Shown here one piece after another: positions 1 through 64,000 of a stretch of DNA of 64,000 nucleotides. The translations under genes were made by a program, and so were the position numbers. Origin of the DNA: an uncultured Erysipelotrichaceae bacterium (lineage in GTDB: Bacteria > Bacillota_I > Bacilli_A > Erysipelotrichales > Erysipelotrichaceae); contig OMXQ01000002.1 in NCBI GenBank assembly GCA_900315065.1, positions 1 through 64,000 of the forward strand. The letters are read 5' to 3'. The notes below the pieces were generated by a model. The model saw nothing but the letters and a program-made list of their open reading frames with translations, made no database searches and was not told where the DNA came from. Positions within the stretch are counted from its first letter, which is position 1; every line of letters begins with the position of its first letter.

Positions 1-29
1 TATCATGCCCTGCAGGCAGACAATATCCT

Positions 30-71
30 CAAAAATAAAATCGCAGAAACTTTTTTCTGTTTCCACGATTT
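30..71 (-). terminator. Intrinsic terminator downstream of rplS
   Basis: Inverted repeat with arms at 38-50 and 59-71 (AAATCG and GAAAC on one side, GTTTC and CGATTT on the other, with a 2-nt internal loop), followed on the minus strand by a T-rich run at 31-36. It ends the single-gene rplS transcript. A second, weaker hairpin (GGAGA/TCTCC) lies at about 105-120. Confidence 0.7.
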
Positions 72-132
72 ATACCTGCCATTAATTCAATGACATTGGA
101 GAAACACATTCTCTCCTGTTTCCGACCACAAA

Positions 133-483
133 TCAGACGCGGCGTTCCTTGATACGAGCTGCCTTAGCGGATCTGCCCTTCAGATATGTCAGCTTAGCAC
201 GTCTTACCTTACCACGACGGACAACTGTGATCTTATCAATGATCGGGGAGTTGACCGGGAAGATTCTATGGACGCCTACGCCGGAAGACATCTTACGAAC
301 TGTGAAAGTTCTGCCGATGCCGCCGTTGTTCATATCAACTACAACACCTTCGAAAACCTGAATACGGGTCTTCTCACCTTCACGAATACGAACGTCTACT
401 CTGACTGTATCACCGACTCTGAAGTCAGGGATATCAGTACGGATCTGATCCTTAGTGATCTTGTCTACCAAACTTAAATCCAT
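133..483 (-). CDS. rplS: 50S ribosomal protein L19
   Basis: L19 sits at the 30S-50S interface of the ribosome. The 116-residue product has the family's usual length and features: the [20 protein letters not shown] segment near residue 22, the FEGVV strand, and a basic C-terminus ([21 protein letters not shown]). The start is ATG at 481-483, with AAGGAG at 491-496. In most Bacillota rplS follows trmD directly; here it lies about 5.4 kb away from trmD, with its own promoter and terminator, so it is a monocistronic unit. Identity is secure. Confidence 0.97.
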
Positions 484-573
484 CTTTTTTCTCCTTTATA
501 TCGATTGATCATCTGCTCATAGCTCTGATGCCTGCCAGCGGAACAGTGACGCGCACATAACTGCGCAGTTAGG

Positions 574-602
574 ATTTTAGCATATTCATTTCTTTCTGGC
601 AA
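574..602 (-). promoter_or_regulatory. rplS promoter and leader
   Basis: On the minus strand TTGCCA (597-602) lies 17 bp from TAAAAT (574-579), which also has a TGn extension. This predicts transcription from about 567 and an untranslated leader of about 80 nt before rplS. The leader can form a hairpin near its 5' end (TGCGCA with TGTGCG at about 551-567). An L19 autoregulatory leader is known in Bacillota; whether this leader belongs to that family was not tested. Confidence 0.7.
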
Positions 603-609
603 TAAGATT

Positions 610-1383
610 TCAATCAATCCAGCCGAAATGCCGGCAGGCTTTTTCAATGCCGTCATCGATATTGGCTGCCGTAACATAATCTGCCTTTTCTTTCAGTTTC
701 TCATTGCCGTTGCCCATGGCAATGGAGAACCAGCCGGGATCAAACATGACCAGATCATTGGTATCATCTCCGAATACAACAACATCTTTGCGCGGGGCGT
801 GAAGCAGATCCATCATTTCTTCGATTCCCTTCTTCTTTTCATCATATTGGAAAACAAGATAATCCTGCGTCATTCTCAGATGACCAAGTGTGCTGATCCA
901 TCCGCCTTCCTGTTGACTGGAAAGAGCCAGGTAGATCTTATAAATATGATCACAAGCTTCATAAGAGAAATCAGGCTGATAAATATAAGATGTCAATTCC
1001 ATTCTTCTGCCAGCCTGTTCCAGAAAGCGATAATCCTTCATCACCACCGTATCGGAATCATCCAGCATGACAAGCCAGCCGGCATTTCTTCTGTCTGCTT
1101 CTTTCAATAAAGAAACAGCCTTATCATGAGGAAGCGCATGCATGTACATGATTTTGTCATTGCGGGCGATACAGCCGCCCCCTGCACAAACCAGATTATG
1201 AATATCAATGGCGTTGGTAAAGGAAACTGCCTTGTAATGAGCCCGGCCGGTTGCAATCGCAACAAAGTGTCCGTTCTTTTCCAATGCATGAAGCGTCTTT
1301 TCTGCACTTGGTACAATCTTGTGTGTACGGTTATCCGTAAGGGTTCCGTCTATATCAAAGAAGAAATACTTTTTTTCCTGCAT
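610..1383 (-). CDS. Cof-type HAD-superfamily phosphatase
   Basis: A cytoplasmic haloacid-dehalogenase-type hydrolase, probably acting on sugar phosphates or other small phosphorylated metabolites; the substrate cannot be read from sequence. Motif I is FDIDGTLTD near the N-terminus, motif II is IATGRAH, and motif IV is VVFGDDTNDLVMF near the C-terminus. The cap between motifs II and IV fits the Cof/type IIB group. I place the start at ATG 1381-1383 (MQEKKYFFF); an upstream in-frame GTG at 1390-1392 would sit almost on top of the ribosome binding site. It overlaps the end of the comB-like gene, so the two are probably co-transcribed and translationally coupled. Confidence 0.85.
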   Translation of the reverse strand: MQEKKYFFFDIDGTLTDNRTHKIVPSAEKTLHALEKNGHFVAIATGRAHYKAVSFTNAIDIHNLVCAGGGCIARNDKIMYMHALPHDKAVSLLKEADRRNAGWLVMLDDSDTVVMKDYRFLEQAGRRMELTSYIYQPDFSYEACDHIYKIYLALSSQQEGGWISTLGHLRMTQDYLVFQYDEKKKGIEEMMDLLHAPRKDVVVFGDDTNDLVMFDPGWFSIAMGNGNEKLKEKADYVTAANIDDGIEKACRHFGWID

Positions 1384-2048
1384 ACAAGCCACTTTCCTTC
1401 CTGTTTGACTTCCATTGCAAAATCAAATATATCAGGTTCTATGCACATCGCAAAATCTCCTTCAGGAAAAACATCCTGCTGTTTCGGGTCAAAGAATTTC
1501 TTCCCTTCCGAATAGCGCAGATCCTCTGCCTGCTTTTTGAGATCTGGAAATTTCCGGTTTTCCAGAAGAGCCTTGAGATAATCAGCGCAAAGCTGATCTT
1601 CTTCCGTTTCTCTTCCTTCCCATCCCATCGGAACAATCGTAATATCCTCCTGCCATGACTTTGCCATAGCTGCGGTGGCTTTCGCATTGACCAGCGAAAC
1701 AACCAGAATATGCTTCGCATGGGCTGCGGCTGCAATCCCCTGGGTGCCGTTGGTGGTTGTATGGAGAATGGTCTTTCCTGAGAAATCATAGCAGCCAAGC
1801 GAAGACGGAGAGTTGCCGAAATCAAAGCCCGGCAGGATTTTCCCATGTCTTTCACCGATCAATACAGCCTGCGGGTATTTTTCCTTGAGTGCATAGGCAT
1901 CCGCTTCATTGCCGATCGTATAGATTTTCTCTGCGCCTTTGGCAAAAAGCCAGGCTTCCAGTGAGAAGGCTCTGAATACATCGATAATAACTGCAGTGCC
2001 GTATGCTTTTTCCGCTCCTTTTTCAAGCGGAGATATTTCAATCTTCAT
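1350..2048 (-). CDS. ComB family 2-phosphosulfolactate phosphatase homologue
   Basis: A 232-residue protein of the ComB family, named for the phosphatase that makes sulfolactate from phosphosulfolactate in coenzyme M biosynthesis. Family features: IIDVFRAFS near residue 22, LIGERHGK, GFDFGNSPSSL, and HTTTNGTQGI near residue 95, followed by the conserved SLVNAKATA stretch. No other coenzyme M or sulfolactate gene is present, so the substrate here is open; orphan ComB homologues are common in Bacillota. The start is ATG 2046-2048, preceded by an AGAGG site. It leads a two-gene unit with the HAD phosphatase downstream. Confidence 0.8.
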   Translation of the reverse strand: MKIEISPLEKGAEKAYGTAVIIDVFRAFSLEAWLFAKGAEKIYTIGNEADAYALKEKYPQAVLIGERHGKILPGFDFGNSPSSLGCYDFSGKTILHTTTNGTQGIAAAAHAKHILVVSLVNAKATAAMAKSWQEDITIVPMGWEGRETEEDQLCADYLKALLENRKFPDLKKQAEDLRYSEGKKFFDPKQQDVFPEGDFAMCIEPDIFDFAMEVKQEGKWLVCRKKSISSLI

Positions 2049-2075
2049 TTTTCTGCCTCTTTTCAGACACAGTTG

Positions 2076-2084
2076 ATTGTATCA
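2076..2084 (-). promoter_or_regulatory. Extended -10 promoter of comB-HAD
   Basis: The minus strand reads TGATACAAT, an extended -10 with no good -35. It lies back to back with the plus-strand promoter at 2094-2122, so the two transcripts diverge from a shared region of less than 60 bp. Confidence 0.5.
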
Positions 2085-2093
2085 CAGGCTCTC

Positions 2094-2122
2094 TTGCGCA
2101 TTCGGGGGAATCGCGATATATT
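2094..2122 (+). promoter_or_regulatory. Promoter of the 159-residue unknown gene
   Basis: TTGCGC (2094-2099), a 17-bp spacer and TATATT (2117-2122). The predicted start of transcription near 2129 leaves a leader of under 20 nt that begins almost at the AAGGAG ribosome binding site (2130-2135). Confidence 0.6.
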
Positions 2123-2142
2123 AACAAGCAAGGAGAACACAC

Positions 2143-2622
2143 ATGGCAGAGAGCAAATTGTACTATCCATTCAATTACTTCTATGATCATGTCTGCACGG
2201 TTGCTATCTATGGAACCAATGCACCGATGATTGTCAAAGGTAATCTCGTTCTGCGTGCCTATTACAAGGATCAGGATAAGAAGGAACTGGATGTAAAGCA
2301 TACATCAGAATATATTCGGGATGAAATCTTCTATGAAACGAACAAAGTCATCCGTGAGCAGATGGAAGACCCTTATAACGGCAGAAGAGAACTGGTAGAA
2401 CTGCCGATGCCGGCACTTGGTTCAAAATACCGCATTGTCTACAACGGCGCCGAGCTTCCAAGCCGCCGCTATGATGATGCATTAGGCATCATCAGCCACC
2501 GGGATCCATACGCAAGAGGCGTTGCTATCATACTCAAGCGTGGTGACGATGACGGCATTGAATGGCTGGATGAAAGAGAAGCAAGGACCATCTCTGATCA
2601 GCTTAACGGCAAAAAACGATAG
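2143..2622 (+). CDS. Conserved-looking protein of unknown function, 159 residues
   Basis: I do not recognise this protein. It is soluble, with no signal peptide or membrane segment, rich in aromatic and charged residues, and starts MAESKLYYPFNYFYD. The middle (residues 50-90) is highly charged and helix-prone; the C-terminal third contains RRYDDALGIISHRDPYARG and ends in a basic tail. The ribosome binding site AAGGAG is ideally spaced from ATG 2143 and the codon use resembles the neighbours, so it is a real gene. It stands alone on the plus strand between two minus-strand operons. Only a weak 4-bp CCGG hairpin followed by T's (about 2649-2671) could end its transcript. Confidence 0.8.
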   Translation: MAESKLYYPFNYFYDHVCTVAIYGTNAPMIVKGNLVLRAYYKDQDKKELDVKHTSEYIRDEIFYETNKVIREQMEDPYNGRRELVELPMPALGSKYRIVYNGAELPSRRYDDALGIISHRDPYARGVAIILKRGDDDGIEWLDEREARTISDQLNGKKR

Positions 2623-2684
2623 TCTCATAAATTGATTCTGAAACATGACCGGTACATATCCGGCCTTTTTCTTTGCCTGCAGAC

Positions 2685-2711
2685 GAAAAAGAGGCACATT
2701 TCTGCACCTCT
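2685..2711 (-). terminator. Terminator of the pdp operon
   Basis: Arms at 2690-2698 and 2703-2711 (AGAGGTGCA with TGTGCCTCT on the minus strand) around a GAAA loop, followed by TTTTC. It ends the three-gene operon that finishes with the nucleoside phosphorylase. Confidence 0.8.
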
Positions 2712-2717
2712 TGCAAA

Positions 2718-4046
2718 TTACACATCCTTTTCGGTAACAACCCCGTATACCATCGGGAGAACTTCTCCTTTTTCGTCTTCAATGACAATGGAATTCTTCA
2801 ATAAAGCAACTGCATCATCCAGATACTTTTCATCATTGACGTAAAGATCACACAGAACATCGCCCTTCCTGACTTCAGCCCCGCATCTTACCTTCATGAC
2901 AAGACCAACTGCCATATCAATGACATCATCCTTCTTTGCGCGTCCTGCGCCTAGCATCTGGACAGCTGTACCGATACCTTCGGCATTCATATGATTGACA
3001 AAGCCGTCTTTGTCAGCGGTGACATAGACGTGTCTTTTTACTTCAACCAGTTTCTTCATTCCATCTGTGGTCAGATAAGAAGGATCGCCGCCCTGCAGTT
3101 CAATCATTCTCTGCAGTTTCTTAAGACCGGAACCGTTATGGATTGCTTCTTCCAGCTTAGCTCTGCCTTCTGCTTCATCTTTGACAAGACCTGCTGACAT
3201 CAGCAGATTTTCGCCCAGAAGCATACATACCTGATACAGCGGATCAGTGGAAGGAATTTCACCAGACAGCAGTTCAACTGCTTCCTGTACTTCCAATGCG
3301 TTGCCTACCGCATTGCCAAGCGGCTGATTCATATCTGTTACCAGAGCTCTGACTTTTCTGCCGACCAATGTGCCGATTCTGACCATGAGCCTGGCAAGTT
3401 CAAATGCTTCTTCCTTAGTGCGCATGAAGGCACCGGATCCTGTCTTGACATCAAGCACGATGGCATCTGCACCAGAAGCCAGTTTCTTGGACATGATACT
3501 GGAAGCAATTAAAGGAATAGAACGAACCGTTGCAGTTACATCCCGCAAAGCATACAGTTTCTTGTCAGCCGGTACCAGATTGCCGGTCTGACCGATGACT
3601 GCTACTCCGTTTTCTCTGACGATTTTCTTGAAGGATTCCATTGACTGCTCCACTGAACAGCCAGGAATAGATTCCAGCTTGTCCAAAGTGCCGCCGGTAT
3701 GACCAAGACCTCGGCCGCTCATCTTGGCAACCGTACCGCCGCAGGCAGCGACCAATGGTGCCACTACCAGAGTTGTCGTATCGCCCACGCCGCCGGTGGA
3801 ATGCTTGTCCAGTTTCACGCCCGGCAGATCCGACAAATCCACGACATCGCCAGAATGCATCATAGCCAGAGTCAGATCAGCTGTTTCTTCCGGTGTCATG
3901 CCTCTTTGCAGAATAGCCATGCACATGGAAGACATCTGATAATCAGGAATGTCCCCGTTAACGTAGGCTGTAATCATTTCCTGAATTTCTTCCTTTGTCA
4001 GGGCTTTTCCGTCAGCCTTCTTTTCGATCAGATCTACAAATCTCAT
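2718..4046 (-). CDS. pdp: Pyrimidine-nucleoside phosphorylase
   Basis: A cytoplasmic enzyme that splits uridine, deoxyuridine or thymidine with phosphate to give the free base and (deoxy)ribose-1-phosphate, for salvage or use as a carbon source. The 442-residue length is normal for the thymidine/pyrimidine phosphorylase family. Features: N-terminal helical domain with LIEKKADGKALTKEEI, the family signature KMSGRGLGHTGGTLDKLE near residue 108, the phosphate-binding region DKHSTGGVGDTTTL near residue 80, and a C-terminal GRAKKDDVIDMAVG segment. It is the last gene of an operon with an 80-residue protein and a lipoprotein. The operon promoter carries a candidate CcpA site (4725-4740), and Bacillus pdp is known to be catabolite-repressed. 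Confidence 0.95.
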   Translation of the reverse strand: MRFVDLIEKKADGKALTKEEIQEMITAYVNGDIPDYQMSSMCMAILQRGMTPEETADLTLAMMHSGDVVDLSDLPGVKLDKHSTGGVGDTTTLVVAPLVAACGGTVAKMSGRGLGHTGGTLDKLESIPGCSVEQSMESFKKIVRENGVAVIGQTGNLVPADKKLYALRDVTATVRSIPLIASSIMSKKLASGADAIVLDVKTGSGAFMRTKEEAFELARLMVRIGTLVGRKVRALVTDMNQPLGNAVGNALEVQEAVELLSGEIPSTDPLYQVCMLLGENLLMSAGLVKDEAEGRAKLEEAIHNGSGLKKLQRMIELQGGDPSYLTTDGMKKLVEVKRHVYVTADKDGFVNHMNAEGIGTAVQMLGAGRAKKDDVIDMAVGLVMKVRCGAEVRKGDVLCDLYVNDEKYLDDAVALLKNSIVIEDEKGEVLPMVYGVVTEKDV

Positions 4047-4090
4047 ATTATTTTCACTTCTTTCTACTTAATGAATTATTACTGTACATA

Positions 4091-4435
4091 TTATTTTTCT
4101 GCCTTTTTAAAGACAAAGCCGTCCGGCATGGATTCCGTTGATCCTTCGGCAATAAAGACCAGCGTATTTTCGTCCTGAATTCTGAACCGCCACCTGTATG
4201 TACCATCAATTGTCCAGCAGGTCAGAATGCCATCTTCAATTTTATATTTGCCGTAAGGCATATATTTATCTGCCGCATAGGTGAACTGAAACTTCTTTGC
4301 GTTTTCATCAAGCGACAAAGTATACGGGGCTGACTGGTTCTCTACATAGCAGAGATAGTCTGTTCTTTTGCCGGATCCGCAGGCTGCTAAGAATACAACC
4401 ATGCCGGCAAGAATCAGTTTCCGGATTGTTTTCAT
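4091..4435 (-). CDS. Small lipoprotein of unknown function
   Basis: A 114-residue exported lipoprotein. The N-terminus has a basic start, a hydrophobic core (LILAGMVVFLA) and a lipobox LAAC at residues 17-20, so it should be anchored in the outer face of the membrane. The mature part is rich in aromatic residues and beta-prone (KFQFTYAADKYMPYGKYKIEDG, WTIDGTYRWRFRI) and resembles small beta-sandwich lipoproteins, but I cannot assign a family. It lies 44 nt upstream of pdp and 7 nt downstream of the 80-residue gene. Its ribosome binding site AAGGAG overlaps the end of that gene. Confidence 0.8.
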   Translation of the reverse strand: MKTIRKLILAGMVVFLAACGSGKRTDYLCYVENQSAPYTLSLDENAKKFQFTYAADKYMPYGKYKIEDGILTCWTIDGTYRWRFRIQDENTLVFIAEGSTESMPDGFVFKKAEK

Positions 4436-4442
4436 GTATGTT

Positions 4443-4685
4443 TTAATTCTCCTTCAGTAATCTTTTCAAAGCATCTTCTACACTGACCATTGCCAGCTTA
4501 TAGTAGATCCTTTCTGCTTCTCTTTGCGGAATATGAAGATCTCTGGCACACAGGGAAGGATCGTCATGATGAAGATAATGTTCCAGAATGGAAATCCATT
4601 CCGGTCTGGTCAGCCCGCTGTTCATGCCGGCAATTTCATCCAGCACATAATCAATGAGAGCTGTTTCTTCCTCTGCCCTGCTCAT
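4443..4685 (-). CDS. Unknown 80-residue helical protein
   Basis: First gene of the operon that ends with pdp. The product is small, acidic and mostly helical (ETALIDYVLDEIAGMNSGLT, then EWISILEHYLHHDD, then REAERIYYKLAMVSVEDALKRL). The layout of the second half, with LHIPQREAERIYYK, could be a short helix-turn-helix, but this is only an impression. No recognised family. The start ATG 4683-4685 has a modest GGGAAA site. Confidence 0.65.
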   Translation of the reverse strand: MSRAEEETALIDYVLDEIAGMNSGLTRPEWISILEHYLHHDDPSLCARDLHIPQREAERIYYKLAMVSVEDALKRLLKEN

Positions 4686-4711
4686 AGTTTCATTTCCCGC
4701 ATTCTTTATTT

Positions 4712-4740
4712 ATTTTACTCTAAAATGAGAACGTTTTCAT
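4712..4740 (-). promoter_or_regulatory. pdp operon promoter
   Basis: On the minus strand a weak -35 ATGAAA (4735-4740) and a 17-bp spacer precede -10 TAAAAT (4712-4717). The -35 and part of the spacer are covered by the cre-like palindrome at 4725-4740. Confidence 0.55.
4725..4740. promoter_or_regulatory. Candidate CcpA binding site (cre)
   Basis: A 16-bp near-palindrome, ATGAGAACGTTTTCAT on the plus strand. On the minus strand TGAAAACGTTCTCA matches the cre consensus TGWAARCGYTWWCW at 13 of 14 positions. It overlaps the -35 of the pdp operon promoter, a position that would give repression. This fits carbon catabolite control of nucleoside breakdown. Confidence 0.65.
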
Positions 4741-4750
4741 TATTCCTGCA

Positions 4751-4780
4751 TGAAAAAGAAAAGATACATTTCTGTATCCC
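4751..4780 (-). terminator. Terminator of the zinc-ribbon membrane protein gene
   Basis: Arms GATACA/TGTATC at 4763-4768 and 4773-4778 with a GAAA loop on the minus strand, followed by TTTTCTTTTTC. It starts directly after the stop codon of the gene at 4782. Confidence 0.7.
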
Positions 4781-4781
4781 T

Positions 4782-5816
4782 TCATTCTGATGAATTCAAT
4801 TTTGCTCCGCAATGCGTGCAGAAATTCTGATCTGCTTCTGTAAGCTCTGCACCGCAGTTAGGACAATATTTATTTTTTTCAGATTCTGTTTCTTTGGAAT
4901 AAGCAGCATCCGGTTCAGGAACTTCGAATGCTTCAGGTTTCTCTTCTGCCGGTGTTTTCACAGCTTCCTCTTCAGCTAAGGCGGAAGTATCTTCTTCAGA
5001 AGTTTCGGCAGCTTCTGCTTCAGCTGGTGCAGATGCTTCTTCAGCAGATGCTTCCATCTGATCATCAATGACAGGAATCGGCTGTGTCAAGGATTCTTCA
5101 GCTTCAGGTTCAGCTGGTTCTGTCTCTGCAGAAGCAGCAGCCACAGCTTCAGAAACAGGATTTGCAGCTGGTGCGGCTTCTTCTGTGGAAGCTGTTTCTG
5201 CAGGCTTTTCTTCCGGCTTTGTGCTTTCGTAAACTGTTTCCTTGTTTACATGAACGATGCCTGTACCAAACAGATGTCTTCTATGACGATAATAGATCAT
5301 ATTTGCGGCAAGGAAGAGAATCAGAACAATAACAAGAACAATAGCGATAATCAGAACTGCAGCCCGGTTGAGAACAATGTCTGCCTTCAGCATGGAATCA
5401 AGCATGTAGTTGAAAGCAGAAATATCATCAGTGGCGGCAAAGTAAGCACCATAGCCGAATAAGCCTGCGGAAGCAAGAAGCAGGAAGAGATAAAGATTCC
5501 AGAGATGTCTTGTGCCTTTCTTCCACTTCATCATGCCGGTCCATACTTTGAACAATAAAACAAGCATCAGAATCGAAAAGAGGAACCAGCCGACCAGAGG
5601 CCAGAACCAGATGCCGAGATTATGCATCGTAAAGCCAAGATACTTCAATAACGGCGTATAGAACGTAAAGATGCCGTTAATCTTCAATGAGAAAATTTCT
5701 GCAAACTGGGAAAATAAAAGATAAACGGATACTGCCAGCATGACCGGCAGGATCACAAATTCAAGCGCCCGGTGCCACTTTAATGTCAGCTGATCTTTTT
5801 TCTGAGATTTCATCAT
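4782..5816 (-). CDS. Four-helix membrane protein with C-terminal zinc ribbon
   Basis: A 344-residue integral membrane protein of unknown function. There are four strongly hydrophobic segments in the first half (around residues 17-40, 68-90, 104-127 and 150-175), then about 120 residues of Ala/Glu/Pro-rich low-complexity linker, and a C-terminal double-CxxC zinc ribbon: CPNCGAEL and CTHCGAKL, with spacing typical of zinc-ribbon domains. With an even number of membrane segments both ends should face the cytoplasm, so the ribbon would be tethered on a flexible arm inside the cell. The start is one of two tandem ATG codons (5814-5816 or 5811-5813) behind GAGGTG. It sits between trmD and the pdp operon with its own terminator. 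Confidence 0.75.
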   Translation of the reverse strand: MMKSQKKDQLTLKWHRALEFVILPVMLAVSVYLLFSQFAEIFSLKINGIFTFYTPLLKYLGFTMHNLGIWFWPLVGWFLFSILMLVLLFKVWTGMMKWKKGTRHLWNLYLFLLLASAGLFGYGAYFAATDDISAFNYMLDSMLKADIVLNRAAVLIIAIVLVIVLILFLAANMIYYRHRRHLFGTGIVHVNKETVYESTKPEEKPAETASTEEAAPAANPVSEAVAAASAETEPAEPEAEESLTQPIPVIDDQMEASAEEASAPAEAEAAETSEEDTSALAEEEAVKTPAEEKPEAFEVPEPDAAYSKETESEKNKYCPNCGAELTEADQNFCTHCGAKLNSSE

Positions 5817-5894
5817 ATCACCTCACGTGAATATTATATGATACTTCCCGCATTTCAATGTGATTTTTATCTGAACAAGTTAAGAAAAAGAGGG

Positions 5895-6623
5895 TCAGTC
5901 CAGCAGACCTTCCTTCTTCATTTTCTTCAGTACTTTCTTTTCTTCTTCGGTAAAATTGTGTTTTTCATAGAGATCAGGACGTCTTTCCTTCGTCGTCAGA
6001 ATGGATTGTTCAAGCCTCCATTCCCGGATTCTGGCATGATTGCCGGAGAGCAGAATATCCGGCACCTTGTCGCCTTCATAATCAGCCGGCTGGGTATATT
6101 GCGGATATTCGAGCAGGCCGTTTTCATAAGACTCTTCCTCAGCAGAACCTTCCGTAATACTGCCTTTCAGCAGACGGATTACAGAATCCATGATGACCAT
6201 AGAAGCCATTTCACCGCCAGTCAGAACGTAATCTCCGATTGAAACAAGTTCATCCACATGCTTGTTGATGCGGGCATCCAGGCCTTCATAATGACCGCAG
6301 AGCAGGATCAGATGGTCTTTCTCTGATAATTCATGTGCCTTGGCCTGGTTGTAAACTGTGCCAAGCGGCGACATCATTAAAGAATAGGAATTTTCCGTTT
6401 CCACGGAATTGAGGGCATCCAGAACCGGCTGGCATTTCATGACCTGTCCTCTGCCGCCGCCGAAAGGTCTGTCATCGACGTGTCTGTAGTTGTCATGGGC
6501 AAAGTCACGGATCTGCACAAAATCAACTGTTACCAGGCCTCTTTCCACTGCTCTTCCGATAATCGAAGTATGGAGGAAATCATGATACATTTCCGGAAAC
6601 AGTGTCAGTACGGTAATTCTCAT
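5895..6623 (-). CDS. trmD: tRNA (guanine-37-N1)-methyltransferase
   Basis: Methylates G37 next to the anticodon with S-adenosylmethionine, preventing +1 frameshifting. The 242-residue length is standard. Family features: N-terminal MRITVLTLFPEMY, FAHDNYRHVDDRPFGGGRGQV near residue 42, the trefoil-knot AdoMet site LLCGHYEGLDARI near residue 107, and IGDYVLTGGE near residue 128. Its start overlaps the rimM stop (ATGA), so translation is coupled. Unlike the usual order, rplS does not follow. Confidence 0.97.
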   Translation of the reverse strand: MRITVLTLFPEMYHDFLHTSIIGRAVERGLVTVDFVQIRDFAHDNYRHVDDRPFGGGRGQVMKCQPVLDALNSVETENSYSLMMSPLGTVYNQAKAHELSEKDHLILLCGHYEGLDARINKHVDELVSIGDYVLTGGEMASMVIMDSVIRLLKGSITEGSAEEESYENGLLEYPQYTQPADYEGDKVPDILLSGNHARIREWRLEQSILTTKERRPDLYEKHNFTEEEKKVLKKMKKEGLLD

Positions 6624-7129
6624 AAGAGTCCTTCCTCAACGTGGATGACCAGCTTTTTATTTTCCAAATCCACATTCTTTACAAATTCGGGAATATTGGG
6701 AATCAGGGCATCATTCTTTCCTTCCCTTTTAACCCGGATGTTATTCTGGGCCCCGGCAGTTTCCTCAATGCCTTTTACCGTTCCGATCAATACATTTTCT
6801 TCATCATATACTGCCAGGCCTTCAAAGTCAGACCGGTAGTACTGCCCTTCTGGCAAAGGCTTACGGTCTGCTTTATCCACGCAGACTTCACAGTTTTTAT
6901 ACTTTTCAATGAGATTGATATTCTCATGGTCTTTGAAGCGGACGATAGGATTGTTTTTCATGACTTTGTAGCTGCAGACTTCCATCGGGATATAGTCATT
7001 TTCAAAGTGAATATAAACGGTATTGCCCTTCTGATATCTTTCTGCATCAAAGTCAGAAGAAGAAAGAATCTTCACATCGCCTTTAATGCCGTGGGTATTG
7101 ATAATTCTGCCGATGATAATATATGCCAT
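6620..7129 (-). CDS. rimM: Ribosome maturation factor RimM
   Basis: A 30S assembly factor that binds protein S19 and helps process the 16S 3' domain. The product (169 residues) starts MAYIIIGRIINTHGIKGDVKI, a typical RimM N-terminus, and ends with the PRC-barrel domain (YYRSDFEGLAVYDEENVLIGTV, then FVKNVDLENKKLVIH). I chose ATG 7127-7129, preceded by GGGAG; a longer in-frame version begins at 7171 but adds residues foreign to the family. It lies between khpA (45-nt gap) and trmD (overlap). Confidence 0.95.
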   Translation of the reverse strand: MAYIIIGRIINTHGIKGDVKILSSSDFDAERYQKGNTVYIHFENDYIPMEVCSYKVMKNNPIVRFKDHENINLIEKYKNCEVCVDKADRKPLPEGQYYRSDFEGLAVYDEENVLIGTVKGIEETAGAQNNIRVKREGKNDALIPNIPEFVKNVDLENKKLVIHVEEGLL

Positions 7130-7174
7130 AGTTTCTCCCTTTGCGAAAAAAAAGAGATGCTCAGACGGCATCCC

Positions 7175-7423
7175 TCAGATCTCTTCAAACTTGATGGTGA
7201 CTTTTTTATCTTCCGTATGGGAAGCTACACTCATAACCTGACGCAATGCAGAAGCCATGGAACCCTTTCTGCCGATCAGACGGGCAATGTCATCATTCTT
7301 AGCGAAGACATGAAGTACAACTTCCCTGTCTTCCGGCTCAGACATTACCTTGACGCTCAGAGAGTCCTTGTCTTCAACCATTGGTTTTACCAGGTCGAGC
7401 AGCACTTTATCCAGTTCTGCCAT
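7175..7423 (-). CDS. khpA: KH-domain RNA-binding protein KhpA
   Basis: A small RNA-binding protein (82 residues) that in other Bacillota partners KhpB/EloR and affects cell elongation and RNA stability. A single type II KH domain fills the protein; the nucleic-acid loop is IGRKGSMASALRQV (GxxG near residue 51). The start is ATG 7421-7423 (MAELDKVLLDL), 4 nt after the rpsP stop and preceded by AAGAAGTAAG. The operon order rpsP-khpA-rimM-trmD is the usual one. Confidence 0.93.
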   Translation of the reverse strand: MAELDKVLLDLVKPMVEDKDSLSVKVMSEPEDREVVLHVFAKNDDIARLIGRKGSMASALRQVMSVASHTEDKKVTIKFEEI

Positions 7424-7427
7424 GATC

Positions 7428-7712
7428 TTACTTCTTTGCCTTAGCGGCTGCCTTGGCATCATGGAACTGCTTCATGATACCCTGGCTGGAAAGAATATTG
7501 CGGACAGTGTCAGAAGGCTGTGCACCGTTCTTCAGCCAGTACAGTGCTCTTTCTGCATCTACCTTGACTGCAGCCGGATCAACTGTAGGGTTGTATGTAC
7601 CGATTGTTTCAATATCACGTCCATCTCTTGCGAAACGGGAATCTGCTGCAACAATACGATATCTAGGAGCCTTCTTAGCACCCATTCTCTTCAAACGAAG
7701 TTTAACTGCCAT
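7428..7712 (-). CDS. rpsP: 30S ribosomal protein S16
   Basis: S16 is needed for 30S assembly. The 94-residue product starts [20 protein letters not shown], the family signature, followed by [20 protein letters not shown] and the [21 protein letters not shown] segment. The C-terminus is Lys/Ala-rich. I chose ATG 7710-7712; the in-frame ATG at 7736 falls in the predicted leader. It is the first gene of the rpsP-khpA-rimM-trmD operon and has a strong promoter at 7745-7773. Confidence 0.97.
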
Positions 7713-7744
7713 AATTGATTCATACCTCACTTTCAACGTGATTA

Positions 7745-7773
7745 ATCATACTCATAACAAATAAGGCTGTCAA
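7745..7773 (-). promoter_or_regulatory. rpsP operon promoter
   Basis: A consensus -35 TTGACA (7768-7773 on the minus strand), a 17-bp spacer and -10 TATGAT (7745-7750). The -35 hexamer lies within the downstream arm of the hairpin at 7766-7791. Confidence 0.85.
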
Positions 7774-7791
7774 GGTTTTTCCCTTGACAGC
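7766..7791. terminator. Perfect 10-bp hairpin between ffh and rpsP
   Basis: Arms GCTGTCAAGG (7766-7775) and CCTTGACAGC (7782-7791) around a 6-nt loop. On the minus strand it is followed by CTTATTTGTT, a mediocre T-tract; on the plus strand by a much better one, but no plus-strand gene needs it. The likely role is to end ffh transcription, while its 3' arm also supplies the TTGACA of the rpsP promoter. Confidence 0.65.
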
Positions 7792-7849
7792 TTATATTTT
7801 TTTCTGCTTTTCTTATTTCTGCTTTATTTATTGCTTTACGCTTACTGTA

Positions 7850-9277
7850 TCAGAAACGACGGAAATTCTTCTGATTCTGGATCTTCTTCATCTTTTCCTT
7901 CATTTCATCAGACATGCCGCCCTGCATCTGATCTGCCATCTTCTGCAGACTTTCTTCATTCAGATTGCCGCTCTTCTGCATGCCGCCTAGCGTATCCATT
8001 GCTTTCTTGGTACGGGAATACTGGTTGAGCAGTTTGTTGACCTTATCAACGGAAGTACCGGATCCTCTTGCAATTCTCTTCTTCATTGTAGATCTGATCT
8101 TTTCCGGGTGTTCTCTTTCCCACCTGGTCATGGACTGGATAATAGCCTTGGTCTGCTTCAGAGCAGCACCGGTTTTTGCGTCATCCATCATGCCTGCATA
8201 CTGGTTCATGCCCGGCAGCATCTTCATAATGCCGCCTAAAGGGCCCATCTTTTCGATCATTTCAAACTGTTTCAGCAGATCGTTCATGGAGAACTGACCG
8301 TTCATCATCCGCTCTGCCATCTTCTCGGTTTCTTCCTGATCGAACTTTTCCTGTGCTTTTTCGACAAGAGATACGATATCCCCCATGCCGAGGATTCTGT
8401 CTGCCATTCTGTCCGGATGGAAGACATCCATATCTTCAATCTTTTCGCCTTCACCGACGAACTTTACCGGTACTTCCGTAATCTTCTTTACGGAAAGCAC
8501 GCCGCCGCCTCTGGAATCACCATCAAACTTGGTAACAACCAGGCCCGTCAGAGGAAGAGCTTCCTTGAAAGCCTGGGCAACATTGACGATATCCTGGCCA
8601 GTCATGGCATCGACTGTCAGCAGGATTTCATCCGGATGGACGAGTTCATTGATGTCCTTCAATTCATTCATCAAAGTTTCATCAATATGAAGACGGCCGG
8701 CAGTATCGATCATCACTGTATCAAAACCATTCTGCTTTGCATATTCCATGCCCTTGCGGACGGTTTCCAGCGCATTGACCTCAGTCCCCAGAGAGAAGAC
8801 TTCAGCATCGATTTCTTTTCCCAGAGTCTTCAGCTGGTCAATGGCAGCCGGACGGATGACGTCAGCCGCAATCAATAACGGCTTTCTGTTCATCTTTCTG
8901 ATCAACATGTTGGCAATCTTGGCAGTAGATGTTGTTTTACCAGTACCCTGAAGGCCAACCATCATGATGGCAGTAATGCCGTCTTCTTTGAAGTTGATGC
9001 CTGCTTCTTCCGTACCCAGCAATTCAACGATCTGATCATGGACGATCTTGACCAGCTGTTCGCCAGGTTCAACCGAAGTCAGTACTTCTTCGCCTCTTGC
9101 CTTTTCCCGGATTTCATTCAGAAAATCTTTGACAATCCGGTAGTTGACATCTGCTTCCAGAAGTGCAAGCCGCACTTCCTTCAGCATATCTTCCATATTC
9201 GCGTCTGTCAGTCTGCCCTTGCCGGCGACATTCCGCATTGCTTTATTCAAACGTTCACTTAATGAATCAAAAGCCAT
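7850..9277 (-). CDS. ffh: Signal recognition particle protein Ffh
   Basis: The GTPase that binds signal sequences and SRP RNA to target membrane proteins. At 475 residues it is of normal size. Order: N-domain helices, G-domain with P-loop GLQGTGKTTS near residue 107, DTAGRLH, TKFDGDSRGGG, then the Met-rich M-domain with the RNA-binding RIARGSGTSVDKVNKLL near residue 401. The start ATG 9275-9277 is preceded by GAGGA; the in-frame TTG upstream is rejected. The ylxM gene that often precedes ffh is absent; an SSB-like gene lies upstream. Confidence 0.97.
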   Translation of the reverse strand: MAFDSLSERLNKAMRNVAGKGRLTDANMEDMLKEVRLALLEADVNYRIVKDFLNEIREKARGEEVLTSVEPGEQLVKIVHDQIVELLGTEEAGINFKEDGITAIMMVGLQGTGKTTSTAKIANMLIRKMNRKPLLIAADVIRPAAIDQLKTLGKEIDAEVFSLGTEVNALETVRKGMEYAKQNGFDTVMIDTAGRLHIDETLMNELKDINELVHPDEILLTVDAMTGQDIVNVAQAFKEALPLTGLVVTKFDGDSRGGGVLSVKKITEVPVKFVGEGEKIEDMDVFHPDRMADRILGMGDIVSLVEKAQEKFDQEETEKMAERMMNGQFSMNDLLKQFEMIEKMGPLGGIMKMLPGMNQYAGMMDDAKTGAALKQTKAIIQSMTRWEREHPEKIRSTMKKRIARGSGTSVDKVNKLLNQYSRTKKAMDTLGGMQKSGNLNEESLQKMADQMQGGMSDEMKEKMKKIQNQKNFRRF

Positions 9278-9301
9278 AATCAATTCCTCACTACGGCTTC
9301 T

Positions 9302-9330
9302 ATTCTACCATTTACAATGCTTCTTTGGAA
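9302..9330 (-). promoter_or_regulatory. ffh promoter
   Basis: The minus strand shows TTCCAA (9325-9330), 17 bp, then TAGAAT (9302-9307) with a TG extension. The -35 lies inside the 3' end of the upstream SSB-like gene. Confidence 0.55.
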
Positions 9331-9653
9331 CGATCGATTTGTCTGCGTCTTTCCGGATAATCCACGTTCTCGGCAATGATGCGGGTATCATAAAATGTCT
9401 GCCCTTCGATCTGCTTTATCGTGCTTTCCATTCTGCCCTGAATCACAATTGTACTTCCCACCTGGCAGGCAGCCATCAGCTCATCGGCGATGCCTCTCCA
9501 TACTTCCACAAAGAAAATATCACTGGGGATAGAACCATCCATGGCCCGAAACGGCCGGTCGCATTCCACCACCATCGTGCATTTTGAATTTGTGCCTGTT
9601 TCACTCATTTTGGGAAGTTCCCTGACTCTGCAGGTCATATAGCATCCGTTCAT
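9312..9653 (-). CDS. Short single-stranded DNA-binding protein
   Basis: A 113-residue OB-fold protein of the SSB family. Recognisable parts are the N-terminal YMTCRVRELPKMSETGT, the central DIFFVEVWRGIADELMAACQ and the VGSTIVIQGRMES strand, ending at YPERRRQIDRSKEAL. It lacks the long disordered linker and acidic tip of a replicative SSB, so it resembles the short accessory SsbB/YwpH type (also 113 residues in Bacillus subtilis) that acts in competence or repair. The start ATG 9651-9653 follows GAGGAAA. Its exact role here is not shown by context. Confidence 0.8.
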   Translation of the reverse strand: MNGCYMTCRVRELPKMSETGTNSKCTMVVECDRPFRAMDGSIPSDIFFVEVWRGIADELMAACQVGSTIVIQGRMESTIKQIEGQTFYDTRIIAENVDYPERRRQIDRSKEAL

Positions 9654-9723
9654 ATTCTGTTTCCTCTTTTCTTTCTTCTTTTTATTGTCCCTATTATTAC
9701 TTACACGGCAGGATGAAAAAGTC

Positions 9724-9765
9724 TACAAAAAAAATGACAGAAATTCATCTGCTGAATTCTGTCAC
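9724..9765 (-). terminator. Terminator of the FeoB-associated gene
   Basis: A long imperfect hairpin: TGACAG at 9735-9740 pairs with CTGTCA ending at 9764, and the stem continues through ATTCA/TGAAT. A run of eight T's follows on the minus strand. The stop codon of the upstream gene lies within the stem. Confidence 0.8.
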
Positions 9766-9980
9766 TTTGTATCTGACTGCATATGCAGAATTGCCCGGAT
9801 TCTTTTCTTTCTGGCAATGGATTTTCTTGCCTTTTCGACATCATTGACCCACTTGCAGGAAGGACCGCAGGAACCGCAGTTTCCCGAACAGGAATCCGGT
9901 CCCTGTCTGTATAAATAGCGGATATCCAATATCACCAGAACCGCAACAATCAGAAGCACAATAAATGTTGGAAGATTCAT
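9762..9980 (-). CDS. FeoB-associated Cys-rich membrane protein
   Basis: A 72-residue peptide with one N-terminal membrane helix (FIVLLIVAVLVILDIRYLY) followed by a cysteine cluster CSGNCGSCGPSC and a basic tail. This is the layout of the FeoB-associated Cys-rich membrane protein family, usually encoded beside ferrous-iron transporter genes. No feoA or feoB is in this window, so the transporter would have to be elsewhere. Iron control is supported by the palindrome over its promoter (9994-10011). The family's biochemical role is unknown. Confidence 0.85.
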   Translation of the reverse strand: MNLPTFIVLLIVAVLVILDIRYLYRQGPDSCSGNCGSCGPSCKWVNDVEKARKSIARKKRIRAILHMQSDTK

Positions 9981-9993
9981 CTTTTTTCACCTC

Positions 9994-10011
9994 TTAGTTA
10001 TATTAAACTAA
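9994..10011. promoter_or_regulatory. DtxR/MntR-like operator over the feo-peptide promoter
   Basis: Inverted repeat TTAGTT - 6 bp - AACTAA; the 6-bp spacer is exactly the -10 box. The shape resembles binding sites of the DtxR/IdeR/MntR metalloregulators (TTAGG...CCTAA), so repression by iron or manganese is inferred. Confidence 0.6.
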
Positions 10012-10028
10012 CTATGTGGATGTGTCAA
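10000..10028 (-). promoter_or_regulatory. Promoter of the FeoB-associated gene
   Basis: A consensus -35 TTGACA (10023-10028), a 17-bp spacer and TAATAT (10000-10005) on the minus strand. Confidence 0.8.
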
Positions 10029-10051
10029 ATTAGATGAATTCTTCTTTGTCT

Positions 10052-10405
10052 TTATTTCTTCAGAACTTCCCATTCTGCTTCTTTGAAACCGACTAATACG
10101 GTATCGCCATCCAGAGCGATCGGCCTTTTAACCATCATGCCGTCACTTGCCAGAAGATTCAGCATTTCTTCATTGCTCATGGTCTTTACTTTTTCAGAAA
10201 GTTTCATCGAACGATACAGCTGGCCGCTTGTATTGAAAAATTTCCGTGTTTCCTTCCCGCTTAAGGGAATCCATTTCTTCAATTCTTCTTTGGTCGGATT
10301 TTCTTCCTTGATGGGTCTGATTGTATAAGGAATGTTATTGGCATCGAGCCATTTCTGTGCCTTCCTGCAGGTTGTGCACTTGTCATAACAGATGAAAGTT
10401 ATCAT
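10052..10405 (-). CDS. ArsC/Spx family thioredoxin-fold protein
   Basis: A 117-residue protein of the arsenate reductase/Spx/YffB family. The redox motif is CTTC at residues 10-13 in MITFICYDKCTTCRKAQKWL, followed by NIPYTIRPIKEENPTKEEL and, further on, MVKRPIAL, the usual ArsC-family segment around the conserved Arg-Pro. It could be a reductase or an Spx-like regulator; the RNA-polymerase-binding features of Spx cannot be confirmed by eye. I start at ATG 10403-10405; a longer frame upstream would run into the ftsK terminator. An extended -10 (TGCTATACT) lies just upstream at about 10436-10444. Confidence 0.8.
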   Translation of the reverse strand: MITFICYDKCTTCRKAQKWLDANNIPYTIRPIKEENPTKEELKKWIPLSGKETRKFFNTSGQLYRSMKLSEKVKTMSNEEMLNLLASDGMMVKRPIALDGDTVLVGFKEAEWEVLKK

Positions 10406-10450
10406 ATGTTTTGTTTTCTCCTTGTCTGATTTCAGTATAGCATTTCTTCC

Positions 10451-10476
10451 AAACAGAAAAGGAGCACACAGCTCCT
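10451..10476 (-). terminator. Terminator of ftsK
   Basis: AGGAGC (10460-10465) pairs with GCTCCT (10471-10476), followed by TTTCTGTTT on the minus strand. Confidence 0.75.
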
Positions 10477-10479
10477 TAT

Positions 10480-13251
10480 TCATTCAATCATATCGCCGGT
10501 TTCGGTTTTCTTCGTATCCTTTTCCGGTTTGATGAAGACTTCTCTTGGCTTGGAACCCTGAGCTGGTCCGATGACACCTGCCTGTTCAAGTGCATCAATC
10601 ATTCTGGCAGCTCTGTTATAGCCGATGCCGAATCTTCTCTGCAGCAGGGAAGTACTTGCCTTCTGCGCTTCAATGACATAGTTTTTCACTTCGGTAAACA
10701 TCGGATCATCATTGACGCTCATCATCCCGCCGGCCCCTTCCATATCATTGATGCCTTCAAGAAGAACGAAGGAATCATCGTAGACAGGATAGGCTTCTGC
10801 TTTGACAAAGTCGGTGATCTTCTGCACTTCCTGATCTGTGACAAAGACCCCCTGAACACGGGTGGCACTGTTCTGGCCGATCGGCATGTAAAGCATGTCG
10901 CCGTTGCCGAGCAGTCTTTCTGCCCCGACGTGATCAAGAATGGTTCTGGAATCGATGCCGGAAGAAACAGAGAATGCAATACGGGAAGGAATATTGGCTT
11001 TGATAATACCGGTGATGACATCGGTACTTGGCCGCTGTGTAGCGACAATCAGGTGAATGCCGGCAGCTCTGGCAAGCTGGGTGATTCTCTGAATGGAACC
11101 TTCCACTTCCTTGCCTGCTACCGCCATCAGGTCTGCAAGCTCATCAATGATGACAACGATATACGGAAGTTTCTTCGGAGCCGGTGAACCGTCCGGATTC
11201 TTTGCCCCGTTCTGGGCAATGACCTTCTGGTTGAAGCCTTCGATATTTCTGACGCCGCTTGCCGCAAAGATGTTGTATCTTTCATCCATGATGCGGACAA
11301 TGACCTTCAAAGCATTGGATGCCTGGTTTGGATCATTGATGATCGGACCGATCAGATGCGGTACATCACGATACGGGGTAAATTCAACTTTCTTAGGATC
11401 TACCAGCAATAGTTTGACATCATCAGGTCTGGTTCTTAAAAGAATGGAAGTGATGATGGAATTCATACACACAGACTTGCCGGAACCGGTAGCACCGGCA
11501 ATCAGCAGATGCGGCATCTTGTCAAGCCGGCAGGTAACAGTCTGGCCAAGCAGATCCTTGCCTAAGTAAATGAGCAGCGGCTTGTCCTTGTCTTTGCCGT
11601 TGTAGTTTTTTACCAGCTCTTTCATTTTGACTGGCGTAGAGGCAACGTTAGGAACTTCAATGCCGATCGCATTGCGGCCGGGAATCGGTGCTTCAATACG
11701 GATATCCCTGGCAGCTAACTGCATCTTGATATTGTCTGTCAGGCCAAGAATCCGGGAAACCTTGACCGTAGCAGCAGGCTTGATTTCAAACTGGGTGACA
11801 GCCGGACCGATATGGGTATCCAGCAGCTGGGCATCAATATCAAAATTGTGCAGAATCTGAATCAGAGCTTCCCCTTCTTCCCGGGCAGCTTTTTCATTTT
11901 CAATATTGGATGAGGAACGCACAACTTCATCAAGACACGTCTGGATCTTCGGCAGCTTGTAGGCAGCTAAAGCCCTGGCATCATTGGCCGCAATCTTATT
12001 GGACTTGTCAGATTTCTTTTCTGTCTTCTCTGGAGCAGGTTCTGCAGTCCTGGCAGCTGGTGCACCCACCTGAGCAGGTTCCGGCATTCTTGCATGCTTC
12101 ATATCCGCCGTATTTGTTTCCTTACGGACTACTTCTGCATTGCGGGCGTGTTTCATTTCCTTTGCTGGTTTCTGAATTTCGCCGGTATCCGGATCAAAGG
12201 AAAGCTGTTCATTGACAGGTTCTGTATTTTCGACATAAACCTGCTTCTGAGCAACCGGGGCATGATTGACCGGGGTTTCATCTGCTTTGAGGAAAATGGA
12301 AGAATTCTTCGACGGTATATTGCCCAGATCCATCTGTTCGGTATCTTCGTCTCCCCTGATATCAGGCATATTCTGCTTCGGCTGATCATTGAGAGAAGTC
12401 AGAATCTTCAGATGATCTGTTTCCTCGTTCTTTATTTCGTCTTCGCTCTTTTCTTCCAATGGTGCATAGGCATTGACCGGCTGATTCAGTTCTGCCTTGT
12501 CTTCTTCTGCCGGTTCTTCTGCATCCGCAGTTAATGTACCGAGTTTTGCCTTCTTTTCTTCGGCTCTTCTCTGCTTGTATTCATCAAGCTTGTTCCACAT
12601 GTTGATGGGTTCTTCAGGTTCTTCCGGTTCTGCTTCTATGACTTCCTCTTCTTCCTTCTCCGGGATCTTCACAAAGTTCCAGACAGAGTGGAAGAAAGAT
12701 TTATAGATCTTCAATGTACCGAAGAAGAAAGTCGCAATAATCAGAAGAGAGGCAATGACTACCAGAGCCCCGTTTCTGCCGAAAGCCAGCGTAGTAATGC
12801 CGAAAAGAAGCGCACCGGCAATGCCGCCGCCGGTTGAGCCGGTAAAGCTGAGCGAGAAATAATCTTTGATATGATCGGTAAACTGCATCAGGGAAGCAAA
12901 GCCTTCTTCTTTCGTAAAGACATATGCTGCTATTAACAATACCGCACAGATGACCAGAATCAGCGGTGCCGGGTTTTCCCTTTCATCATCATGACGACGG
13001 TTGTAAATATTGATCAGCACCCAGGCAATGATAAAAGCTTCAATCAGCCAGTAGAAATCGCCGATCAGGTATCTTTGCAGATTGTACAGGGAAATGCCGA
13101 CGACACCCCAGCGCTTGCTGCTCATCAGCAGCAGGCCGAAAAGGATGACGACCGCAATCCATTGTCTGATCTCATCCTGCTGTTCTCTTCTGGCTCTGAT
13201 CTTCTTTGCCTTTGCCCTTGTGTTTTTTACTGTCTTCTTTTTCGCTGCCAC
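10480..13251 (-). CDS. ftsK: DNA translocase FtsK/SpoIIIE
   Basis: A membrane-anchored hexameric motor that pumps chromosomal DNA through the closing septum. The 923-residue protein has four membrane helices within the first ~190 residues, a long charged Pro/Glu-rich linker (about 200-440), the RecA-like motor with Walker A GATGSGKS near residue 585 and Walker B VVIIDELADLM, and a C-terminal winged-helix gamma domain (FGIGYNRAARMIDALEQAGV) for reading polar DNA motifs. The start is GTG at 13249-13251 behind GAGG. FtsK and SpoIIIE are not separable by sequence alone; with no sporulation gene in view, a division role is more likely. Confidence 0.96.
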   Translation of the reverse strand: MAAKKKTVKNTRAKAKKIRARREQQDEIRQWIAVVILFGLLLMSSKRWGVVGISLYNLQRYLIGDFYWLIEAFIIAWVLINIYNRRHDDERENPAPLILVICAVLLIAAYVFTKEEGFASLMQFTDHIKDYFSLSFTGSTGGGIAGALLFGITTLAFGRNGALVVIASLLIIATFFFGTLKIYKSFFHSVWNFVKIPEKEEEEVIEAEPEEPEEPINMWNKLDEYKQRRAEEKKAKLGTLTADAEEPAEEDKAELNQPVNAYAPLEEKSEDEIKNEETDHLKILTSLNDQPKQNMPDIRGDEDTEQMDLGNIPSKNSSIFLKADETPVNHAPVAQKQVYVENTEPVNEQLSFDPDTGEIQKPAKEMKHARNAEVVRKETNTADMKHARMPEPAQVGAPAARTAEPAPEKTEKKSDKSNKIAANDARALAAYKLPKIQTCLDEVVRSSSNIENEKAAREEGEALIQILHNFDIDAQLLDTHIGPAVTQFEIKPAATVKVSRILGLTDNIKMQLAARDIRIEAPIPGRNAIGIEVPNVASTPVKMKELVKNYNGKDKDKPLLIYLGKDLLGQTVTCRLDKMPHLLIAGATGSGKSVCMNSIITSILLRTRPDDVKLLLVDPKKVEFTPYRDVPHLIGPIINDPNQASNALKVIVRIMDERYNIFAASGVRNIEGFNQKVIAQNGAKNPDGSPAPKKLPYIVVIIDELADLMAVAGKEVEGSIQRITQLARAAGIHLIVATQRPSTDVITGIIKANIPSRIAFSVSSGIDSRTILDHVGAERLLGNGDMLYMPIGQNSATRVQGVFVTDQEVQKITDFVKAEAYPVYDDSFVLLEGINDMEGAGGMMSVNDDPMFTEVKNYVIEAQKASTSLLQRRFGIGYNRAARMIDALEQAGVIGPAQGSKPREVFIKPEKDTKKTETGDMIE

Positions 13252-13292
13252 TGGAATCCTCTTCTGCTGCTTATTTTACCTTAAATCATATA

Positions 13293-13325
13293 TGTAAGAA
13301 AGAGAGCGCTTTTCACGCTCCCTCT
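13293..13325 (-). terminator. Terminator of the RNase J-like gene
   Basis: AGAGGGAGCG pairs with CGCTCTCT (arms about 13316-13325 and 13301-13308) with one bulged base, followed by TTCTTAC on the minus strand. A -10-like TAAAAT for ftsK lies just beyond at 13273-13278. Confidence 0.65.
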
Positions 13326-13339
13326 GGAATACTTTTATT

Positions 13340-15007
13340 TTAGTCTTTTGTGTTGATTTCGACAATTGCCGGAAGTATCATCGGCCGCTTGCCGGTTTCA
13401 TGGAGAACATAGCGGGCAATTTTGTCTCTTGCCTCTGCTCTGCAGCCCATGTTTTCATAGCGCTTTTCCTTCACGGCATCATTGATGGTCTTTTCCATAA
13501 TGTCGCCGATCTGCTTGACGATGTAGTCGGCATCCTTCAGATAGATGACGCCTCTTGACTGAACATCCGGACCGCCGATGATTTCCTTGGTCGCATGGTT
13601 CATGACGACGCCGACGATAATCGCACCATCTGTAGAAAGGATTTCCCTGTCCTTGAGAACCATGCCGGAAGTATCGAGGTTTTCATTGCCGTCGACCATG
13701 ACATCATCTGCTTCCATGGAATCGAAGTTTTTCTGAAGCTTTCCGTTATTGATCGTGGCAATCTGACCGTTATCCATGACGATGATCTTGTCAGCGTTAT
13801 AGCCCATATCCAAAGCGATATTGGCATTGGCAATCAGCTGGCGGTATTCCCCCTTGACCGGTACATAGTATGTCGGCCGCATCAGATAAATCATCATCTT
13901 CAGATCTTCAATCGATGCATGCATGGTGAATGCACGCTTGGCATCCACAGCAATGACATTGCCTGCTTCTCTGTACAGATCATCTTCCATGCTGGCTTCT
14001 TCTCTTTCCGTGCCCGGAACAGCCGGAGAAGCAATGATGACCGTGTCGGTGCTTCTGAATTCTATGTGTTCGTCTTCCTTGGTCGCAATCTTATGAACTT
14101 TGCGGAAGATGGAAGAACCGGTGCCGGCAACCAGAACAACAACATTTTCAAGACTGTTGTCAAAGCTGCCTGCAGTTACTTCCAGTCCTGCCGGAACATG
14201 ATAATAGCCGAGCTTTGCCATGTCATTCATGATGGCTTTGAGTTCATCATCATAAATCATGATTCTGCGGTTGTACTTGTTGGCCAGTTCAATGATTTCA
14301 ATGACACGATAGATGTTCTGATTATAGACCGTGATGAAGATTCTGCCCTGGGCATCTTCGAAATAAGGCTCAATCTGGGAAGAAATCCGATGACGCGGTG
14401 CGGAATGGCCTTCCCGGGTGGAACCTACGGATTCACACATCAGCGCCAGTACCCCTTCATTGCCAAGGTCGGTAATATTTGTAATATCAAAGGTAAATGC
14501 TTCGGTTCTGGTATCGTAGTCGACGATAAATTCAGAAGAATAAACAACATAGCCGTCTTCTGTCTTCAATGCAACGCCGAATCCATCCGCAATGGACTGG
14601 GTCGTTCCGAAGGTTCTGACTTCGGTATGACCGATTGTAAATGTTGAATTGCGCTGGATGCGGTGCAGATTATATTCCCGGATGCCCAGCTTTCTGGCGT
14701 GTCTTTCAAAAGTCATGGCCGTCAGAGGTGCCATGTAAATCGGAACATCAGGAATTTCCTTCAGAAGATTCGGCAGAGCTGCCATAACATCATCATGACC
14801 ATGGGTGATGAAAACGCCTCTGATCAGGTCCTTGTGTTCCACCAGATAGGAAAAATCAGGAATGATCATCTCAATGCCCAGCTGTTCTCCCTCCGGGTAC
14901 TTGAGGCCGCATTCCATCACGAATATATCGTCGTCATTTTCAACGACATACATGTTCTTGCCGTCTTCATCAAGACCGCCAAGGGCAAATATGCGTACTT
15001 TGCTCAT
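13340..15007 (-). CDS. RNase J2-like protein with a degraded active site
   Basis: A beta-CASP metallo-beta-lactamase protein of 555 residues, the same length as Bacillus RNase J2. The fold is intact, from MSKVRIFALGGLDEDGKNMYV to KRPMILPAIVEI. The metal ligands are largely lost: the HxHxDH motif reads HGHDDV (69-74), the usual TTHS histidine is Gln137 (TTQS), and the usual GDF aspartate is Glu159 (SSEF); His363 (FTMHAS) remains. In B. subtilis RNase J2 is also a poor nuclease that forms a complex with J1. I infer a non-catalytic partner of an RNase J1 encoded elsewhere. It has its own promoter overlapping the miaB stop. Confidence 0.85.
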   Translation of the reverse strand: MSKVRIFALGGLDEDGKNMYVVENDDDIFVMECGLKYPEGEQLGIEMIIPDFSYLVEHKDLIRGVFITHGHDDVMAALPNLLKEIPDVPIYMAPLTAMTFERHARKLGIREYNLHRIQRNSTFTIGHTEVRTFGTTQSIADGFGVALKTEDGYVVYSSEFIVDYDTRTEAFTFDITNITDLGNEGVLALMCESVGSTREGHSAPRHRISSQIEPYFEDAQGRIFITVYNQNIYRVIEIIELANKYNRRIMIYDDELKAIMNDMAKLGYYHVPAGLEVTAGSFDNSLENVVVLVAGTGSSIFRKVHKIATKEDEHIEFRSTDTVIIASPAVPGTEREEASMEDDLYREAGNVIAVDAKRAFTMHASIEDLKMMIYLMRPTYYVPVKGEYRQLIANANIALDMGYNADKIIVMDNGQIATINNGKLQKNFDSMEADDVMVDGNENLDTSGMVLKDREILSTDGAIIVGVVMNHATKEIIGGPDVQSRGVIYLKDADYIVKQIGDIMEKTINDAVKEKRYENMGCRAEARDKIARYVLHETGKRPMILPAIVEINTKD

Positions 15008-15055
15008 ATAATTATCCTCCGTTTATGATTGGTTATTTGTTTTTTTATCATTCGT

Positions 15056-15084
15056 ATTATAGACCAAACCGGCATCTTTCACAA
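15056..15084 (-). promoter_or_regulatory. Promoter of the RNase J-like gene
   Basis: TTGTGA (15079-15084), 17 bp and TATAAT (15056-15061) on the minus strand. The last three bases of the -35 are the miaB stop codon. The same TTGTGA-17-TATAAT arrangement precedes rny. Confidence 0.75.
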
Positions 15085-16524
15085 TGCACGGCCGTTGAGT
15101 GAAAAGCTTCTGACTTCAGTGATTTCAACATCAACGATCTGACCTGTCAATCCTTCTGGCCCGGTGAAATTGACCAGCTTGTTTTCTTCACTGTATCCGG
15201 AATATACAGCAGCATTCTTCCTGGAAGGTCCTTCACAAAGAACCCTGACAATCTTATGCAGATAAGCCTTGTTGTTTTCCTTTGCCCAATGGTTGAGATG
15301 ATCATTGAGTTCCTGAAGTCTTGCGTCCTTGACTTCATCCGGAATCTGATCCGGCATAGCTGCTGCCGGAGTGCCTTCCCGCGGGGAGTATTTGAAGGAG
15401 AAAGCAGAATCAAATTTGCAATAATCGACCAGATCCAGGGTTTCTCTGAATTGTGCGTCTGTTTCTCCCGGGAAGCCGACAATCAGATCAGTCGTAAAAG
15501 TAATAGAAGGAATCATCTGCTTGAGTCTGTCAAACAGCTTTTTGTATTCTTCTACCGTATAGCCTCTTGCCATTCTTCGCAGAACTTCATCGGATCCGGA
15601 CTGAACCGGCAAGTGAAGCGCCGGCATGATGGAAGAATAATCAATCATGGCCTGAATGGTTGTTTCTGAATAATCACGCGGAGAAGAAGAATAGAATCGG
15701 ATTCTCTCGATGCCGGTTCTGGCAGCTGCAATCAGCAGGTCTGTAAACCCGTCTTCCATGCCGAGGTCCTTGCCGTAAGCATTGACATTCTGACCGAGAA
15801 GAACGACTTCCCTGCCGCCGTTTTCTTTCAGCTGCTTTATTTCTCTTACGATGTCGCCCATTCTTCTGCTTCTTTCCTTTCCTCTTGTATAAGGAACGAT
15901 GCAGTAAGTGCAGAACTTGTTGCAGCCGTACATGATATCGACAAAGCCCTTGAACTTCTGGCTTCTCTTTACCGGCAGGTCTTCAATGACCCTGCCCTGT
16001 TCAGAAAAGACTTCAATTTTTCTTTTCCTGGTTTTCATAACCTGGCTTAAAAGGTCCGGCAGCCGGTAGAGATTATGGGTGCCGAAGACAAGATCAACCT
16101 GCGGGTATTTCTTCAGAATCGTATTGATGACGGATTCTTCCTGGGCCATGCAGCCGCAGATGCAGAAAATAGTATCCGGTTTTTTATCTTTGAGTCCCTT
16201 TAGCATGCCGATCTCGCCGAAGACATGGTCTTCTGCTGCTTTTCTGACGGCACAGGTATTGAAAATCAGGACATCTGCTTCTTCTGTGTCCTGGGTTTCC
16301 GTAAATCCCATCTGTTCCATCATGCCGGCAATGGTTTCGCCATCTCTTACATTGGCCTGACAGCCATAGGTACGGATGTAAAATTTCCTGTCTTTGCCCA
16401 GCGTTTCCATGGCATTGTTCAGCTGGAAGAGGCCGTATTCAGCTTCAATCTGTTCTTTGCTGCGGGCAGCTTCTGCCTTGTGATCAGGCAGAATATATGT
16501 ATCTGCATTCTTTTTTGTGCTCAT
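15079..16524 (-). CDS. miaB: tRNA methylthiotransferase MiaB
   Basis: A radical-SAM iron-sulfur enzyme that adds a methylthio group to isopentenyl-A37 of tRNAs reading U-starting codons. At 481 residues it is slightly longer than average because of an N-terminal extension. The UPF0004 domain carries the first cluster cysteines (YGCQANVRDGE, FNTCAVRKAAEDH, CICGCMAQE), the radical-SAM motif is YGCNKFCTYCIVPYTRGKE near residue 200, and a TRAM domain closes the protein. The start is ATG 16522-16524. An 18-bp perfect palindrome lies in the leader. Confidence 0.95.
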   Translation of the reverse strand: MSTKKNADTYILPDHKAEAARSKEQIEAEYGLFQLNNAMETLGKDRKFYIRTYGCQANVRDGETIAGMMEQMGFTETQDTEEADVLIFNTCAVRKAAEDHVFGEIGMLKGLKDKKPDTIFCICGCMAQEESVINTILKKYPQVDLVFGTHNLYRLPDLLSQVMKTRKRKIEVFSEQGRVIEDLPVKRSQKFKGFVDIMYGCNKFCTYCIVPYTRGKERSRRMGDIVREIKQLKENGGREVVLLGQNVNAYGKDLGMEDGFTDLLIAAARTGIERIRFYSSSPRDYSETTIQAMIDYSSIMPALHLPVQSGSDEVLRRMARGYTVEEYKKLFDRLKQMIPSITFTTDLIVGFPGETDAQFRETLDLVDYCKFDSAFSFKYSPREGTPAAAMPDQIPDEVKDARLQELNDHLNHWAKENNKAYLHKIVRVLCEGPSRKNAAVYSGYSEENKLVNFTGPEGLTGQIVDVEITEVRSFSLNGRAL

Positions 16525-16546
16525 AAGTATTTTCCTTTTGATTGTG

Positions 16547-16564
16547 TTTCAGAAATTTCTGAAA
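16547..16564. repeat. 18-bp perfect palindrome in the miaB leader
   Basis: TTTCAGAAA followed directly by TTTCTGAAA, between the extended -10 and the miaB ribosome binding site. It could be a protein-binding site for a dimeric regulator; as RNA it has no loop and would fold poorly. No known family is suggested. Confidence 0.5.
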
Positions 16565-16578
16565 GCTTACGGGGCTGT

Positions 16579-16587
16579 ATTATACCA
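16579..16587 (-). promoter_or_regulatory. miaB extended -10 promoter
   Basis: The minus strand reads TGGTATAAT, a consensus extended -10 (TATAAT at 16579-16584); no clear -35. Confidence 0.6.
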
Positions 16588-16603
16588 TACTTTGGGCAGG
16601 CAT

Positions 16604-16635
16604 GAAAAAAACCAGCCGTATGGACTGGCTTTTTG
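16604..16635 (-). terminator. Terminator of the ferredoxin gene
   Basis: AAAAAGCCAG pairs with CTGGTTTTTT (arms 16625-16634 and 16605-16614) on the minus strand, ending in a T-run. It begins just after the ferredoxin stop codon. Confidence 0.75.
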
Positions 16636-16642
16636 TATTTGC

Positions 16643-16819
16643 TTACTTTTCGGAAATAGCAGATACCGGGCAGGTACCTACACAAGTAAAGCAGGAAATG
16701 CATGTAGATTCGTCGCAGCCAGACTTGCCGTTCTCATCAAGAGACAGAGCAGAAACCGGGCAGACACCTACACAAGCACCGCAACCGATGCATGTATCCT
16801 TATCAACTGTAACTGGCAT
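16643..16819 (-). CDS. 2[4Fe-4S] ferredoxin
   Basis: A 58-residue electron carrier of the clostridial type. Two cluster-binding motifs are complete: CIGCGACVGVCP near the N-terminus and CISCFTCVGTCP near the C-terminus, each CxxCxxCxxxCP. The start ATG 16817-16819 (MPVTVDK) follows an ideal AAGGAGG. It is a single-gene unit between miaB and rny, and would serve low-potential redox reactions of an anaerobe. Confidence 0.95.
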   Translation of the reverse strand: MPVTVDKDTCIGCGACVGVCPVSALSLDENGKSGCDESTCISCFTCVGTCPVSAISEK

Positions 16820-16847
16820 AATGTCCTCCTTCAAAATTTACAAATGA

Positions 16848-16856
16848 AGTATAGCA
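16848..16856 (-). promoter_or_regulatory. Ferredoxin extended -10 promoter
   Basis: TGCTATACT on the minus strand. Upstream, at about 16868-16889, there are two tandem 10-bp near-repeats of the form TTAACAYTAR, which could be a regulator site in the -35 region. Confidence 0.5.
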
Positions 16857-16940
16857 CCCAAGTTGCGGTTAGTGTTAACTAATGTTAAGGGTTTTCAGAA
16901 AAAGAGTGTAACAATTTTCTAACATTTTCATCAGAATGCA

Positions 16941-16976
16941 GAAAGAAAAAGACCATGGATTATCTCCACAGTCTTT
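16941..16976 (-). terminator. Terminator of rny
   Basis: A 12-bp stem with two G-T pairs (arms 16948-16959 and 16965-16976), followed by TTTCTTTC on the minus strand. Confidence 0.8.
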
Positions 16977-16981
16977 CATTG

Positions 16982-18532
16982 TTACTTTGCTAATTCCTGA
17001 ACACGGACTTCCCTGATCAATGTAACTTTGATCTGGCCCGGATAAGTCAGTTCCTTTTCAATCTTTTCACGGATATCATGAGCAACCTTTACCATACCGA
17101 CATCATCGATCTTTTCAGGCTTGACCATGATGCGTACTTCTCTGCCGGCCTGAATTGCATATGCCTTGTCAACGCCGTCAAAGGATGTCGCAATCTTTTC
17201 CAGATTTTCCAGTCTGTTGATATAGCCTTCCATAGATTCATAGCGGGCACCGGGTCTGGCAGCAGAGAGAGTATCTGCAGCTGCGACCAGGATCGCGATG
17301 ATATCCTGCGGTTCTGTATCTCCATGATGAGATTCGATGGAATTGATAATAATCGGATTCTCACCGTATTTCTTGGCATACTTAGCACCTAGTTCTACGT
17401 GTGTGCCTTCCTGTTCAAAGTCAACGGCTTTGCCGATATCATGCAGAAGACCTGCTCTTTTAGCTAATGTCTGGTTGAGACCTAATTCAGCAGCCATCAT
17501 GCCGCAGAGATTAGCGACTTCAATAGAATGCTGCAGGTTGTTCTGGCCATAGCTGTAACGGAAACGGAGTCTGCCGACAAGCTTGACAAGTTCCTTGTTC
17601 ATTCTGCCGATGCCCAGCTTGAAGATAGTATCATTGCCGATCTTCATGATCGTTTCATCTAATTCTCTGGTTACTTTGTCAACAACTTCTTCGATTCTGC
17701 CCGGCTGGATACGGCCGTCTTTCATGAGAATTTCAAGAGACTGTCTGGCAATTTCACGACGAATCGGATCGAAGCAGGAAACCGTAATGACATCCGGCGT
17801 ATCATCGATGATCAGATCAACACCGGTTGCCTGTTCAATAGCCTTGATGTTGCGGCCTTCTCTGCCGATGATGCGGCCTTTCATTTCTTCGGAAGGAAGC
17901 GTTACGGTGCTGACGGTACGCTCAATCGTTTCATCCTGGGCATAGCGGTGAATGGCAAGGGCAATAATGTTTCTGGCACTATCGGCTGCCTTGGTTTCTG
18001 CTTCTTCCTGCTGTTCTCTCAGATACTGGCCGATTTCCTGTTCGCTCTTCTTTTCAACAGCCTTCATCAGCTGATCTTTCGCTTCTTCCTGAGAAAGACC
18101 TGCGGTTCTTTCCAAAACCTGAATCTGGTTGTCGATCTTTGCCTGCAGTTCAATCTGCATCTGATCGAGATTGTTGATTTTTTCTTCTACTGCTTTTTCC
18201 TTATTGCCGATATTTTTTTCACGGGCGGCTAAGTTTTCTTCACGGAAGCTCAGACGATCTTCACGGGACTGAAGCTTGTTTTCAGCCTGCTGGATCTTGT
18301 TCTGCTGTTCCTTGATCTTTTTTTCAGCCTGGACCTGCAGATCATACGCTTCCTGCTTGCCATCCAGTTTTGCCTGGCGTCTGATGGTTTCTGCTTCCGC
18401 ATTTGCGTCTTTCAGAACCTTTTCAGCCTCTTCGCGGTTAGCGTCAAGGCCTTTTTTACTGGCCGATTTCATGACCAGAATACCAAATAAAATACCGACA
18501 ACCCCACTCAGTACGAGATAAAGATAATTCAT
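16982..18532 (-). CDS. rny: Ribonuclease Y
   Basis: The membrane-anchored endoribonuclease that starts much mRNA decay in Bacillota. The 516 residues show an N-terminal membrane helix (MNYLYLVLSGVVGILFGILV), a long coiled coil to about residue 200, a KH domain with GRIIGREGRNIKAIE, and an HD phosphohydrolase domain with LLHDIGKAVDFE and SHHGD. The start ATG 18530-18532 is preceded by GGAGG; an in-frame TTG lies inside that ribosome binding site and is rejected. It is monocistronic, with promoter at 18589-18617. Confidence 0.96.
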   Translation of the reverse strand: MNYLYLVLSGVVGILFGILVMKSASKKGLDANREEAEKVLKDANAEAETIRRQAKLDGKQEAYDLQVQAEKKIKEQQNKIQQAENKLQSREDRLSFREENLAAREKNIGNKEKAVEEKINNLDQMQIELQAKIDNQIQVLERTAGLSQEEAKDQLMKAVEKKSEQEIGQYLREQQEEAETKAADSARNIIALAIHRYAQDETIERTVSTVTLPSEEMKGRIIGREGRNIKAIEQATGVDLIIDDTPDVITVSCFDPIRREIARQSLEILMKDGRIQPGRIEEVVDKVTRELDETIMKIGNDTIFKLGIGRMNKELVKLVGRLRFRYSYGQNNLQHSIEVANLCGMMAAELGLNQTLAKRAGLLHDIGKAVDFEQEGTHVELGAKYAKKYGENPIIINSIESHHGDTEPQDIIAILVAAADTLSAARPGARYESMEGYINRLENLEKIATSFDGVDKAYAIQAGREVRIMVKPEKIDDVGMVKVAHDIREKIEKELTYPGQIKVTLIREVRVQELAK

Positions 18533-18588
18533 TATATTCAGATCCTCCAATAAGTGTGATTGTTGCTTGAGAAATTATTCTCCCTGCT

Positions 18589-18617
18589 ATTATACCTTCA
18601 TCACATGATTTTCACAA
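18589..18617 (-). promoter_or_regulatory. rny promoter
   Basis: TTGTGA (18612-18617), 17 bp, TATAAT (18589-18594) on the minus strand. This leaves a leader of about 50 nt. Confidence 0.75.
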
Positions 18618-18637
18618 GTTTTATGAAAGCTCTTTCA

Positions 18638-19114
18638 TTACAGCAGCCACAGGAAAAGCCCGCTGAGGATGCCGATCACATAGCCTGCAATCACATCTTT
18701 GGGATAATGGACACCCCCCACTACTCTGATCCAGGAACTGATGCCGGCTGCAATAAGGAAAACAATCCCAATCAGCGGATACACATAGAGCCAGCTCATG
18801 GCAATAACAGCCGAAGAAAAGATATGGCGGCTTGGCATAGAGCTTCCCTTCTTGTTTTTTCTGATTAGCGGATCAATATGCCATGTTTCATATGGACGCG
18901 GTTCATTGATAAAGTGCCGGCCCAGGCTCAGAATAATAAATGAGACTGCCGGGACCAGGAATAATTTCCATAAATCCGGATTCTTCAGATTGATGAGAAG
19001 AAGCACAGGATAGGAAACATAGAAAAGTATCGTCAGGAATTTATTTGCAATATTCAGTGCCGGTGCATTGACTCCTCTGGTAATGCGGGCGTAATAGTCT
19101 TCGTAGTTTTTCAT
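18638..19114 (-). CDS. PAP2-family membrane phosphatase
   Basis: A 158-residue lipid-phosphatase-like membrane protein, probably acting on undecaprenyl, phosphatidylglycerol or diacylglycerol phosphates. The three catalytic motifs are present: INEPRPYE (motif 1, near residue 68), SMPSRH (motif 2, with Arg where many members have Gly), and RVVGGVHYPKDV (motif 3). There are about five membrane helices. It lies directly after recA; the ribosome binding site is AAGGA. The substrate is not determinable here. Confidence 0.85.
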   Translation of the reverse strand: MKNYEDYYARITRGVNAPALNIANKFLTILFYVSYPVLLLINLKNPDLWKLFLVPAVSFIILSLGRHFINEPRPYETWHIDPLIRKNKKGSSMPSRHIFSSAVIAMSWLYVYPLIGIVFLIAAGISSWIRVVGGVHYPKDVIAGYVIGILSGLFLWLL

Positions 19115-19129
19115 CTGGTCTTTCCTTGT

Positions 19130-19163
19130 AAAAAAGAAGCAGGGCTTCAGGCCTTTGCTTCTT
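19130..19163 (-). terminator. recA terminator
   Basis: Stem AGAAGCA/TGCTTCT (about 19156-19163 and 19134-19141) followed by TTTTTTAC on the minus strand; it includes the last codons of recA. PAP2 would then rely on read-through or a promoter I did not identify. Confidence 0.65.
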
Positions 19164-20202
19164 CGTTTTCTGCGTTTTCTTCCGGCTGCGGGAAGAGAAC
19201 TTCCTTGACCTTTGCAGTGACTTCTGCATCAAAATCAGGATTATTCTTCATGTATTCACGGACAGCGTTGATGCCCTGGCCGATCTTTTCACCATGATAG
19301 GAGAACCAGGCGCCGGACTTTTCAATGATATCGTTTTCTACTGCCAGGTTGATAATTTCATCTGCATGCGAAACACCTTCGCCATAGATCATATTGACGA
19401 CTGCAGTTCTGAAAGGCGGTGCAACTTTGTTTTTGACGACCTTGATCTTGACGACGTTGCCGTATGCTTCGCCCCCGTTCTTGAGAGTCTCACCCTTGCG
19501 GACATCCAGTCTGACGGAAGCGTAGAACTTGAGGGCACGGCCGCCCGGTGTTGTTTCCGGATTGCCGAACATAATGCCGACTTTTTCACGCAGCTGGTTG
19601 ATGAAAATAGCGGTGGTAGAGGAATGGTTCATGACACCGGCCAGTTTTCTCATAGCCTTGGACATGAGTCTTGCCTGCAGACCGACGGAGGTATCTCCCA
19701 TTTCCCCGTCCAGTTCTGCCTGCGGCACCAGGGCTGCAACAGAGTCGACAACAACCAGATCAATCGCGCCGCTCTTGACCAGAACTTCGGTAATATCAAG
19801 GGCCTGTTCACCGGAATCCGGCTGGGACAGAATGAGTTCATCAATATTGACGCCTAAGTGCTTTGCATAAACAGGATCAATGGCATTTTCAGCATCGATG
19901 AAGGCACATCTGCCCCCCTGTTTCTGACACTCTGCAATGGCATGCAGCGCAAGCGTTGTTTTACCGGAAGATTCAGGACCGAAGATTTCAATGATTCTGC
20001 CCTTTGGATAGCCGCCGATTCCCAATGCCTGGTCAAGGGCCAGTGAACCGGACGGAATGGCATCGATGGAAACATCTGCCCTGTCGCCCAGGCGCATAAT
20101 GCTTCCTTTGCCGTATTCTTTTTCAATTGCTTTCAATGCATCCGCAAGAAGCTGATCCTTCTTGTCGTCTGTCATTGTTGTTTCCTTGGTATCTTTCACC
20201 AT
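19147..20202 (-). CDS. recA: Recombinase RecA
   Basis: The strand-exchange ATPase of homologous recombination and the co-protease for the SOS response. At 351 residues it is normal. Walker A is [10 protein letters not shown] near residue 74; further signatures are [29 protein letters not shown] and the DNA-binding loop [23 protein letters not shown]. The start ATG 20200-20202 follows AGGAGG. I see no GAAC-N4-GTTC LexA-type site in the 48-bp gap upstream, so SOS control is not evident. The order pgsA-recA is conserved in many Bacillota. Confidence 0.98.
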
Positions 20203-20250
20203 GGTATTTAGCCTCCTGCTTATATATACGTACCGAAATTCAGAAGTCTG

Positions 20251-20844
20251 TTATTTTGATTCGAGAATATCGTCTTTGAGCGAATAGAAATACTGAACGC
20301 CGGAGACAAAAGAAACAAAGGCAGACAGCCAGAGCATGATTTCACTGACCGGCAATCTCAATAATTCAAACGGCAGATTATTGAGCAGCACCAGCGCAAC
20401 TGTAATCATCTGGAAAACCGTCTTGAGCTTGCCCATCATGTGGGCAGCTACCACTTTGCCGTTGGCGGCAGCCATCATGCGGCAGCCGTCGACGACAGTG
20501 TCTCGAGCAATCATGATAATAACCGGCACAACCGGAATGATGCCTCTGGATACAAAAAGAAGGAACATGGTTGTCGTCAGCAGCTTGTCAGCGATCGGAT
20601 CCGCAAACTTGCCGAAAGTCGTGATCATGTTGCGGGAGCGGGCAATGTGGCCGTCCAGCGCATCAGTTACAGCAGCGACGATATAAATCACTAAGGCAAT
20701 CAGATTGACTAACGGCAGGGAAATGCCGCCGATGTTGTAAACCGGCATAACAATTCCTGCGGAAGCATATGGGAATAAGTAGACCAGAATAATGACCGGA
20801 ATCAGCACCATTCTGAACATTGTTAATCTGTTAGGTAAATTCAT
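20251..20844 (-). CDS. pgsA: CDP-diacylglycerol-glycerol-3-phosphate phosphatidyltransferase
   Basis: Makes phosphatidylglycerol phosphate, the committed step to phosphatidylglycerol. The 197-residue integral membrane protein has the CDP-alcohol phosphotransferase signature: DALDGHIARSRNMITTFGKFAD near residue 62, containing the DGxxAR, G and D residues in the right spacing. It starts MNLPNRLTMFRMVLIPVII, typical of PgsA. It is upstream of recA and downstream of rnpB. Confidence 0.95.
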   Translation of the reverse strand: MNLPNRLTMFRMVLIPVIILVYLFPYASAGIVMPVYNIGGISLPLVNLIALVIYIVAAVTDALDGHIARSRNMITTFGKFADPIADKLLTTTMFLLFVSRGIIPVVPVIIMIARDTVVDGCRMMAAANGKVVAAHMMGKLKTVFQMITVALVLLNNLPFELLRLPVSEIMLWLSAFVSFVSGVQYFYSLKDDILESK

Positions 20845-20872
20845 TTTCCAAGCGTCCTTTCAAACAGAAAAA

Positions 20873-20881
20873 ATTATACCA
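20873..20881 (-). promoter_or_regulatory. pgsA extended -10 promoter
   Basis: TGGTATAAT on the minus strand, directly beyond the rnpB terminator. This would drive pgsA and probably recA. Confidence 0.6.
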
Positions 20882-20890
20882 CACAGAAGC

Positions 20891-20925
20891 GGAAAAAAGA
20901 AAAGGAGACGCCGTGAAGCATCTCC
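20891..20925 (-). terminator. rnpB terminator
   Basis: GGAGATGC pairs with GCGTCTCC (20904-20925) with one G-T pair, then TTTTCTTTTTT on the minus strand. Confidence 0.8.
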
Positions 20926-20930
20926 CTGAA

Positions 20931-21290
20931 AATACACACAATCATAAGCCATGTTCTGTTCTCTTCAAAGAAGAGCGGCAGCCATTTATCTGTACAAAAG
21001 TACCCGTTCGATCCTTCATTTGGGATGTTCCGGTTCCCCTACCACATTTGGGTTTCCCGCTTGCGGGGTTTATCTCGTTCCACCTGACAGGTTTCCCCGT
21101 CAGCTTCGTCACTGTGACACCTTAAGGGCCTTGACCATGGATTGCTCTGTAGGTTTCAGCTCCGCCGTCATCCCTTGCGGGATGCCTGGCCTTATTGATT
21201 GGACCAGCACAAACACTACGATCATCGCAGATCGTGCGAGCATGGACTTTCCTCTGATATCAATACCAGCGGCTGCCTCATGTGTGTATT
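20931..21290 (-). ncRNA. rnpB: RNase P RNA, B type
   Basis: The catalytic RNA that matures tRNA 5' ends. Ends are set by the P1 helix: AATACACACA at the 5' end (21281-21290) pairs with TGTGTGTATT at the 3' end (20931-20940), giving about 360 nt. Conserved cores are readable on the minus strand: GAGGAAAGTCCATGCTCGCA near the 5' end, GTGTCACAGTGACGAAG in the middle, GGTAGGGGAACC, and GAACAGAACATGGCTTATG near the 3' end. The GTCCATGCTCGC form marks the Bacillus (B) class. Position beside gpsB, recU and ponA matches Bacillus. No clear promoter is seen in the 24 bp after gpsB, so it may be cut from a gpsB-rnpB transcript. Confidence 0.97.
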
Positions 21291-21314
21291 TTTCTTCCTG
21301 ATTGCTGAATAAGA

Positions 21315-21662
21315 TCAGTCTTCGTCGTACTGATTGTTTTTCCGGTTCTTGAATACTTCGTTTTCAAGCCGGGAGAGACGCTTGAGAATGTCGACGTTGG
21401 AAGAACCTGTGAATACAGGATCTGCATCTTCGGCAGCCTTGGCCTTTCCTTCCGTTTCAATCAGCTTGGCGCGTAAAGAGGCATTGGTACGTTCCAGATC
21501 GCTGACCTTTTCCTGCAGCTCATGCACCATCTGGTCATAAGCCTGATAATCCTGAATGACCTGATCAAGAAGTTTATCGACCTGGTCAGGATTATATCCC
21601 TTGAAGTCAACATCAAATTCTTTATCAACAATCGTCTGCGGATCAAGATTCAGCTTCGGCAT
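21315..21662 (-). CDS. gpsB: Cell-division protein GpsB (DivIVA family)
   Basis: A small coiled-coil protein that links penicillin-binding proteins to the division and elongation machinery. The N-terminal DivIVA lipid-binding-type domain reads FDVDFKGYNPDQVDKLLDQV, followed by a coiled coil to about residue 68, a linker, and a short C-terminal trimerisation helix (NVDILKRLSRLENEVF). At 115 residues it is a usual GpsB size, too short for DivIVA. The start follows AAAGGAGG. Its client PBP1-type gene (ponA) lies divergently nearby. Confidence 0.93.
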   Translation of the reverse strand: MPKLNLDPQTIVDKEFDVDFKGYNPDQVDKLLDQVIQDYQAYDQMVHELQEKVSDLERTNASLRAKLIETEGKAKAAEDADPVFTGSSNVDILKRLSRLENEVFKNRKNNQYDED

Positions 21663-21683
21663 GTATCGTTTCCTCCTTTGGTT

Positions 21684-21712
21684 ATTATCGCATCAGATTT
21701 TATAAAAAGCAA
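21684..21712 (-). promoter_or_regulatory. gpsB promoter
   Basis: TTGCTT (21707-21712), 17 bp, GATAAT (21684-21689) on the minus strand. A TATAAT for recU lies at 21742-21747 on the plus strand. Confidence 0.6.
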
Positions 21713-21768
21713 TTGGGCTTCCTTATTTATTCTTTCAAATGTATAATAATGCAGGTGATCTGAAAACA

Positions 21769-22374
21769 ATGATTAAATATCCTGACGGCAGAAAATCGAC
21801 ATGGGAGACGCACAATACCGGTGCAGGCAGAAGAGGCATGACTCTGGAGAATGATATCAACGTGACCAACACATGGTATCTCGATCAGGATCAGGCTGTC
21901 ATTCATAAGAAACCGACCCCGGTGACGATTGTCAAAGTCGATTATCCCAAGCGGTCAGCAGCCAGGATCACAGAAGCTTACTTCAAGCTGCCAAGTACCA
22001 CGGACTACAACGGAATCTATAAGGGAAGATACCTTGACTTTGAAGCCAAGGAATGTGCTTCGCGTACTTCTTTCCCTTTCAAGTCTATCCATCCCCATCA
22101 GATCAGACATCTTGATGCGGTTCTGCGCCATGGTGCAATTGCTTTTCTGATTGTTCGTTTTACAGTCATGAATGAAACCTATTACGTGGATGCCGGCACC
22201 TTTATTCAATATTGGCGCAGTGCAGACAGGTCTTCGATTCCTTATTCATGGTTCCGGGAAAACGGCTATCTGATTCCATCCAGCTATGTCAAGCCTGTGG
22301 ATTTTCTGATCATTGTAGATCAGCTTTATTTTATGAATACAGATAAGGGAGGTTCTACCCCAGATGCAGACTAA
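21769..22374 (+). CDS. recU: Holliday junction resolvase RecU
   Basis: Cuts Holliday junctions during recombination and chromosome segregation; the Bacillota counterpart of RuvC. The 201-residue product shows RGMTLENDINVTN, VIHKKPTPVTIVKVDYPKRSAARITEAYF in pieces, and the catalytic core STTDYNGIYKGRYLDFEAKE, all close to Bacillus RecU. I start at ATG 21769 (MIKYPDGRKS), because the frame's earlier ATG at 21739 overlaps the likely -10. The gene overlaps ponA by 11 nt, the order found in Bacillus. Confidence 0.95.
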   Translation: MIKYPDGRKSTWETHNTGAGRRGMTLENDINVTNTWYLDQDQAVIHKKPTPVTIVKVDYPKRSAARITEAYFKLPSTTDYNGIYKGRYLDFEAKECASRTSFPFKSIHPHQIRHLDAVLRHGAIAFLIVRFTVMNETYYVDAGTFIQYWRSADRSSIPYSWFRENGYLIPSSYVKPVDFLIIVDQLYFMNTDKGGSTPDAD

Positions 22375-24958
22375 GAAAAATAAAAAACTGAAACCAGCCG
22401 GCAGAAAGAAATTCAATTTATTCCAGTTCTTCACGGTCCTGCTTGCCGTTGCGGTAGGAATTGAAATTGTGCTTGGAAGCGTCGGTATCACAGCCCTGAA
22501 TTCCATGCTTGACAAGGAACAGAAGCTGAATGTCGATGACTTCTTCTCACAGGAAAGCACGCTGGTATTTGACAAAGACGGCAATCAGATTGCTGACGTC
22601 GGTCTTATGCTGCGTGAAAATATCACTTATGATCAGGTACCTGAGTCTTTGATTGATGCATTCCTTTCTGTCGAAGATTCCCGTTACTTTACGCATAACG
22701 GCTTTGATATCCCGCGTTTCACTGCATCCGTGATCAATACGGTCCTGCACGGCAATACCCAGGGCGGCTCAACTTTCACGATGCAGCTGGTCAAGCTGAC
22801 GTATTTCCAGAATGATGAAGAAGGCACCAGCAAGACCAAGGACGTCCAGTATAAGATCCAGCAGATCGACCTGGCCACCCAGCTTGAGAAAAAAGCTACC
22901 AAGAAGGAAATCTTCGAGATGTATCTGAACAAGATGAACTTCGGCGGCATCGGCAACATCCGCGGTGTTGAAAAAGCATGTGAACAGTATTTCGGCAAGA
23001 GCGTGACCAATATCAATCTGAGTGAAGCCGCCATGCTGGCAGGCGTTGTCAACTCGCCGTATTACTACAACCCGTACCTTTACCTGGATCACGCTACGGA
23101 AAGAAGAAATGAAGTTCTCTACCAGATGCTGAACCACGGCTACATTGATGAAAAGCAGTACGATCTAGCAAAGAGCGTCCGGGTCGAAGATCTGCTTCAC
23201 GATCCGAAGGAAAGCCAGGATACCAGCTATCAGTACCAGGCTTATATAGATTATGCAATTCAGGAAGCACAGGATATAACCGGCCAGGATCCAATGGTCG
23301 TTTCGATGGAAATTCATACAGCGATGGATCCGCATGTCCAGCAGACTATGGAAGACATAGAAGCAGGCAATAATCCTAAGATCGATTTCGTCAATGACAA
23401 TCAGGAAATCGGCATTATTACAGAAAACAACCAGACAGGTGAAATTATTGCGATCGGCGGCGGCCGCAACTTTGCAAGAGTAGAAGGAGCCAACCTGCTG
23501 AACCATGCCACCCAGCAATACAAGCAGCCGGGTTCCACTGTCAAGCCGTTCCTTGACTATGCACCTACCTTTGATTATCTGGGCTGGGCTACTGACCATG
23601 TTCTGATTGACCATCCGCTGACATACGGCAACTGGACATACCAGAATGCCGGCGGCTCCACATATGGCAGAGTTGATCTTGAAAAAGCAATTTCTCTTTC
23701 TCTGAATACCCCTGCTATTCAGGCAGCTCAGGCTGTCATCGATGCAAAGGGTGTTGACTGGTACATTGATTACATGAAAAAACTTGGCTTCGATGAAAGT
23801 ATCGCTGATCTGTTTGATATCGGTTATGCGATCGGCGGCAATAATTTCACCTGTACGCCTGAACAGCTGATGGCAGCGCACGCAACAATCATGAGCTCCG
23901 GCAATTATATCAAACCGCATGTAATCAAGAAGATTGTCTTCCGCTCTGGTCAGCAGGATCCAATTGAACCGCAATATACCCCGGTAGGAGTTATGTCACC
24001 GCAGGCTGCTTACATGGCTGCAGATCTGATGTATAAAGCAATTCACGACCAATATGCTTACTTCCTGAAGACACTGATCAAGAATTATCCTACCTATGGT
24101 AAAACAGGTACTACAGACTGGGGCACTGCCGGTCTTCAGTACGGTATTCCGGACGGTGCAAGAAAAGACTCCTGGATGGTAGCCGATACATCCCAGTTCA
24201 CTTCTGTTGTATGGTTAGGATGGGAAAAGGCATATCCGCAGGAAGAAGGATATTCCTACTTTACGCATAGCATGATTCTCGATAACGTTACCGGCAAGAC
24301 TTTGTCTACAGTGCTGGATGCGATTGAAGAATCCTATGGTACACCGGAAGCAGTCAAGAGACCTGACGGCATTACTGATATCACGCATATTTCCGGTATC
24401 TTCCCGTATGTTGCACCGAATGACAGCATTCCTTCTCAATACATTTCTACTGGTATGGTCAAGACAGAATATTCCAAGCTCGGTGAATTCAAGGATGCTA
24501 TCCCTGCTCTGCAGAACCTGTCCTCCTTCACGGCAAGCCTGACTTCCGGCAATACGATATCCATGAACTGGGCACAGTATCCTGGCAATACGGCAGGCAG
24601 TGATGATGAAAACAAGAACAAGCTCTTCGATATTTCCTGGATTACCGGACCGGTTGTATATAAAGCCAGAGTAAGCCAGAACGGTCAAACGATTGCTGAA
24701 TTGACAAGTGATTCTGCTTCCAGTGATCAGAGCGTCAATCTTGCATATGATACGGATACCCAGGTCTGCGGATACTATGGTTACTCGAATACTTCGGATG
24801 TTTCCAATGAAGTATGTACAACCTTCAGAACCGGCGCAGATCCGAATAAGAATAACCAGAAACCTGAAAACAATGACTCAGAGAATAAAAACCCTGAGAA
24901 TACGGCAGAACCAAGTCCGTCACCATCACCTGCTGGAGAAAAAACAACGCAGCAATAA
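22364..24958 (+). CDS. ponA: Class A penicillin-binding protein 1A
   Basis: A bifunctional peptidoglycan synthase, 864 residues. There is a short basic cytoplasmic tail and one membrane helix (about residues 22-45). The glycosyltransferase-51 domain has the catalytic Glu in SVEDSRYFTHNGFD, and QGGSTFTMQLVKL. The transpeptidase has SxxK in KQPGSTVKPF, SxN in SLNTPAIQ and KTG in YGKTGTTDWG. A C-terminal ~150-residue extension includes a beta-rich segment and ends in an Asn/Pro/Ser-rich tail that may span the wall. GGGAGG precedes ATG 22364. It overlaps recU. Confidence 0.96.
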   Translation: MQTKKNKKLKPAGRKKFNLFQFFTVLLAVAVGIEIVLGSVGITALNSMLDKEQKLNVDDFFSQESTLVFDKDGNQIADVGLMLRENITYDQVPESLIDAFLSVEDSRYFTHNGFDIPRFTASVINTVLHGNTQGGSTFTMQLVKLTYFQNDEEGTSKTKDVQYKIQQIDLATQLEKKATKKEIFEMYLNKMNFGGIGNIRGVEKACEQYFGKSVTNINLSEAAMLAGVVNSPYYYNPYLYLDHATERRNEVLYQMLNHGYIDEKQYDLAKSVRVEDLLHDPKESQDTSYQYQAYIDYAIQEAQDITGQDPMVVSMEIHTAMDPHVQQTMEDIEAGNNPKIDFVNDNQEIGIITENNQTGEIIAIGGGRNFARVEGANLLNHATQQYKQPGSTVKPFLDYAPTFDYLGWATDHVLIDHPLTYGNWTYQNAGGSTYGRVDLEKAISLSLNTPAIQAAQAVIDAKGVDWYIDYMKKLGFDESIADLFDIGYAIGGNNFTCTPEQLMAAHATIMSSGNYIKPHVIKKIVFRSGQQDPIEPQYTPVGVMSPQAAYMAADLMYKAIHDQYAYFLKTLIKNYPTYGKTGTTDWGTAGLQYGIPDGARKDSWMVADTSQFTSVVWLGWEKAYPQEEGYSYFTHSMILDNVTGKTLSTVLDAIEESYGTPEAVKRPDGITDITHISGIFPYVAPNDSIPSQYISTGMVKTEYSKLGEFKDAIPALQNLSSFTASLTSGNTISMNWAQYPGNTAGSDDENKNKLFDISWITGPVVYKARVSQNGQTIAELTSDSASSDQSVNLAYDTDTQVCGYYGYSNTSDVSNEVCTTFRTGADPNKNNQKPENNDSENKNPENTAEPSPSPSPAGEKTTQQ

Positions 24959-24980
24959 TCACAGATTATAAATAAACCAG

Positions 24981-25015
24981 AAAAGGTTCAGAGATATATT
25001 CCCTGGACCTTTTTC
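24981..25015 (+). terminator. Terminator of recU-ponA
   Basis: AAAAGGT and CAG pair with CTG and ACCTTTT (24981-25014), ending in T's. Confidence 0.75.
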
Positions 25016-25017
25016 AG

Positions 25018-25050
25018 CAGAAAAAAAGGTCATATCTTCTGATATGATCC
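25018..25050 (-). terminator. Terminator of dnaD-nth-GNAT
   Basis: Arms TCATATC/GATATGA with an extra GG/CC pair across a bulge (25029-25050), then TTTTTTTTC on the minus strand. It stands tail to tail with the ponA terminator. Confidence 0.75.
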
Positions 25051-25093
25051 CCCTTCTGTTTTTCAATATCTTTCCATTGTTTTTCTTGTGAAT

Positions 25094-25549
25094 TCATAGC
25101 ATCTTGTGCATGTATAAGACATCATCCATCGGATTGTTGTAATACGGTGCGCATTCCGTAAACCCATGTTTATGATACAGATGAATAGCTGTCTGCAACG
25201 GTCTGATGGTATCCAGGACCATTTCCTGATAGCCGTCCTGTTTCGCATGCATGAGGATTTCTTCAATCAGTCTGTCTCCCAGGTGCATGCCTCTTGCTTC
25301 AGGTGTTACGTAAAGGCGCTTCATTTCACATCTTTTTTCGTTGTGCCTGTGATATGCGACCATGCCGATGACTTTGTCCTTTTCTACTGCTGCCAGCAGC
25401 TGTCCTTCCGGTGCTGTGTACTTGCGGGCAGGATCTTTCAGCTCTTCATCCAGGTTCTGGAAAGAAAGATCTCTTCCCAGCCGCTTTGTATATTCCATGA
25501 TCAGATCTTTAATCTGCGGTATATAGTTTTTGCCGTCAACGCTTTTCAT
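25094..25549 (-). CDS. GNAT-family N-acetyltransferase
   Basis: A 151-residue acetyl-CoA-dependent acyltransferase of unknown substrate. The acetyl-CoA-binding segment is CEMKRLYVTPEARGMHLGDR (Q/RxxGxG/A-like loop), and the C-terminal HLYHKHGFTECAPYYNNP is typical of this GNAT group. ATG 25547-25549 is chosen because AGGAGG is 10 nt upstream; the ATG at 25558 is too close to it. It is the last gene of the dnaD-nth unit (16-nt gap). Confidence 0.85.
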   Translation of the reverse strand: MKSVDGKNYIPQIKDLIMEYTKRLGRDLSFQNLDEELKDPARKYTAPEGQLLAAVEKDKVIGMVAYHRHNEKRCEMKRLYVTPEARGMHLGDRLIEEILMHAKQDGYQEMVLDTIRPLQTAIHLYHKHGFTECAPYYNNPMDDVLYMHKML

Positions 25550-25565
25550 AATATGCATGCCTCCT

Positions 25566-26210
25566 TTACTTATTGCTGAAATTTTTATTTTTTTCGTGAC
25601 AGATTTCTGTAAACGGACACCGGTAACATTCCGGATTTCGTGCGTGGCACAAATATCTTCCGAAAAAGATCATCTGATGATGCGTCTTAATCCATCTTTC
25701 CTTTGGAACTTTGCGCTTCAGCTTTTTTTCAATGATTGTGACATCATCTTTCTGATAACAAAGTCCAAGCCGCTTTGAGATTCTTGTAACGTGCGTATCC
25801 ACTGCCAATGCCGGTACCTGAAAACATTCGGAAAGAATCACATTGGCACACTTTCTGCCAACCCCCGGCAAAGTAGTCAGTTCCTCCATGGTCCTGGGAA
25901 TTTCGCCATGGAAGTTTTCCATGACACCTTTGGCAAAGCCCTGAATGGAACGGGCCTTGTTTCTATACAGACCAAGACTGGCAATGCATTTTTCAATATC
26001 ATGAATATCCCCCTGAGCAAGAGAGGAAAGATCAGGATACTTTGCAAACAAGACCGGGGTGACTCTGTTGACGGAAGCATCGGTTGTCTGAGCCGAGAGA
26101 ATCACTGCTATTGCCATCTCATAGTTGTTTCTGTGTTCCAGCTCACAATGAGCATCCGGATAAAGTTCATCCAGATGGCTGAGAATTTCGTTAACAGACA
26201 TGTGTTCCAT
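25566..26210 (-). CDS. nth: Endonuclease III
   Basis: A DNA glycosylase/AP lyase that removes oxidised pyrimidines. 214 residues. The helix-hairpin-helix is TLPGVGRKCANVIL with the catalytic Lys, the catalytic Asp is in AVDTHVTRISKRLG, and the C-terminal iron-sulfur cluster is bound by CHARNPECYRCPFTEIC (C-x6-C-x2-C-x5-C). Start ATG 26208-26210 has GGTGAG 7 nt upstream, at the end of dnaD. dnaD-nth adjacency is conserved in Bacillota. Confidence 0.96.
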   Translation of the reverse strand: MEHMSVNEILSHLDELYPDAHCELEHRNNYEMAIAVILSAQTTDASVNRVTPVLFAKYPDLSSLAQGDIHDIEKCIASLGLYRNKARSIQGFAKGVMENFHGEIPRTMEELTTLPGVGRKCANVILSECFQVPALAVDTHVTRISKRLGLCYQKDDVTIIEKKLKRKVPKERWIKTHHQMIFFGRYLCHARNPECYRCPFTEICHEKNKNFSNK

Positions 26211-26211
26211 A

Positions 26212-26748
26212 TCAATACTCACCGCTTTCAATCTGCTTTACAGTCAGATTCTTTTTCTTCCATTCTCTCAGGATGCCGTCAATATAAGGAAAAGAGAGTT
26301 TCCCGTAAGCACTTGCTTCGCGCAGAGCATAAAGAATCATGGTCTTGTCCGTGTCTGCATTCCAGCAGGAAATTTTTTCCATTTCCTTCTGGCTTAAAGG
26401 TCTTCCGAATTCAGATTCAAAAGTATCAAACAGGGAAGAATCCAGCACAGTACCGCTTCTGGCAATATCGGTTTCAAACATGCCGGAAAGATCATACGTG
26501 ATCTTTGTGCCTTCTGCCCGGATGGAAAGATATCCTTTGGCATCGAGCAGGGCCAGGGCTTCATTGACTTCGTTCATGGAAAAGCCGCTTTTTGCGGCTA
26601 AGGAATCCAGGCCGACTTCCATCCCCTTTTCCTGCATGAAATCTATTAACAAAGCCAGGACTGTTTCTTCTGCACTGAGTCCAAGCGTATTGATATTTTC
26701 CATGATCCAGTCACGGCGGTTTACATAATTCTGTTTATACCATTTCAT
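26212..26748 (-). CDS. dnaD: DNA replication initiation protein DnaD
   Basis: A primosomal protein that helps remodel the origin and load the helicase in Bacillota. 178 residues: an N-terminal winged-helix (DDH1) domain with LGLSAEETVLALLIDFMQ, and a C-terminal DDH2 domain with LFDTFESEFGRPLSQKEMEKI and YGKLSFPYIDGILREWKKKNL. It lacks the long tail of Bacillus DnaD. Start ATG 26746-26748 follows GAGGT. The gene heads dnaD-nth-GNAT. Confidence 0.93.
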   Translation of the reverse strand: MKWYKQNYVNRRDWIMENINTLGLSAEETVLALLIDFMQEKGMEVGLDSLAAKSGFSMNEVNEALALLDAKGYLSIRAEGTKITYDLSGMFETDIARSGTVLDSSLFDTFESEFGRPLSQKEMEKISCWNADTDKTMILYALREASAYGKLSFPYIDGILREWKKKNLTVKQIESGEY

Positions 26749-26768
26749 GCGTGTACCTCGTGTTTTCC

Positions 26769-26797
26769 ATTATAAGAAGTTCCCGGTGTCCAGGCAA
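26769..26797 (-). promoter_or_regulatory. dnaD promoter
   Basis: TTGCCT (26792-26797), 17 bp, TATAAT (26769-26774) on the minus strand. Its -35 is one base away from the -35 of the divergent promoter. Confidence 0.7.
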
Positions 26798-26798
26798 A

Positions 26799-26827
26799 TT
26801 GAAATGCCCGGCACCCTTTGCTAAAAT
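26799..26827 (+). promoter_or_regulatory. Promoter of the thioredoxin-fold gene
   Basis: TTGAAA (26799-26804), 17 bp, TAAAAT (26822-26827) with a TGn extension. Transcription should start around 26833-26836, where the ATG itself is. Confidence 0.7.
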
Positions 26828-26835
26828 AATTGTAC

Positions 26836-27342
26836 ATGTTGAAAAAATTATTGTTTGCCTTTCTGACATTGTTAATGCTCTATACGATTTCAGCGGTTGC
26901 CTATCGTCTGTTTGAACCGGATTCCACCTATACGACTTCAGCAGACCAGACTTATCTTGATTACAACAGCCTGAAGGAATATCTGGTTTCCACTGGCGAA
27001 GGAGCAGTTCATTATCTTTATTTTTATTCTGCAGATGACGATACTTCCGTCTATGTCAAAAATACAGTCATCACATCCGTGGAAAACATGACCTCCCTGC
27101 AATTTACCCGGATTCTGGAAACAGTGGATATTACTGAGCTGGACAGGGAAATGAAGACGAATAAGTTAGCGGAAGACTGGGGGATTACTTCTTATCCTGC
27201 TTTTGCGGCAATCGTCATGGAAAACGGCGTACCGGTTGTCAAAAGCAAATTGGAATATACAAAAGACCATCCTCTTACCGCCCAGGATGTCGTCACCTGG
27301 CTGCAGGAAAATGGTCTTTATACAGGCACTTTGCATCAGTAA
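26836..27342 (+). CDS. Membrane-anchored thioredoxin-fold protein without CxxC
   Basis: A 168-residue protein with an N-terminal membrane anchor (LLFAFLTLLMLYTISAVAY) and an extracellular domain that looks like a thioredoxin fold: the strand HYLYFYSADDDTS sits where WCxxC would be, and the cis-proline loop is WGITSYPAFAAI. The redox cysteines are absent, so it cannot be a classical thiol oxidoreductase. The ATG at 26836-26838 has no ribosome binding site because the predicted transcript begins there; an in-frame TTG at 26830 is unlikely. Its role is unknown. Confidence 0.8.
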   Translation: MLKKLLFAFLTLLMLYTISAVAYRLFEPDSTYTTSADQTYLDYNSLKEYLVSTGEGAVHYLYFYSADDDTSVYVKNTVITSVENMTSLQFTRILETVDITELDREMKTNKLAEDWGITSYPAFAAIVMENGVPVVKSKLEYTKDHPLTAQDVVTWLQENGLYTGTLHQ

Positions 27343-27358
27343 ATACAAAGTGTTTTTT
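27327..27358 (+). terminator. Terminator of the thioredoxin-fold gene
   Basis: CACTTTG (27327-27333, inside the coding end) pairs with CAAAGTG (27346-27352), followed by TTTTTT. Confidence 0.7.
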
Positions 27359-27369
27359 CTTTCTGGTTC

Positions 27370-27726
27370 TCAGATAGATGCAACGTTATTGACTTCAATC
27401 GTCTGTTGCGGCATATCGGCCCAGAGAGCTTCGAGTCTGTATCTGCTGCGGGCTTCTTCCGTAAAGATATGGACAACAACTTCATTCAGATCTGCTAAGA
27501 TCCAGTCGCTGTTCCGATCCCCTTCGGTTACTCTTGCCGGATAGCCTGCTTTGGCAGCTGCTTCTTCAACATAATCTGCCAATGTCGCTGCGTGCCTGCT
27601 GTTGCGGGCAGTGCAGACAACATAATAATCAGAATACGGATTGACCGACCGCATATCAATAATCGTTATTTTTTCTGCCTGCTTGTCAGACAGAGTCTTT
27701 GTGATAATTTCAAGAAGTTGGCTCAT
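27370..27726 (-). CDS. rsfS: Ribosomal silencing factor RsfS
   Basis: Binds L14 on the large subunit and blocks subunit joining when nutrients are low. 118 residues, with the family core ITIIDMRSVNPYSDYYVVCTA, SDWILADLNEVVVHIFTEEARSRYRLEALW. The start overlaps the yqeK stop (ATGA). It is the last gene of the yqeH-yhbY-yqeK-rsfS operon. Confidence 0.95.
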   Translation of the reverse strand: MSQLLEIITKTLSDKQAEKITIIDMRSVNPYSDYYVVCTARNSRHAATLADYVEEAAAKAGYPARVTEGDRNSDWILADLNEVVVHIFTEEARSRYRLEALWADMPQQTIEVNNVASI

Positions 27727-28517
27727 TCCTTCAGTGTTCTCTCCTTTCTGTATTCCTCGCCTTCTTTTCTGACCAGTTCCATGGCAGCGTCCAGGTCTTT
27801 TTCGGCAAGAGCCATATGATAAGTTGTATCGTAGCCTCTGCCTGGTTCAATCTTGTCAGCGATATAAAGAATCTTTGCCAGCCGGCTGCGGGCATCTCCT
27901 AATGTATGATGTGAAATGGCATTGAGGATTTTCTGATCATGGAAATCCATGTTCTGCTTCAGCCATATGGAAGCAGTAAAGGAATGCCAGACTTTAGGGG
28001 AAAGGGATTCCCATTCTTTCTTATAAATGGAAATGATCTTTCTGCCTTCTTCATCACTCAGCGCTTTGGTAACATCATGCAGCATGCCTGCACACCACGC
28101 CTGGTCTGTATCCATATGCCATGCCTGTGCAAGTCTGACGCAGGTGTCTGCGACTCTGAGACTATGTTCAGCGCGTTTGGGCTTGCAGTTGGCAAAGACG
28201 ATTTCATGCAGATAGCATCTCTTTTCAATGAGCGCTGTCTTTGTGCCGGCAGCTGCCTTGCGGAAATAACCGCTGCGGACTTCTTTTTCTGTTTCTTCAT
28301 CGGTGATATCTTCTCCATAGCCGGCTTTCTGTACAAAATGCAGATGGGCAAAAGGAGATAAGGCCTTCCTGATAAGAGCTCCTCTTTCTTCGGAAGAAAG
28401 AACAGCTTTTCGATCATTGAGGAAGACATAGACATCACCGTTTTCTTTTTTCAGTTTTCTGATATGATCCAGTTCACTTTGCGTAAAAGGATCAAAGGTT
28501 CCCTGGACACAGATCAT
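27723..28517 (-). CDS. yqeK: YqeK HD hydrolase fused to a NadD remnant
   Basis: 264 residues. The C-terminal ~165 residues are YqeK, an HD-domain phosphohydrolase that splits diadenosine tetraphosphate: AEHSLRVADTCVRLA, GMLHDVTKAL, ISHHTLGD and ILYIADKIEPGR. The first ~90 residues resemble a shortened nicotinate-mononucleotide adenylyltransferase: GTFDPFTQSELDHI keeps GTFDP but lacks the HxGH catalytic pair. In Bacillus nadD and yqeK are adjacent separate genes in this very operon. The N-terminal part is therefore probably a non-catalytic leftover or a nucleotide-binding module. Start and stop overlap the neighbouring genes by ATGA. Confidence 0.85.
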   Translation of the reverse strand: MICVQGTFDPFTQSELDHIRKLKKENGDVYVFLNDRKAVLSSEERGALIRKALSPFAHLHFVQKAGYGEDITDEETEKEVRSGYFRKAAAGTKTALIEKRCYLHEIVFANCKPKRAEHSLRVADTCVRLAQAWHMDTDQAWCAGMLHDVTKALSDEEGRKIISIYKKEWESLSPKVWHSFTASIWLKQNMDFHDQKILNAISHHTLGDARSRLAKILYIADKIEPGRGYDTTYHMALAEKDLDAAMELVRKEGEEYRKERTLKE

Positions 28518-28801
28518 GGCAGCAGAATTTTAGGCTCCTTTGCCTGCTTGTAAAGAATGATTGTTCTGCCGATGACCTGAACGACTTCGCTCTTTGTCAA
28601 TCTTGCCAGTTCAAAGGAAAGTTCCTGCAGATCATCGCCGTTGCTTTTAAGAACGGAAATCTTGACCAGTTCCCGTGCCTTCAGGGCATTAGCAACTGTT
28701 GTAATCAGATTGTCGGAAAGAGAATCCTTGCCGATCTGAAACAAAGCACGTTCACTCTGTGCCAAGCCCCGCAGATAATTTTTCTGTTTGTTGTTGAGCA
28801 T
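28514..28801 (-). CDS. yhbY: RNA-binding protein YhbY (CRM domain)
   Basis: A 95-residue CRM-domain protein that associates with pre-50S particles. Family features are LRGLAQSERALFQIGKDSL, the RNA-binding loop around ALKARELVKISVLKSN, and VVQVIGRTIILYKQ. It starts one base after the yqeH stop and overlaps yqeK. Confidence 0.94.
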   Translation of the reverse strand: MLNNKQKNYLRGLAQSERALFQIGKDSLSDNLITTVANALKARELVKISVLKSNGDDLQELSFELARLTKSEVVQVIGRTIILYKQAKEPKILLP

Positions 28802-28802
28802 T

Positions 28803-29852
28803 TTATAACATAGCCTTTCTGAATGTCACATTGACACCCTTTGGTACATAGACACTGACAGTTCCCATCTGACCGGATACACACGCCCAGCCCAGGCCGT
28901 CAATGACAACGTCCATTTTATCCATTTCCTTGCGGATCGTATACTTCTGCATCTTTTCTTCGGTGGATACCGGCACAAAGAGTTCCCCTTTGTGCTTTGC
29001 CCACAAAGCATCCGCATTTTCAACCTTGCCCCGATGGATCTTCAAAGCATCAGAAATATAGAAGACACAGGAGGCATGATCGCATTTATGCAGATCCAGT
29101 CTTGCCAAACCTCCGATCGCAAAGGACTGATCGCCCCGCAGCTGGAAAACCTGCGGCTTCAATTGTCTTGCCGGCAGGATATTCTTCAGGTCTTCTTCCT
29201 TTACTTTCATTAACAAGGAGTTCTGAATTTCGATGCCTGGCGTATCAATATACTTCTGTCCGTCAATGTCCAGTTCGTTGAAATCCAGGGTTGTGCCCGG
29301 ATATCTTGACATGGTGAGGGTCTTATTGCCCATCAGGTTATTCAATAAAGTAGACTTGCCGGAATTGGCTCTGCCCATGACGACTACCGGTCTGCCTTTG
29401 GCAAACATACTGACTGCTTCCTTGATTTCCTCCACGCCCATTCTCTGCAATTTTGAGGTAAGAATCAGCGTACGGATGGAAATACCCTGTTCCTTCAATC
29501 TTCCGAATACAAATCTTGCGATCTTTTCATGATTCAATGTATCCGGCAGAATATCCCGTTTGGAACAAGCCATGATAATGTCTTTGCCGGCAAGCAGACG
29601 ATTGAGACCAGGAATAATGCCTGCCTCAAAGTCAAAGAGATCCACGACCCATAAAATCAGGCAATCCATATCTGCAATTCTTTTCATTACAGCATCAGGA
29701 TCAATCCCGGTACGCATGGATACCGTCAGATCATCATAATGCATCAGACGGAAACACCGCTGGCAGTATTCACTTCCTTCTTTCGGCGTATAGCCTGGTG
29801 CTTTCGGGTCATCGTGCTGCAGGACAGCACCGCAGCCTTTGCATGTTGCCAT
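28803..29852 (-). CDS. yqeH: Ribosome-assembly GTPase YqeH
   Basis: A circularly permuted GTPase needed for 30S assembly. 349 residues. An N-terminal treble-clef zinc finger (CKGCGAVLQHDDP, YCQRCFRL) is followed by the permuted G motifs: G4 ACSKRD, then G1 GRANSGKSTLLNNL and G3 DTPGIEI. The start ATG 29850-29852 has AAGGAG upstream. It heads the operon with yhbY, yqeK and rsfS, and begins 10 nt after parC. The aroE gene that follows yqeH in Bacillus is missing. Confidence 0.95.
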   Translation of the reverse strand: MATCKGCGAVLQHDDPKAPGYTPKEGSEYCQRCFRLMHYDDLTVSMRTGIDPDAVMKRIADMDCLILWVVDLFDFEAGIIPGLNRLLAGKDIIMACSKRDILPDTLNHEKIARFVFGRLKEQGISIRTLILTSKLQRMGVEEIKEAVSMFAKGRPVVVMGRANSGKSTLLNNLMGNKTLTMSRYPGTTLDFNELDIDGQKYIDTPGIEIQNSLLMKVKEEDLKNILPARQLKPQVFQLRGDQSFAIGGLARLDLHKCDHASCVFYISDALKIHRGKVENADALWAKHKGELFVPVSTEEKMQKYTIRKEMDKMDVVIDGLGWACVSGQMGTVSVYVPKGVNVTFRKAML

Positions 29853-29862
29853 AGTTTTCTCC

Positions 29863-32358
29863 TTATTCGTCGAAGAGCGAAAGCTTCTCGACATCTTCAT
29901 GTATTACTTCTTCTTCGCCTTTTGGCTTATCAATGATTCTGCATTCTTCAATATTTTTGAGCGGTTCCCATCCCTTTACCAGAGGCAGAGCATTGGAGAA
30001 GCCGGTTTCTCTTGGCTTAAGCGGAATGTCACTGGCTTTGATTGTAACTTCTTCCGGATTATAGAAATGAAGTTCCTCACCCGGGAAAACTGCCTTTGCA
30101 TAGCAGAGGACTGCCGGATTGGATTTGATGCGCTTGCAGATGAGGTTTCCTTTGATCGGCCGTGCACCGGTGAAGATATCATCTTTCTTCACGCGCTTCA
30201 TGCCGCCGGCTTCACTCATAAACAGAACTGCAGGTGTTGTATCTTCTGCCACGCATGCCCATGCAAGCTTGTCCCCCTTGCCCAGGTTCATGGCCTTGAC
30301 ACCCTTTGACCTGACGCCGGTCACCGGAATTTCATCCAGCGGGAACTGGCAGGCAAAACCTTCCGCAGAAACGACAACGACAGACTGTCCCTGGTAAGCA
30401 GCGAAGGCATGGATGAGTTCATGTCCGGCCGGAATATTCATTGCCGGAACGACCTTGGAGTTTTTCACGACCTGCCACTGGTCAACCGGGGTCCGCTTGA
30501 TCTGGCCGGCATCAGAAATCGTAATGATCCAGGCATAGGTATTGAAGTCCTTGATCAGAATTGCATTGCGGATCTTGTCATCGCCGTCAATCCTGACTGC
30601 CTTGTTCAGATGCATGCCGATGTCTTTCCACCTGGCATCTTCAATCTGCCATACTGGTAAAGAAGCATAGTTGCCTTTGGAAGTAAACAGCAGCAATGTA
30701 TCAACTGTGTCACATTCAATCTGGCCGATCAGAACGTCCCCTTCCTTGAGGCCGGTATGATAGTCAGAAGAATTATAGGAACGCAGAGAACACCGCTTGA
30801 CATAGCCGTCTTTCGAGACGGTAACCATGACTCTTTCATTGGCAACCATCTGTGCCTTGTTGATGACAATATCAGCGGACTGATCCGTGATGAGCGTTCT
30901 TCTTTCGTCCCCATATTCTTTCTTCACTGCTCTTAATTCTTTGATGATGACAGAGCGGAGGACATTTTCATTTTCAATGATAGCTTTGGTTTCTTCAATC
31001 TGATTGACTAACTGGGCGAATTCTTCTCTCAGCATTGTAATATCCGTGTTGGACAGACGATACAGACGCATGGAAACGATGGCTTCTGCCTGTGGCTCAT
31101 CAAAGCCGAAAGCCTCCATCAGGTTCTTTTTGGAATCTGCCTTGTCTTTGGAAGCACGGATGATTCTGATGACTTCATCAAGAATGGAAACTGCCTTCAT
31201 GAGACCTTCAATGATATGGCATCTCGCTTCCATTTTGTCGAGTTCATACCTGGATCTTCTCAAGACAACGTCCTTGCGGAAGTTGATAAAGGCATCAAGC
31301 AATCCCAGAAGACCTACCTGTACAGGGGTCTTGTCAATGATTGCAACGTTGTTGTAGTTGTAGCTGATCTGCAGATCCGTATTCTTGTAGAAATAATTGA
31401 GAATGAGATTGGCATCGCTTTCCTTTTTGACATCTACGACAATGCGCATGCCGGTCCTGTCAGTTTCATCCCTGACATCCAGAATGCCGTCAATGTCACG
31501 GGAAAGACGGATTTCGTCCATCTTTTTAACCAGCTGTGACTTGATGACTTCATACGGAATTTCCGTAATGACAATCTGCCTGCATGTTCTGGTTTCTTCA
31601 ATGGATGCTTTGGCCCTGACAATGATTTTTCCTCTGCCGGTTGCGAAAGCTTCCTTAATGCCTTTGGTTCCCATGACAATGCCGCCGGTCGGGAAATCAG
31701 GACCCGGAATAATGTCCATGATGTCATCAAGTGAGCATTCCGGATTCTGCAGCCGGTAAATAGCAGCATCGACAACTTCATTCAGATTATGCGGCGGCAT
31801 ATTGGTTGCGTATCCTGCGGCAATACCGGTAGCACCATTGACCAGCATGACCGGGAAAGGCACCGGCAGTACCGTCGGTTCATTTTCCGTATCATCAAAG
31901 TTCGGTGCCATTTCGACCGTATTCTTATCCAGATCGTCTTCCATGACTTCCGTCACTTTGGCCAGTCTTGCCTCGGTATAACGCATGGCAGCAGCCGGGT
32001 CATCATCGATGGAACCGTTGTTGCCGTGGATATCAATCAGAGGCAGTCTGACTTTCCAGTTCTGGGACATACGGACCATGGCATCATAAACGGAAGTATC
32101 TCCATGCGGATGATAATTGCCGATGACCAGACCTACCGTCTTGGCACTTTTCCGATATGGATGATCATATGTATTGCCGTCATGATACATAGCATAGAGA
32201 ATTCTTCTCTGCACCGGTTTCAGACCGTCGCGTGCATCCGGCAAAGCACGTTCCTGAATAATGTACTTAGCATAGCGGCCGAAGCCCTGGGACATGATGT
32301 CTTCAAGGCGTTCGGGAACGTATCTTGTATGGTCTTCTATTTCTTTTTTTTTAGCCAT
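29863..32358 (-). CDS. parC: DNA topoisomerase IV subunit A
   Basis: The DNA-cleaving subunit that decatenates replicated chromosomes. 831 residues. The catalytic Tyr is in [10 protein letters not shown] near residue 126; the N-terminal winged helix has [18 protein letters not shown]. The quinolone-determining region reads [13 protein letters not shown]: Thr and Asp stand where Staphylococcus aureus GrlA has Ser80 and Glu84. Six beta-propeller repeats fill the C-terminus. The parE stop and parC start overlap by one base. Confidence 0.94.
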
Positions 32359-34277
32359 CAGCCCTCCACCTTAAAGTTATCTTCCAATGTAAAGGAAATG
32401 TTGTCTTCAATCCATCTGCGGCGTAAATCAGCCTTGTCTCCCATCAATACAGAGACTCTTCTTTCTGCCGTCATGCCGTCTTCAATGCCGACTTTGATCA
32501 GAGTTCTATGGGCAGGGTCCATGGTCGTTTCCCATAACTGGGAAGCATTCATTTCACCAAGTCCCTTGTATCTCTGGATTTCCACTTTGCCCAGTTTATG
32601 ACGCAATGCGTCCAGTTCCTCATCGCTGTAGCAGTACTGGACATTTTTGCCTTTTGTCACTCTGTACAGCGGCGGCAGGGCAATATAAACCATGCCCTGT
32701 TCCAATAAAGGACGCATGTATCTGTAGAAGAAGGTAAGCAGAAGAATCTGAATATGCGAGCCGTCATCATCAGCATCGGTCATGATAATGATCTTGTTGT
32801 AGTTGGATTCCGTGTAGTCAAAGTCTGCGCCTACTCCGGCTCCAAGCGTATAGATCAATGTATTGAGTTCCTCGTTCTTTTCAACATCTGCCAGATTTGC
32901 TTTTTCGGTATTCAGTACTTTACCTCGAAGCGGAAGAATAGCCTGATAGACAGAATCTCTGCCCTGCTTGGCAGAGCCGCCGGCGGAATCACCTTCGACT
33001 AAGAACAATTCCTTGATGCGGCTGTCTTTGGTTCTGGCTGGCGCGAGTTTATCGGAAATGACTCTTTCGCCCTTGCCTGCTTTTTTGCCGCGTCTGGCTT
33101 CATCTCTGGCCTTGCGGGCAGCTTCTCTTGCCTGGCTTGCCTTCAGCATCTTTCTGACCAGCATGTCAGACTGATCTCTGTTTTCTTCCAGCCAGTAGGC
33201 AAGCTTGTCTGCGACCACTGCATCGACTGCCGGCTTGGCCTGCGGCGTGCCTAATTTGCCTTTGGTCTGGCCTTCAAACTGGAGGATTTCTTCCGGTACG
33301 GAAACAGAAAGAATCGTTGTCAGACCTTCACGCACATCTGAGCCTTCCAGGTTCTTGTCGCGGGCTTTGAGAATCCCGTATTTTCTTGCATAATCATTGA
33401 CTGCTTTGGTAAAAGCAGACTTGAAGCCGATTTCATGCGTGCCCCCGTCAATAGTTCTGACCAGATTAACAAAAGAATACGTATTTTCCTGATAATCATC
33501 AGTATATTGGAAAGCAGCATCCACATGAATACCCATGGCATCCCCGGAGAACTTTACCGGATTCATGAGCGGCGTTCTGTCTTCATTGATGTAATTGACA
33601 AAGGCAGTCATGCCGTCTTCATATAAGAAAGTCTCGGATTGTTCCTTCTTCGGCCGCTTGTCAGCAACGACTATGGAAATACCGGAAAGCAGGAAAGCTT
33701 CTTCCCTGGCTCTTTCCGCAACGATGTCATATTTGAAATCCACCGTCTGGAAAATCTTCGGATCCGGCTTGAAACGGATGGTAGAACCCGTCTTATTGGT
33801 TTTGCCAAGATGGATGAGCTTTGATACCTTTGAGCCCCCGTCTTTGAATTCCATTCTGACCAGCTGGCCGTCATGGGCAACTTCCACTGTCAACCACTCA
33901 CTCAATGCGTTGACTACCGAAGCGCCGACGCCATGCAGGCCGCCGGCTGTCTTATAGCCGCCCTGGCTGGTGAATTTGCCGCCGGCATGAAGAACCGTAA
34001 AAATAACTTCCAGTGTATTTTTCCCGGACGGGTGCATGCCGATCGGCATGCCTCTGCCTTCATCGGAAACCGTGCAGGAACCGTCAGCTTCCAGCGTAAT
34101 TTCAATTTTTTTACCATAGCCGTTGATTGCTTCATCAACCGCATTATCTACGATTTCCCAGATCAGATGATGGAGACCGTGGCTGTCGGTAGAGCCGATA
34201 TACATACCCGGTCTTTTCCGGACCGGTTCGAGTCCCTGCAGGATCTGAATTGAGCTGTCATCATATTTTTCTGCCAT
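32358..34277 (-). CDS. parE: DNA topoisomerase IV subunit B
   Basis: The ATPase subunit of topoisomerase IV. 639 residues. GHKL ATPase motifs: EIVDNAVDEAINGYG, VSDEGRGMPIGMH, GGLHGVGASVVNALS. The TOPRIM domain has LVEGDSAGGSAKQGRD and DADDDGSHI. Pairing with the adjacent parC and the short length favour ParE over GyrB. The start follows GGAG. Confidence 0.95.
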   Translation of the reverse strand: MAEKYDDSSIQILQGLEPVRKRPGMYIGSTDSHGLHHLIWEIVDNAVDEAINGYGKKIEITLEADGSCTVSDEGRGMPIGMHPSGKNTLEVIFTVLHAGGKFTSQGGYKTAGGLHGVGASVVNALSEWLTVEVAHDGQLVRMEFKDGGSKVSKLIHLGKTNKTGSTIRFKPDPKIFQTVDFKYDIVAERAREEAFLLSGISIVVADKRPKKEQSETFLYEDGMTAFVNYINEDRTPLMNPVKFSGDAMGIHVDAAFQYTDDYQENTYSFVNLVRTIDGGTHEIGFKSAFTKAVNDYARKYGILKARDKNLEGSDVREGLTTILSVSVPEEILQFEGQTKGKLGTPQAKPAVDAVVADKLAYWLEENRDQSDMLVRKMLKASQAREAARKARDEARRGKKAGKGERVISDKLAPARTKDSRIKELFLVEGDSAGGSAKQGRDSVYQAILPLRGKVLNTEKANLADVEKNEELNTLIYTLGAGVGADFDYTESNYNKIIIMTDADDDGSHIQILLLTFFYRYMRPLLEQGMVYIALPPLYRVTKGKNVQYCYSDEELDALRHKLGKVEIQRYKGLGEMNASQLWETTMDPAHRTLIKVGIEDGMTAERRVSVLMGDKADLRRRWIEDNISFTLEDNFKVEG

Positions 34278-34304
34278 TCAAAAACACTCCAAATCAACTT
34301 ATAG

Positions 34305-34313
34305 ATTATAGCA
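34305..34313 (-). promoter_or_regulatory. parE-parC extended -10 promoter
   Basis: TGCTATAAT on the minus strand (TATAAT at 34305-34310). A 12-bp palindrome AAAGCCGGCTTT lies just upstream at 34316-34327. Confidence 0.6.
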
Positions 34314-34426
34314 GAAAGCCGGCTTTTTTTCAGTCTGTCAGAGCGTCAGCTTTCTGCTGCTCACAAGGAATCACATTGTACTTTACGAACCTGTTAAGAA
34401 TCAAGCGTTTCTTTTGGATAAGACAA

Positions 34427-34435
34427 TGATAAAAT
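34427..34435 (+). promoter_or_regulatory. plsY extended -10 promoter
   Basis: TGATAAAAT on the plus strand with no convincing -35. The region 34314-34426 otherwise holds no gene that I can see. Confidence 0.5.
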
Positions 34436-34460
34436 AATGGAATATTAAGAGGTGGAATTT

Positions 34461-35117
34461 ATGGTCAGCACGTTGGAAATCGGAAAAGTATTACTGGTTT
34501 GTCTTTGTTCCTATCTGTTTGGTTCAATTCCCTGGGCTTTAGTCATCGGCCTGGTGTTTTATCATAAAGATATCAGAAAAGAAGGCAGCGGCAACTTAGG
34601 GGGAACCAATGCAGGCAGAGTACTGGGCAAGCCGGCCGGCGTCACAGTCATTCTGCTGGATGCCCTGAAGGCTTACATCTCCATGTGGATTTCGCATATG
34701 ATCCTGCCGGGGAGTGAAATCTATGCCGGCTTATTGTGCTGTGCAGGGCATTGTTTTCCTGTTTTTGCGCATTTCAAAGGCGGCAAGGCAGTCGCTACCA
34801 GCTATGGTTTCATGCTTGGCATTACAACCTTTACCACGCATCAGTGGTTCTGGAATTTCTTCTTCGCAATTCTGTGTTTCTTCCTTGTTCTGTATTTATT
34901 CAGAATGGTATCTCTGGCTTCCTGCACAGCTCTTGCTGCAGAAGCTCTCGTTTCTCTGATTCTCAGTGCAGCCGGAAAAGTTCCTTTCAGCGTTTCCCTT
35001 GCGTTAATCGTTCTGGCTTTGTTTGTGACCTATCGTCATAAGGCAAATATCGCCAGAATAAAGAACGGCACCGAAAGTCATATCAGATGGATGGGGAAGG
35101 AATTATGGGGGAAGTAA
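34461..35117 (+). CDS. plsY: Acyl-phosphate glycerol-3-phosphate acyltransferase
   Basis: Makes lysophosphatidic acid, the first step of phospholipid synthesis in most Bacillota. 218 residues with about five membrane helices. The signature loop is GSGNLGGTNAGRVLGKPAG near residue 40; a second conserved piece is CAGHCFPVFAHFKGGKAVATS. ATG 34461 is preferred to an in-frame GTG at 34452, which lies in the ribosome binding site AGAGGTGG. It overlaps the following esterase by 13 nt. Confidence 0.94.
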   Translation: MVSTLEIGKVLLVCLCSYLFGSIPWALVIGLVFYHKDIRKEGSGNLGGTNAGRVLGKPAGVTVILLDALKAYISMWISHMILPGSEIYAGLLCCAGHCFPVFAHFKGGKAVATSYGFMLGITTFTTHQWFWNFFFAILCFFLVLYLFRMVSLASCTALAAEALVSLILSAAGKVPFSVSLALIVLALFVTYRHKANIARIKNGTESHIRWMGKELWGK

Positions 35118-35899
35118 AGCAGTTTAAGCTTGCCATGCCCGGTTTTTCCCAGTCTCCGCGTAAAGTCTGGGTATATCTTCCGGATTCCTATCAGGATGAA
35201 AAATTAAAGAAATTTGATGTTCTGTATATGTTTGACGGCCACAATCTGTTCTTTGATGATGTCGCAACCTATGGCAAAAGCTGGGGTCTCAAAGCGTATC
35301 TTGATACGATGAAACTGGACCTGGTTGTCATCGGAGCGGATTGCAACCATACCGGCAACAATCGTCTTGGTGAATATTGTCCTTACAAGCCTGTCAATAC
35401 AGATGTAGAAGAAATCCCGTCCGTAAAGCCAAGAGGAAAAGAAACCGCAAAGTGGTACGTTGAAGTACTGAAACCCTATTGCGAGAAACATTTCCGCATC
35501 CGCAAAGACAGAGAACACGTCGGCATCGGCGGTTCTTCCATGGGCGGCCTGATGAGCGAATACATGATTTCTGAATACAACGATGTATTTGCCAAAGCTG
35601 CCTGCATCTCTCCTTCTACTTCCTTCAATTATGAGGAACTGCAGAAGCAGATCAGAAACACAAACTACCGCAGACACACCAGAATCTATATTGACCAGGG
35701 ATCCCAGGAAGTACATGGCAAGCGCAGATTCATCGATTCCATGGAAATGATGCTGGTATTGAATCACCTGTGGGTAGAAAAAGGCTGTCATACTTATCCG
35801 CACCTGACCCCGGGCGGTCATCATTCCGAAGCGGACTGGGAACAGATCATTCCGGTTTTCCTTCCCTTCCTGTATCCGGATCTTTACGAAAATTCATAA
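35105..35899 (+). CDS. Esterase D/Fes-type alpha/beta hydrolase
   Basis: A 264-residue cytoplasmic serine hydrolase of the esterase-D-like family. The nucleophile elbow is GIGGSSMGGLMS, near residue 143; VYLPDSYQDEKLKKFDVLYMFDGHN is typical of the N-terminus; the catalytic His is probably in PGGHHSEADWE. Substrate unknown. The start ATG 35105 follows GGAAGG inside the end of plsY, so it is translated with it. Confidence 0.85.
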   Translation: MGEVKQFKLAMPGFSQSPRKVWVYLPDSYQDEKLKKFDVLYMFDGHNLFFDDVATYGKSWGLKAYLDTMKLDLVVIGADCNHTGNNRLGEYCPYKPVNTDVEEIPSVKPRGKETAKWYVEVLKPYCEKHFRIRKDREHVGIGGSSMGGLMSEYMISEYNDVFAKAACISPSTSFNYEELQKQIRNTNYRRHTRIYIDQGSQEVHGKRRFIDSMEMMLVLNHLWVEKGCHTYPHLTPGGHHSEADWEQIIPVFLPFLYPDLYENS

Positions 35900-35901
35900 C
35901 T

Positions 35902-35932
35902 GCAGATGCAATAAAAAGGCATCTGCTTTTTT
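35902..35932 (+). terminator. Terminator of plsY-esterase
   Basis: Perfect 8-bp stem GCAGATGC (35902-35909) / GCATCTGC (35919-35926), then TTTTTTG. Confidence 0.85.
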
Positions 35933-35942
35933 GTGCAGTGCC

Positions 35943-36440
35943 TCACTCAGATAAATTCAGATACATGATGTGCATATCCTGGTAGGTGCCGTCTTTGATC
36001 CGGAAGCCTTTGGGAATGACGCCGATTTCCCGAAAGCCGCATCTTTTATATAAATGACGGGCATGGATATTGGAATCCACGACGCCATTGAACTGCATGT
36101 AGCGGAAGCCGTAAGCACGTGCTTTGGCAATGCTGTCAAGAACCAGCATTTGTCCGATGTGTTCTCCCCGGCAGTCTTTGTGGACAAGATACGTCGCATT
36201 GGCACCGGACGAACATCTGCCGATGATATTGGGATGCAGCATATAGAATCCTCTGACCTGATCCTTTTCGTTTACCGCAACGCAATTGTATGTAGTGTCT
36301 TTCAACATGGCAGAAAGCTGTTCTTCTTTCCAGGTTTCTTCAAAAGGAAAGGATCCCCCTTCTTCAACGACTTCATTCCAGATTTCCAATACTGCCGGAC
36401 AGTCCTTGTCTTTGTATGGTCTTAACGTGTATGTATTCAT
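35943..36440 (-). CDS. GNAT-family N-acetyltransferase
   Basis: A 165-residue acetyltransferase. Core features are YLVHKDCRGEHIGQMLVLDSI (acetyl-CoA loop) and HARHLYKRCGFREIGVIP. It resembles small-molecule or protein N-acetyltransferases with an N-terminal LRPYKDKDCPAVLEIWNE. It converges on the plsY-esterase unit; substrate unknown. Confidence 0.85.
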   Translation of the reverse strand: MNTYTLRPYKDKDCPAVLEIWNEVVEEGGSFPFEETWKEEQLSAMLKDTTYNCVAVNEKDQVRGFYMLHPNIIGRCSSGANATYLVHKDCRGEHIGQMLVLDSIAKARAYGFRYMQFNGVVDSNIHARHLYKRCGFREIGVIPKGFRIKDGTYQDMHIMYLNLSE

Positions 36441-36465
36441 GGCTTAAGTATAGCGCACCAGGCAG

Positions 36466-36491
36466 AGAAAAAGCAGGCAGAGCGCCTGCTT
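36466..36491 (-). terminator. Terminator of the first TetR gene
   Basis: AAGCAGGC / GCCTGCTT (36484-36491 and 36471-36478) with a 5-nt loop, then TTTCTC on the minus strand. Confidence 0.8.
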
Positions 36492-36499
36492 CCTTCTGA

Positions 36500-37057
36500 T
36501 CATTTTCTTTTTCTTGTCTTGGTAACCGCAAGAATTCTTTCAATGAGTTCTTCGAATTCATAGTCATCGATGTCTTCCTGGGCAGCTGAGATCGAAGCTT
36601 CGGCAACCAGTTTCAGGAAAGACTCGGATTCTTTATATCCATAGCGGCGGATGGTGTCCTTGTAGCGTCTGGTCAGATCAGCAACGAAGTCTTCATGTTT
36701 GTCGTCAATAAAGTTCCTGGCATTCTTGGAGCGGCTTCGCTTGGCAAGACCTTTGGTATAGATCTTGAAGAATTTTTCAATGGCATCATACATATGCATG
36801 AAGTCATTTTCGATGGAAACGCCGATATCCGGTGAGTTTTCTCTCTCAACCTGATCAAATGTATGATTCCAGTCATCCATAATGACGGCATTGATCAATT
36901 CTTCTTTGGAATTGAAATAATTGTACGTAGTACCAACGGCAATATTGCATTTCTCCGCAATCTTGAGCAATGACACAGCGTCATAGCCGCCGCTCATGAT
37001 CTGATTATGTGCCGTCAGAATAATCATGTCTCGGATTCCAGGAATAATTTTAGGCAT
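36500..37057 (-). CDS. TetR-family transcriptional regulator
   Basis: 185 residues. The helix-turn-helix is SLLKIAEKCNIAVGTTYNYFNSKEELI, the classic TetR DNA-binding segment, followed by an all-helical ligand domain. A close paralogue is at 57733-58284: both start MPKII-GIRD, share VGTTYNYFNSKE, and end with DDYEFE-LI-R-L-VT and a basic tail. It is divergent from the LOG-type gene at 37223, its first candidate target. Ligand unknown. Confidence 0.9.
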   Translation of the reverse strand: MPKIIPGIRDMIILTAHNQIMSGGYDAVSLLKIAEKCNIAVGTTYNYFNSKEELINAVIMDDWNHTFDQVERENSPDIGVSIENDFMHMYDAIEKFFKIYTKGLAKRSRSKNARNFIDDKHEDFVADLTRRYKDTIRRYGYKESESFLKLVAEASISAAQEDIDDYEFEELIERILAVTKTRKRK

Positions 37058-37222
37058 ATATTTCTCCTTTGGCCGACTGGTCTCTTTCCTTTTCTTTATG
37101 AATTATACAGCAAATTGCACAGATAGTATTTATTTTTAACCGGGAAATGTTTAATTCCTGCCAAAAAAGTGGAATAATATGTTAGAAAGTTCATCTAAAT
37201 ATATTTTAATTGGAGATCAGTT

Positions 37223-37768
37223 ATGAAAATTGCAGTATTCCTGGGAGCAGGCTTTGGAAACACTTCTTATTGGCGTCAATTCACAGAAGAAACCGGCACC
37301 TGGATCGGAAAAAACGGCCATACATTGATCTACGGAGGCTCAAAAACAGGCCTGATGGGAGTTCTGGCGGATGCGGTTCTGAAAGAAAAAGGCGAAGTGA
37401 TCGGAGTTGAAACACAGGACTTCATCCGGCTTGACGTGCAGCACCCTGCTTTAACAAAACTGATCATTGCCAAAGATATGGCAGAGCGCAAACAGATCAT
37501 GATTGAAAATGCGGATGCATATATTGCCGTGCCGGGCGGCTTTGGCACTTTGGATGAAATTACGGAAGCATTGAACGAAACCAAGCTGCATGGCGGCAGG
37601 AAACCTGTGATTTTCTTAAATGGTCAGGGTTATTATGATGCGCTTGCCGGTTTCTTTGTTCATATGGAAGAATGCGGCTTTATTCCTGCCGCATGGAAAG
37701 AGTTTGTTCATTTTGTTTCCGATGTTTCCCAATTGGATTCTGTACTAAAGAGAAAAGATCGTTTGTGA
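37223..37768 (+). CDS. LOG-family nucleotide 5'-monophosphate nucleosidase
   Basis: 181 residues. The family (TIGR00730/LOG) removes the base from nucleoside monophosphates, including cytokinin nucleotides in plants. The signature PGGFGTLDEITEAL is near residue 98, with GGSKTGLMGVLADAVL at the nucleotide site and the Arg-Lys pair in DMAERKQIM. Some bacterial members are misannotated as lysine decarboxylases. GGAG precedes ATG 37223. It is divergent from the TetR gene. Confidence 0.9.
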   Translation: MKIAVFLGAGFGNTSYWRQFTEETGTWIGKNGHTLIYGGSKTGLMGVLADAVLKEKGEVIGVETQDFIRLDVQHPALTKLIIAKDMAERKQIMIENADAYIAVPGGFGTLDEITEALNETKLHGGRKPVIFLNGQGYYDALAGFFVHMEECGFIPAAWKEFVHFVSDVSQLDSVLKRKDRL

Positions 37769-37807
37769 TATTTTTTACATTTTTTGTCACGTGCAGAATC
37801 GGGAAAA

Positions 37808-39325
<1,518 letters not shown>

Positions 39326-39331
39326 CCGTAT

Positions 39332-39367
39332 AAAAAAGTCAGGACATTTGATTCCTGGCTTTTTTTG
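39332..39367. terminator. Bidirectional terminator between GH1 and vWA genes
   Basis: AAAAAAGTCAGGA (39332-39343 region) pairs with TCCTGGCTTTTTT (39353-39365); A- and T-runs flank both sides, so it can stop both converging transcripts. Confidence 0.85.
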
Positions 39368-39374
39368 TTCCGGA

Positions 39375-40055
39375 TCAGTTTCTGCCTCGTTTTGCAAAAT
39401 CATTGCGCAGTTTCTTATCCCATTTTCTCCTGGTGAGATTTTCACGCATAGCTTCAGGACCTGGAGCCTGCATAGCTTCGCATACGGCATTCGTAATGCC
39501 TTCATAGACATTGGCGCAGCCGATGGAATCCTGGACATAATTCACGGCTCTTTCCCGGCTGATGCCTACCCTTTCGGCTTCTTCGGCTGCATCAATATTG
39601 GCACCGATGAAAAGAAATTCCCATTTGTATTTTTCCTGATATTTTGAGATCAGCCGGTGCACGTCTTCATAAGAATATTCTTTTGAAGCATTTTCCATAC
39701 CGTCGGTTGTAATGACAAAGATCGTCTTGGCCGGAACTTCATCCGGATCCATGCGTGAATGTATCTTTGCGATATGATTGACAGCTCCTCCGACTGCATC
39801 CAGCAGAGCTGTACAGCCGCATACGTAATATTCCTTTTCCGTAAGTACAGGTACTTTGTTCAGTGGAATGCGCTCATGCAGAACCTCCGCCTGATCAGAG
39901 AAGAGAATCGTTGAGACATAGGCTTTTTTCTTTGTCTTCTTTTCCTTCTTCACCATGGCATTGAAGCCGCCGATCGTATCCTTTTCCAATCCTGACATTG
40001 AGCCGGAGCGATCAAGAATGTAGACGATTTCGGTTGTGCCTGTTTCTGTTTTCAT
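39375..40055 (-). CDS. von Willebrand A domain protein, TerY-like
   Basis: 226 residues, essentially one vWA domain. The metal-ion-dependent adhesion site is complete: DRSGS near residue 15, the Thr in CTALLDAVGG, and the Asp in TTDGMENAS. This type resembles TerY/YegL proteins linked to tellurite and stress responses. ATG 40053-40055 has AAGGAGG upstream; a longer frame start is rejected. No ter genes are in the window, but a macro-domain protein lies 2.7 kb upstream. Function not established. Confidence 0.85.
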   Translation of the reverse strand: MKTETGTTEIVYILDRSGSMSGLEKDTIGGFNAMVKKEKKTKKKAYVSTILFSDQAEVLHERIPLNKVPVLTEKEYYVCGCTALLDAVGGAVNHIAKIHSRMDPDEVPAKTIFVITTDGMENASKEYSYEDVHRLISKYQEKYKWEFLFIGANIDAAEEAERVGISRERAVNYVQDSIGCANVYEGITNAVCEAMQAPGPEAMRENLTRRKWDKKLRNDFAKRGRN

Positions 40056-40101
40056 AGGTTGTATCCTCCTTGTTTTACAAGAAAAGAATACGCGCAAAGC
40101 C

Positions 40102-40135
40102 AGAAGAAAAGGTCACCCCGCAGGCGACCTTCTGC
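40102..40135 (-). terminator. Terminator of the sensor GGDEF-EAL gene
   Basis: AAGGTC (40126-40131 on the minus strand) pairs with GACCTT (40109-40114), followed by TTCTTC. Confidence 0.65.
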
Positions 40136-40165
40136 AATAATCTGATTTATTTGTGTCTAAGAAGA

Positions 40166-42484
40166 TTACCGGCTGGCATAGTCAGCTTCCATGGCCTGGT
40201 CCGCAGGCAGCGGCTTGTCAAAGTAGTAGCCCTGGATCTGATCAATGCCGATTGTCACTGCCAGATCATATTGTTCTTTTGTTTCTACCCCTTCGGCAAC
40301 GATCTGCTTGCCGGATTCATGGACAAGCGCAGTCAGGTTGGCAATAAAGTCAGATTTTCCCGGCACCAGGTAGGTATCAATCAGAGATTTGTCAAACTTG
40401 ATGAAATCGACCGGCAGCTGGGTCATGGACGTGATGGAAGAATAGCCGGTGCCGTAATCATCGAGGGCAAGATCCATGCCCATTGCATGAATATTATGGA
40501 AGAATTCCGTGCTTCTTTCCTTGTCGGAGAAAACAGAGCGTTCGGTAATTTCAATCTTGATTCTGTCTTCCGGAATCTCATATTTCTTTAATAGTTCCTG
40601 CAGGAAAGTACAATATCCGGGGTCTTTGAGCTGGCGGGCTGAGTAGTTGATGGATACCACCGGCAGTTTTCTGCCTTCCTTTTTCCATCTGCCCATCTGT
40701 GTAACGACCATTTCTGTCACGATTCTGTCCAGCTGGATAATCAGGCCGCTTTCTTCAGCCGCCGGGATAAACTGATCCGGGTAATATTGATTGTCCTTGT
40801 AGCGGCACAAAGCTTCAAAACCGTAGATGTCTTTCGTCTTAGTACATACCTGCGGCTGATAGAGAACATAGAAGTTTTTCTGACGAATTGCTTTTGTCAG
40901 ATCATCCACAACTTTGGATTTCTGATCCAGTTCCTGCCGCATCTGTTCATCAAAGAAATGAAGACCGTGGCGCTGGTGGATGCTTCTGCCCTGGAACATG
41001 GCAATCTCTGCATGAGCCAGTAATTCGCTGGTTGTTTCATTTTCTTTTCTGACCGCAAAGCCCATGGACAAGGAAACATCCGGCTGGTAGTTCTCATATG
41101 TATAAGCAGTATGAATCAGAGCATCAAGGCGGCTGATCAGAGCAGGATCCAGGGAAATGTCTTTTTTGAAGAGGAGGAAGAATTCATCGCTGCCAAGTCT
41201 GACTGCCATCGTCTCAGGGATGCTTTCAATTCTTCTGGCAAGTGTCTTCAATACTTCATCACCGCACAAGTTGCCGTATTTGTCATTGATAAACTTGAAA
41301 TCATCTATATTCAGAACACAGGCAGATCGGTAAGAAGAAGTGTCAAGGGCAAAGAGTCCGTTTCTGTTCATCAGTCCGGTCAGAGAATCAAAGTACAATT
41401 CGTGGCGGAGTTTCTTTTCGCTTTTCCGCAATCTCTTTGCATCATTGCCTGTCTGGACCATGCCGATAAACAAATTGGCAAGAACCAGCAGGAAGGAAGT
41501 AAAAATAAATGCGGCTGGTTTCAGAATGTCCTGGTATTGGTCAAAGAGATCGTCCCTGGCATTGATCCGCGTCGAATTTTCCGGAAGATCCTTTCTGGAT
41601 ATGTGATATTCATTCATCTTGTCCTGGTCAAAGACGTAAGTCATCTCATCCGGCAGCAGCGGCTGGATTTCTGAAGGAGATGTTCCGTTTATAATCTGAA
41701 ATGCCATTTCTGCTGCCTGAACACCAAGTTTTTCTGCATCAACAAAGCCGCCGCCCAGGGCCCCGCTGCCTACACCCCCTGTCGTAGCCCGGAAAAGAGG
41801 CTGATATGACTGGCTGGAGATCAGTCTGCACATATCATCAATGGAATAGATATTGCCTTCTGCATCATAATAGGCAGATAGTTCAAATATAATCGAATGA
41901 TCATTGATCGCAGCTGCTTTTTTCTTCAATTCTGATTTTGTATAGTCGCTTGTACAGATGATGTCAAATTGATAGCCGGGAAAATCCTTTTCCAGTTTTT
42001 TCACTTCGAATGCATCAGCCTGGCCAGTGCTTGTATCGTCGACAAAAGTCACGAAAGTATCGTATTGGGGAAAGAGTTTCGCAGCTTCTTTATAAACCGA
42101 AAGGTAATAGCCCTTGGACAGAACACCGGTTGCCCAGCCTTGCTGATGGACCTTTTCTGCATAGTCAATATTATCGATGCCCAGATACACTGCCGGTATG
42201 TCTTTGAAAAGCGTATCCCGGTTTTCATCAAAGAAAACCAGAGCAGCATCATCACCGGTGATCACAACGTCATATTGCGTATTCTGCATTTTATATGCAA
42301 GCAGGTCCCTGAATTTTTCTATGTTTTCCTTTTCCGGATGATTTTTGGTATCCATGTATTCGGTATCGAGCATAACCCCGTTATCTTTGCATGCACTGTA
42401 AATGCCTTTCCACTGATCAGGAACCGGGAAATGAGATTGGGAATAGGAAGAAAGGAATAAAACACGATGCTGTCTTTCACCCAT
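40166..42484 (-). CDS. Sensor GGDEF-EAL protein, probably missing its in-frame N-terminus
   Basis: 772 residues in this frame: a periplasmic-binding-type sensor (about 1-290, starting HRVLFLSSYSQSHFPVPDQW), a membrane helix near 325-347, a GGDEF domain with RLGSDEF (GSDEF, one change), and an EAL domain with FEALCRY, DDYGTGYSS and EITER, apparently intact. It should make or, more likely, break c-di-GMP in response to an external ligand. ATG 42482-42484 has no ribosome binding site; the signal-anchor this protein needs is encoded directly upstream in another frame (42485-42639). A one-base frameshift, real or from sequencing, is the best explanation. Confidence 0.85.
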   Translation of the reverse strand: MGERQHRVLFLSSYSQSHFPVPDQWKGIYSACKDNGVMLDTEYMDTKNHPEKENIEKFRDLLAYKMQNTQYDVVITGDDAALVFFDENRDTLFKDIPAVYLGIDNIDYAEKVHQQGWATGVLSKGYYLSVYKEAAKLFPQYDTFVTFVDDTSTGQADAFEVKKLEKDFPGYQFDIICTSDYTKSELKKKAAAINDHSIIFELSAYYDAEGNIYSIDDMCRLISSQSYQPLFRATTGGVGSGALGGGFVDAEKLGVQAAEMAFQIINGTSPSEIQPLLPDEMTYVFDQDKMNEYHISRKDLPENSTRINARDDLFDQYQDILKPAAFIFTSFLLVLANLFIGMVQTGNDAKRLRKSEKKLRHELYFDSLTGLMNRNGLFALDTSSYRSACVLNIDDFKFINDKYGNLCGDEVLKTLARRIESIPETMAVRLGSDEFFLLFKKDISLDPALISRLDALIHTAYTYENYQPDVSLSMGFAVRKENETTSELLAHAEIAMFQGRSIHQRHGLHFFDEQMRQELDQKSKVVDDLTKAIRQKNFYVLYQPQVCTKTKDIYGFEALCRYKDNQYYPDQFIPAAEESGLIIQLDRIVTEMVVTQMGRWKKEGRKLPVVSINYSARQLKDPGYCTFLQELLKKYEIPEDRIKIEITERSVFSDKERSTEFFHNIHAMGMDLALDDYGTGYSSITSMTQLPVDFIKFDKSLIDTYLVPGKSDFIANLTALVHESGKQIVAEGVETKEQYDLAVTIGIDQIQGYYFDKPLPADQAMEADYASR

Positions 42485-42639
42485 AAGCGAACCGGATGCG
42501 ATCTCTTTAACTCTTGATCTGCTGTTTTCAAATTGTGGAACAGCAGAAAAAGGCCGCTGATAAAGAAGCAGGTTGCCAGAACCAGCAGAATTTCTCTGAC
42601 GATATTTGAATGTTTCCGCTTACTTTGATCTGCTTTCAT
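42485..42639 (-). pseudogene. Out-of-frame N-terminal anchor of the GGDEF-EAL gene
   Basis: This frame opens MKADQSKRKHSNIVREILLV, continues through a hydrophobic helix (LVLATCFFISGLFLLF) and then HNLKTADQELKRSH before becoming nonsense over the 772-residue frame. The sequence is what an N-terminal signal anchor of the downstream sensor should look like. The switch to the main frame needs a one-base change somewhere in about 42485-42530. I treat this as the displaced start of one gene. Confidence 0.7.
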
Positions 42640-42694
42640 CGTATTCCCCGATAGTCTTTATGATCTGATAATTATAATGAAAAATTCAGATTTC

Positions 42695-42714
42695 ATGTTC
42701 TGATATGTTCTGAT
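42695..42714. repeat. Tandem 10-bp direct repeat in the GGDEF-EAL promoter
   Basis: ATGTTCTGAT occurs twice head to tail (42695-42704 and 42705-42714). It covers the -35 area of a promoter whose -10 is TATAAT (42671-42676 on the minus strand). A 10-bp period puts both copies on the same helix face, as expected for an activator site. Confidence 0.6.
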
Positions 42715-42760
42715 TTTCAAATAATGTTGCAGCTTGTCTGCAATTTTGTTACAGATATTT

Positions 42761-43762
42761 TCATTGACCGGATGTAAGACCATCCAGGCCGAAATCAAAC
42801 AACATGATATTGACATTGATGATGCTGTAGTTCTTATGCTGGATGAAATAACGGACAACAATATCTGTCTGGGAAACAGGTGAAAAGGCATAGCCGCCGT
42901 AGGCAAGCAGATCCCTGGTTTCATCTTCATTCAGATGCAGACCGATCGCTAAGGCCAGGAGTTTTTCCTTGGAAGGCTTTACCGTTCCTTTCATCAGCTT
43001 GGAGAAGTATTGCTTTGACATGCCGGCACCATTATAGACATCTGAATTTTTCATGGATTTCTTATTGATGAGCTGTCTTAAGTGAGCAGGCAGGGAATCA
43101 TGAATTGCTTTTTTCAATTCTCCTTCCAGATCTTCTTCACAGATCGAAGAAGCACACATTGGTGCGGAAAGATTTGTGCCATACGAAACCGGTTCTCTTT
43201 CAATCCCGCCGTATTCCATGTCCAGGTTTTCTTCAATTTCTGCTTCATCCACAAAGGATTTCACATCGTTGAAGAGCCTGCCGCTGATTTTATAGGATTC
43301 TGCCTCAAAGACGACCAGAATGATGTCCATTTCTTCTTTCTGCAGAAAAGACATAAAAGCATTCACGGCAATGCGCATGGCTTCTTCTTTCGGGAAATGA
43401 TATGTACCAGCTGCCATGAGCGGGAAGGCAATGGATCTGCACTTCAGGGAAGCCGCAAGTTCCAGGGCATTGCGATAGGCAAGCGATAATAATTCTTCTT
43501 CCTGGTGTTTTCCGTCTATGTAGCGGGGGCCGCAGACATGGATGATGTATTTTGCGGGCAGATCAAAGGCATCTGTATATGCTGCCTGACCAACTGCAAG
43601 TTCCCCGATCTTTTTTCTCTCTGCCAGCAGTTTTTCTTTCCCGGCCGCTTTGTATATAGCCGCATCGGTTCCGCTGCCGATCGTGACGTGAGGATTGGCT
43701 GTGTTTACAATCGCGTCTGCTTTGGTTTTTGTAATGTCATTGCGAATGATCTGAAAAGGCAT
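42761..43762 (-). CDS. Macro-domain protein with C-terminal XRE-like helix-turn-helix
   Basis: 333 residues. The N-terminal macro domain (about 1-165) starts FQIIRNDITKTKADAIVNTANPHVTIGSGTDAAIYKAAG and binds or cleaves ADP-ribose compounds. The C-terminal part (about 235-333) has NSDVYNGAGMSKQYFSKLMK and PSKEKLLALAIGLHLNEDET, a helix-turn-helix-like module seen at the C-terminus of several Bacillota proteins, followed by a conserved tail ending INVNIMLFDFGLDGL. The combination suggests ADP-ribose-linked signalling or stress control; no target is known. AGGAGG lies upstream, and a -10 TATAAT at 43789-43794. Confidence 0.85.
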   Translation of the reverse strand: MPFQIIRNDITKTKADAIVNTANPHVTIGSGTDAAIYKAAGKEKLLAERKKIGELAVGQAAYTDAFDLPAKYIIHVCGPRYIDGKHQEEELLSLAYRNALELAASLKCRSIAFPLMAAGTYHFPKEEAMRIAVNAFMSFLQKEEMDIILVVFEAESYKISGRLFNDVKSFVDEAEIEENLDMEYGGIEREPVSYGTNLSAPMCASSICEEDLEGELKKAIHDSLPAHLRQLINKKSMKNSDVYNGAGMSKQYFSKLMKGTVKPSKEKLLALAIGLHLNEDETRDLLAYGGYAFSPVSQTDIVVRYFIQHKNYSIINVNIMLFDFGLDGLTSGQ

Positions 43763-43797
43763 ATTGCCTCCTGTTTTTCTTTTCCTACATTATAGTA

Positions 43798-44259
43798 TCA
43801 GGCGGAAACAATCGCATCTCCTTCGATCTTTTCCGCTTCCTTTTTTGTCTTTGCGACCAGGATCGAAAGGTCTTCCATTGAAATTTCCTTTACTTTTGAC
43901 AGATCAATCAATGCAGCGGACAAGGTAATAATCGGAAATTCCTTTTCAAAACCGGACCGGTCATGTGAAATGATATAGCCTCTTTTCCTGTCATTTTCTG
44001 TATAGAGAGGCAGAACAAGCCGGCGGAAAGTTCCACACATGGTTCTGCATCTTTCTTCGGCATTTTCTTCTGCTGAAACAAGTACAAAGTCATCCCCGCC
44101 GACGTGACCGATAAAGGCATCAGGAAAAGTGCTGCGCATTGCTGATGCAGCAGAAAGAATGACCTTGTCACCAAGCGCAAAACCATAGTCATCATTGAAT
44201 GCCTTGAAATTATCAAGGTCAACATAAATGATTGTTTCCCGCTCTTTTCTTTCATTCAC
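43798..44259 (-). CDS. C-terminal half of a split CBS-GGDEF protein
   Basis: 153 residues covering most of a GGDEF domain: IIYVDLDNFKAFNDDYGFALGD, then the signature GHVGGDDF. The first strand and helix of the domain (NPLTRLPGNHAIQTQI) are encoded in the upstream frame. It opens with GTG 44257-44259, overlapping the upstream stop TGA; reading back from this GTG the frame stays open and continuous. Either a one-base deletion broke a CBS-GGDEF gene or two coupled half-proteins are made. I favour the former. Confidence 0.75.
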   Translation of the reverse strand: MNERKERETIIYVDLDNFKAFNDDYGFALGDKVILSAASAMRSTFPDAFIGHVGGDDFVLVSAEENAEERCRTMCGTFRRLVLPLYTENDRKRGYIISHDRSGFEKEFPIITLSAALIDLSKVKEISMEDLSILVAKTKKEAEKIEGDAIVSA

Positions 44260-44711
44260 CTGCGGATTTGTGTCTGAATAGCATGGTTGCCAGGAAGTCT
44301 GGTAAGTGGATTGCGATAGGATGCCGTCTGTACGATTTCCTGCAGAAAAGACTGCAGAAGATCCCTGACCGTGACCTGCCCGGCGTATTTTCCGCCTCTT
44401 GTAACTGCGATTGCATCATAGACGGTATCATCCCCGCGTTTCATTGCTTCGGCTGCAGTCAGAGAAACGGGCGTATCTTCTTCAATCGTCATAAAATCCT
44501 GTTTCATGATCTGGGCATTATCAGACCGCTCGTGAAGACCATAGCCGTACATGCCGCCGAAGACATTGAAAAGCCAGTCGCAGGTAATCATTTCCTGCAG
44601 TCTTTCTTCTTCATCAACGACAAAATACTGACGGATATTCTTGTGTTTCAGGGCATAATCATACAGGTCAACTGCTTTATCATGGAGTTTCACGGAAACT
44701 CCCGGTTTCAT
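44256..44711 (-). CDS. N-terminal half of a split CBS-GGDEF protein
   Basis: 151 residues: a pair of CBS-type repeats (MKPGVSVKLHDKAVDLYDYA and QDFMTIEEDTPVSLTAAEAM), a typical VTRGGKYAGQVTVRDLLQSF segment, and the first part of a GGDEF domain ending SYRNPLTRLPGNHAIQTQI before a stop. CBS pairs bind adenosyl nucleotides, so the intact protein would tie c-di-GMP synthesis to nucleotide state. ATG 44711 lacks a ribosome binding site, and the frame runs open upstream with plausible protein sequence (TPAGTALIGQIMKPG), so the start is also doubtful. Family members often have an EAL domain further upstream; none is here. Confidence 0.7.
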   Translation of the reverse strand: MKPGVSVKLHDKAVDLYDYALKHKNIRQYFVVDEEERLQEMITCDWLFNVFGGMYGYGLHERSDNAQIMKQDFMTIEEDTPVSLTAAEAMKRGDDTVYDAIAVTRGGKYAGQVTVRDLLQSFLQEIVQTASYRNPLTRLPGNHAIQTQIRR

Positions 44712-44779
44712 AATCTGTCCGATAAGAGCGGTTCCGGCTGGTGTTATCTTCTGTATCTCCCGGACATTTTTGTTTTTTT

Positions 44780-44808
44780 ATCTTATCGCTGCCTTCTTTG
44801 TGCCGCAA
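44780..44808 (-). promoter_or_regulatory. Promoter of the split CBS-GGDEF gene
   Basis: TTGCGG (44803-44808), 17 bp, TAAGAT (44780-44785) on the minus strand. It lies after the terminator of the upstream gene. Confidence 0.5.
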
Positions 44809-44840
44809 TGAGCTCAGGTCTGATTTAACAAAAGTTTTAA

Positions 44841-44870
44841 AAAGGCATTGGTTATTGCACCAGTGCCTTT
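44841..44870 (-). terminator. Terminator of the GGDEF-EAL-PAS gene
   Basis: AAAGGCA..GGT pairs with ACC..TGCCTTT with one internal mismatch (44841-44870), then TTAAAAC on the minus strand. Confidence 0.65.
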
Positions 44871-44872
44871 CG

Positions 44873-47062
44873 TTATTGTTTATTCTGATATCCGTTCAGC
44901 GTATGATCAATCTTTTCCTGCGGATACAGAGTGACATAGAAGAGGTCGCCTGCTTCTTTGGTACGAACGAAGCGGCCGGCATCCTGTACGTATTTGATTG
45001 TTCCGTCTTTGGTAGTGATGCGGTAATATACGTAATCCCGCTTCGGATTGGTGCGGTCCCCAACCTGTTTCCAGATTTCTTCTTCAACGACGTCAATGTC
45101 ATCCGGATAGACAAGGGTGTGGAAGCTTCTGCCGACGTGCTCCATGAAGTCTTCAAAACTTGTGCAGCCGAATTCACGGATACAGGCATCATTTGCGTAC
45201 AGGATCGTTTCCGCTTCGCTTGCACGGTAGATCAATACTGGTGTCGGCAAAGCATCCGCAAATTCTGTAAAGGAGAATTCCGGTTTCTTCTCTTCCGGTT
45301 TCTTTCTTTCACTGGCCAGGAAAATTTCTTTTCTGGCATTCGGATTATAGAGTTTGTCCCCTTCACCTATTCGCAAAAGATTCAGATAAGCTCTTGTTTT
45401 GCCGTTATCTGCGATACATTTCATACGCAGAATTCCCGAATAACCCGGTAAGACAAGATGACATTCTGCTACTTCATCCAGATGCGCTGCTTTACTCACG
45501 CATTCTACTGCCCGGCGGTGGAATTCATGATCAGGATCATTGAAGACATTTTCTGCTTCCTGCAGGTTGTTGGCACCAAGGATATTGCGGAACCATGGTT
45601 CCAGTTCTTTGACGGCATAGAGAAGCGTGAATTTTCCATTTTCATATAAAGCAACGGAAATAGAATTCTTTTCCGTAATGCCTTCAGAAGCATTCGGTCT
45701 TCCGGAGTTGGTAACGTCCAATATATTCAGCGAACGGATGCTTTTGAAAACAGCGTGTTCATCGTTGTCTTCCAAAGCAATTTTGTTCTTGTCCATGAAT
45801 TCCTTCATGGAAGGCAGATCAAGCGGTTTTGTATAATAGTAGCCCTGGATGAATGAGCAGCCGATGCTGGCAAGGAAGTCCAGCTGTTCCCTGGTTTCCA
45901 CACCTTCGGTTAAGACATGCATGCCGAGTTTCTTTGCCATATCAACAATATCTTCAATGATGACCTTGGTCTTTTCATTGCCTTCCCGCAGGAATTCCAT
46001 GTCGATCTTGATCAGGTCAAAATCATACTTGGAAAGCGTATTGAGGGAACTGTACCCGGAACCGAAGTCATCCAGCCAGACAGAATACCCATCCTGATGA
46101 AAGCGGCGGATATGATTCTGGATAATCACTTCATTGTCAATCAAGGCAGATTCAGTGATTTCAATGCGGATGCAGCTATGCGGAATCTTATATTTAGCCA
46201 GGATATCATTGATGGTTTCGTGCAGATTTTCTACCTGCAGATCATGTCTTGACAAATTGATGGATACCCGCGGCATTTCATCCGCAAGCTCATGCTTGTT
46301 GATATCACGGCAGACCTGTTCCAGCACATACATATCAAGCTTGTAGAGGAGTCTGCCCTGTTCAAGTGCTCTGATAAAGGAGATCGGAGAAAGGAAGCCG
46401 AATTCCGGATCGTCCCATCTCGATAGAGCTTCAAAGTATACAATCTTGTGATTCCATGAGTCAATGATCGGCTGGTAGTAGACCTTGATCCAGTTTTCTT
46501 CCACAGCCTGATCTATATGGGAAAGAATATAGTTGCTCAGGATCAATTCTGATTCCATGCGCGGATCATAGCGGTGAATGTACTGGTATAAGTTGCCGGC
46601 ATCATAATTGCCCGCAATTCTTGCTTTATCCAGCAGAATGGAAGCATCACTGTTTATATCTGTTCTGGTAAAGGAATAGATGCCGCAGCGGATGGAGATA
46701 TTGTACCGGCGGTTCTGAATGAATTCTTCGTGAACGACGTGAGCGATGTCTTCGCTTCTTTCTCTTTCCACAATGGCAAAGAAATGATCGCCGTTTTCAC
46801 GATAAACAAAGGAATTGCCGGTGCTTGTCTTAATCACCTGGCCGATGATTCTCAGAAGTTCGTCACCTGCTTTGATACCGTTGCGGTGGTTGAAAACTTT
46901 GAATTGGGAAATATCAAAATAGAGAAGATCAAAAGCATCCGGGTCTTTCTGCAGAACCTGATGAATCACTTCCCGGAATTCCCCTTTCACAAGCAGACCG
47001 GTAACCGGATCCTGACCGATCTCTTTATATGTGATTTTTCCAAGAATGTGAGTGCTGTTCAT
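44873..47062 (-). CDS. c-di-GMP phosphodiesterase: degenerate GGDEF, EAL and PAS
   Basis: 729 residues, cytoplasmic, no membrane helix. The GGDEF domain (about 15-165) has RENGDHF in place of GGDEF, so it is not a cyclase and may only sense GTP. The EAL domain (about 185-435) keeps YFEALSRW, SINLSRHDL, EITESALIDN, LDDFGSGYSS and EGVETREQ, so it should hydrolyse c-di-GMP. A middle domain and a C-terminal PAS domain follow (ADALPTPVLIYRASE..., FHTLVYPDDIDVVEEEIW). A cre-like site lies in its promoter. It differs from the 40-kb homologue by being soluble. Confidence 0.92.
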   Translation of the reverse strand: MNSTHILGKITYKEIGQDPVTGLLVKGEFREVIHQVLQKDPDAFDLLYFDISQFKVFNHRNGIKAGDELLRIIGQVIKTSTGNSFVYRENGDHFFAIVERERSEDIAHVVHEEFIQNRRYNISIRCGIYSFTRTDINSDASILLDKARIAGNYDAGNLYQYIHRYDPRMESELILSNYILSHIDQAVEENWIKVYYQPIIDSWNHKIVYFEALSRWDDPEFGFLSPISFIRALEQGRLLYKLDMYVLEQVCRDINKHELADEMPRVSINLSRHDLQVENLHETINDILAKYKIPHSCIRIEITESALIDNEVIIQNHIRRFHQDGYSVWLDDFGSGYSSLNTLSKYDFDLIKIDMEFLREGNEKTKVIIEDIVDMAKKLGMHVLTEGVETREQLDFLASIGCSFIQGYYYTKPLDLPSMKEFMDKNKIALEDNDEHAVFKSIRSLNILDVTNSGRPNASEGITEKNSISVALYENGKFTLLYAVKELEPWFRNILGANNLQEAENVFNDPDHEFHRRAVECVSKAAHLDEVAECHLVLPGYSGILRMKCIADNGKTRAYLNLLRIGEGDKLYNPNARKEIFLASERKKPEEKKPEFSFTEFADALPTPVLIYRASEAETILYANDACIREFGCTSFEDFMEHVGRSFHTLVYPDDIDVVEEEIWKQVGDRTNPKRDYVYYRITTKDGTIKYVQDAGRFVRTKEAGDLFYVTLYPQEKIDHTLNGYQNKQ

Positions 47063-47086
47063 AAAACCGCTCTTCTTACATTGTCT

Positions 47087-47095
47087 ATATTAGCA
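47087..47095 (-). promoter_or_regulatory. Promoter of the GGDEF-EAL-PAS gene
   Basis: TGCTAATAT on the minus strand, an extended -10 (TAATAT at 47087-47092). The cre-like site begins 5 bp upstream of the hexamer. Confidence 0.5.
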
Positions 47096-47096
47096 C

Positions 47097-47110
47097 TGAA
47101 AACGCTTATA
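47097..47110. promoter_or_regulatory. Candidate CcpA site before a c-di-GMP gene
   Basis: TGAAAACGCTTATA on the plus strand matches TGWAARCGYTWWCW at 13 of 14 positions. It lies between the -35 position and the -10, where binding would block transcription. Confidence 0.45.
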
Positions 47111-47179
47111 TCGGTAGAAATACATACCTTATTTCAACAATTAAAATATTCATCGCTCCTGATTTCTGAAATAATGAAA

Positions 47180-47208
47180 GCAGAAGAAAAGCCGCTGATC
47201 ATGCGGCT
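47180..47208 (-). terminator. Terminator of the DUF4230 gene
   Basis: AGCCGC / GCGGCT (47203-47208 and 47190-47195), then TTTCTTCTGC on the minus strand. Confidence 0.65.
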
Positions 47209-47226
47209 GATTGATAAATCGGTTTA

Positions 47227-47988
47227 CTAAGCTTCCTTTACTTTGATGACAACTCTGTAGGCTGGTGAAACTTTGGAAACCAGCGGCTGGTAGAGATCAG
47301 CACACGACATTCTTGCATAGTCTTCCGCCTGCTTCATGCAGGTTTCATCATTCAGTTTTTCCCGCAGTTTCTCATCGCACTTCATTTCGATCTGCTTGTG
47401 CTGTTCTTCGGTCAACTTGATGGAACCGAAGGAAAGAAAACCGGATGTCTGGGAAGCGATCACCGTTTTTTCAGGATCGATTGCAACTGTATCAAGAACC
47501 GGGTGCGGAACTGTAACCGTTACGGTATATTCCTTCTTGTCTACGACGATATCATTCTTTGTGATCTGGGAAAGATCGATGGTATAGATACCGGTGCCGA
47601 AGGCAGTGACATCCTGCTGCCTGGAAAAAATGCCAAGATCGAAAAGACCCGCATCCGTATCAGTATAAGTAATGGCAGCTTCCTGTTTTTCTACCTGCAG
47701 CTTTGTTTCTTTTTTATTTTCACCAAGTACTGCATCTTCAAAGTCCGTTGTCTTGAAGCCGAACCAGCCGTGGTTTTCATGAGTCATATCATGATCCTGT
47801 ACCGGTTCTATTCTTGTGCCGGAAAAGTTCAGGCGTCTGTCCAGCTGATCATAGACAGCGATGAAAAGAATACCGATCAGGACAATCTTTACAAGGCCTG
47901 CAAAGAAGCTGCCAAGATTTCTTCTGCGATTTGTTTTTCTGAATTCCTTCAGGAGCTGTTTTTCTGTATCGTTTTTTTCTTCTTTCAT
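47227..47988 (-). CDS. DUF4230 membrane-anchored protein
   Basis: 253 residues: a charged cytoplasmic N-terminus, one membrane helix (LVKIVLIGILFIAVYD, about residues 32-50) and an extracellular domain. The segments VTAFGTGIYTIDLSQI and YTVTVTVPHPVLDTVAIDPEKT are typical of the DUF4230 family, whose role is unknown. An extended -10 TGCTAATAT lies upstream. The neighbours (GGDEF-EAL gene, barstar) suggest no clear role. Confidence 0.8.
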   Translation of the reverse strand: MKEEKNDTEKQLLKEFRKTNRRRNLGSFFAGLVKIVLIGILFIAVYDQLDRRLNFSGTRIEPVQDHDMTHENHGWFGFKTTDFEDAVLGENKKETKLQVEKQEAAITYTDTDAGLFDLGIFSRQQDVTAFGTGIYTIDLSQITKNDIVVDKKEYTVTVTVPHPVLDTVAIDPEKTVIASQTSGFLSFGSIKLTEEQHKQIEMKCDEKLREKLNDETCMKQAEDYARMSCADLYQPLVSKVSPAYRVVIKVKEA

Positions 47989-48078
47989 GGGATATCACTC
48001 CTTCTGTGATTCTCATATTAGCATTGTCCCAAAGAGAACATACAAGGGATGCCTATACACTTTGAGAGGTATGTATAC

Positions 48079-48357
48079 TCAGATATCTTCCGTAAACAAG
48101 AGATGAAGATGCGGGTTATGAATGGTGACTTCCGAGATGACCATCAATGTCCGCCAGGCATATTCTTCCTCACATGTCAGTTTCATTTCATAGCGGGATA
48201 CACACAGAATGGTATCCTGGCTGATTTCTGACAAGGCATCATGCAATGCATCAAGATTGGTGACCGGCAGCTGGAATTCAAACAAAGAAGTGAGATATTC
48301 TCCCATGTCTTTCTTTGTGGTCAGTCTTTTTGGATCAAGATCAATGTATCTCTGCAT
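48079..48357 (-). CDS. Barstar-family ribonuclease inhibitor
   Basis: 92 residues. The hallmark helix NLDALHDALSEI aligns with barstar's NLDALWDAL; the barnase-contacting acids Asp35 and Asp39 of barstar correspond to Asp36 and Asp40, while Trp38 is His39 and the Tyr29 region differs. It starts one base after the barnase-like gene's stop (TAA T ATG), with GGAG inside that gene's end, so the inhibitor is translated with its target. It should protect the cell from the ribonuclease. Confidence 0.85.
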   Translation of the reverse strand: MQRYIDLDPKRLTTKKDMGEYLTSLFEFQLPVTNLDALHDALSEISQDTILCVSRYEMKLTCEEEYAWRTLMVISEVTIHNPHLHLLFTEDI

Positions 48358-48358
48358 A

Positions 48359-48859
48359 TTATTCTTCTCCATGCAGGAGGTCGAAGGTTTCATAGTGGTC
48401 ATCCGTGTAATAGATCAGGCCGTCATTGGTATAGATGATCCGCTTTTCTCCCCTGCTTTTCTTTCCAATTGTATCAATGTCACATTCCCAGTATTTTCTG
48501 CCTTTTTTCTTCGGCAGCGTACCTTCATAGTTGCCGTAGTGATCCCCGCCGATAGCCATGCCCGGGATCGTCTGGCAAAGCGCACCGCCTTCCCAGCCTT
48601 TCTTTCTGGCTTCGTCCTTGGTCATATAATTGGCAGGCAGGTGTTCATACGTTTCCAGATACAAGGCAACGCAGGCTTTGTCATCACATCTGGTATCTTC
48701 ACTGAGATTATGTTTGTTTGTTTCAGCAGGTTCTTCCGTTTCCCTAATAAAAGATCTGGTATTTGCTGAATCTGTTTTGGCAGAGGGCTTGCCGCAGGCG
48801 CTTAAGGAGAATACCAGACAAAGCGCACTGAGCAGGCCGATGATTCTTTTCTTTAACAT
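48359..48859 (-). CDS. Barnase-like ribonuclease, lipoprotein
   Basis: 166 residues. A signal sequence with lipobox LSAC (Cys22) predicts export and lipid anchoring. After a ~35-residue linker comes a barnase domain: VALYLETYEHLPANYMTKDE, ARKKGW, GMAIGGDHYGNYEG, and IIYTNDGLIYYTDDHYETF. The catalytic triad of barnase is kept: Glu125 (ECDID), Arg140 (KRIIY), His155 (DDHYE), and Lys81 for Lys27; barnase Arg59 is Tyr here. It should cut RNA outside the membrane, as a competition toxin or nutrient scavenger. Start ATG 48857-48859 lies one base after the MFS gene's stop. Confidence 0.9.
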   Translation of the reverse strand: MLKKRIIGLLSALCLVFSLSACGKPSAKTDSANTRSFIRETEEPAETNKHNLSEDTRCDDKACVALYLETYEHLPANYMTKDEARKKGWEGGALCQTIPGMAIGGDHYGNYEGTLPKKKGRKYWECDIDTIGKKSRGEKRIIYTNDGLIYYTDDHYETFDLLHGEE

Positions 48860-48860
48860 T

Positions 48861-50048
48861 TTATGCACGGGTTTCTTTCTTTTTCTTCTGATCCGCAAAT
48901 ACGGAAACAAGGACAATCACTGCACCGAGAATACTGAGCACAATGGAGAATACATACATGGATTCAAGACCAAGCGTATCCTGCAGAAAGCCGCCGGCCA
49001 GGTTGCCGATGGTAGCGCCCAGACCGGTTGTCATGACGGCTGCCAGCGTCTGGCCCATGATCTGATCCTGACGATCCAGGCGTCGTGCGACATAGTAGGC
49101 AACAACAGCTGTGAAGAAACCATAGGAAACAGACTGGAAAAGAACACCAAGAATCAGAATCGGAATATCCGGGGCAAGACAGATGATGACATTGCGGACA
49201 ACATAAGCTCCTGCTGCAAAAGCAAGTATGGTTTCCGGTGAATATCTTCTCATTAAGCGCGGTGTAATTGCCATTGCCGGCATTTCAGAAAAGGCCATTG
49301 CAAAGATAACAATCCCGTACAGGGAAGCAGAACCGCCTAAGTGACGGACGATATTGATGAGATATGTAGCTAACGCACTGGCTGCTGCAAATGGAAGTGA
49401 GATGCCGAGCAGGATCAGGAAATAAGTTCTGTATTTTCTGATCAGTCCCGGCATGGATACACCCTTTGCCTTCTCACCGCCGGAGGGAGCGCTTTCTTTT
49501 GTGACTGGCAGAATCTTTACCATCATCAGACAAAGAAGTGCAGAAACAAGAAAAACAATGACGGTCACTAAGGGATTGATCAGATCAACAAGACGGCCGA
49601 TCACGACTGCAGAAATGGCATAGGAAACAGAACCTAAGCCTCTGGCCAGACCGAAGTTGATGTTATGTCCTGCTTTGATGTAATCCATGCAGATGGCTGA
49701 AAGAAAAGGAATGATGGATCCATGCACACAAATCAGAAGAATATAGATACCGATGATAATCACATCCGGCAGCGGCAGAAAGCCGATGATGCAGAAGGAA
49801 ACCATGGAATACAGCAGAATCCAGACAATCAGCTTCCTCATTGTGATATCCGGATTTTTATCAGGCAGAGAAGAAATCCATGGTGAGATCAGAATGGAAG
49901 CTAATGCACCGCCTCCGGTGACGATCCCGATCAGGGAATTGGACATCCCCTTGTATTGAAGCAGAACTGCTGTAAAGCCAAGGACTGCACAATAGCTGAT
50001 GAAGAAAAAGAAGTGAAGCAGATTATATTTCATCTGTAAGTTTTTCAT
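48861..50048 (-). CDS. Major facilitator superfamily transporter
   Basis: 395 residues, twelve predicted membrane helices. The N-terminus (LLHFFFFISYCAVLGFTAVLLQYKGMS) and the SNSLIGIVTGGGALASILISPW region resemble the LacY/nucleoside-like MFS_1 group; a long helix pair ends in a Lys-rich tail. Substrate unknown. It heads the MFS-barnase-barstar unit and is divergent from the 66-residue gene. A -10 TATACT lies at 50079-50084; GTATAC repeats at 50080-50106 form an imperfect inverted pair around it. Confidence 0.85.
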   Translation of the reverse strand: MKNLQMKYNLLHFFFFISYCAVLGFTAVLLQYKGMSNSLIGIVTGGGALASILISPWISSLPDKNPDITMRKLIVWILLYSMVSFCIIGFLPLPDVIIIGIYILLICVHGSIIPFLSAICMDYIKAGHNINFGLARGLGSVSYAISAVVIGRLVDLINPLVTVIVFLVSALLCLMMVKILPVTKESAPSGGEKAKGVSMPGLIRKYRTYFLILLGISLPFAAASALATYLINIVRHLGGSASLYGIVIFAMAFSEMPAMAITPRLMRRYSPETILAFAAGAYVVRNVIICLAPDIPILILGVLFQSVSYGFFTAVVAYYVARRLDRQDQIMGQTLAAVMTTGLGATIGNLAGGFLQDTLGLESMYVFSIVLSILGAVIVLVSVFADQKKKKETRA

Positions 50049-50215
50049 GTAAATTCTCCCGTATTGAATTCACTCATAAGTATACAATGCCTTTTATGAA
50101 GGTATACAGATACAGCTTCTTTTTTCCTGTCTGCTTTGTCATTAATCAGTTGATAAAATACACTTGTTTTTTTGTATATAAAATGGCAGAAAATGCGGTA
50201 ATTATGCGCCTTTTC

Positions 50216-50224
50216 TGGTATAAT
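50216..50224 (+). promoter_or_regulatory. Extended -10 promoter of the 66-residue gene
   Basis: TGGTATAAT (TATAAT at 50219-50224). The rest of the 225-bp gap from 50049 holds only promoter-like sequence. Confidence 0.6.
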
Positions 50225-50273
50225 ATACATACAAAATGCAAAGCACAAATCAAAGAAAATCAGGGAGGCACAA

Positions 50274-50474
50274 ATGGAAGAAATCACAAGAGAACAAATG
50301 CACTACATCCTGGGAATTGACCGCATGACCCCTGCTTATGCAAAGGTTCAGGCAGACATTGAAAAAATGCACGACAAGGGCTTCCTCTACATCGATATCG
50401 CAAGAGAAATGTACCTCGAAATGAAAGAAGATTATAACGAGAGCGTCAGGGGAGTACAGGCTTCCCGCAGCTGA
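50274..50474 (+). CDS. Unknown 66-residue protein
   Basis: A small soluble, mostly helical protein (MEEITREQMHYILGIDRMTP..., then DIAREMYLEMKEDYNE). GGGAGG is well placed before ATG 50274 and a promoter and terminator frame it exactly, so it is a real single gene. No family recognised; the charge pattern suggests a helical bundle, not a membrane peptide. Confidence 0.75.
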   Translation: MEEITREQMHYILGIDRMTPAYAKVQADIEKMHDKGFLYIDIAREMYLEMKEDYNESVRGVQASRS

Positions 50475-50487
50475 CATTACGAAATAA

Positions 50488-50517
50488 AAAGTTCAGATCT
50501 GTTGATCTGAATTTTTT
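50488..50517. terminator. Bidirectional terminator
   Basis: Perfect 8-bp stem TTCAGATC (50492-50499) / GATCTGAA (50504-50511) with A- and T-runs on both sides. It ends the 66-residue gene and, from the other strand, the HD gene, whose stop codon (50493-50495) lies inside the stem. Confidence 0.85.
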
Positions 50518-51083
50518 GTTTCTTCCTGGATTTTACGATCCGTCCAGGCATCTATCAGTTTTCTGAGAGAGAGGAAATATGGATTAGCAGCCATGTTTTC
50601 CTGTCCGTATGTTTTCTGCAGATCATACTCGAGCGGCAGCCAGGTAGAAATATCAGATTCATTATGAGAAATCAGGGCTTCCAGTTTATCGAGCGCTTTG
50701 CATACCTGTCCTTCCCGGGTGGATTGGGTATTGTACTGGTCCATCAGAGACTGCCACTCTTTCCTGTCTGCTTCATCGAAGGATGAAATCCATTGGTGAT
50801 AGATCGTTTCTTCTGCGGCAGTATCTTTGTCTGTCTTATTGAAAGCAGGAATGTCACCGGTGAAGGCTTCACCCAGATCATGAATCAGACAAATGCGGAT
50901 CACAGTATTCATGTTTACATCTTTGAATTCAGGTTCGTTTTCGAGTAACATTGCCATCAGAGCTAAGCGCCAGGAGTGATCCGCAATGGATTCTTTCCGG
51001 TCTTTGTCTGTCCAGCAGTGTCTGGTATTTTTCTTGAGTCTGGAAGCAGTTTCCAATGCGTCCAGGAGTTCTTTTTCTCTCAT
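50493..51083 (-). CDS. HD-domain hydrolase, YfbR/HDDC2 type
   Basis: 196 residues. Metal-binding HD motifs: SIADHSWRLALMA near residue 32 and CLIHDLGEAFTGDIP near residue 65, with KALDKLEALI further on. This group includes 5'-deoxynucleotidases that dephosphorylate deoxyribonucleoside monophosphates. It overlaps the alkD-like gene by 4 nt, so it is the third gene of the dehydratase-alkD-HD operon; a nucleotide-salvage or repair link is possible but not shown. Confidence 0.85.
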   Translation of the reverse strand: MREKELLDALETASRLKKNTRHCWTDKDRKESIADHSWRLALMAMLLENEPEFKDVNMNTVIRICLIHDLGEAFTGDIPAFNKTDKDTAAEETIYHQWISSFDEADRKEWQSLMDQYNTQSTREGQVCKALDKLEALISHNESDISTWLPLEYDLQKTYGQENMAANPYFLSLRKLIDAWTDRKIQEETKNSDQQI

Positions 51084-51757
51084 GTTCTTTTCTGATCCTT
51101 CAGGTATTTTGAGCCTTCTCTGATACTGAGATTGTTCATCTTTTCCTGATGTGTTTCAATGAAAGCAGAAACCCAGGCAGGATTGGTTTTGGAATAATCC
51201 CGCAAAGCCCAGCCGATGGCTTTATTGATGAAGAATTCATCTGATCCCAGGTTGTTTTCCAGAATTTCTGCCAGCACGTGCGTATCTGTCTTGTCTTTGA
51301 GCAGCAGCTGGAATTCAATGGCACACCTGCGCACCCACATGTTTTCGTCCAGTGACCATGCCGTCATTGTGTCTGATATCGTATTGTCTTTCAGAAAGAT
51401 CTGACCGCAGACTTTATTCAGAACATCAACCGTATCCCACCAGGATTTTGTCATGACGAGTTTCCTGATGCGGGGAAGATCTTTCTTTGCAAGGTACTTT
51501 GCCCTTGCCAATAGATAGTCACAAGCCTGGTATTGGCACTCACGATGGGGATCATTGTAACAATCTGTTATGAAATTCCAGTCTGTTTCCTCTTCCTTTC
51601 TTTGCGCTTTCATGAAGTCCAGGCAGAGTTCTTTGCGTTTTGTAGATGAAATGCCGTAGAAAACAAACTGGTCACGCATGTAGTGCGCCATGGGCAAGGC
51701 TCTTTCTTCGTCCTTGTTTTCTTCGAAAATCATTCTTAATATTTCGTACTTAGTCAT
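51080..51757 (-). CDS. AlkD-like DNA alkylation repair protein
   Basis: 225 residues, a HEAT-repeat-like all-helical DNA glycosylase family that removes bulky alkylated bases. Signatures are MTKSWWDTVDVLNKV, DENMWVRRCAIEFQL, and FFINKAIGWALRDYSKTNPAWV. Trp and Asp residues used by AlkD for catalysis appear in place (WWDTVD). The gene overlaps the dehydratase gene by 8 nt and the HD gene by 4 nt. Confidence 0.92.
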   Translation of the reverse strand: MTKYEILRMIFEENKDEERALPMAHYMRDQFVFYGISSTKRKELCLDFMKAQRKEEETDWNFITDCYNDPHRECQYQACDYLLARAKYLAKKDLPRIRKLVMTKSWWDTVDVLNKVCGQIFLKDNTISDTMTAWSLDENMWVRRCAIEFQLLLKDKTDTHVLAEILENNLGSDEFFINKAIGWALRDYSKTNPAWVSAFIETHQEKMNNLSIREGSKYLKDQKRT

Positions 51758-53501
51758 CGTAGGAAAGATAAGCGCCTTTCATCGGACTGGCGGCGTGTTC
51801 TGCATACATTCTGAGAACCCCTGTTTTGTATTTCAATGGTTTCGGTTTCCACATCTTTTTTCTTTCTTTCAGAATCTGGTCCATTTCTTCCGGTGTCTTT
51901 CTTTGTCCATTGACACCGATGATATTGAGTTTCCGTTCAGGAATGTCAATTTCGATCAGGTCGCCTTCTTCAACTAAGGCAATCGGGCCGCCGGATTGGG
52001 CTTCCGGAGAAACATGGCCGATGACCGGACCCGTAGAAGCACCGGAGAATCTGCCGTCAGTGATCAGGGCTATGGATCTGCCCAGTTCTGCATCTGAGGA
52101 AATTGCTTCAGACGTATAGAACATTTCCGGCATACCGGATCCTTTCGGTCCTTCATAGCGGATGAAGACAGCATCCCCCTTCTGTACCTTGTGGTGCAAT
52201 ACAGCATCCAGGCATTCTTCTTCAGAGTCAAATGGTCTTGCCTTCAGGATGGCTTTGAACATTTCTTTCGGGCAGGCTGTGTGCTTGATGACAGCTCCTT
52301 CCGGCGCCAGGTTGCCTTTGAGGATGGCAATGGAACCGTTGGTATCAATTGGTTTGTCAAACGGATGAATGATATCTTCTTTTGTGATCCGGGTGCCTCT
52401 TGCCTCATTGGCTTTATCCAGCCAGGTCTGGCATTTTTCATAAAAACCGGATTTTTTCAGGTCTTCAAGGTTTTCTGCAAGCGTCTTGCCGGTAATGGTC
52501 ATGACATCCAGATGCAGCATGGATCTGATTTCTTCCATGATTGCCGGAACCCCGCCTGCATAGTAGAAGAATTCTGCCGGATATTGACCGCTTGGTCTGA
52601 GGTTGAGGAGGTATCTTGCATTTCTATGCAGTTTATCGAAAGTATCTCCGGTTACGTCAAGGCCGTATTCATGTGCTAAAGCCGGAATGTGAAGCAGACA
52701 ATTGGTAGAGCCGGAAATTGCCGCATGAACAAGAATGGCATTTTCAAAGCTTTCCATTGTGATGATATTTTTCGGCTTCATGTTTTCATTGCCGGCTATT
52801 CTGACAGAAAGTTCACCAGCTTTTTCTGCATATTCCAGTAAGTCAGGAGAAGTTGCCGGAAGCAAAGCGCTGCCAGGTAAAGTCAGGCCTAAAGCTTCCG
52901 CCATGATCTGCATGGTACTTGCCGTGCCGATAAAAGAACAGGCGCCGCAGGAAGGACAGGCATTGCACTTGGCCCAGTCCAGTTTTTCCTTTGAGATTTC
53001 TCCTCTTTCATAGCGGGCAGAATATACACCCAGTTCATTGAGGGTAAGCATCTCTGGCCCGGCTGCCATGGTGCCGCCGGTAATCATGACGGATGGAATA
53101 TTGACTCTTGCCATGCCCATGAGGTTGCCCGGCATGCCTTTGTCACAGGAGGCGATATATACGCCGCCGTCAAACGGGGTGGCATTTGCCTGAATTTCAA
53201 TCATGTTGGCAATCATTTCTCTTGAAGCAAGGGAATAGTTGATGCCGTCTGTGCCCTGGCTTTCCCCATCGCACATATCCGTGCAGAAATAGCGGGCTCC
53301 GTGTCCTCCTGCCTTTGCAATACCTTTCATGGCTGCATTGACGAGTTTGTCGAGGTGGCCGGAACCCGGATGAGAGTCACCAAAAGTACTTTCTACAAAG
53401 ATCTGCGGCTTGGCAAGATCTTCCTTTTTCCAGCCGGTACCTAAGCGGAGCGGATCCATTTCCGGAGATAACGTACGCATTTTCTGAGAGATATATTCCA
53501 T
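51750..53501 (-). CDS. IlvD/Edd family dehydratase
   Basis: 583 residues. An iron-sulfur dehydratase: FGDSHPGSGHLDKL, CDKGMPGNLMGMA (cluster Cys), CNACPSCGACSF (cluster Cys pair), the GRFSGASTGPVIGHVSPEA segment, and NGSIAILKGNLAPEGAVIK. The family includes dihydroxyacid dehydratase (branched-chain amino acids), phosphogluconate dehydratase and sugar-acid dehydratases. No ilv or Entner-Doudoroff gene is nearby, and the divergent gene carries a LacI-like sugar sensor, so a sugar-acid substrate is a reasonable guess. ATG 53499-53501 follows AAGGAC; a longer frame to 53594 is not supported. Confidence 0.85.
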   Translation of the reverse strand: MEYISQKMRTLSPEMDPLRLGTGWKKEDLAKPQIFVESTFGDSHPGSGHLDKLVNAAMKGIAKAGGHGARYFCTDMCDGESQGTDGINYSLASREMIANMIEIQANATPFDGGVYIASCDKGMPGNLMGMARVNIPSVMITGGTMAAGPEMLTLNELGVYSARYERGEISKEKLDWAKCNACPSCGACSFIGTASTMQIMAEALGLTLPGSALLPATSPDLLEYAEKAGELSVRIAGNENMKPKNIITMESFENAILVHAAISGSTNCLLHIPALAHEYGLDVTGDTFDKLHRNARYLLNLRPSGQYPAEFFYYAGGVPAIMEEIRSMLHLDVMTITGKTLAENLEDLKKSGFYEKCQTWLDKANEARGTRITKEDIIHPFDKPIDTNGSIAILKGNLAPEGAVIKHTACPKEMFKAILKARPFDSEEECLDAVLHHKVQKGDAVFIRYEGPKGSGMPEMFYTSEAISSDAELGRSIALITDGRFSGASTGPVIGHVSPEAQSGGPIALVEEGDLIEIDIPERKLNIIGVNGQRKTPEEMDQILKERKKMWKPKPLKYKTGVLRMYAEHAASPMKGAYLSYDD

Positions 53502-53643
53502 ATTGAGTGTCCTTCTTTTTTTGTCATTATTATAATAAGCCTGATATCTTTCAATATTCTGAAAATATATCTTCTCTGATGCATTTTCATTCATAAAATA
53601 GTTGTGAATTTTCCATTATCTGTAGAATATTTCATGAAATTTG

Positions 53644-53652
53644 TGCTATAGT
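53644..53652 (+). promoter_or_regulatory. Extended -10 of the LacI-sensor GGDEF gene
   Basis: TGCTATAGT on the plus strand (TATAGT at 53647-53652). On the other strand a TATAAT at 53529-53534 may serve the dehydratase. Confidence 0.45.
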
Positions 53653-53678
53653 TGGCTTAGTGTACAGGAATCAGAAAT

Positions 53679-55871
53679 ATGTCTAATCATGTATTATGTC
53701 TGATCACAGGAGATCAGAAGTACCAGTATACATATGAAATGATTCACGGCGTTCAGGACGGAGCTGCCATGCTTGGTGCCACATTGCTTACTATGCCTTT
53801 GTTTGCAGAAGATGAGAATGCGGAGAACGCCGGTATTTATTATTGCCGTGCTGTTGAAGCTGTCGCTTCTCTTAACGCAGATGTCTATATTCTTCCAATC
53901 GGCAATATTACTGTTACTTATGGCAATCAGGCAGATTATCTCAACTACATGCTGAATGTTCTGAAGGATAAGAAAGTTCTGATTCTGGAAGATCATAAGG
54001 ACGGCTATGAGTGCCTGGACAAAGATAACACAGTCGGCATGCAGGAGATGATGGATCATCTGCTCAATATCGAACACTATACAAAGATCGGCATGATTGC
54101 AGGTCCTGCCGCCAGTTTCGGCAGCCGCTCGCGTGAGAAAGTTTATCTGGATTGCATGCATGCTAAAGGCTTTGAGACCTGCATCGGCAGGGGTTCCTTT
54201 GAAGGCAATATCGATGAACCGGTGTATGCCTTTCTGAAGGAGCATCTGGATCTGGAGTGCGTGGTTTGTGCCAATGACAGACTTGCCATAGAAGTTTACA
54301 GATTGCTTGTTTCTTTGGGCAAGAAGCCTGGTTTTGATATCGGTGTTACCGGTTTTGATGATATGCCGCGGGCAGCATTAATGGATCCGCCTTTATCAAC
54401 TGTAAGACTGGATATGTATGAATATGGCAAAGCTGCAGCTGGAGAAGCAGTGAGAATGGCAGAGAATAAGCCGCGTAAGGTGTATGTTTTCCCTTCCCGT
54501 TTCATTCTGCGTTCTTCCTGTTCCATTCATTCTGATGAAGCGAAGAAATCCAGAAACCAGTTAATGGATGAACTGACCAGCCAGGATAAGATTGATATTG
54601 AAGCTGTCACTGACCACATTCTGGAGAGTTCTCCGATTGATGCCGGTATCTTATACAACATTACGAAGAGATTTACGGCTGCCAGTGCTGCCATTGTGGA
54701 AGGAAAAAAAGCAGAGCCGATTCTGCCGCTGATTCATGACATGCAGTTCAGGCTCATGGACAAGTGCCGCTATCCGGAAACTTTGTACAGGTCTCTGGAA
54801 GTTTATTTCCAGTCTCTGATCCGCAATCATCCTTCCGCTGGTCTTTCCAATCTGTTTGATACGATTGCCGGAACCTTTACCCGGTATTTCTATAACACCA
54901 GGATGCAGAACCAGGTACATGAGTCTGAAGTTTATCGGGCAATCATGCGGATCGGTACCATCTCCGGCATGTATGCGGATGAGCCTGACCAGGCTTACAG
55001 AGTCATGCTGGAAGGCATGCGGAAAGCCGGCGTCAGCCATGCCCTGCTTGGCGTAAAGAAGGAAAACAATGATGAGATGATCAAAGGCATGCTGGATCAT
55101 GATGAGATCACTATCTTTGATAAAAACACTGCTCCGAAGGATGTTCCTGCTTTTATCAGGGAAAACTTCAAAGGTAACTACTATGGCGCAGTTCTGCTGA
55201 ACTCCCAGCAGGTAGTCGGTCATCTGATGATGGATGCCGAAGGTACTACGGCAACTGCAAGAGTTGCGATTTCTGTTCAGACTGCTCTTGCCATACGCTA
55301 TCTGAATATCTTCCATCGTGAGCGGGAATTGATTTATCTGCTGAATACAGATAATGCCAAGCTGCAGGAAGAAGCTGAAAAAGACAAATTGACAGATCTG
55401 CTCAACAGAAGAGGTTTTTTACGGGAAGTTTCCGGTGTTCTTAACCAAAATCAGGGCAAAGGTGCTGCCTGTCTCTATATGGATCTGGATCATCTGAAAA
55501 TGATCAATGATACGTATGGTCACGAAAGCGGTGACTTTGCGATTCATAAAGCAGCTGAAATCATCCGTTCTGCTTTGCGGAATACAGATATTCTGGCCAG
55601 AATCGGCGGTGATGAATATGTGGCATTCCTGCTCAATAATGAAGATGGCATGGAAAAGATCAGAGCACGCATTGCCGCAGCTTTTGAAAATTACAACGAA
55701 CTTCATGAAAAGCCGTTTGAAATTGATTGTTCCGTCGGCTACGCTTCTTTCATCATTGACAAGACCGTCAATATCGAACAGATGCTCAGTCTTGCGGACC
55801 AGTCATTGTATCAGGAAAAGCGCAGGAAACATGCCGTGCGCAGTTCTATGCAGGTACAGAATGCATCATAA
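53679..55871 (+). CDS. Cytoplasmic diguanylate cyclase with LacI-type sensor
   Basis: 730 residues with no signal, membrane helix or DNA-binding motif. Residues 1-285 are a LacI-type ligand domain: VLCLITGDQKYQYTYEMIHG at the start, IGMIAGP, CVVCANDRLAIEVYRLL, VTGFDDMPRAALMDPPLSTVRLD in parts, and FPSRFILRSSC at its end, all as in LacI-family repressors without their helix-turn-helix. A long helical and GAF-like middle (about 300-545) follows, then a GGDEF domain (about 555-720) with an intact IGGDEYVAF. It should make c-di-GMP in response to an intracellular sugar or nucleoside. It is divergent from the dehydratase. Confidence 0.9.
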   Translation: MSNHVLCLITGDQKYQYTYEMIHGVQDGAAMLGATLLTMPLFAEDENAENAGIYYCRAVEAVASLNADVYILPIGNITVTYGNQADYLNYMLNVLKDKKVLILEDHKDGYECLDKDNTVGMQEMMDHLLNIEHYTKIGMIAGPAASFGSRSREKVYLDCMHAKGFETCIGRGSFEGNIDEPVYAFLKEHLDLECVVCANDRLAIEVYRLLVSLGKKPGFDIGVTGFDDMPRAALMDPPLSTVRLDMYEYGKAAAGEAVRMAENKPRKVYVFPSRFILRSSCSIHSDEAKKSRNQLMDELTSQDKIDIEAVTDHILESSPIDAGILYNITKRFTAASAAIVEGKKAEPILPLIHDMQFRLMDKCRYPETLYRSLEVYFQSLIRNHPSAGLSNLFDTIAGTFTRYFYNTRMQNQVHESEVYRAIMRIGTISGMYADEPDQAYRVMLEGMRKAGVSHALLGVKKENNDEMIKGMLDHDEITIFDKNTAPKDVPAFIRENFKGNYYGAVLLNSQQVVGHLMMDAEGTTATARVAISVQTALAIRYLNIFHRERELIYLLNTDNAKLQEEAEKDKLTDLLNRRGFLREVSGVLNQNQGKGAACLYMDLDHLKMINDTYGHESGDFAIHKAAEIIRSALRNTDILARIGGDEYVAFLLNNEDGMEKIRARIAAAFENYNELHEKPFEIDCSVGYASFIIDKTVNIEQMLSLADQSLYQEKRRKHAVRSSMQVQNAS

Positions 55872-55880
55872 GTAAATCAG

Positions 55881-55907
55881 GAAGAAGGAGACCCCTTCTT
55901 CTTTTTT
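55881..55907 (+). terminator. Terminator of the LacI-sensor GGDEF gene
   Basis: Perfect 8-bp stem GAAGAAGG (55881-55888) / CCTTCTTC (55894-55901), then TTTTTT. A TGCTATGAT extended -10 for the next gene follows at 55909-55917. Confidence 0.85.
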
Positions 55908-55944
55908 CTGCTATGATGAATGAATGAAGAAAGGAGAAACAGGA

Positions 55945-57537
55945 ATGAGTGATATCAGAGACTATCTGAAATGGCGCGGTGATTTAAGCTTTGCGGAAAG
56001 AAAATGGAATGATGTCGATAACATCGTTTTCTGTTTTTTCAATTATATTGATTTAACTCCTCTCAATGAAACCGAAGGAAAGAATATAGAAACATGCATC
56101 CATGAACTGCAGGAAAAGCAGGCAGTAAAGTTTCAGATCACGGATGTCGGCTCATCTGATGATCCTTTTCTGGATCTGATCGCAGATTCAAAACGATTTG
56201 GAAAGATTACCGTTCATCACTATGCGGATATTCATGACTATGCCTCTTCCCTGCAGTTTTCTGCTTCTGCTTATTTATTACCGGATAATACTAGGGTGAT
56301 CTGTTACAGAGGTACGGATGAGTCCATGGAAGGATGGAAAGAAGACTTTGATATCTCCTATCATGTGACTCTTGCTCAGAAAAAAGCAGCTGCCTATTTA
56401 CAGGAAGAATTGAAGAAACCAGGCAATGTGTATGTGTGCGGTCATTCCAAAGGCGGCAATCTTGCCCTGTATGCTGTTTCCTGTCTGAAAAAAGAAGAGC
56501 ATGAGCGGATTCTTCATGTGTATGACAATGACGGGCCGGGCTTAAGCAGAGATATCGTGAATCTTGCATTGCTGGATGAAATGAAAGATAAGATTACACT
56601 GATCCAGCCTGCTTTCTCTATCTTCGGCAATATTTTTCCGTATGATGCCGGCACAAAAATCATCGTGCAGAGTTCAAAGACTGGCGTTCTGGAACACGAT
56701 CCTTCCTCCTGGCAGATTAACGGTGATAGTTTCGTAACTGCACCTGTCTTTGATTACCGTTCTGTACTGATCAATCAGGCTATGGACCAGTGGATTTCGG
56801 ATAAAGATCTTTCTGTCCGCAGGAGTTTTGTGAACAATGTCTTTGCGGCAATGGAAGATCACAAGATCAGGGATATCGATGACATCCGCAGGAACCCGCA
56901 GCGTGTACTGAAGATTCTTTCTGATCTGACTGGTGAAAAGCTGACCAGAAAAGTGGCTCTCGATTTACCGAAAAAATTATTATTTGCGGATCTTTTCAAG
57001 GATTTTGAAGAAGATGGTTTTCTGGTCTTTATTCAGAAACATGCCCTGCTTAGAAATCTGCTGTTAGTAATTACCGGCTGGTTTGTGATGGCTTTGAATG
57101 ATCACATCTTAAGTATTCTTGCTTTGATTTTTCCGCTTGTCTTCTTCAGCTTGGAAATTGCGGCTCTTGTGACTTCCTTGTACAAGGAACACTGGGACTG
57201 GAAGAAGGAAAAAGCAAGACTCTGGATGTGTACGATTGCGGCAGTCTTCCTGATTTCAGTTGCCTTCAAAGCAGATGCGAGAACTTTCTTAGGCAGCGAG
57301 CTGATGGGCATTGCCTGTCTCATTACTGCCAATACCAAGCTGGGTAAAATTCAGAATACTTCAAAGTTTGTAAGTTTCTTCCGCATCTTTGAGTTTGTCT
57401 GCTGGGGTATTTCCGGTGCCTTCTTCCTGCTTGCCAATGCAGACATTCTGTATTTTGCGGCAAAGGTGATCGGGGTCTATATGATGTTCGTTGGTGTGAT
57501 CAATTGTCTGATTTCCTTCATGCATAAGCAGTATTGA
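55945..57537 (+). CDS. DUF2974 (Mbeg1-like) hydrolase with C-terminal membrane helices
   Basis: 530 residues. The first ~350 form a lipase-like alpha/beta hydrolase of the DUF2974 type: VICYRGTDESMEGWKEDFD near the oxyanion region and the nucleophile elbow VYVCGHSKGGNLALYA. The last ~160 residues carry about five hydrophobic helices (LLVITGWFVMAL, ILALIFPLVFFSLEIAALV and others), so the enzyme is held at the membrane with a cytoplasmic catalytic part. Substrate unknown, perhaps a lipid. ATG 55945 is chosen for its AAGGAG; the in-frame ATG at 55924 overlaps that site. Confidence 0.85.
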   Translation: MSDIRDYLKWRGDLSFAERKWNDVDNIVFCFFNYIDLTPLNETEGKNIETCIHELQEKQAVKFQITDVGSSDDPFLDLIADSKRFGKITVHHYADIHDYASSLQFSASAYLLPDNTRVICYRGTDESMEGWKEDFDISYHVTLAQKKAAAYLQEELKKPGNVYVCGHSKGGNLALYAVSCLKKEEHERILHVYDNDGPGLSRDIVNLALLDEMKDKITLIQPAFSIFGNIFPYDAGTKIIVQSSKTGVLEHDPSSWQINGDSFVTAPVFDYRSVLINQAMDQWISDKDLSVRRSFVNNVFAAMEDHKIRDIDDIRRNPQRVLKILSDLTGEKLTRKVALDLPKKLLFADLFKDFEEDGFLVFIQKHALLRNLLLVITGWFVMALNDHILSILALIFPLVFFSLEIAALVTSLYKEHWDWKKEKARLWMCTIAAVFLISVAFKADARTFLGSELMGIACLITANTKLGKIQNTSKFVSFFRIFEFVCWGISGAFFLLANADILYFAAKVIGVYMMFVGVINCLISFMHKQY

Positions 57538-57694
57538 GTGTCTTATTCCTTCTGTATATTTTTACATTGTCGTATTGATCTGATTCATAGCAGAGTTTGT
57601 GAAAATTTTTTCATTTTATTCAAAATAATGAGTTGGAAAGTAAAATATTTCGTAATTTAAATATCTTATGTTTATAAAGATGCCATAATATAAA

Positions 57695-57709
57695 CGTAAG
57701 ACATTTACG
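57695..57709. promoter_or_regulatory. Candidate operator of the second TetR gene
   Basis: Inverted repeat CGTAA - GACAT - TTACG just upstream of the tetR start at 57733, downstream of an AT-rich promoter-like stretch. TetR-family proteins commonly autoregulate through such sites. No copy was seen before the paralogue at 36500-37057. Confidence 0.5.
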
Positions 57710-57732
57710 GGTCTATGGGAGGATAAGCAAAT

Positions 57733-58284
57733 ATGCCGAAGATTATCGAGGGCATCAGAGACAGCATTCTTACTTCCGCAAGAAATCAGCTGCGTGAAAA
57801 CGGTTATTCTGCTTTATCACTGCGCGGTGTAGCGAATGAATGCGGTATTGCGGTAGGCACTACATACAATTATTTCAATTCCAAAGAAGCTCTGGCAGAT
57901 GCAGTCGTCATGGAAGACTGGGAAGCATGTCTGAATGCACCAGTGATCAAAGATCCTGAAAAGTGTCCGATTGAAGACACGATCATGGATCTGTACCGGT
58001 CAATCTGTCAGTTCTATGCAGATTATACCGGGCTTGGCTTTACCAGCAGAAGAAAGAACGTTGATATCAATCTCGTTGATAAGCACTATGATGAATTTGC
58101 TTCTGAACTGACGAAGCTTCTGAAAACCATTGTCCGTTCTTACGGCTATAATGAATCAGAATCCTTTCTGCATCTGATTGCAGAGTCCGCTTTGACAGCA
58201 GCTTCGCATGATGTTGATGACTATGAGTTTGAAAAGCTGATCGACAGAGTGCTGGTTGTCACCAGAAAGAAAAAAAGAAACTGA
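57733..58284 (+). CDS. TetR-family transcriptional regulator (paralogue)
   Basis: 183 residues, with the helix-turn-helix SLRGVANECGIAVGTTYNYFNSKEAL. It is clearly homologous over its length to the TetR protein at 36500-37057, with the most change in the middle ligand-binding part, so the two probably answer to different ligands. GGAGG precedes ATG 57733. No target gene is directly adjacent except DUF2974 upstream on the same strand and ybaK convergent. Confidence 0.9.
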   Translation: MPKIIEGIRDSILTSARNQLRENGYSALSLRGVANECGIAVGTTYNYFNSKEALADAVVMEDWEACLNAPVIKDPEKCPIEDTIMDLYRSICQFYADYTGLGFTSRRKNVDINLVDKHYDEFASELTKLLKTIVRSYGYNESESFLHLIAESALTAASHDVDDYEFEKLIDRVLVVTRKKKRN

Positions 58285-58308
58285 AGAATCAGATGAAACA
58301 ATGCATAT

Positions 58309-58337
58309 AAAAGGAAAGCACACACGCTTTCCTTTTT
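58309..58337. terminator. Bidirectional terminator of tetR and ybaK
   Basis: AAAAGGAAAGC (58309-58319) pairs perfectly with GCTTTCCTTTT (58326-58336); A- and T-runs are part of the stem and serve both strands. Confidence 0.85.
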
Positions 58338-58338
58338 G

Positions 58339-58809
58339 TTATGCAGGATCCTTGCAGACATCTACCCAGCCTTGTGCTTCTGCACATTTTTCAAGTTCGG
58401 CAATGGTCAGCCTGAGGGCAGAAGCGGAAGTGCCGGCAGCCGGATAGACAATCTCATGTTTCTTCAAAGAAACATCAAGATATACTTTGACACCTGGATT
58501 TACGCCGAAGGGACAGACCCCGCCCGGGGCATGGCCGATGATTTCTTCCACTTCTTCAAAAGGAACCATCTTCGCTTTGACATGGAAGGTTTCCTTGTAC
58601 TTATGATTATCAATTCTTGCCTGTCCTGACATGACGATCACGATCGGCTGATCATGGAGCAGAAAAGACATGGTTTTGGCGATTTCATCTTCCTTGACGC
58701 CCAAGGCTTCAGCGGCAAGTTCAACAGTTGCACTGGATTCTGAGGGAATGATGATTCTCTTTTCCAGGCCGTATTTTGCAAGATGTGCTTGTGCTTTTTC
58801 AAGTGACAT
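58339..58809 (-). CDS. YbaK/ProX-type aminoacyl-tRNA deacylase
   Basis: 156 residues of the YbaK editing-domain family, which clears misacylated tRNAs such as Cys-tRNA-Pro or Ala-tRNA-Pro. Features are ELAAEALGVKEDEIAKTMSF, VIVMSGQARIDNHKYKE, and the GHAPGGVCPFGVNPGVKVYLD loop with the conserved GGxxPxG. Which tRNA it edits cannot be read from sequence. AAGGA precedes the start. Confidence 0.88.
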   Translation of the reverse strand: MSLEKAQAHLAKYGLEKRIIIPSESSATVELAAEALGVKEDEIAKTMSFLLHDQPIVIVMSGQARIDNHKYKETFHVKAKMVPFEEVEEIIGHAPGGVCPFGVNPGVKVYLDVSLKKHEIVYPAAGTSASALRLTIAELEKCAEAQGWVDVCKDPA

Positions 58810-58852
58810 AAGAAGTTCCTTCTTTCAGGCAGAAATTTCTGCTGTTATTATC

Positions 58853-59572
58853 TTATCCTTCTTTATGATCACTTTCATTATTTTTGTATATATCCTCACA
58901 GATCGTGTGGTCTTCATCCATGGTCACAAAGTGATCTCCCAAAGTCTTTGCCAGTTCTGTATCATGGGTGGATATAATCATGGTTCTGCCTGCTTTTTTC
59001 AAGGCAGAAAGCAGATTTGACAAAGCTGTCTGCATTTTCTGATCCAGACCTGCCAGCGGTTCATCCAGAACCAGAATCTGCGGATTCATGGTCAGAATGC
59101 AGGCAATGGCTGTTTTCTTTTTCTCGCCGCCGGAAAGATGATACGGGGCTCTTTCCAGAATCTTTTCCAGTCCCAGCATGCGGGCTGCATCCATGCACCT
59201 TTCTTCTGTTTCTTTCTCTGACAACCCCATCTGCTGAGGCCCGAAGGCCAGTTCTTCTTTGACAGAAGAGCAGAAGAGCTGAACATCTGCATCCTGGAAA
59301 ACAAAGCCGGTTTTCTGATGAAAGGCTTTGGCTCTTTTCTGATCCTTCATGTATGTTTCATCGATGATCGTATCTTCAAAATAGTATCTGCCGCTATCCG
59401 GAAAGATCAGTCCGTTCAATATTTTCAGCAAGGTGGATTTGCCGCAGCCGTTAGGTCCCAGCAATACCAGTGTCTCCCCTTTTTTTACGGAAAAGGAAAC
59501 ATCGCATAGAGCCGGCTGGTCTTCATAGGCATAAGAGACTTTTTCAAGCCTGATCAGATTTCCCTTTTCCAT
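58853..59572 (-). CDS. cbiO: Cobalt ECF transporter ATPase CbiO
   Basis: 239 residues, the ATP-binding subunit. Walker A LLGPNGCGKSTLL, Q-loop GFVFQDADVQLFCSSV, the ABC signature HLSGGEKKKTAIA, Walker B ILVLDEPLAGLD and the His switch ISTHD are all intact. ATG 59570-59572 follows GGGAG. It ends the cbiM-cbiQ-cbiO operon; the Q-loop sequence is typical of energy-coupling-factor ATPases. Confidence 0.93.
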   Translation of the reverse strand: MEKGNLIRLEKVSYAYEDQPALCDVSFSVKKGETLVLLGPNGCGKSTLLKILNGLIFPDSGRYYFEDTIIDETYMKDQKRAKAFHQKTGFVFQDADVQLFCSSVKEELAFGPQQMGLSEKETEERCMDAARMLGLEKILERAPYHLSGGEKKKTAIACILTMNPQILVLDEPLAGLDQKMQTALSNLLSALKKAGRTMIISTHDTELAKTLGDHFVTMDEDHTICEDIYKNNESDHKEG

Positions 59573-59585
59573 TGTTTTTCTCCCT

Positions 59586-60407
59586 TCATACTGCCCTTTC
59601 AAGATACACAAATATACACAAGAGGCATATTACCGCTGCCAGCAGAATCATATCATATGCGTGCACGGATAAGGAAGAGCGTCTGTAGGTGCCGTCAAAT
59701 CCTCTGCATTGCATCGCCTGATATACTTCTTCCCCATTTTCCTTTGCTCTGAGAAATGTGGTGCCGCTAATCCCGCCAAGAGCATCTGCTTTGCCATGGT
59801 TTTTCCCGATTGAGCGCAGTTTCAAAGCATTGAGAAGATCCATGCACCGCTTTCCTGAAACAGCAATGAATTTCAAGGTCAGATCAAAAGTCAGAATGAC
59901 AACATCCGGCAGATGAAAAATCTTCAAAGACCGGGTAATTTCATTCCATGGCGAAGTGGTCGAAATGAGATTGACAACGCAGACTGAAATAAAGACGCGC
60001 AGGGGGATGAAAATCAATGAATAAAAAGAACCGGACAAAATAGAAGGCAGACAAAGCAAAGCGGAAAACAAAGCTGCCGAAGCAGCCGGCAGAAAAACAG
60101 CCCGCAGAACTTTGAGCGGAAGAAAGACCATGACTGCTAATACCACAGCCGATACCAGATAAACAAACATGACGTTACGGGCACAGGCAGTCATGACAAT
60201 GACCGCAAGGCCTGCTGCAAGCTTAGTCCAGGTAGAAAACAGGGAAACAGCAGCAATGTTGTGATGAAAACGGGAAAGCACAGAAAAAAGCGACAGAGTG
60301 GTTTTCCTGAGAAACCCTTCCCTGTCTGTTTCCGGCTGGTAGTTTTCTTCTTTTTTCATCCAGGCCGGGATCTGTATCTGGGTATTTTCCTGTGTTTCAG
60401 GCTTCAC
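59586..60407 (-). CDS. cbiQ: Cobalt ECF transporter transmembrane protein CbiQ
   Basis: 273 residues, the coupling transmembrane subunit. After a charged N-terminus (IPAWMKKEENYQPETDREGF) come several membrane helices, with the two coupling segments that dock on CbiO near the C-terminus (ALKLRSIGKNHGK and YQAMQCRGFDGTYR, each with the Arg-Gly/Ser pattern). Start is GTG 60405-60407 behind AAGGAG. It lies 23 nt after cbiM and 13 nt before cbiO. Confidence 0.93.
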   Translation of the reverse strand: MKPETQENTQIQIPAWMKKEENYQPETDREGFLRKTTLSLFSVLSRFHHNIAAVSLFSTWTKLAAGLAVIVMTACARNVMFVYLVSAVVLAVMVFLPLKVLRAVFLPAASAALFSALLCLPSILSGSFYSLIFIPLRVFISVCVVNLISTTSPWNEITRSLKIFHLPDVVILTFDLTLKFIAVSGKRCMDLLNALKLRSIGKNHGKADALGGISGTTFLRAKENGEEVYQAMQCRGFDGTYRRSSLSVHAYDMILLAAVICLLCIFVYLERAV

Positions 60408-60430
60408 TTTTTCTCCTTTTTGTTTTTGTT

Positions 60431-61423
60431 TCAGGCGTTGTTGTATTTTTTTCTGTCTTTATGAAAGGAAGCCGCAAGCCGGAATAAGATGACGGCAAGA
60501 GCAGTACCGATAACGGCAGAAAGAATATATGCCATACTCTCTGGCAGACCATTCATGGAATAATCAGGAAAGAGCGTCTGCATGGACCAGCCCCGGGCAA
60601 TTTTCTGCGGCACATAGGAAATGCCTGTTGCCTCCTGGATTTCTTCAGCGCCCCATTCTCCCCAGGCAGTGCCATCTGCCAATAAGCCGAGTGGAACCAG
60701 GGCAATAAGCATTGCTATCAAAGCTGCTAATGGTCCCGTCTTGATCTTCTCGTCTTTGTTTTCCATAAATTCCGGAGAAGTCTTATACAAGAAAGCAAGG
60801 ATACCGATGGTAAAGACAACTTCTGCCAGACCAGACAAAGTCAGGTGACCGATCATCATGGCCGGAATCGAAACGGAAAGAGGATATGGACAATACAAGG
60901 CATGTCCTGCTGCATCATGGAAAAGATACGGCTGGATGCCGAATTCCACAGCGGCACACAAGGCTGCTGCATTGATGCCGATATAGGAGCCAAGGGCAGC
61001 AGAAACAAGTTTCCGTTTCAGTCCGCTTTTTTTACCGGCAAGCAGACGGTAAATATAACAGCCTGCATATGGCAATACAAAGGCCATATTGAAGCAATTG
61101 GCCCCAAAAGAAAGAATGCCCCCGTCACCAAACAGCAGAGCCTGAATGGCAAGTGCTATGGTAACTGAAAGACACGCCGCTTCCGGTCCCAGGAGGATTG
61201 CAATCAGGGTTCCCCCTACTGCGTGTCCCGTTGTACCGCCTGGCAGGGGTATATTGAACATCATCGAAAGAAAGGAAAAGGAAGCGCCTACTCCAAGCAG
61301 CGGAATTTTCTTTGCCGGAAGATCTTTGTTTACAGTACGGACGGAATGAATCCAGACCGGTACCATGGCAGCAGCCATGACACCGCAGGTAGAAGGACTC
61401 AGATAATTTTCTGGTATATGCAT
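60431..61423 (-). CDS. cbiM: Cobalt ECF transporter substrate-binding protein CbiM
   Basis: 330 residues, the metal-binding S component. It begins MHIPENYLSP, whose N-terminal amine and His2 bind the metal in CbiM/NikM, with GGTTGHAVGGTL further on. A C-terminal part carries extra helices and PLGLLADGTAWGEWGAEEI, corresponding to the fused CbiN/PDGLE-like segment. Specificity for cobalt over nickel is inferred from the cbiMQO order, not proven. The start ATG 61421-61423 fits the required N-terminus and follows AAAGGTGG. Confidence 0.92.
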   Translation of the reverse strand: MHIPENYLSPSTCGVMAAAMVPVWIHSVRTVNKDLPAKKIPLLGVGASFSFLSMMFNIPLPGGTTGHAVGGTLIAILLGPEAACLSVTIALAIQALLFGDGGILSFGANCFNMAFVLPYAGCYIYRLLAGKKSGLKRKLVSAALGSYIGINAAALCAAVEFGIQPYLFHDAAGHALYCPYPLSVSIPAMMIGHLTLSGLAEVVFTIGILAFLYKTSPEFMENKDEKIKTGPLAALIAMLIALVPLGLLADGTAWGEWGAEEIQEATGISYVPQKIARGWSMQTLFPDYSMNGLPESMAYILSAVIGTALAVILFRLAASFHKDRKKYNNA

Positions 61424-61452
61424 GCGGAAAACCACCTTTCTGAAATGAAGAA

Positions 61453-61465
61453 ACACATGATGTGT
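61453..61465. promoter_or_regulatory. 13-bp palindrome in front of cbiM
   Basis: ACACAT-G-ATGTGT, a perfect inverted repeat between the upstream terminator and the cbiM ribosome binding site. It could bind a metal regulator. No cobalamin riboswitch core is present in the ~96-bp gap. Confidence 0.4.
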
Positions 61466-61469
61466 CACG

Positions 61470-61497
61470 AAATAAAAAGAACAGACGTTCTTTTTTC
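61470..61497 (-). terminator. Terminator of the MATE gene (or cbiM attenuator)
   Basis: Perfect 9-bp stem AAAAAGAAC (61474-61482) / GTTCTTTTT (61487-61495) on both strands, T-rich on the minus-strand exit. A TATAAT at 61511-61516 (minus strand) lies upstream of it; if that promoter is used, the hairpin would instead attenuate cbiM. Confidence 0.65.
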
Positions 61498-61519
61498 AAC
61501 TTACAGCATGATTATACAA

Positions 61520-62917
61520 TCAGTCCAGTTTGAAAGAAAGATTTTTCTTTTTCCAGCGGCGGAAGAGCCACAAGGCAAACACCCCGCCGGCAGCTTCGCC
61601 AGATACAACTGCACTGACAAGACCTGTCTGTCCAAACAGAGCATTGAGCAGGAACATGAAAGGAATATAGAAGACAAGTTCACGAACACAGGAATGAATC
61701 AAAGTACCGGAACCATAGCCGACTGCCTGCATGCAGAAGGAAGTATTGTAGTTGGTAAACTGGAAAGGTGCAGCCAGACACCTGATGCGCAAAAACAATT
61801 CCGCAAAAACAATCGTCTGAGCTGCTTCAGCTGCTCCGGCGGATGTATTCAGGAAGATAGAACATATCGGTCCTGCGCAGAGTTCATACATGATGATCGT
61901 AACAGCCGAAACGGAATAGCCCCAGAGCCGCGCCTTATTGATGACGGCATTGAGTCTATCGTGGTTCCCGGAGGCATAGTTGTAAGCCACAATCGGCAGC
62001 ATTGCCTGACCGATGCCGACATTGATGGCATTCGGCAGTCTTTCTGCCTTCATGACGATTCCAATCGCAGCTAATTGCAAATCGCCATGCCCTGCCATTA
62101 AAGAATTCAATACCATATTGGCAACATCAAACAAGCCCGTTAACAAGGCAGAAGGAATACCCACATTGAAAAGAGAAGCGACATCCCTTTTACGAATGGA
62201 GAAAGCATCTTTCGGATGAATACTTAAAGGAGATTCTTTTGACAAAGTATGCATTTTCCATGTGACATAAATAAAGGAAATCACATTGGAAATCAGAGTT
62301 GCGATGGCAGCCCCTGCTACTTCCATTCCCTTCGGCAGCAAGACAAACATAAAGAGTGGATCCAGGGCAATATTCAGGATACCGCCCATGGTAAGACCGA
62401 AACCTGCTTCTTTGGAAAAGCCTGTATTCCTGAGCAATTGTGCCCCGGCGCCGGATACGATGGTAGGAATGTCACCCAGGATGACGACATACCAAACGTA
62501 CTGGCGGCCGAATTCCAGCGTACTGGAAGAAGCACCCAGGAAGTTCAGGATCGGATCCATGAAGACCCAGATCAGAAACGAGTATATCAGGGCTATGGTA
62601 AAGGCGCCCCAATAGCTGAAGGAACTCACAGCCTTTGCCTCTTTTTCCTGTCCGCTTCCGGAGAGTCTTGCGATCAAAGAACCTCCGCCTACCCCGAACA
62701 GGTTGCCGAAAGAGATGGTCATCATAAAGATTGTAAAGACAAGCGTAACAGCTGCTGTCTTATAGGCATCGCCCGTCTGGCCGATAAAGATGGTATCGAC
62801 AAGACTATAGATCAGATTGACCAGCTGGGAGATTATGGTCGGTACTGCCATTGTCATCAGGGCTTTTCCGATCGGCATGGTTTCAAATAGTTCTTTCCTG
62901 CTCACTTCTTTTTTCAT
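61520..62917 (-). CDS. MATE-family multidrug/metabolite exporter
   Basis: 465 residues, twelve membrane helices in two similar halves. Start MKKEVSRKELFETMPIGKALMT is typical of the DinF/NorM-like group; IISQLVNLIYSLVDTIFIGQ, ALDPLFMFVLLPKGMEVAGAA and PIVAYNYASGNHDR are family hallmarks. It is a sodium- or proton-coupled exporter of unknown substrate. GAGGAA precedes the ATG. Confidence 0.92.
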   Translation of the reverse strand: MKKEVSRKELFETMPIGKALMTMAVPTIISQLVNLIYSLVDTIFIGQTGDAYKTAAVTLVFTIFMMTISFGNLFGVGGGSLIARLSGSGQEKEAKAVSSFSYWGAFTIALIYSFLIWVFMDPILNFLGASSSTLEFGRQYVWYVVILGDIPTIVSGAGAQLLRNTGFSKEAGFGLTMGGILNIALDPLFMFVLLPKGMEVAGAAIATLISNVISFIYVTWKMHTLSKESPLSIHPKDAFSIRKRDVASLFNVGIPSALLTGLFDVANMVLNSLMAGHGDLQLAAIGIVMKAERLPNAINVGIGQAMLPIVAYNYASGNHDRLNAVINKARLWGYSVSAVTIIMYELCAGPICSIFLNTSAGAAEAAQTIVFAELFLRIRCLAAPFQFTNYNTSFCMQAVGYGSGTLIHSCVRELVFYIPFMFLLNALFGQTGLVSAVVSGEAAGGVFALWLFRRWKKKNLSFKLD

Positions 62918-62975
62918 AGCTTTTCTTCCTCAATAAAATAACTTTACCACTTTCCTGTTCCCAACGGTAAAGCAG

Positions 62976-63002
62976 GAAAAAAGTACAGCCTGCGACTGTA
63001 CA
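62976..63002 (-). terminator. Terminator of the split-barrel protein gene
   Basis: GTACAG / CTGTAC (62996-63001 and 62983-62988), then TTTTTTCC on the minus strand. Confidence 0.75.
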
Positions 63003-63010
63003 TGCATGCA

Positions 63011-63520
63011 TTACAGATCCAGGGATTGTCTGGAGGCATAGCCTTCTTTCTTCAGATCAGAGCACAGGTAATCATAGCGGACTGGAATAATTTTGATGAG
63101 ATACATTGGGCTTTCCAGCTTTTCCAAAGCAGAAAAAGGAATGCCTTTTGCTTTGGCAGCTGCTTTGTATTCGTCTGAGAAAAGCGTAATGATTTCTGCT
63201 TTGCCGGTAATCTGCAGACTGTTGAGCTGACCGAAGCTGCCATAGGAATGATAAATCGCAGCTGCGGCATATTCATTTTCTTTCAGGCCTCTGAATTTGA
63301 GGCCGCCTTCTGAGAAGATATAGAAAGCACCGTCATGATAGCCGTATTCAAGCGGCGTGCAGCGGATGTTTTCCCCGCTGCCGGTTGCCAGTGCAAGCGT
63401 GTTGTTTTTTCTGATAAAGTCTTCAATTCTTTTCAGAAGTTCTTCTTTCTTCATGTGCGTGCTGGTTTTGTCTTTTTCCTTCCAGAAGGAAGCAGCTCTG
63501 TCATATTCTTCATTTTCCAT
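63011..63520 (-). CDS. Pyridoxamine-phosphate-oxidase-like FMN split-barrel protein
   Basis: 169 residues. After a helical N-terminal part (MENEEYDRAASFWKEKD...) the split-barrel begins: FIRKNNTLALATGSGENIRCTPLEY, then FYIFSEGGLKFRGLKENEYAAAAI. This group binds FMN and includes heme- and small-molecule-handling reductases; the function is not fixed. ATG 63518-63520 is chosen, with a GGGGG site 9 nt upstream. Confidence 0.85.
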   Translation of the reverse strand: MENEEYDRAASFWKEKDKTSTHMKKEELLKRIEDFIRKNNTLALATGSGENIRCTPLEYGYHDGAFYIFSEGGLKFRGLKENEYAAAAIYHSYGSFGQLNSLQITGKAEIITLFSDEYKAAAKAKGIPFSALEKLESPMYLIKIIPVRYDYLCSDLKKEGYASRQSLDL

Positions 63521-63588
63521 ATAAAAAAGCCCCCGGGTATTTGTGTACATTTCTGCTGTACATTATATACCGGAAAGCTTTTCAAAGG

Positions 63589-64000
63589 TCAGTCACGGAA
63601 GACGATATGGAAACCGCCGCTGGTCTTGGCCAGGTACATCTGCTGGTCGGCATCATCAATGGTGTCCCAGATCATCTGGAAGTCATAGACGGCACCGATA
63701 CTGACGGTTATTTTCATATCCGGCACTTCTTCCAGCCGGATTTCAGAGATCTGCTTCTGAATACTGCGCATCTTCTTTTCAAAGATATTTTTGTCTTTGA
63801 GACCTACAAAGAAGACCAGGAACTCATCGCCGCCATAGCGGATCACCCCGTCGGTAGAACGAATATTGGAAGAAATTGTTTTTGCGACAGCTTGTAATAC
63901 CAGGTCACCGATATGATGGCCGTAAGTATCATTGATGGACTTGAAGTGATCAAGATCCATGAAAGCAACACAGTTGGCAAACAGGCCGCCGGCAATTTCA
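63589..64000 (-). CDS. GGDEF diguanylate cyclase, partial
   Basis: The gene continues beyond the right edge of the window; about 136 C-terminal residues are visible. They make most of a GGDEF domain: FMDLDHFKSINDTYGHHIGD, then IRYGGDEFLVFFVG with an intact signature, and the closing DDADQQMYLAKTSGG. It should be an active cyclase. Sensor and N-terminus are unknown. The visible part stays open to position 64000. Confidence 0.9.
   Translation of the reverse strand, partial: EIAGGLFANCVAFMDLDHFKSINDTYGHHIGDLVLQAVAKTISSNIRSTDGVIRYGGDEFLVFFVGLKDKNIFEKKMRSIQKQISEIRLEEVPDMKITVSIGAVYDFQMIWDTIDDADQQMYLAKTSGGFHIVFRD

What the first reader, a model, noticed from the sequence alone, without database searches (positions are those of the whole stretch)
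53679..55871. LacI-type sugar sensor wired to a diguanylate cyclase
The N-terminus is a LacI ligand domain without its helix-turn-helix, linked through a GAF-like region to an intact GGDEF. This would let a cytoplasmic sugar or nucleoside set c-di-GMP directly. It is divergent from an IlvD/Edd dehydratase, which may act on a related sugar acid.
Basis: partly seen in the sequence, partly recalled or inferred. Interest (0 to 1): 0.6.

Follow-up and report, generated by a model that had tools for sequence, protein, structure and literature searches.

The report
Soluble LacI-type sensor fused to diguanylate cyclase
This gene makes a soluble protein in which the sugar-binding part of a Lac-repressor-type regulator, without its DNA-binding part, is joined through a helical linker and a GAF-like domain to an intact enzyme that makes the bacterial signal c-di-GMP, so a small molecule inside the cell probably sets the signal level directly; the layout is catalogued but its ligand has, as far as I could find, never been tested.

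Summary
The 730-aa ORF at 53679-55871 (+) has no helix-turn-helix, signal peptide or membrane helix. It carries a complete LacI-type ligand domain (residues 1-283; AlphaFold model matches Lac repressor at Z 25), a helical segment, a GAF fold that sequence profiles miss but the model shows (Z about 9-10), and a GGDEF domain with all catalytic residues and an intact RxxD inhibitory site (motif GGDEY).
About 30 family members in the same order fall on one side of a tree against 12 LacI-type repressors. All keep the catalytic residues, nearly all the LacI-type pocket residues. The helix before GGDEF has quantised lengths (42, 49, 56, 63 residues, plus a 51-residue clade), the coiled-coil rule reported for other regulated cyclases. 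Best reading: a cytosolic one-component, ligand-gated diguanylate cyclase.
The link to the divergent IlvD/Edd dehydratase is weak: no fetched flank of a relative holds one. Instead, GH1 glycosidases lie next to six relatives (about three independent events; 0.3 expected), including this genome's own paralogue, pointing to beta-glucoside-type ligands for part of the family, not specifically for this gene. A 2022 review already lists this domain pairing as unvalidated. New member of a known, uncharacterised kind.

The parts
53679..55871 (+). 730-aa LacI-type PBP / helical / GAF-like / GGDEF protein
53679..54527 (+). LacI-type periplasmic-binding-protein domain, residues 1-283, no HTH
   Evidence: Peripla_BP_3 3.5e-17; family profile vs ancestral LacI 5e-46; Z 25.0, 3.0-3.2 A, 266-267 residues vs Lac repressor
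54552..54971 (+). helical segment, residues 292-383, then long helix 387-431
   Evidence: AlphaFold models; no clear known fold matched for residues before about 411
54984..55238 (+). alpha/beta core of the GAF-like domain, residues 436-520 (structural match spans about 411-552)
   Evidence: DosP GAF Z 10.3 (2.8 A, 120 residues), Lcd1 GAF-cAMP Z 9.3; no sequence-profile hit
55251..55379 (+). signalling helix (predicted coiled coil), residues 525-567, leading into DKLT (DxLT motif, D569)
55377..55829 (+). GGDEF domain, residues 567-717; GGDEY motif 643-647; I-site RNTD 634-637
53644..53652 (+). possible extended -10 promoter element (TGC TATAGT); reading of the sequence only
   Evidence: not listed by the consensus scan
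55879..55903 (+). terminator-like hairpin followed by T run just after the stop, suggesting a monocistronic gene
51750..53594 (-). divergent IlvD/Edd-family dehydratase; neighbour, functional link not supported

Best explanation
A cytosolic one-component signalling enzyme. A small molecule, most likely a sugar or sugar derivative, binds in the cleft of the LacI-type domain of a dimer. Cleft closure moves the C-terminal side of that domain, where the output is attached in place of Lac repressor's tetramerisation helix. The motion passes through the helical segment, the GAF-like relay and a parallel coiled coil, whose register sets whether the two GGDEF domains can meet and make c-di-GMP. The RxxD site provides product feedback. 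Shown here by computation: domain content, predicted fold, retention of pocket and catalytic residues, linker-length quantisation, recurrence in relatives. Inferred: ligand class, dimerisation, register switching, sign of control, biological output.
For: LacI fold at Z 25, Foldseek E 1.1e-16, profile E 5e-46. Of 30 family members counting the window, R152 is kept in 29, D200 in 30, D227 in 29, and F/W/Y at 174 in most; by the printed LacI-family alignments R152, D227 and F174 correspond to sugar-contact positions of Lac repressor. Catalytic D602, D645, E646 and others invariant. No TM segment or signal. Distance from G514 to the DxLT aspartate is 42, 49, 56 or 63 residues in 20 of 30 and 51 in the other 10; Leu at -7 in 27 of 30 and small Ser/Ala at -3 in 20 of 30. 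PMC8041772 reports linker lengths in steps of 7 and a slippery axxdexx pattern for Rec-GGDEF enzymes. A c-di-GMP-I riboswitch and 14 EAL matches indicate c-di-GMP signalling in this genome.
Against: No ligand, activity or expression data exist. LacI-type domains can also read partner proteins (CcpA with HPr-Ser-P) or nucleobases (PurR). The GAF-like domain could be a second, dominant input. The motif is GGDEY; the effect of Phe to Tyr was not tested. One relative (L096) has lost the pocket residues R152 and D227, so the domain need not always sense.
Confidence: 0.68

Rival explanations
1. The LacI-type domain senses a nucleoside, nucleobase or nucleotide rather than a sugar (PurR/CytR-like), tying c-di-GMP to nucleotide status.
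For: PurR-hypoxanthine structures match almost as well (Z 24.3) as Lac repressor (Z 25.0), which counts as a tie. The dehydratase gene cluster includes a YfbR-like HD phosphohydrolase.
Against: Best sequence-profile matches are sugar-type LacI proteins: ancestral LacI 5e-46, RbsR 1.4e-34, AscG 9.5e-34, versus PurR about 5e-30. The recurrent neighbours seen are GH1 glycosidases.
Confidence: 0.15
2. The LacI-type domain binds a partner protein (as CcpA binds HPr-Ser-P), or serves mainly as a dimeriser, and the GAF-like domain is the true sensor (as in Lcd1 binding cAMP).
For: CcpA structures are among the matches (Z about 23). GAF fold present, with Lcd1 GAF-cAMP among the matches. One relative has lost pocket residues.
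Against: Pocket residues are retained in almost all relatives at about 17-31% overall identity to the window protein. The middle region that holds the GAF-like domain is far less conserved, 9-21% identity to the window protein.
Confidence: 0.15
3. Catalytically dead GGDEF domain used as a c-di-GMP or GTP receptor.
For: F647 is replaced by Tyr (GGDEY), unique among the 30 aligned.
Against: All metal-binding and catalytic residues are present, and the GGDEF score is among the best in the genome (6th of 35 matches).
Confidence: 0.04
4. The protein senses the substrate or product of the divergent IlvD/Edd dehydratase (a sugar acid).
For: 84-bp divergent arrangement. Only IlvD/Edd protein in the genome, below dihydroxy-acid dehydratase cut-offs, with only marginal KARI matches.
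Against: No IlvD/Edd gene in the fetched flanks of the relatives. Best solved relatives of the dehydratase are dihydroxy-acid dehydratases, not sugar-acid dehydratases. The protein has no DNA-binding domain.
Confidence: 0.08

Closest known systems
LacI/GalR-family transcription regulators (Lac repressor, RbsR, AscG, CelR, PurR)
   Same: Complete type-I PBP ligand domain; equivalent pocket positions; cytosolic.
   Different: No HTH; output attached at the C-terminal end, where Lac repressor carries its tetramerisation helix; the output is an enzyme.
GGDEF proteins with a Periplas_BP (LacI-type) domain, listed in the 2022 review PMC8846402
   Same: Same pairing of domains; [quoted passage not shown]
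   Different: The review text gives no member, ligand, structure or mechanism for it; this report adds a GAF-like relay, a linker-length rule and neighbour evidence. Its section on the PBP clan describes these domains as periplasmic; this one is cytosolic by sequence.
Coiled-coil-linked cyclases DgcR/WspR (Rec-GGDEF) and PadC (phytochrome-GGDEF)
   Same: Helix of quantised length into a DxLT motif; Leu at -7; small residue at -3; a +2 length class is also reported for PadC (PMC9587094).
   Different: Input is a LacI-type ligand domain plus GAF-like relay, not phosphorylation or light.
RmcA (P. aeruginosa, SBP_bac_3 domain; arginine)
   Same: PBP-clan domain controlling c-di-GMP turnover.
   Different: By the review, RmcA's SBP_bac_3 domain is the only PBP-clan domain studied in c-di-GMP networks and RmcA acts as a phosphodiesterase; here a LacI-type domain sits on a cyclase in the cytosol.

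Membership tests
Diguanylate cyclase (GGDEF) | Metal-binding and catalytic residues (first Asp, GG[D/E]EF signature) | tested here: met
   D602, D645, E646 present; signature GGDEY instead of GGDEF; Pfam GGDEF 2e-32
Diguanylate cyclase (GGDEF) | RxxD product-inhibition site five residues before GGDEF | tested here: met
   R634-N-T-D637 then ILARI then GGDEY; not conserved in most relatives
Diguanylate cyclase (GGDEF) | Converts GTP to c-di-GMP | not testable with these tools
   needs an assay
LacI/GalR transcription regulator | N-terminal LacI-type HTH | tested here: not met
   protein starts at the PBP domain; only 6 open codons upstream
LacI-type type-I PBP ligand domain | Two-lobe PBP fold | tested here: met
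   Z 25.0, 3.0 A, 266 residues vs 1jwl; model pLDDT 87
LacI-type type-I PBP ligand domain | Pocket Arg, Asn, Asp and aromatic at the Lac repressor R197/N246/D274/W220 positions | tested here: met
   R152, N199, D227, F174 by alignment; Lac repressor numbering from general knowledge
GAF domain | GAF fold | tested here: met
   middle region alone matches GAF domains, Z 9-10; Foldseek best E 2.7e-3, so moderate support
GAF domain | Matches a GAF sequence profile | tested here: not met
   no Pfam GAF hit in any of 30 members at E 0.01
Coiled-coil-linked cyclase | Linker lengths in steps of seven before DxLT | tested here: met
   42/49/56/63 in 20 of 30; 51 in 10 of 30

The most novel reading that the evidence does not exclude
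A family of cytosolic one-component cyclases in which a sugar, in part of the family a (phospho-)beta-glucoside handled by a neighbouring GH1 enzyme, binds a LacI-type domain and directly sets c-di-GMP, bypassing transcription and the phosphotransferase relay.
Probability: 0.3. Interest if true: 0.65.

Novelty: new member of a known kind. Interest (0 to 1): 0.42.

Why it matters
Ligands are known for few diguanylate cyclases, and a 2022 review lists none for the LacI-type sensor class (PMC8846402). A soluble, single-chain example with a LacI-like pocket and a well-predicted structure is an easy test case for direct metabolite control of c-di-GMP, and could serve as a sugar-responsive c-di-GMP switch. 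The finding is otherwise a predictable domain combination.

Tried and rejected
Missed HTH upstream: rejected, the frame closes 6 codons upstream. Membrane or secreted PBP: rejected on hydropathy. GAF by sequence: no Pfam hit and no credible PDB sequence hit; only structure shows it. IlvD synteny: not seen in relatives. PilZ receptor in the genome: none found. Published characterisation: searches for LacI-type or Peripla_BP cyclases found only the review; one phrase search returned nothing; the library holds open-licence papers only. Viral structure library: nothing of note beyond separate GGDEF or PBP matches. GH1 neighbour counts are not all independent (L054/L094 share a clade; L056/L101/L102 share a clade), so the headline figure uses about three events.

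Full report
WHAT IS THERE. The ORF at 53679-55871 (+) encodes 730 aa. Pfam finds Peripla_BP_3 at 127-281 (3.5e-17), Peripla_BP_1 at 3-255 (8.5e-5) and GGDEF at 567-717 (2e-32). There is no HTH: the frame is open only six codons before the ATG. There is no membrane helix or signal. An AGGAA-type ribosome-binding site and a possible extended -10 element (TGC TATAGT, 53644-53652) lie just upstream, by my reading of the sequence. A terminator-like hairpin follows the stop (55879-55903), so the gene is probably monocistronic.

STRUCTURE. An AlphaFold2 model from 30 aligned family members has mean pLDDT 87.4 and pTM 0.68. Residues 1-283 are a two-lobe LacI-type domain: Foldseek's best hit is an ancestral LacI bound to fucose (E 1.1e-16), and VIA-align gives Z 25.0 against Lac repressor over 266 residues. 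Sugar-type (LacI, RbsR, CelR-cellobiose) and purine-type (PurR) members score within 1 Z unit of each other, so the fold alone cannot name the ligand. The middle region modelled alone (pLDDT 85) matches GAF domains from about residue 411 to 552 (DosP Z 10.3, Lcd1-cAMP Z 9.3), although Foldseek E-values are modest (best 2.7e-3) and no sequence profile sees it. Residues 292-383 form a helical segment with no clear match.

RESIDUES. By the LacI-family alignments, R152, N199, D227 and F174 sit at the positions of Lac repressor R197, N246, D274 and W220 (Lac repressor numbering from general knowledge). R152 and D227 are kept in 29 of 30 family members and D200 in all. In the GGDEF domain all catalytic and metal-binding positions are invariant; the window protein alone has GGDEY, and it keeps the RxxD inhibitory site (R634-NT-D637) that most relatives lack.

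LINKER. From the conserved G514 to the Asp of the DxLT motif the family shows five lengths: 42 (10 members), 49 (3), 56 (6, with the window), 63 (1) and 51 (10, one clade). Four of the five are multiples of seven. The -7 position is Leu in 27 of 30 and the -3 position Ser or Ala in 20 of 30. The same step of seven and an axxdexx pattern were described for Rec-GGDEF cyclases, with a register-switch mechanism (PMC8041772), and multiples of seven plus a +2 class for phytochrome cyclases (PMC9587094). This supports a parallel coiled coil carrying the signal into the GGDEF dimer. The members are related, so lengths are not all independent.

RELATIVES. Profile searches of 316 genomes of the order found about 30 PBP-GGDEF proteins, in a long form (about 720-770 aa, with the helical segment) and a short form (610-670 aa). 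On a tree with 12 LacI-type repressors of the same order and class, all 30 fall on one side (support 86); the window protein groups with L048, L049 and L096 (support 100). This is compatible with one origin of the family from a LacI-type regulator, but the tree is unrooted and the repressor sample is small. A sparse phylum-wide sample (392 genomes) showed few further candidates.

NEIGHBOURS. The divergent IlvD/Edd gene heads an apparent operon with an alkylation-repair-like gene and a YfbR-like HD phosphohydrolase (the repair-like naming is my reading). No IlvD/Edd gene was found near the relatives, although some flanks are cut by contig ends. It is the genome's only IlvD/Edd protein, most similar to dihydroxy-acid dehydratases but under their cut-offs, with only marginal KARI matches in the genome; its substrate stays open. 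GH1 glycosidases lie directly beside six relatives on the same strand (L054, L056, L094, L096, L101, L102; L051 has one two genes away). With GH1 counts per genome, 0.30 adjacent cases are expected; grouping related loci gives about three independent events, Poisson P about 0.0035. The grouping, and the choice of GH1, were made after seeing the data. L056 is the paralogue in this genome. The window gene has no GH1 neighbour.

SIGNALLING CONTEXT. The genome has 35 GGDEF matches, 14 EAL matches, no PilZ match and one c-di-GMP-I riboswitch, upstream of a gene pair that includes an MBOAT acyltransferase. So c-di-GMP signalling is probably real here, with RNA-level output at least at one locus.

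MECHANISM. Most likely: cleft closure by a cytosolic small molecule, relayed from the C-terminal side of the LacI-type domain through helices, GAF-like domain and coiled coil to the GGDEF dimer. Shown: domains, folds (predicted), residue retention, linker rule. Inferred: ligand class, dimer, sign of control.

NOVELTY. The review PMC8846402 already lists the LacI-type Periplas_BP domain among sensory domains of c-di-GMP proteins without validated function, and says the PBP clan is prevalent with GGDEF/EAL/HD-GYP but studied only for RmcA's SBP_bac_3. So the architecture is known and uncharacterised; this is a new member. The searched library holds only open-licence papers.

Noticed in passing
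L057 2591-2666 (+) (G000 C88): The genome's only c-di-GMP-I riboswitch found; about 380 bp downstream starts a 319-aa protein without Pfam hit followed by an MBOAT acyltransferase, with a terminator-like stem in between. Suggests c-di-GMP control of an acylation step.
   Followed up: partly
L056 7765-9624 (+) (G000 C85): Second PBP-GGDEF protein (619 aa) in the same genome, just downstream of a GH1 glycosidase and upstream of what looks like a branched-chain-type ABC transporter operon.
   Followed up: partly
window 40166-42484 (-): 772-aa protein with an ABC_sub_bind-like domain (just under cut-off), one membrane helix, a GGDEF domain with GSDEF in place of GGDEF, and a strong EAL match: another solute-binding-type input to c-di-GMP.
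   Followed up: partly
window 43798-44711 (-): CBS-domain ORF and GGDEF (GGDDF) ORF overlap by 4 bases in different frames; looks like one CBS-GGDEF gene split by a frameshift, or coupled genes.
   Followed up: partly
window 42761-43762 (-): Protein with a macro domain followed by a Cro/C1-type HTH, a pairing that looked unusual.
   Followed up: no
window 36500-37057 (-) and 57733-58284 (+): Two TetR-type regulators with very similar N-termini about 21 kb apart, likely paralogues.
   Followed up: no
window 37859-39325 (+): GH1 glycosidase in the window; the genome holds about 16 GH1 genes.
   Followed up: no
L115 6998-8847 and L055 2058-4243: Two relatives appear broken into separate PBP, middle and GGDEF ORFs by frame changes or stops, in draft genomes.
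   Followed up: no
L096 128-2302 (-): A close relative that sits next to a GH1 gene has lost the pocket residues R152 and D227 (Asp and Gly instead), so its LacI-type domain may have changed ligand or lost sensing.
   Followed up: no
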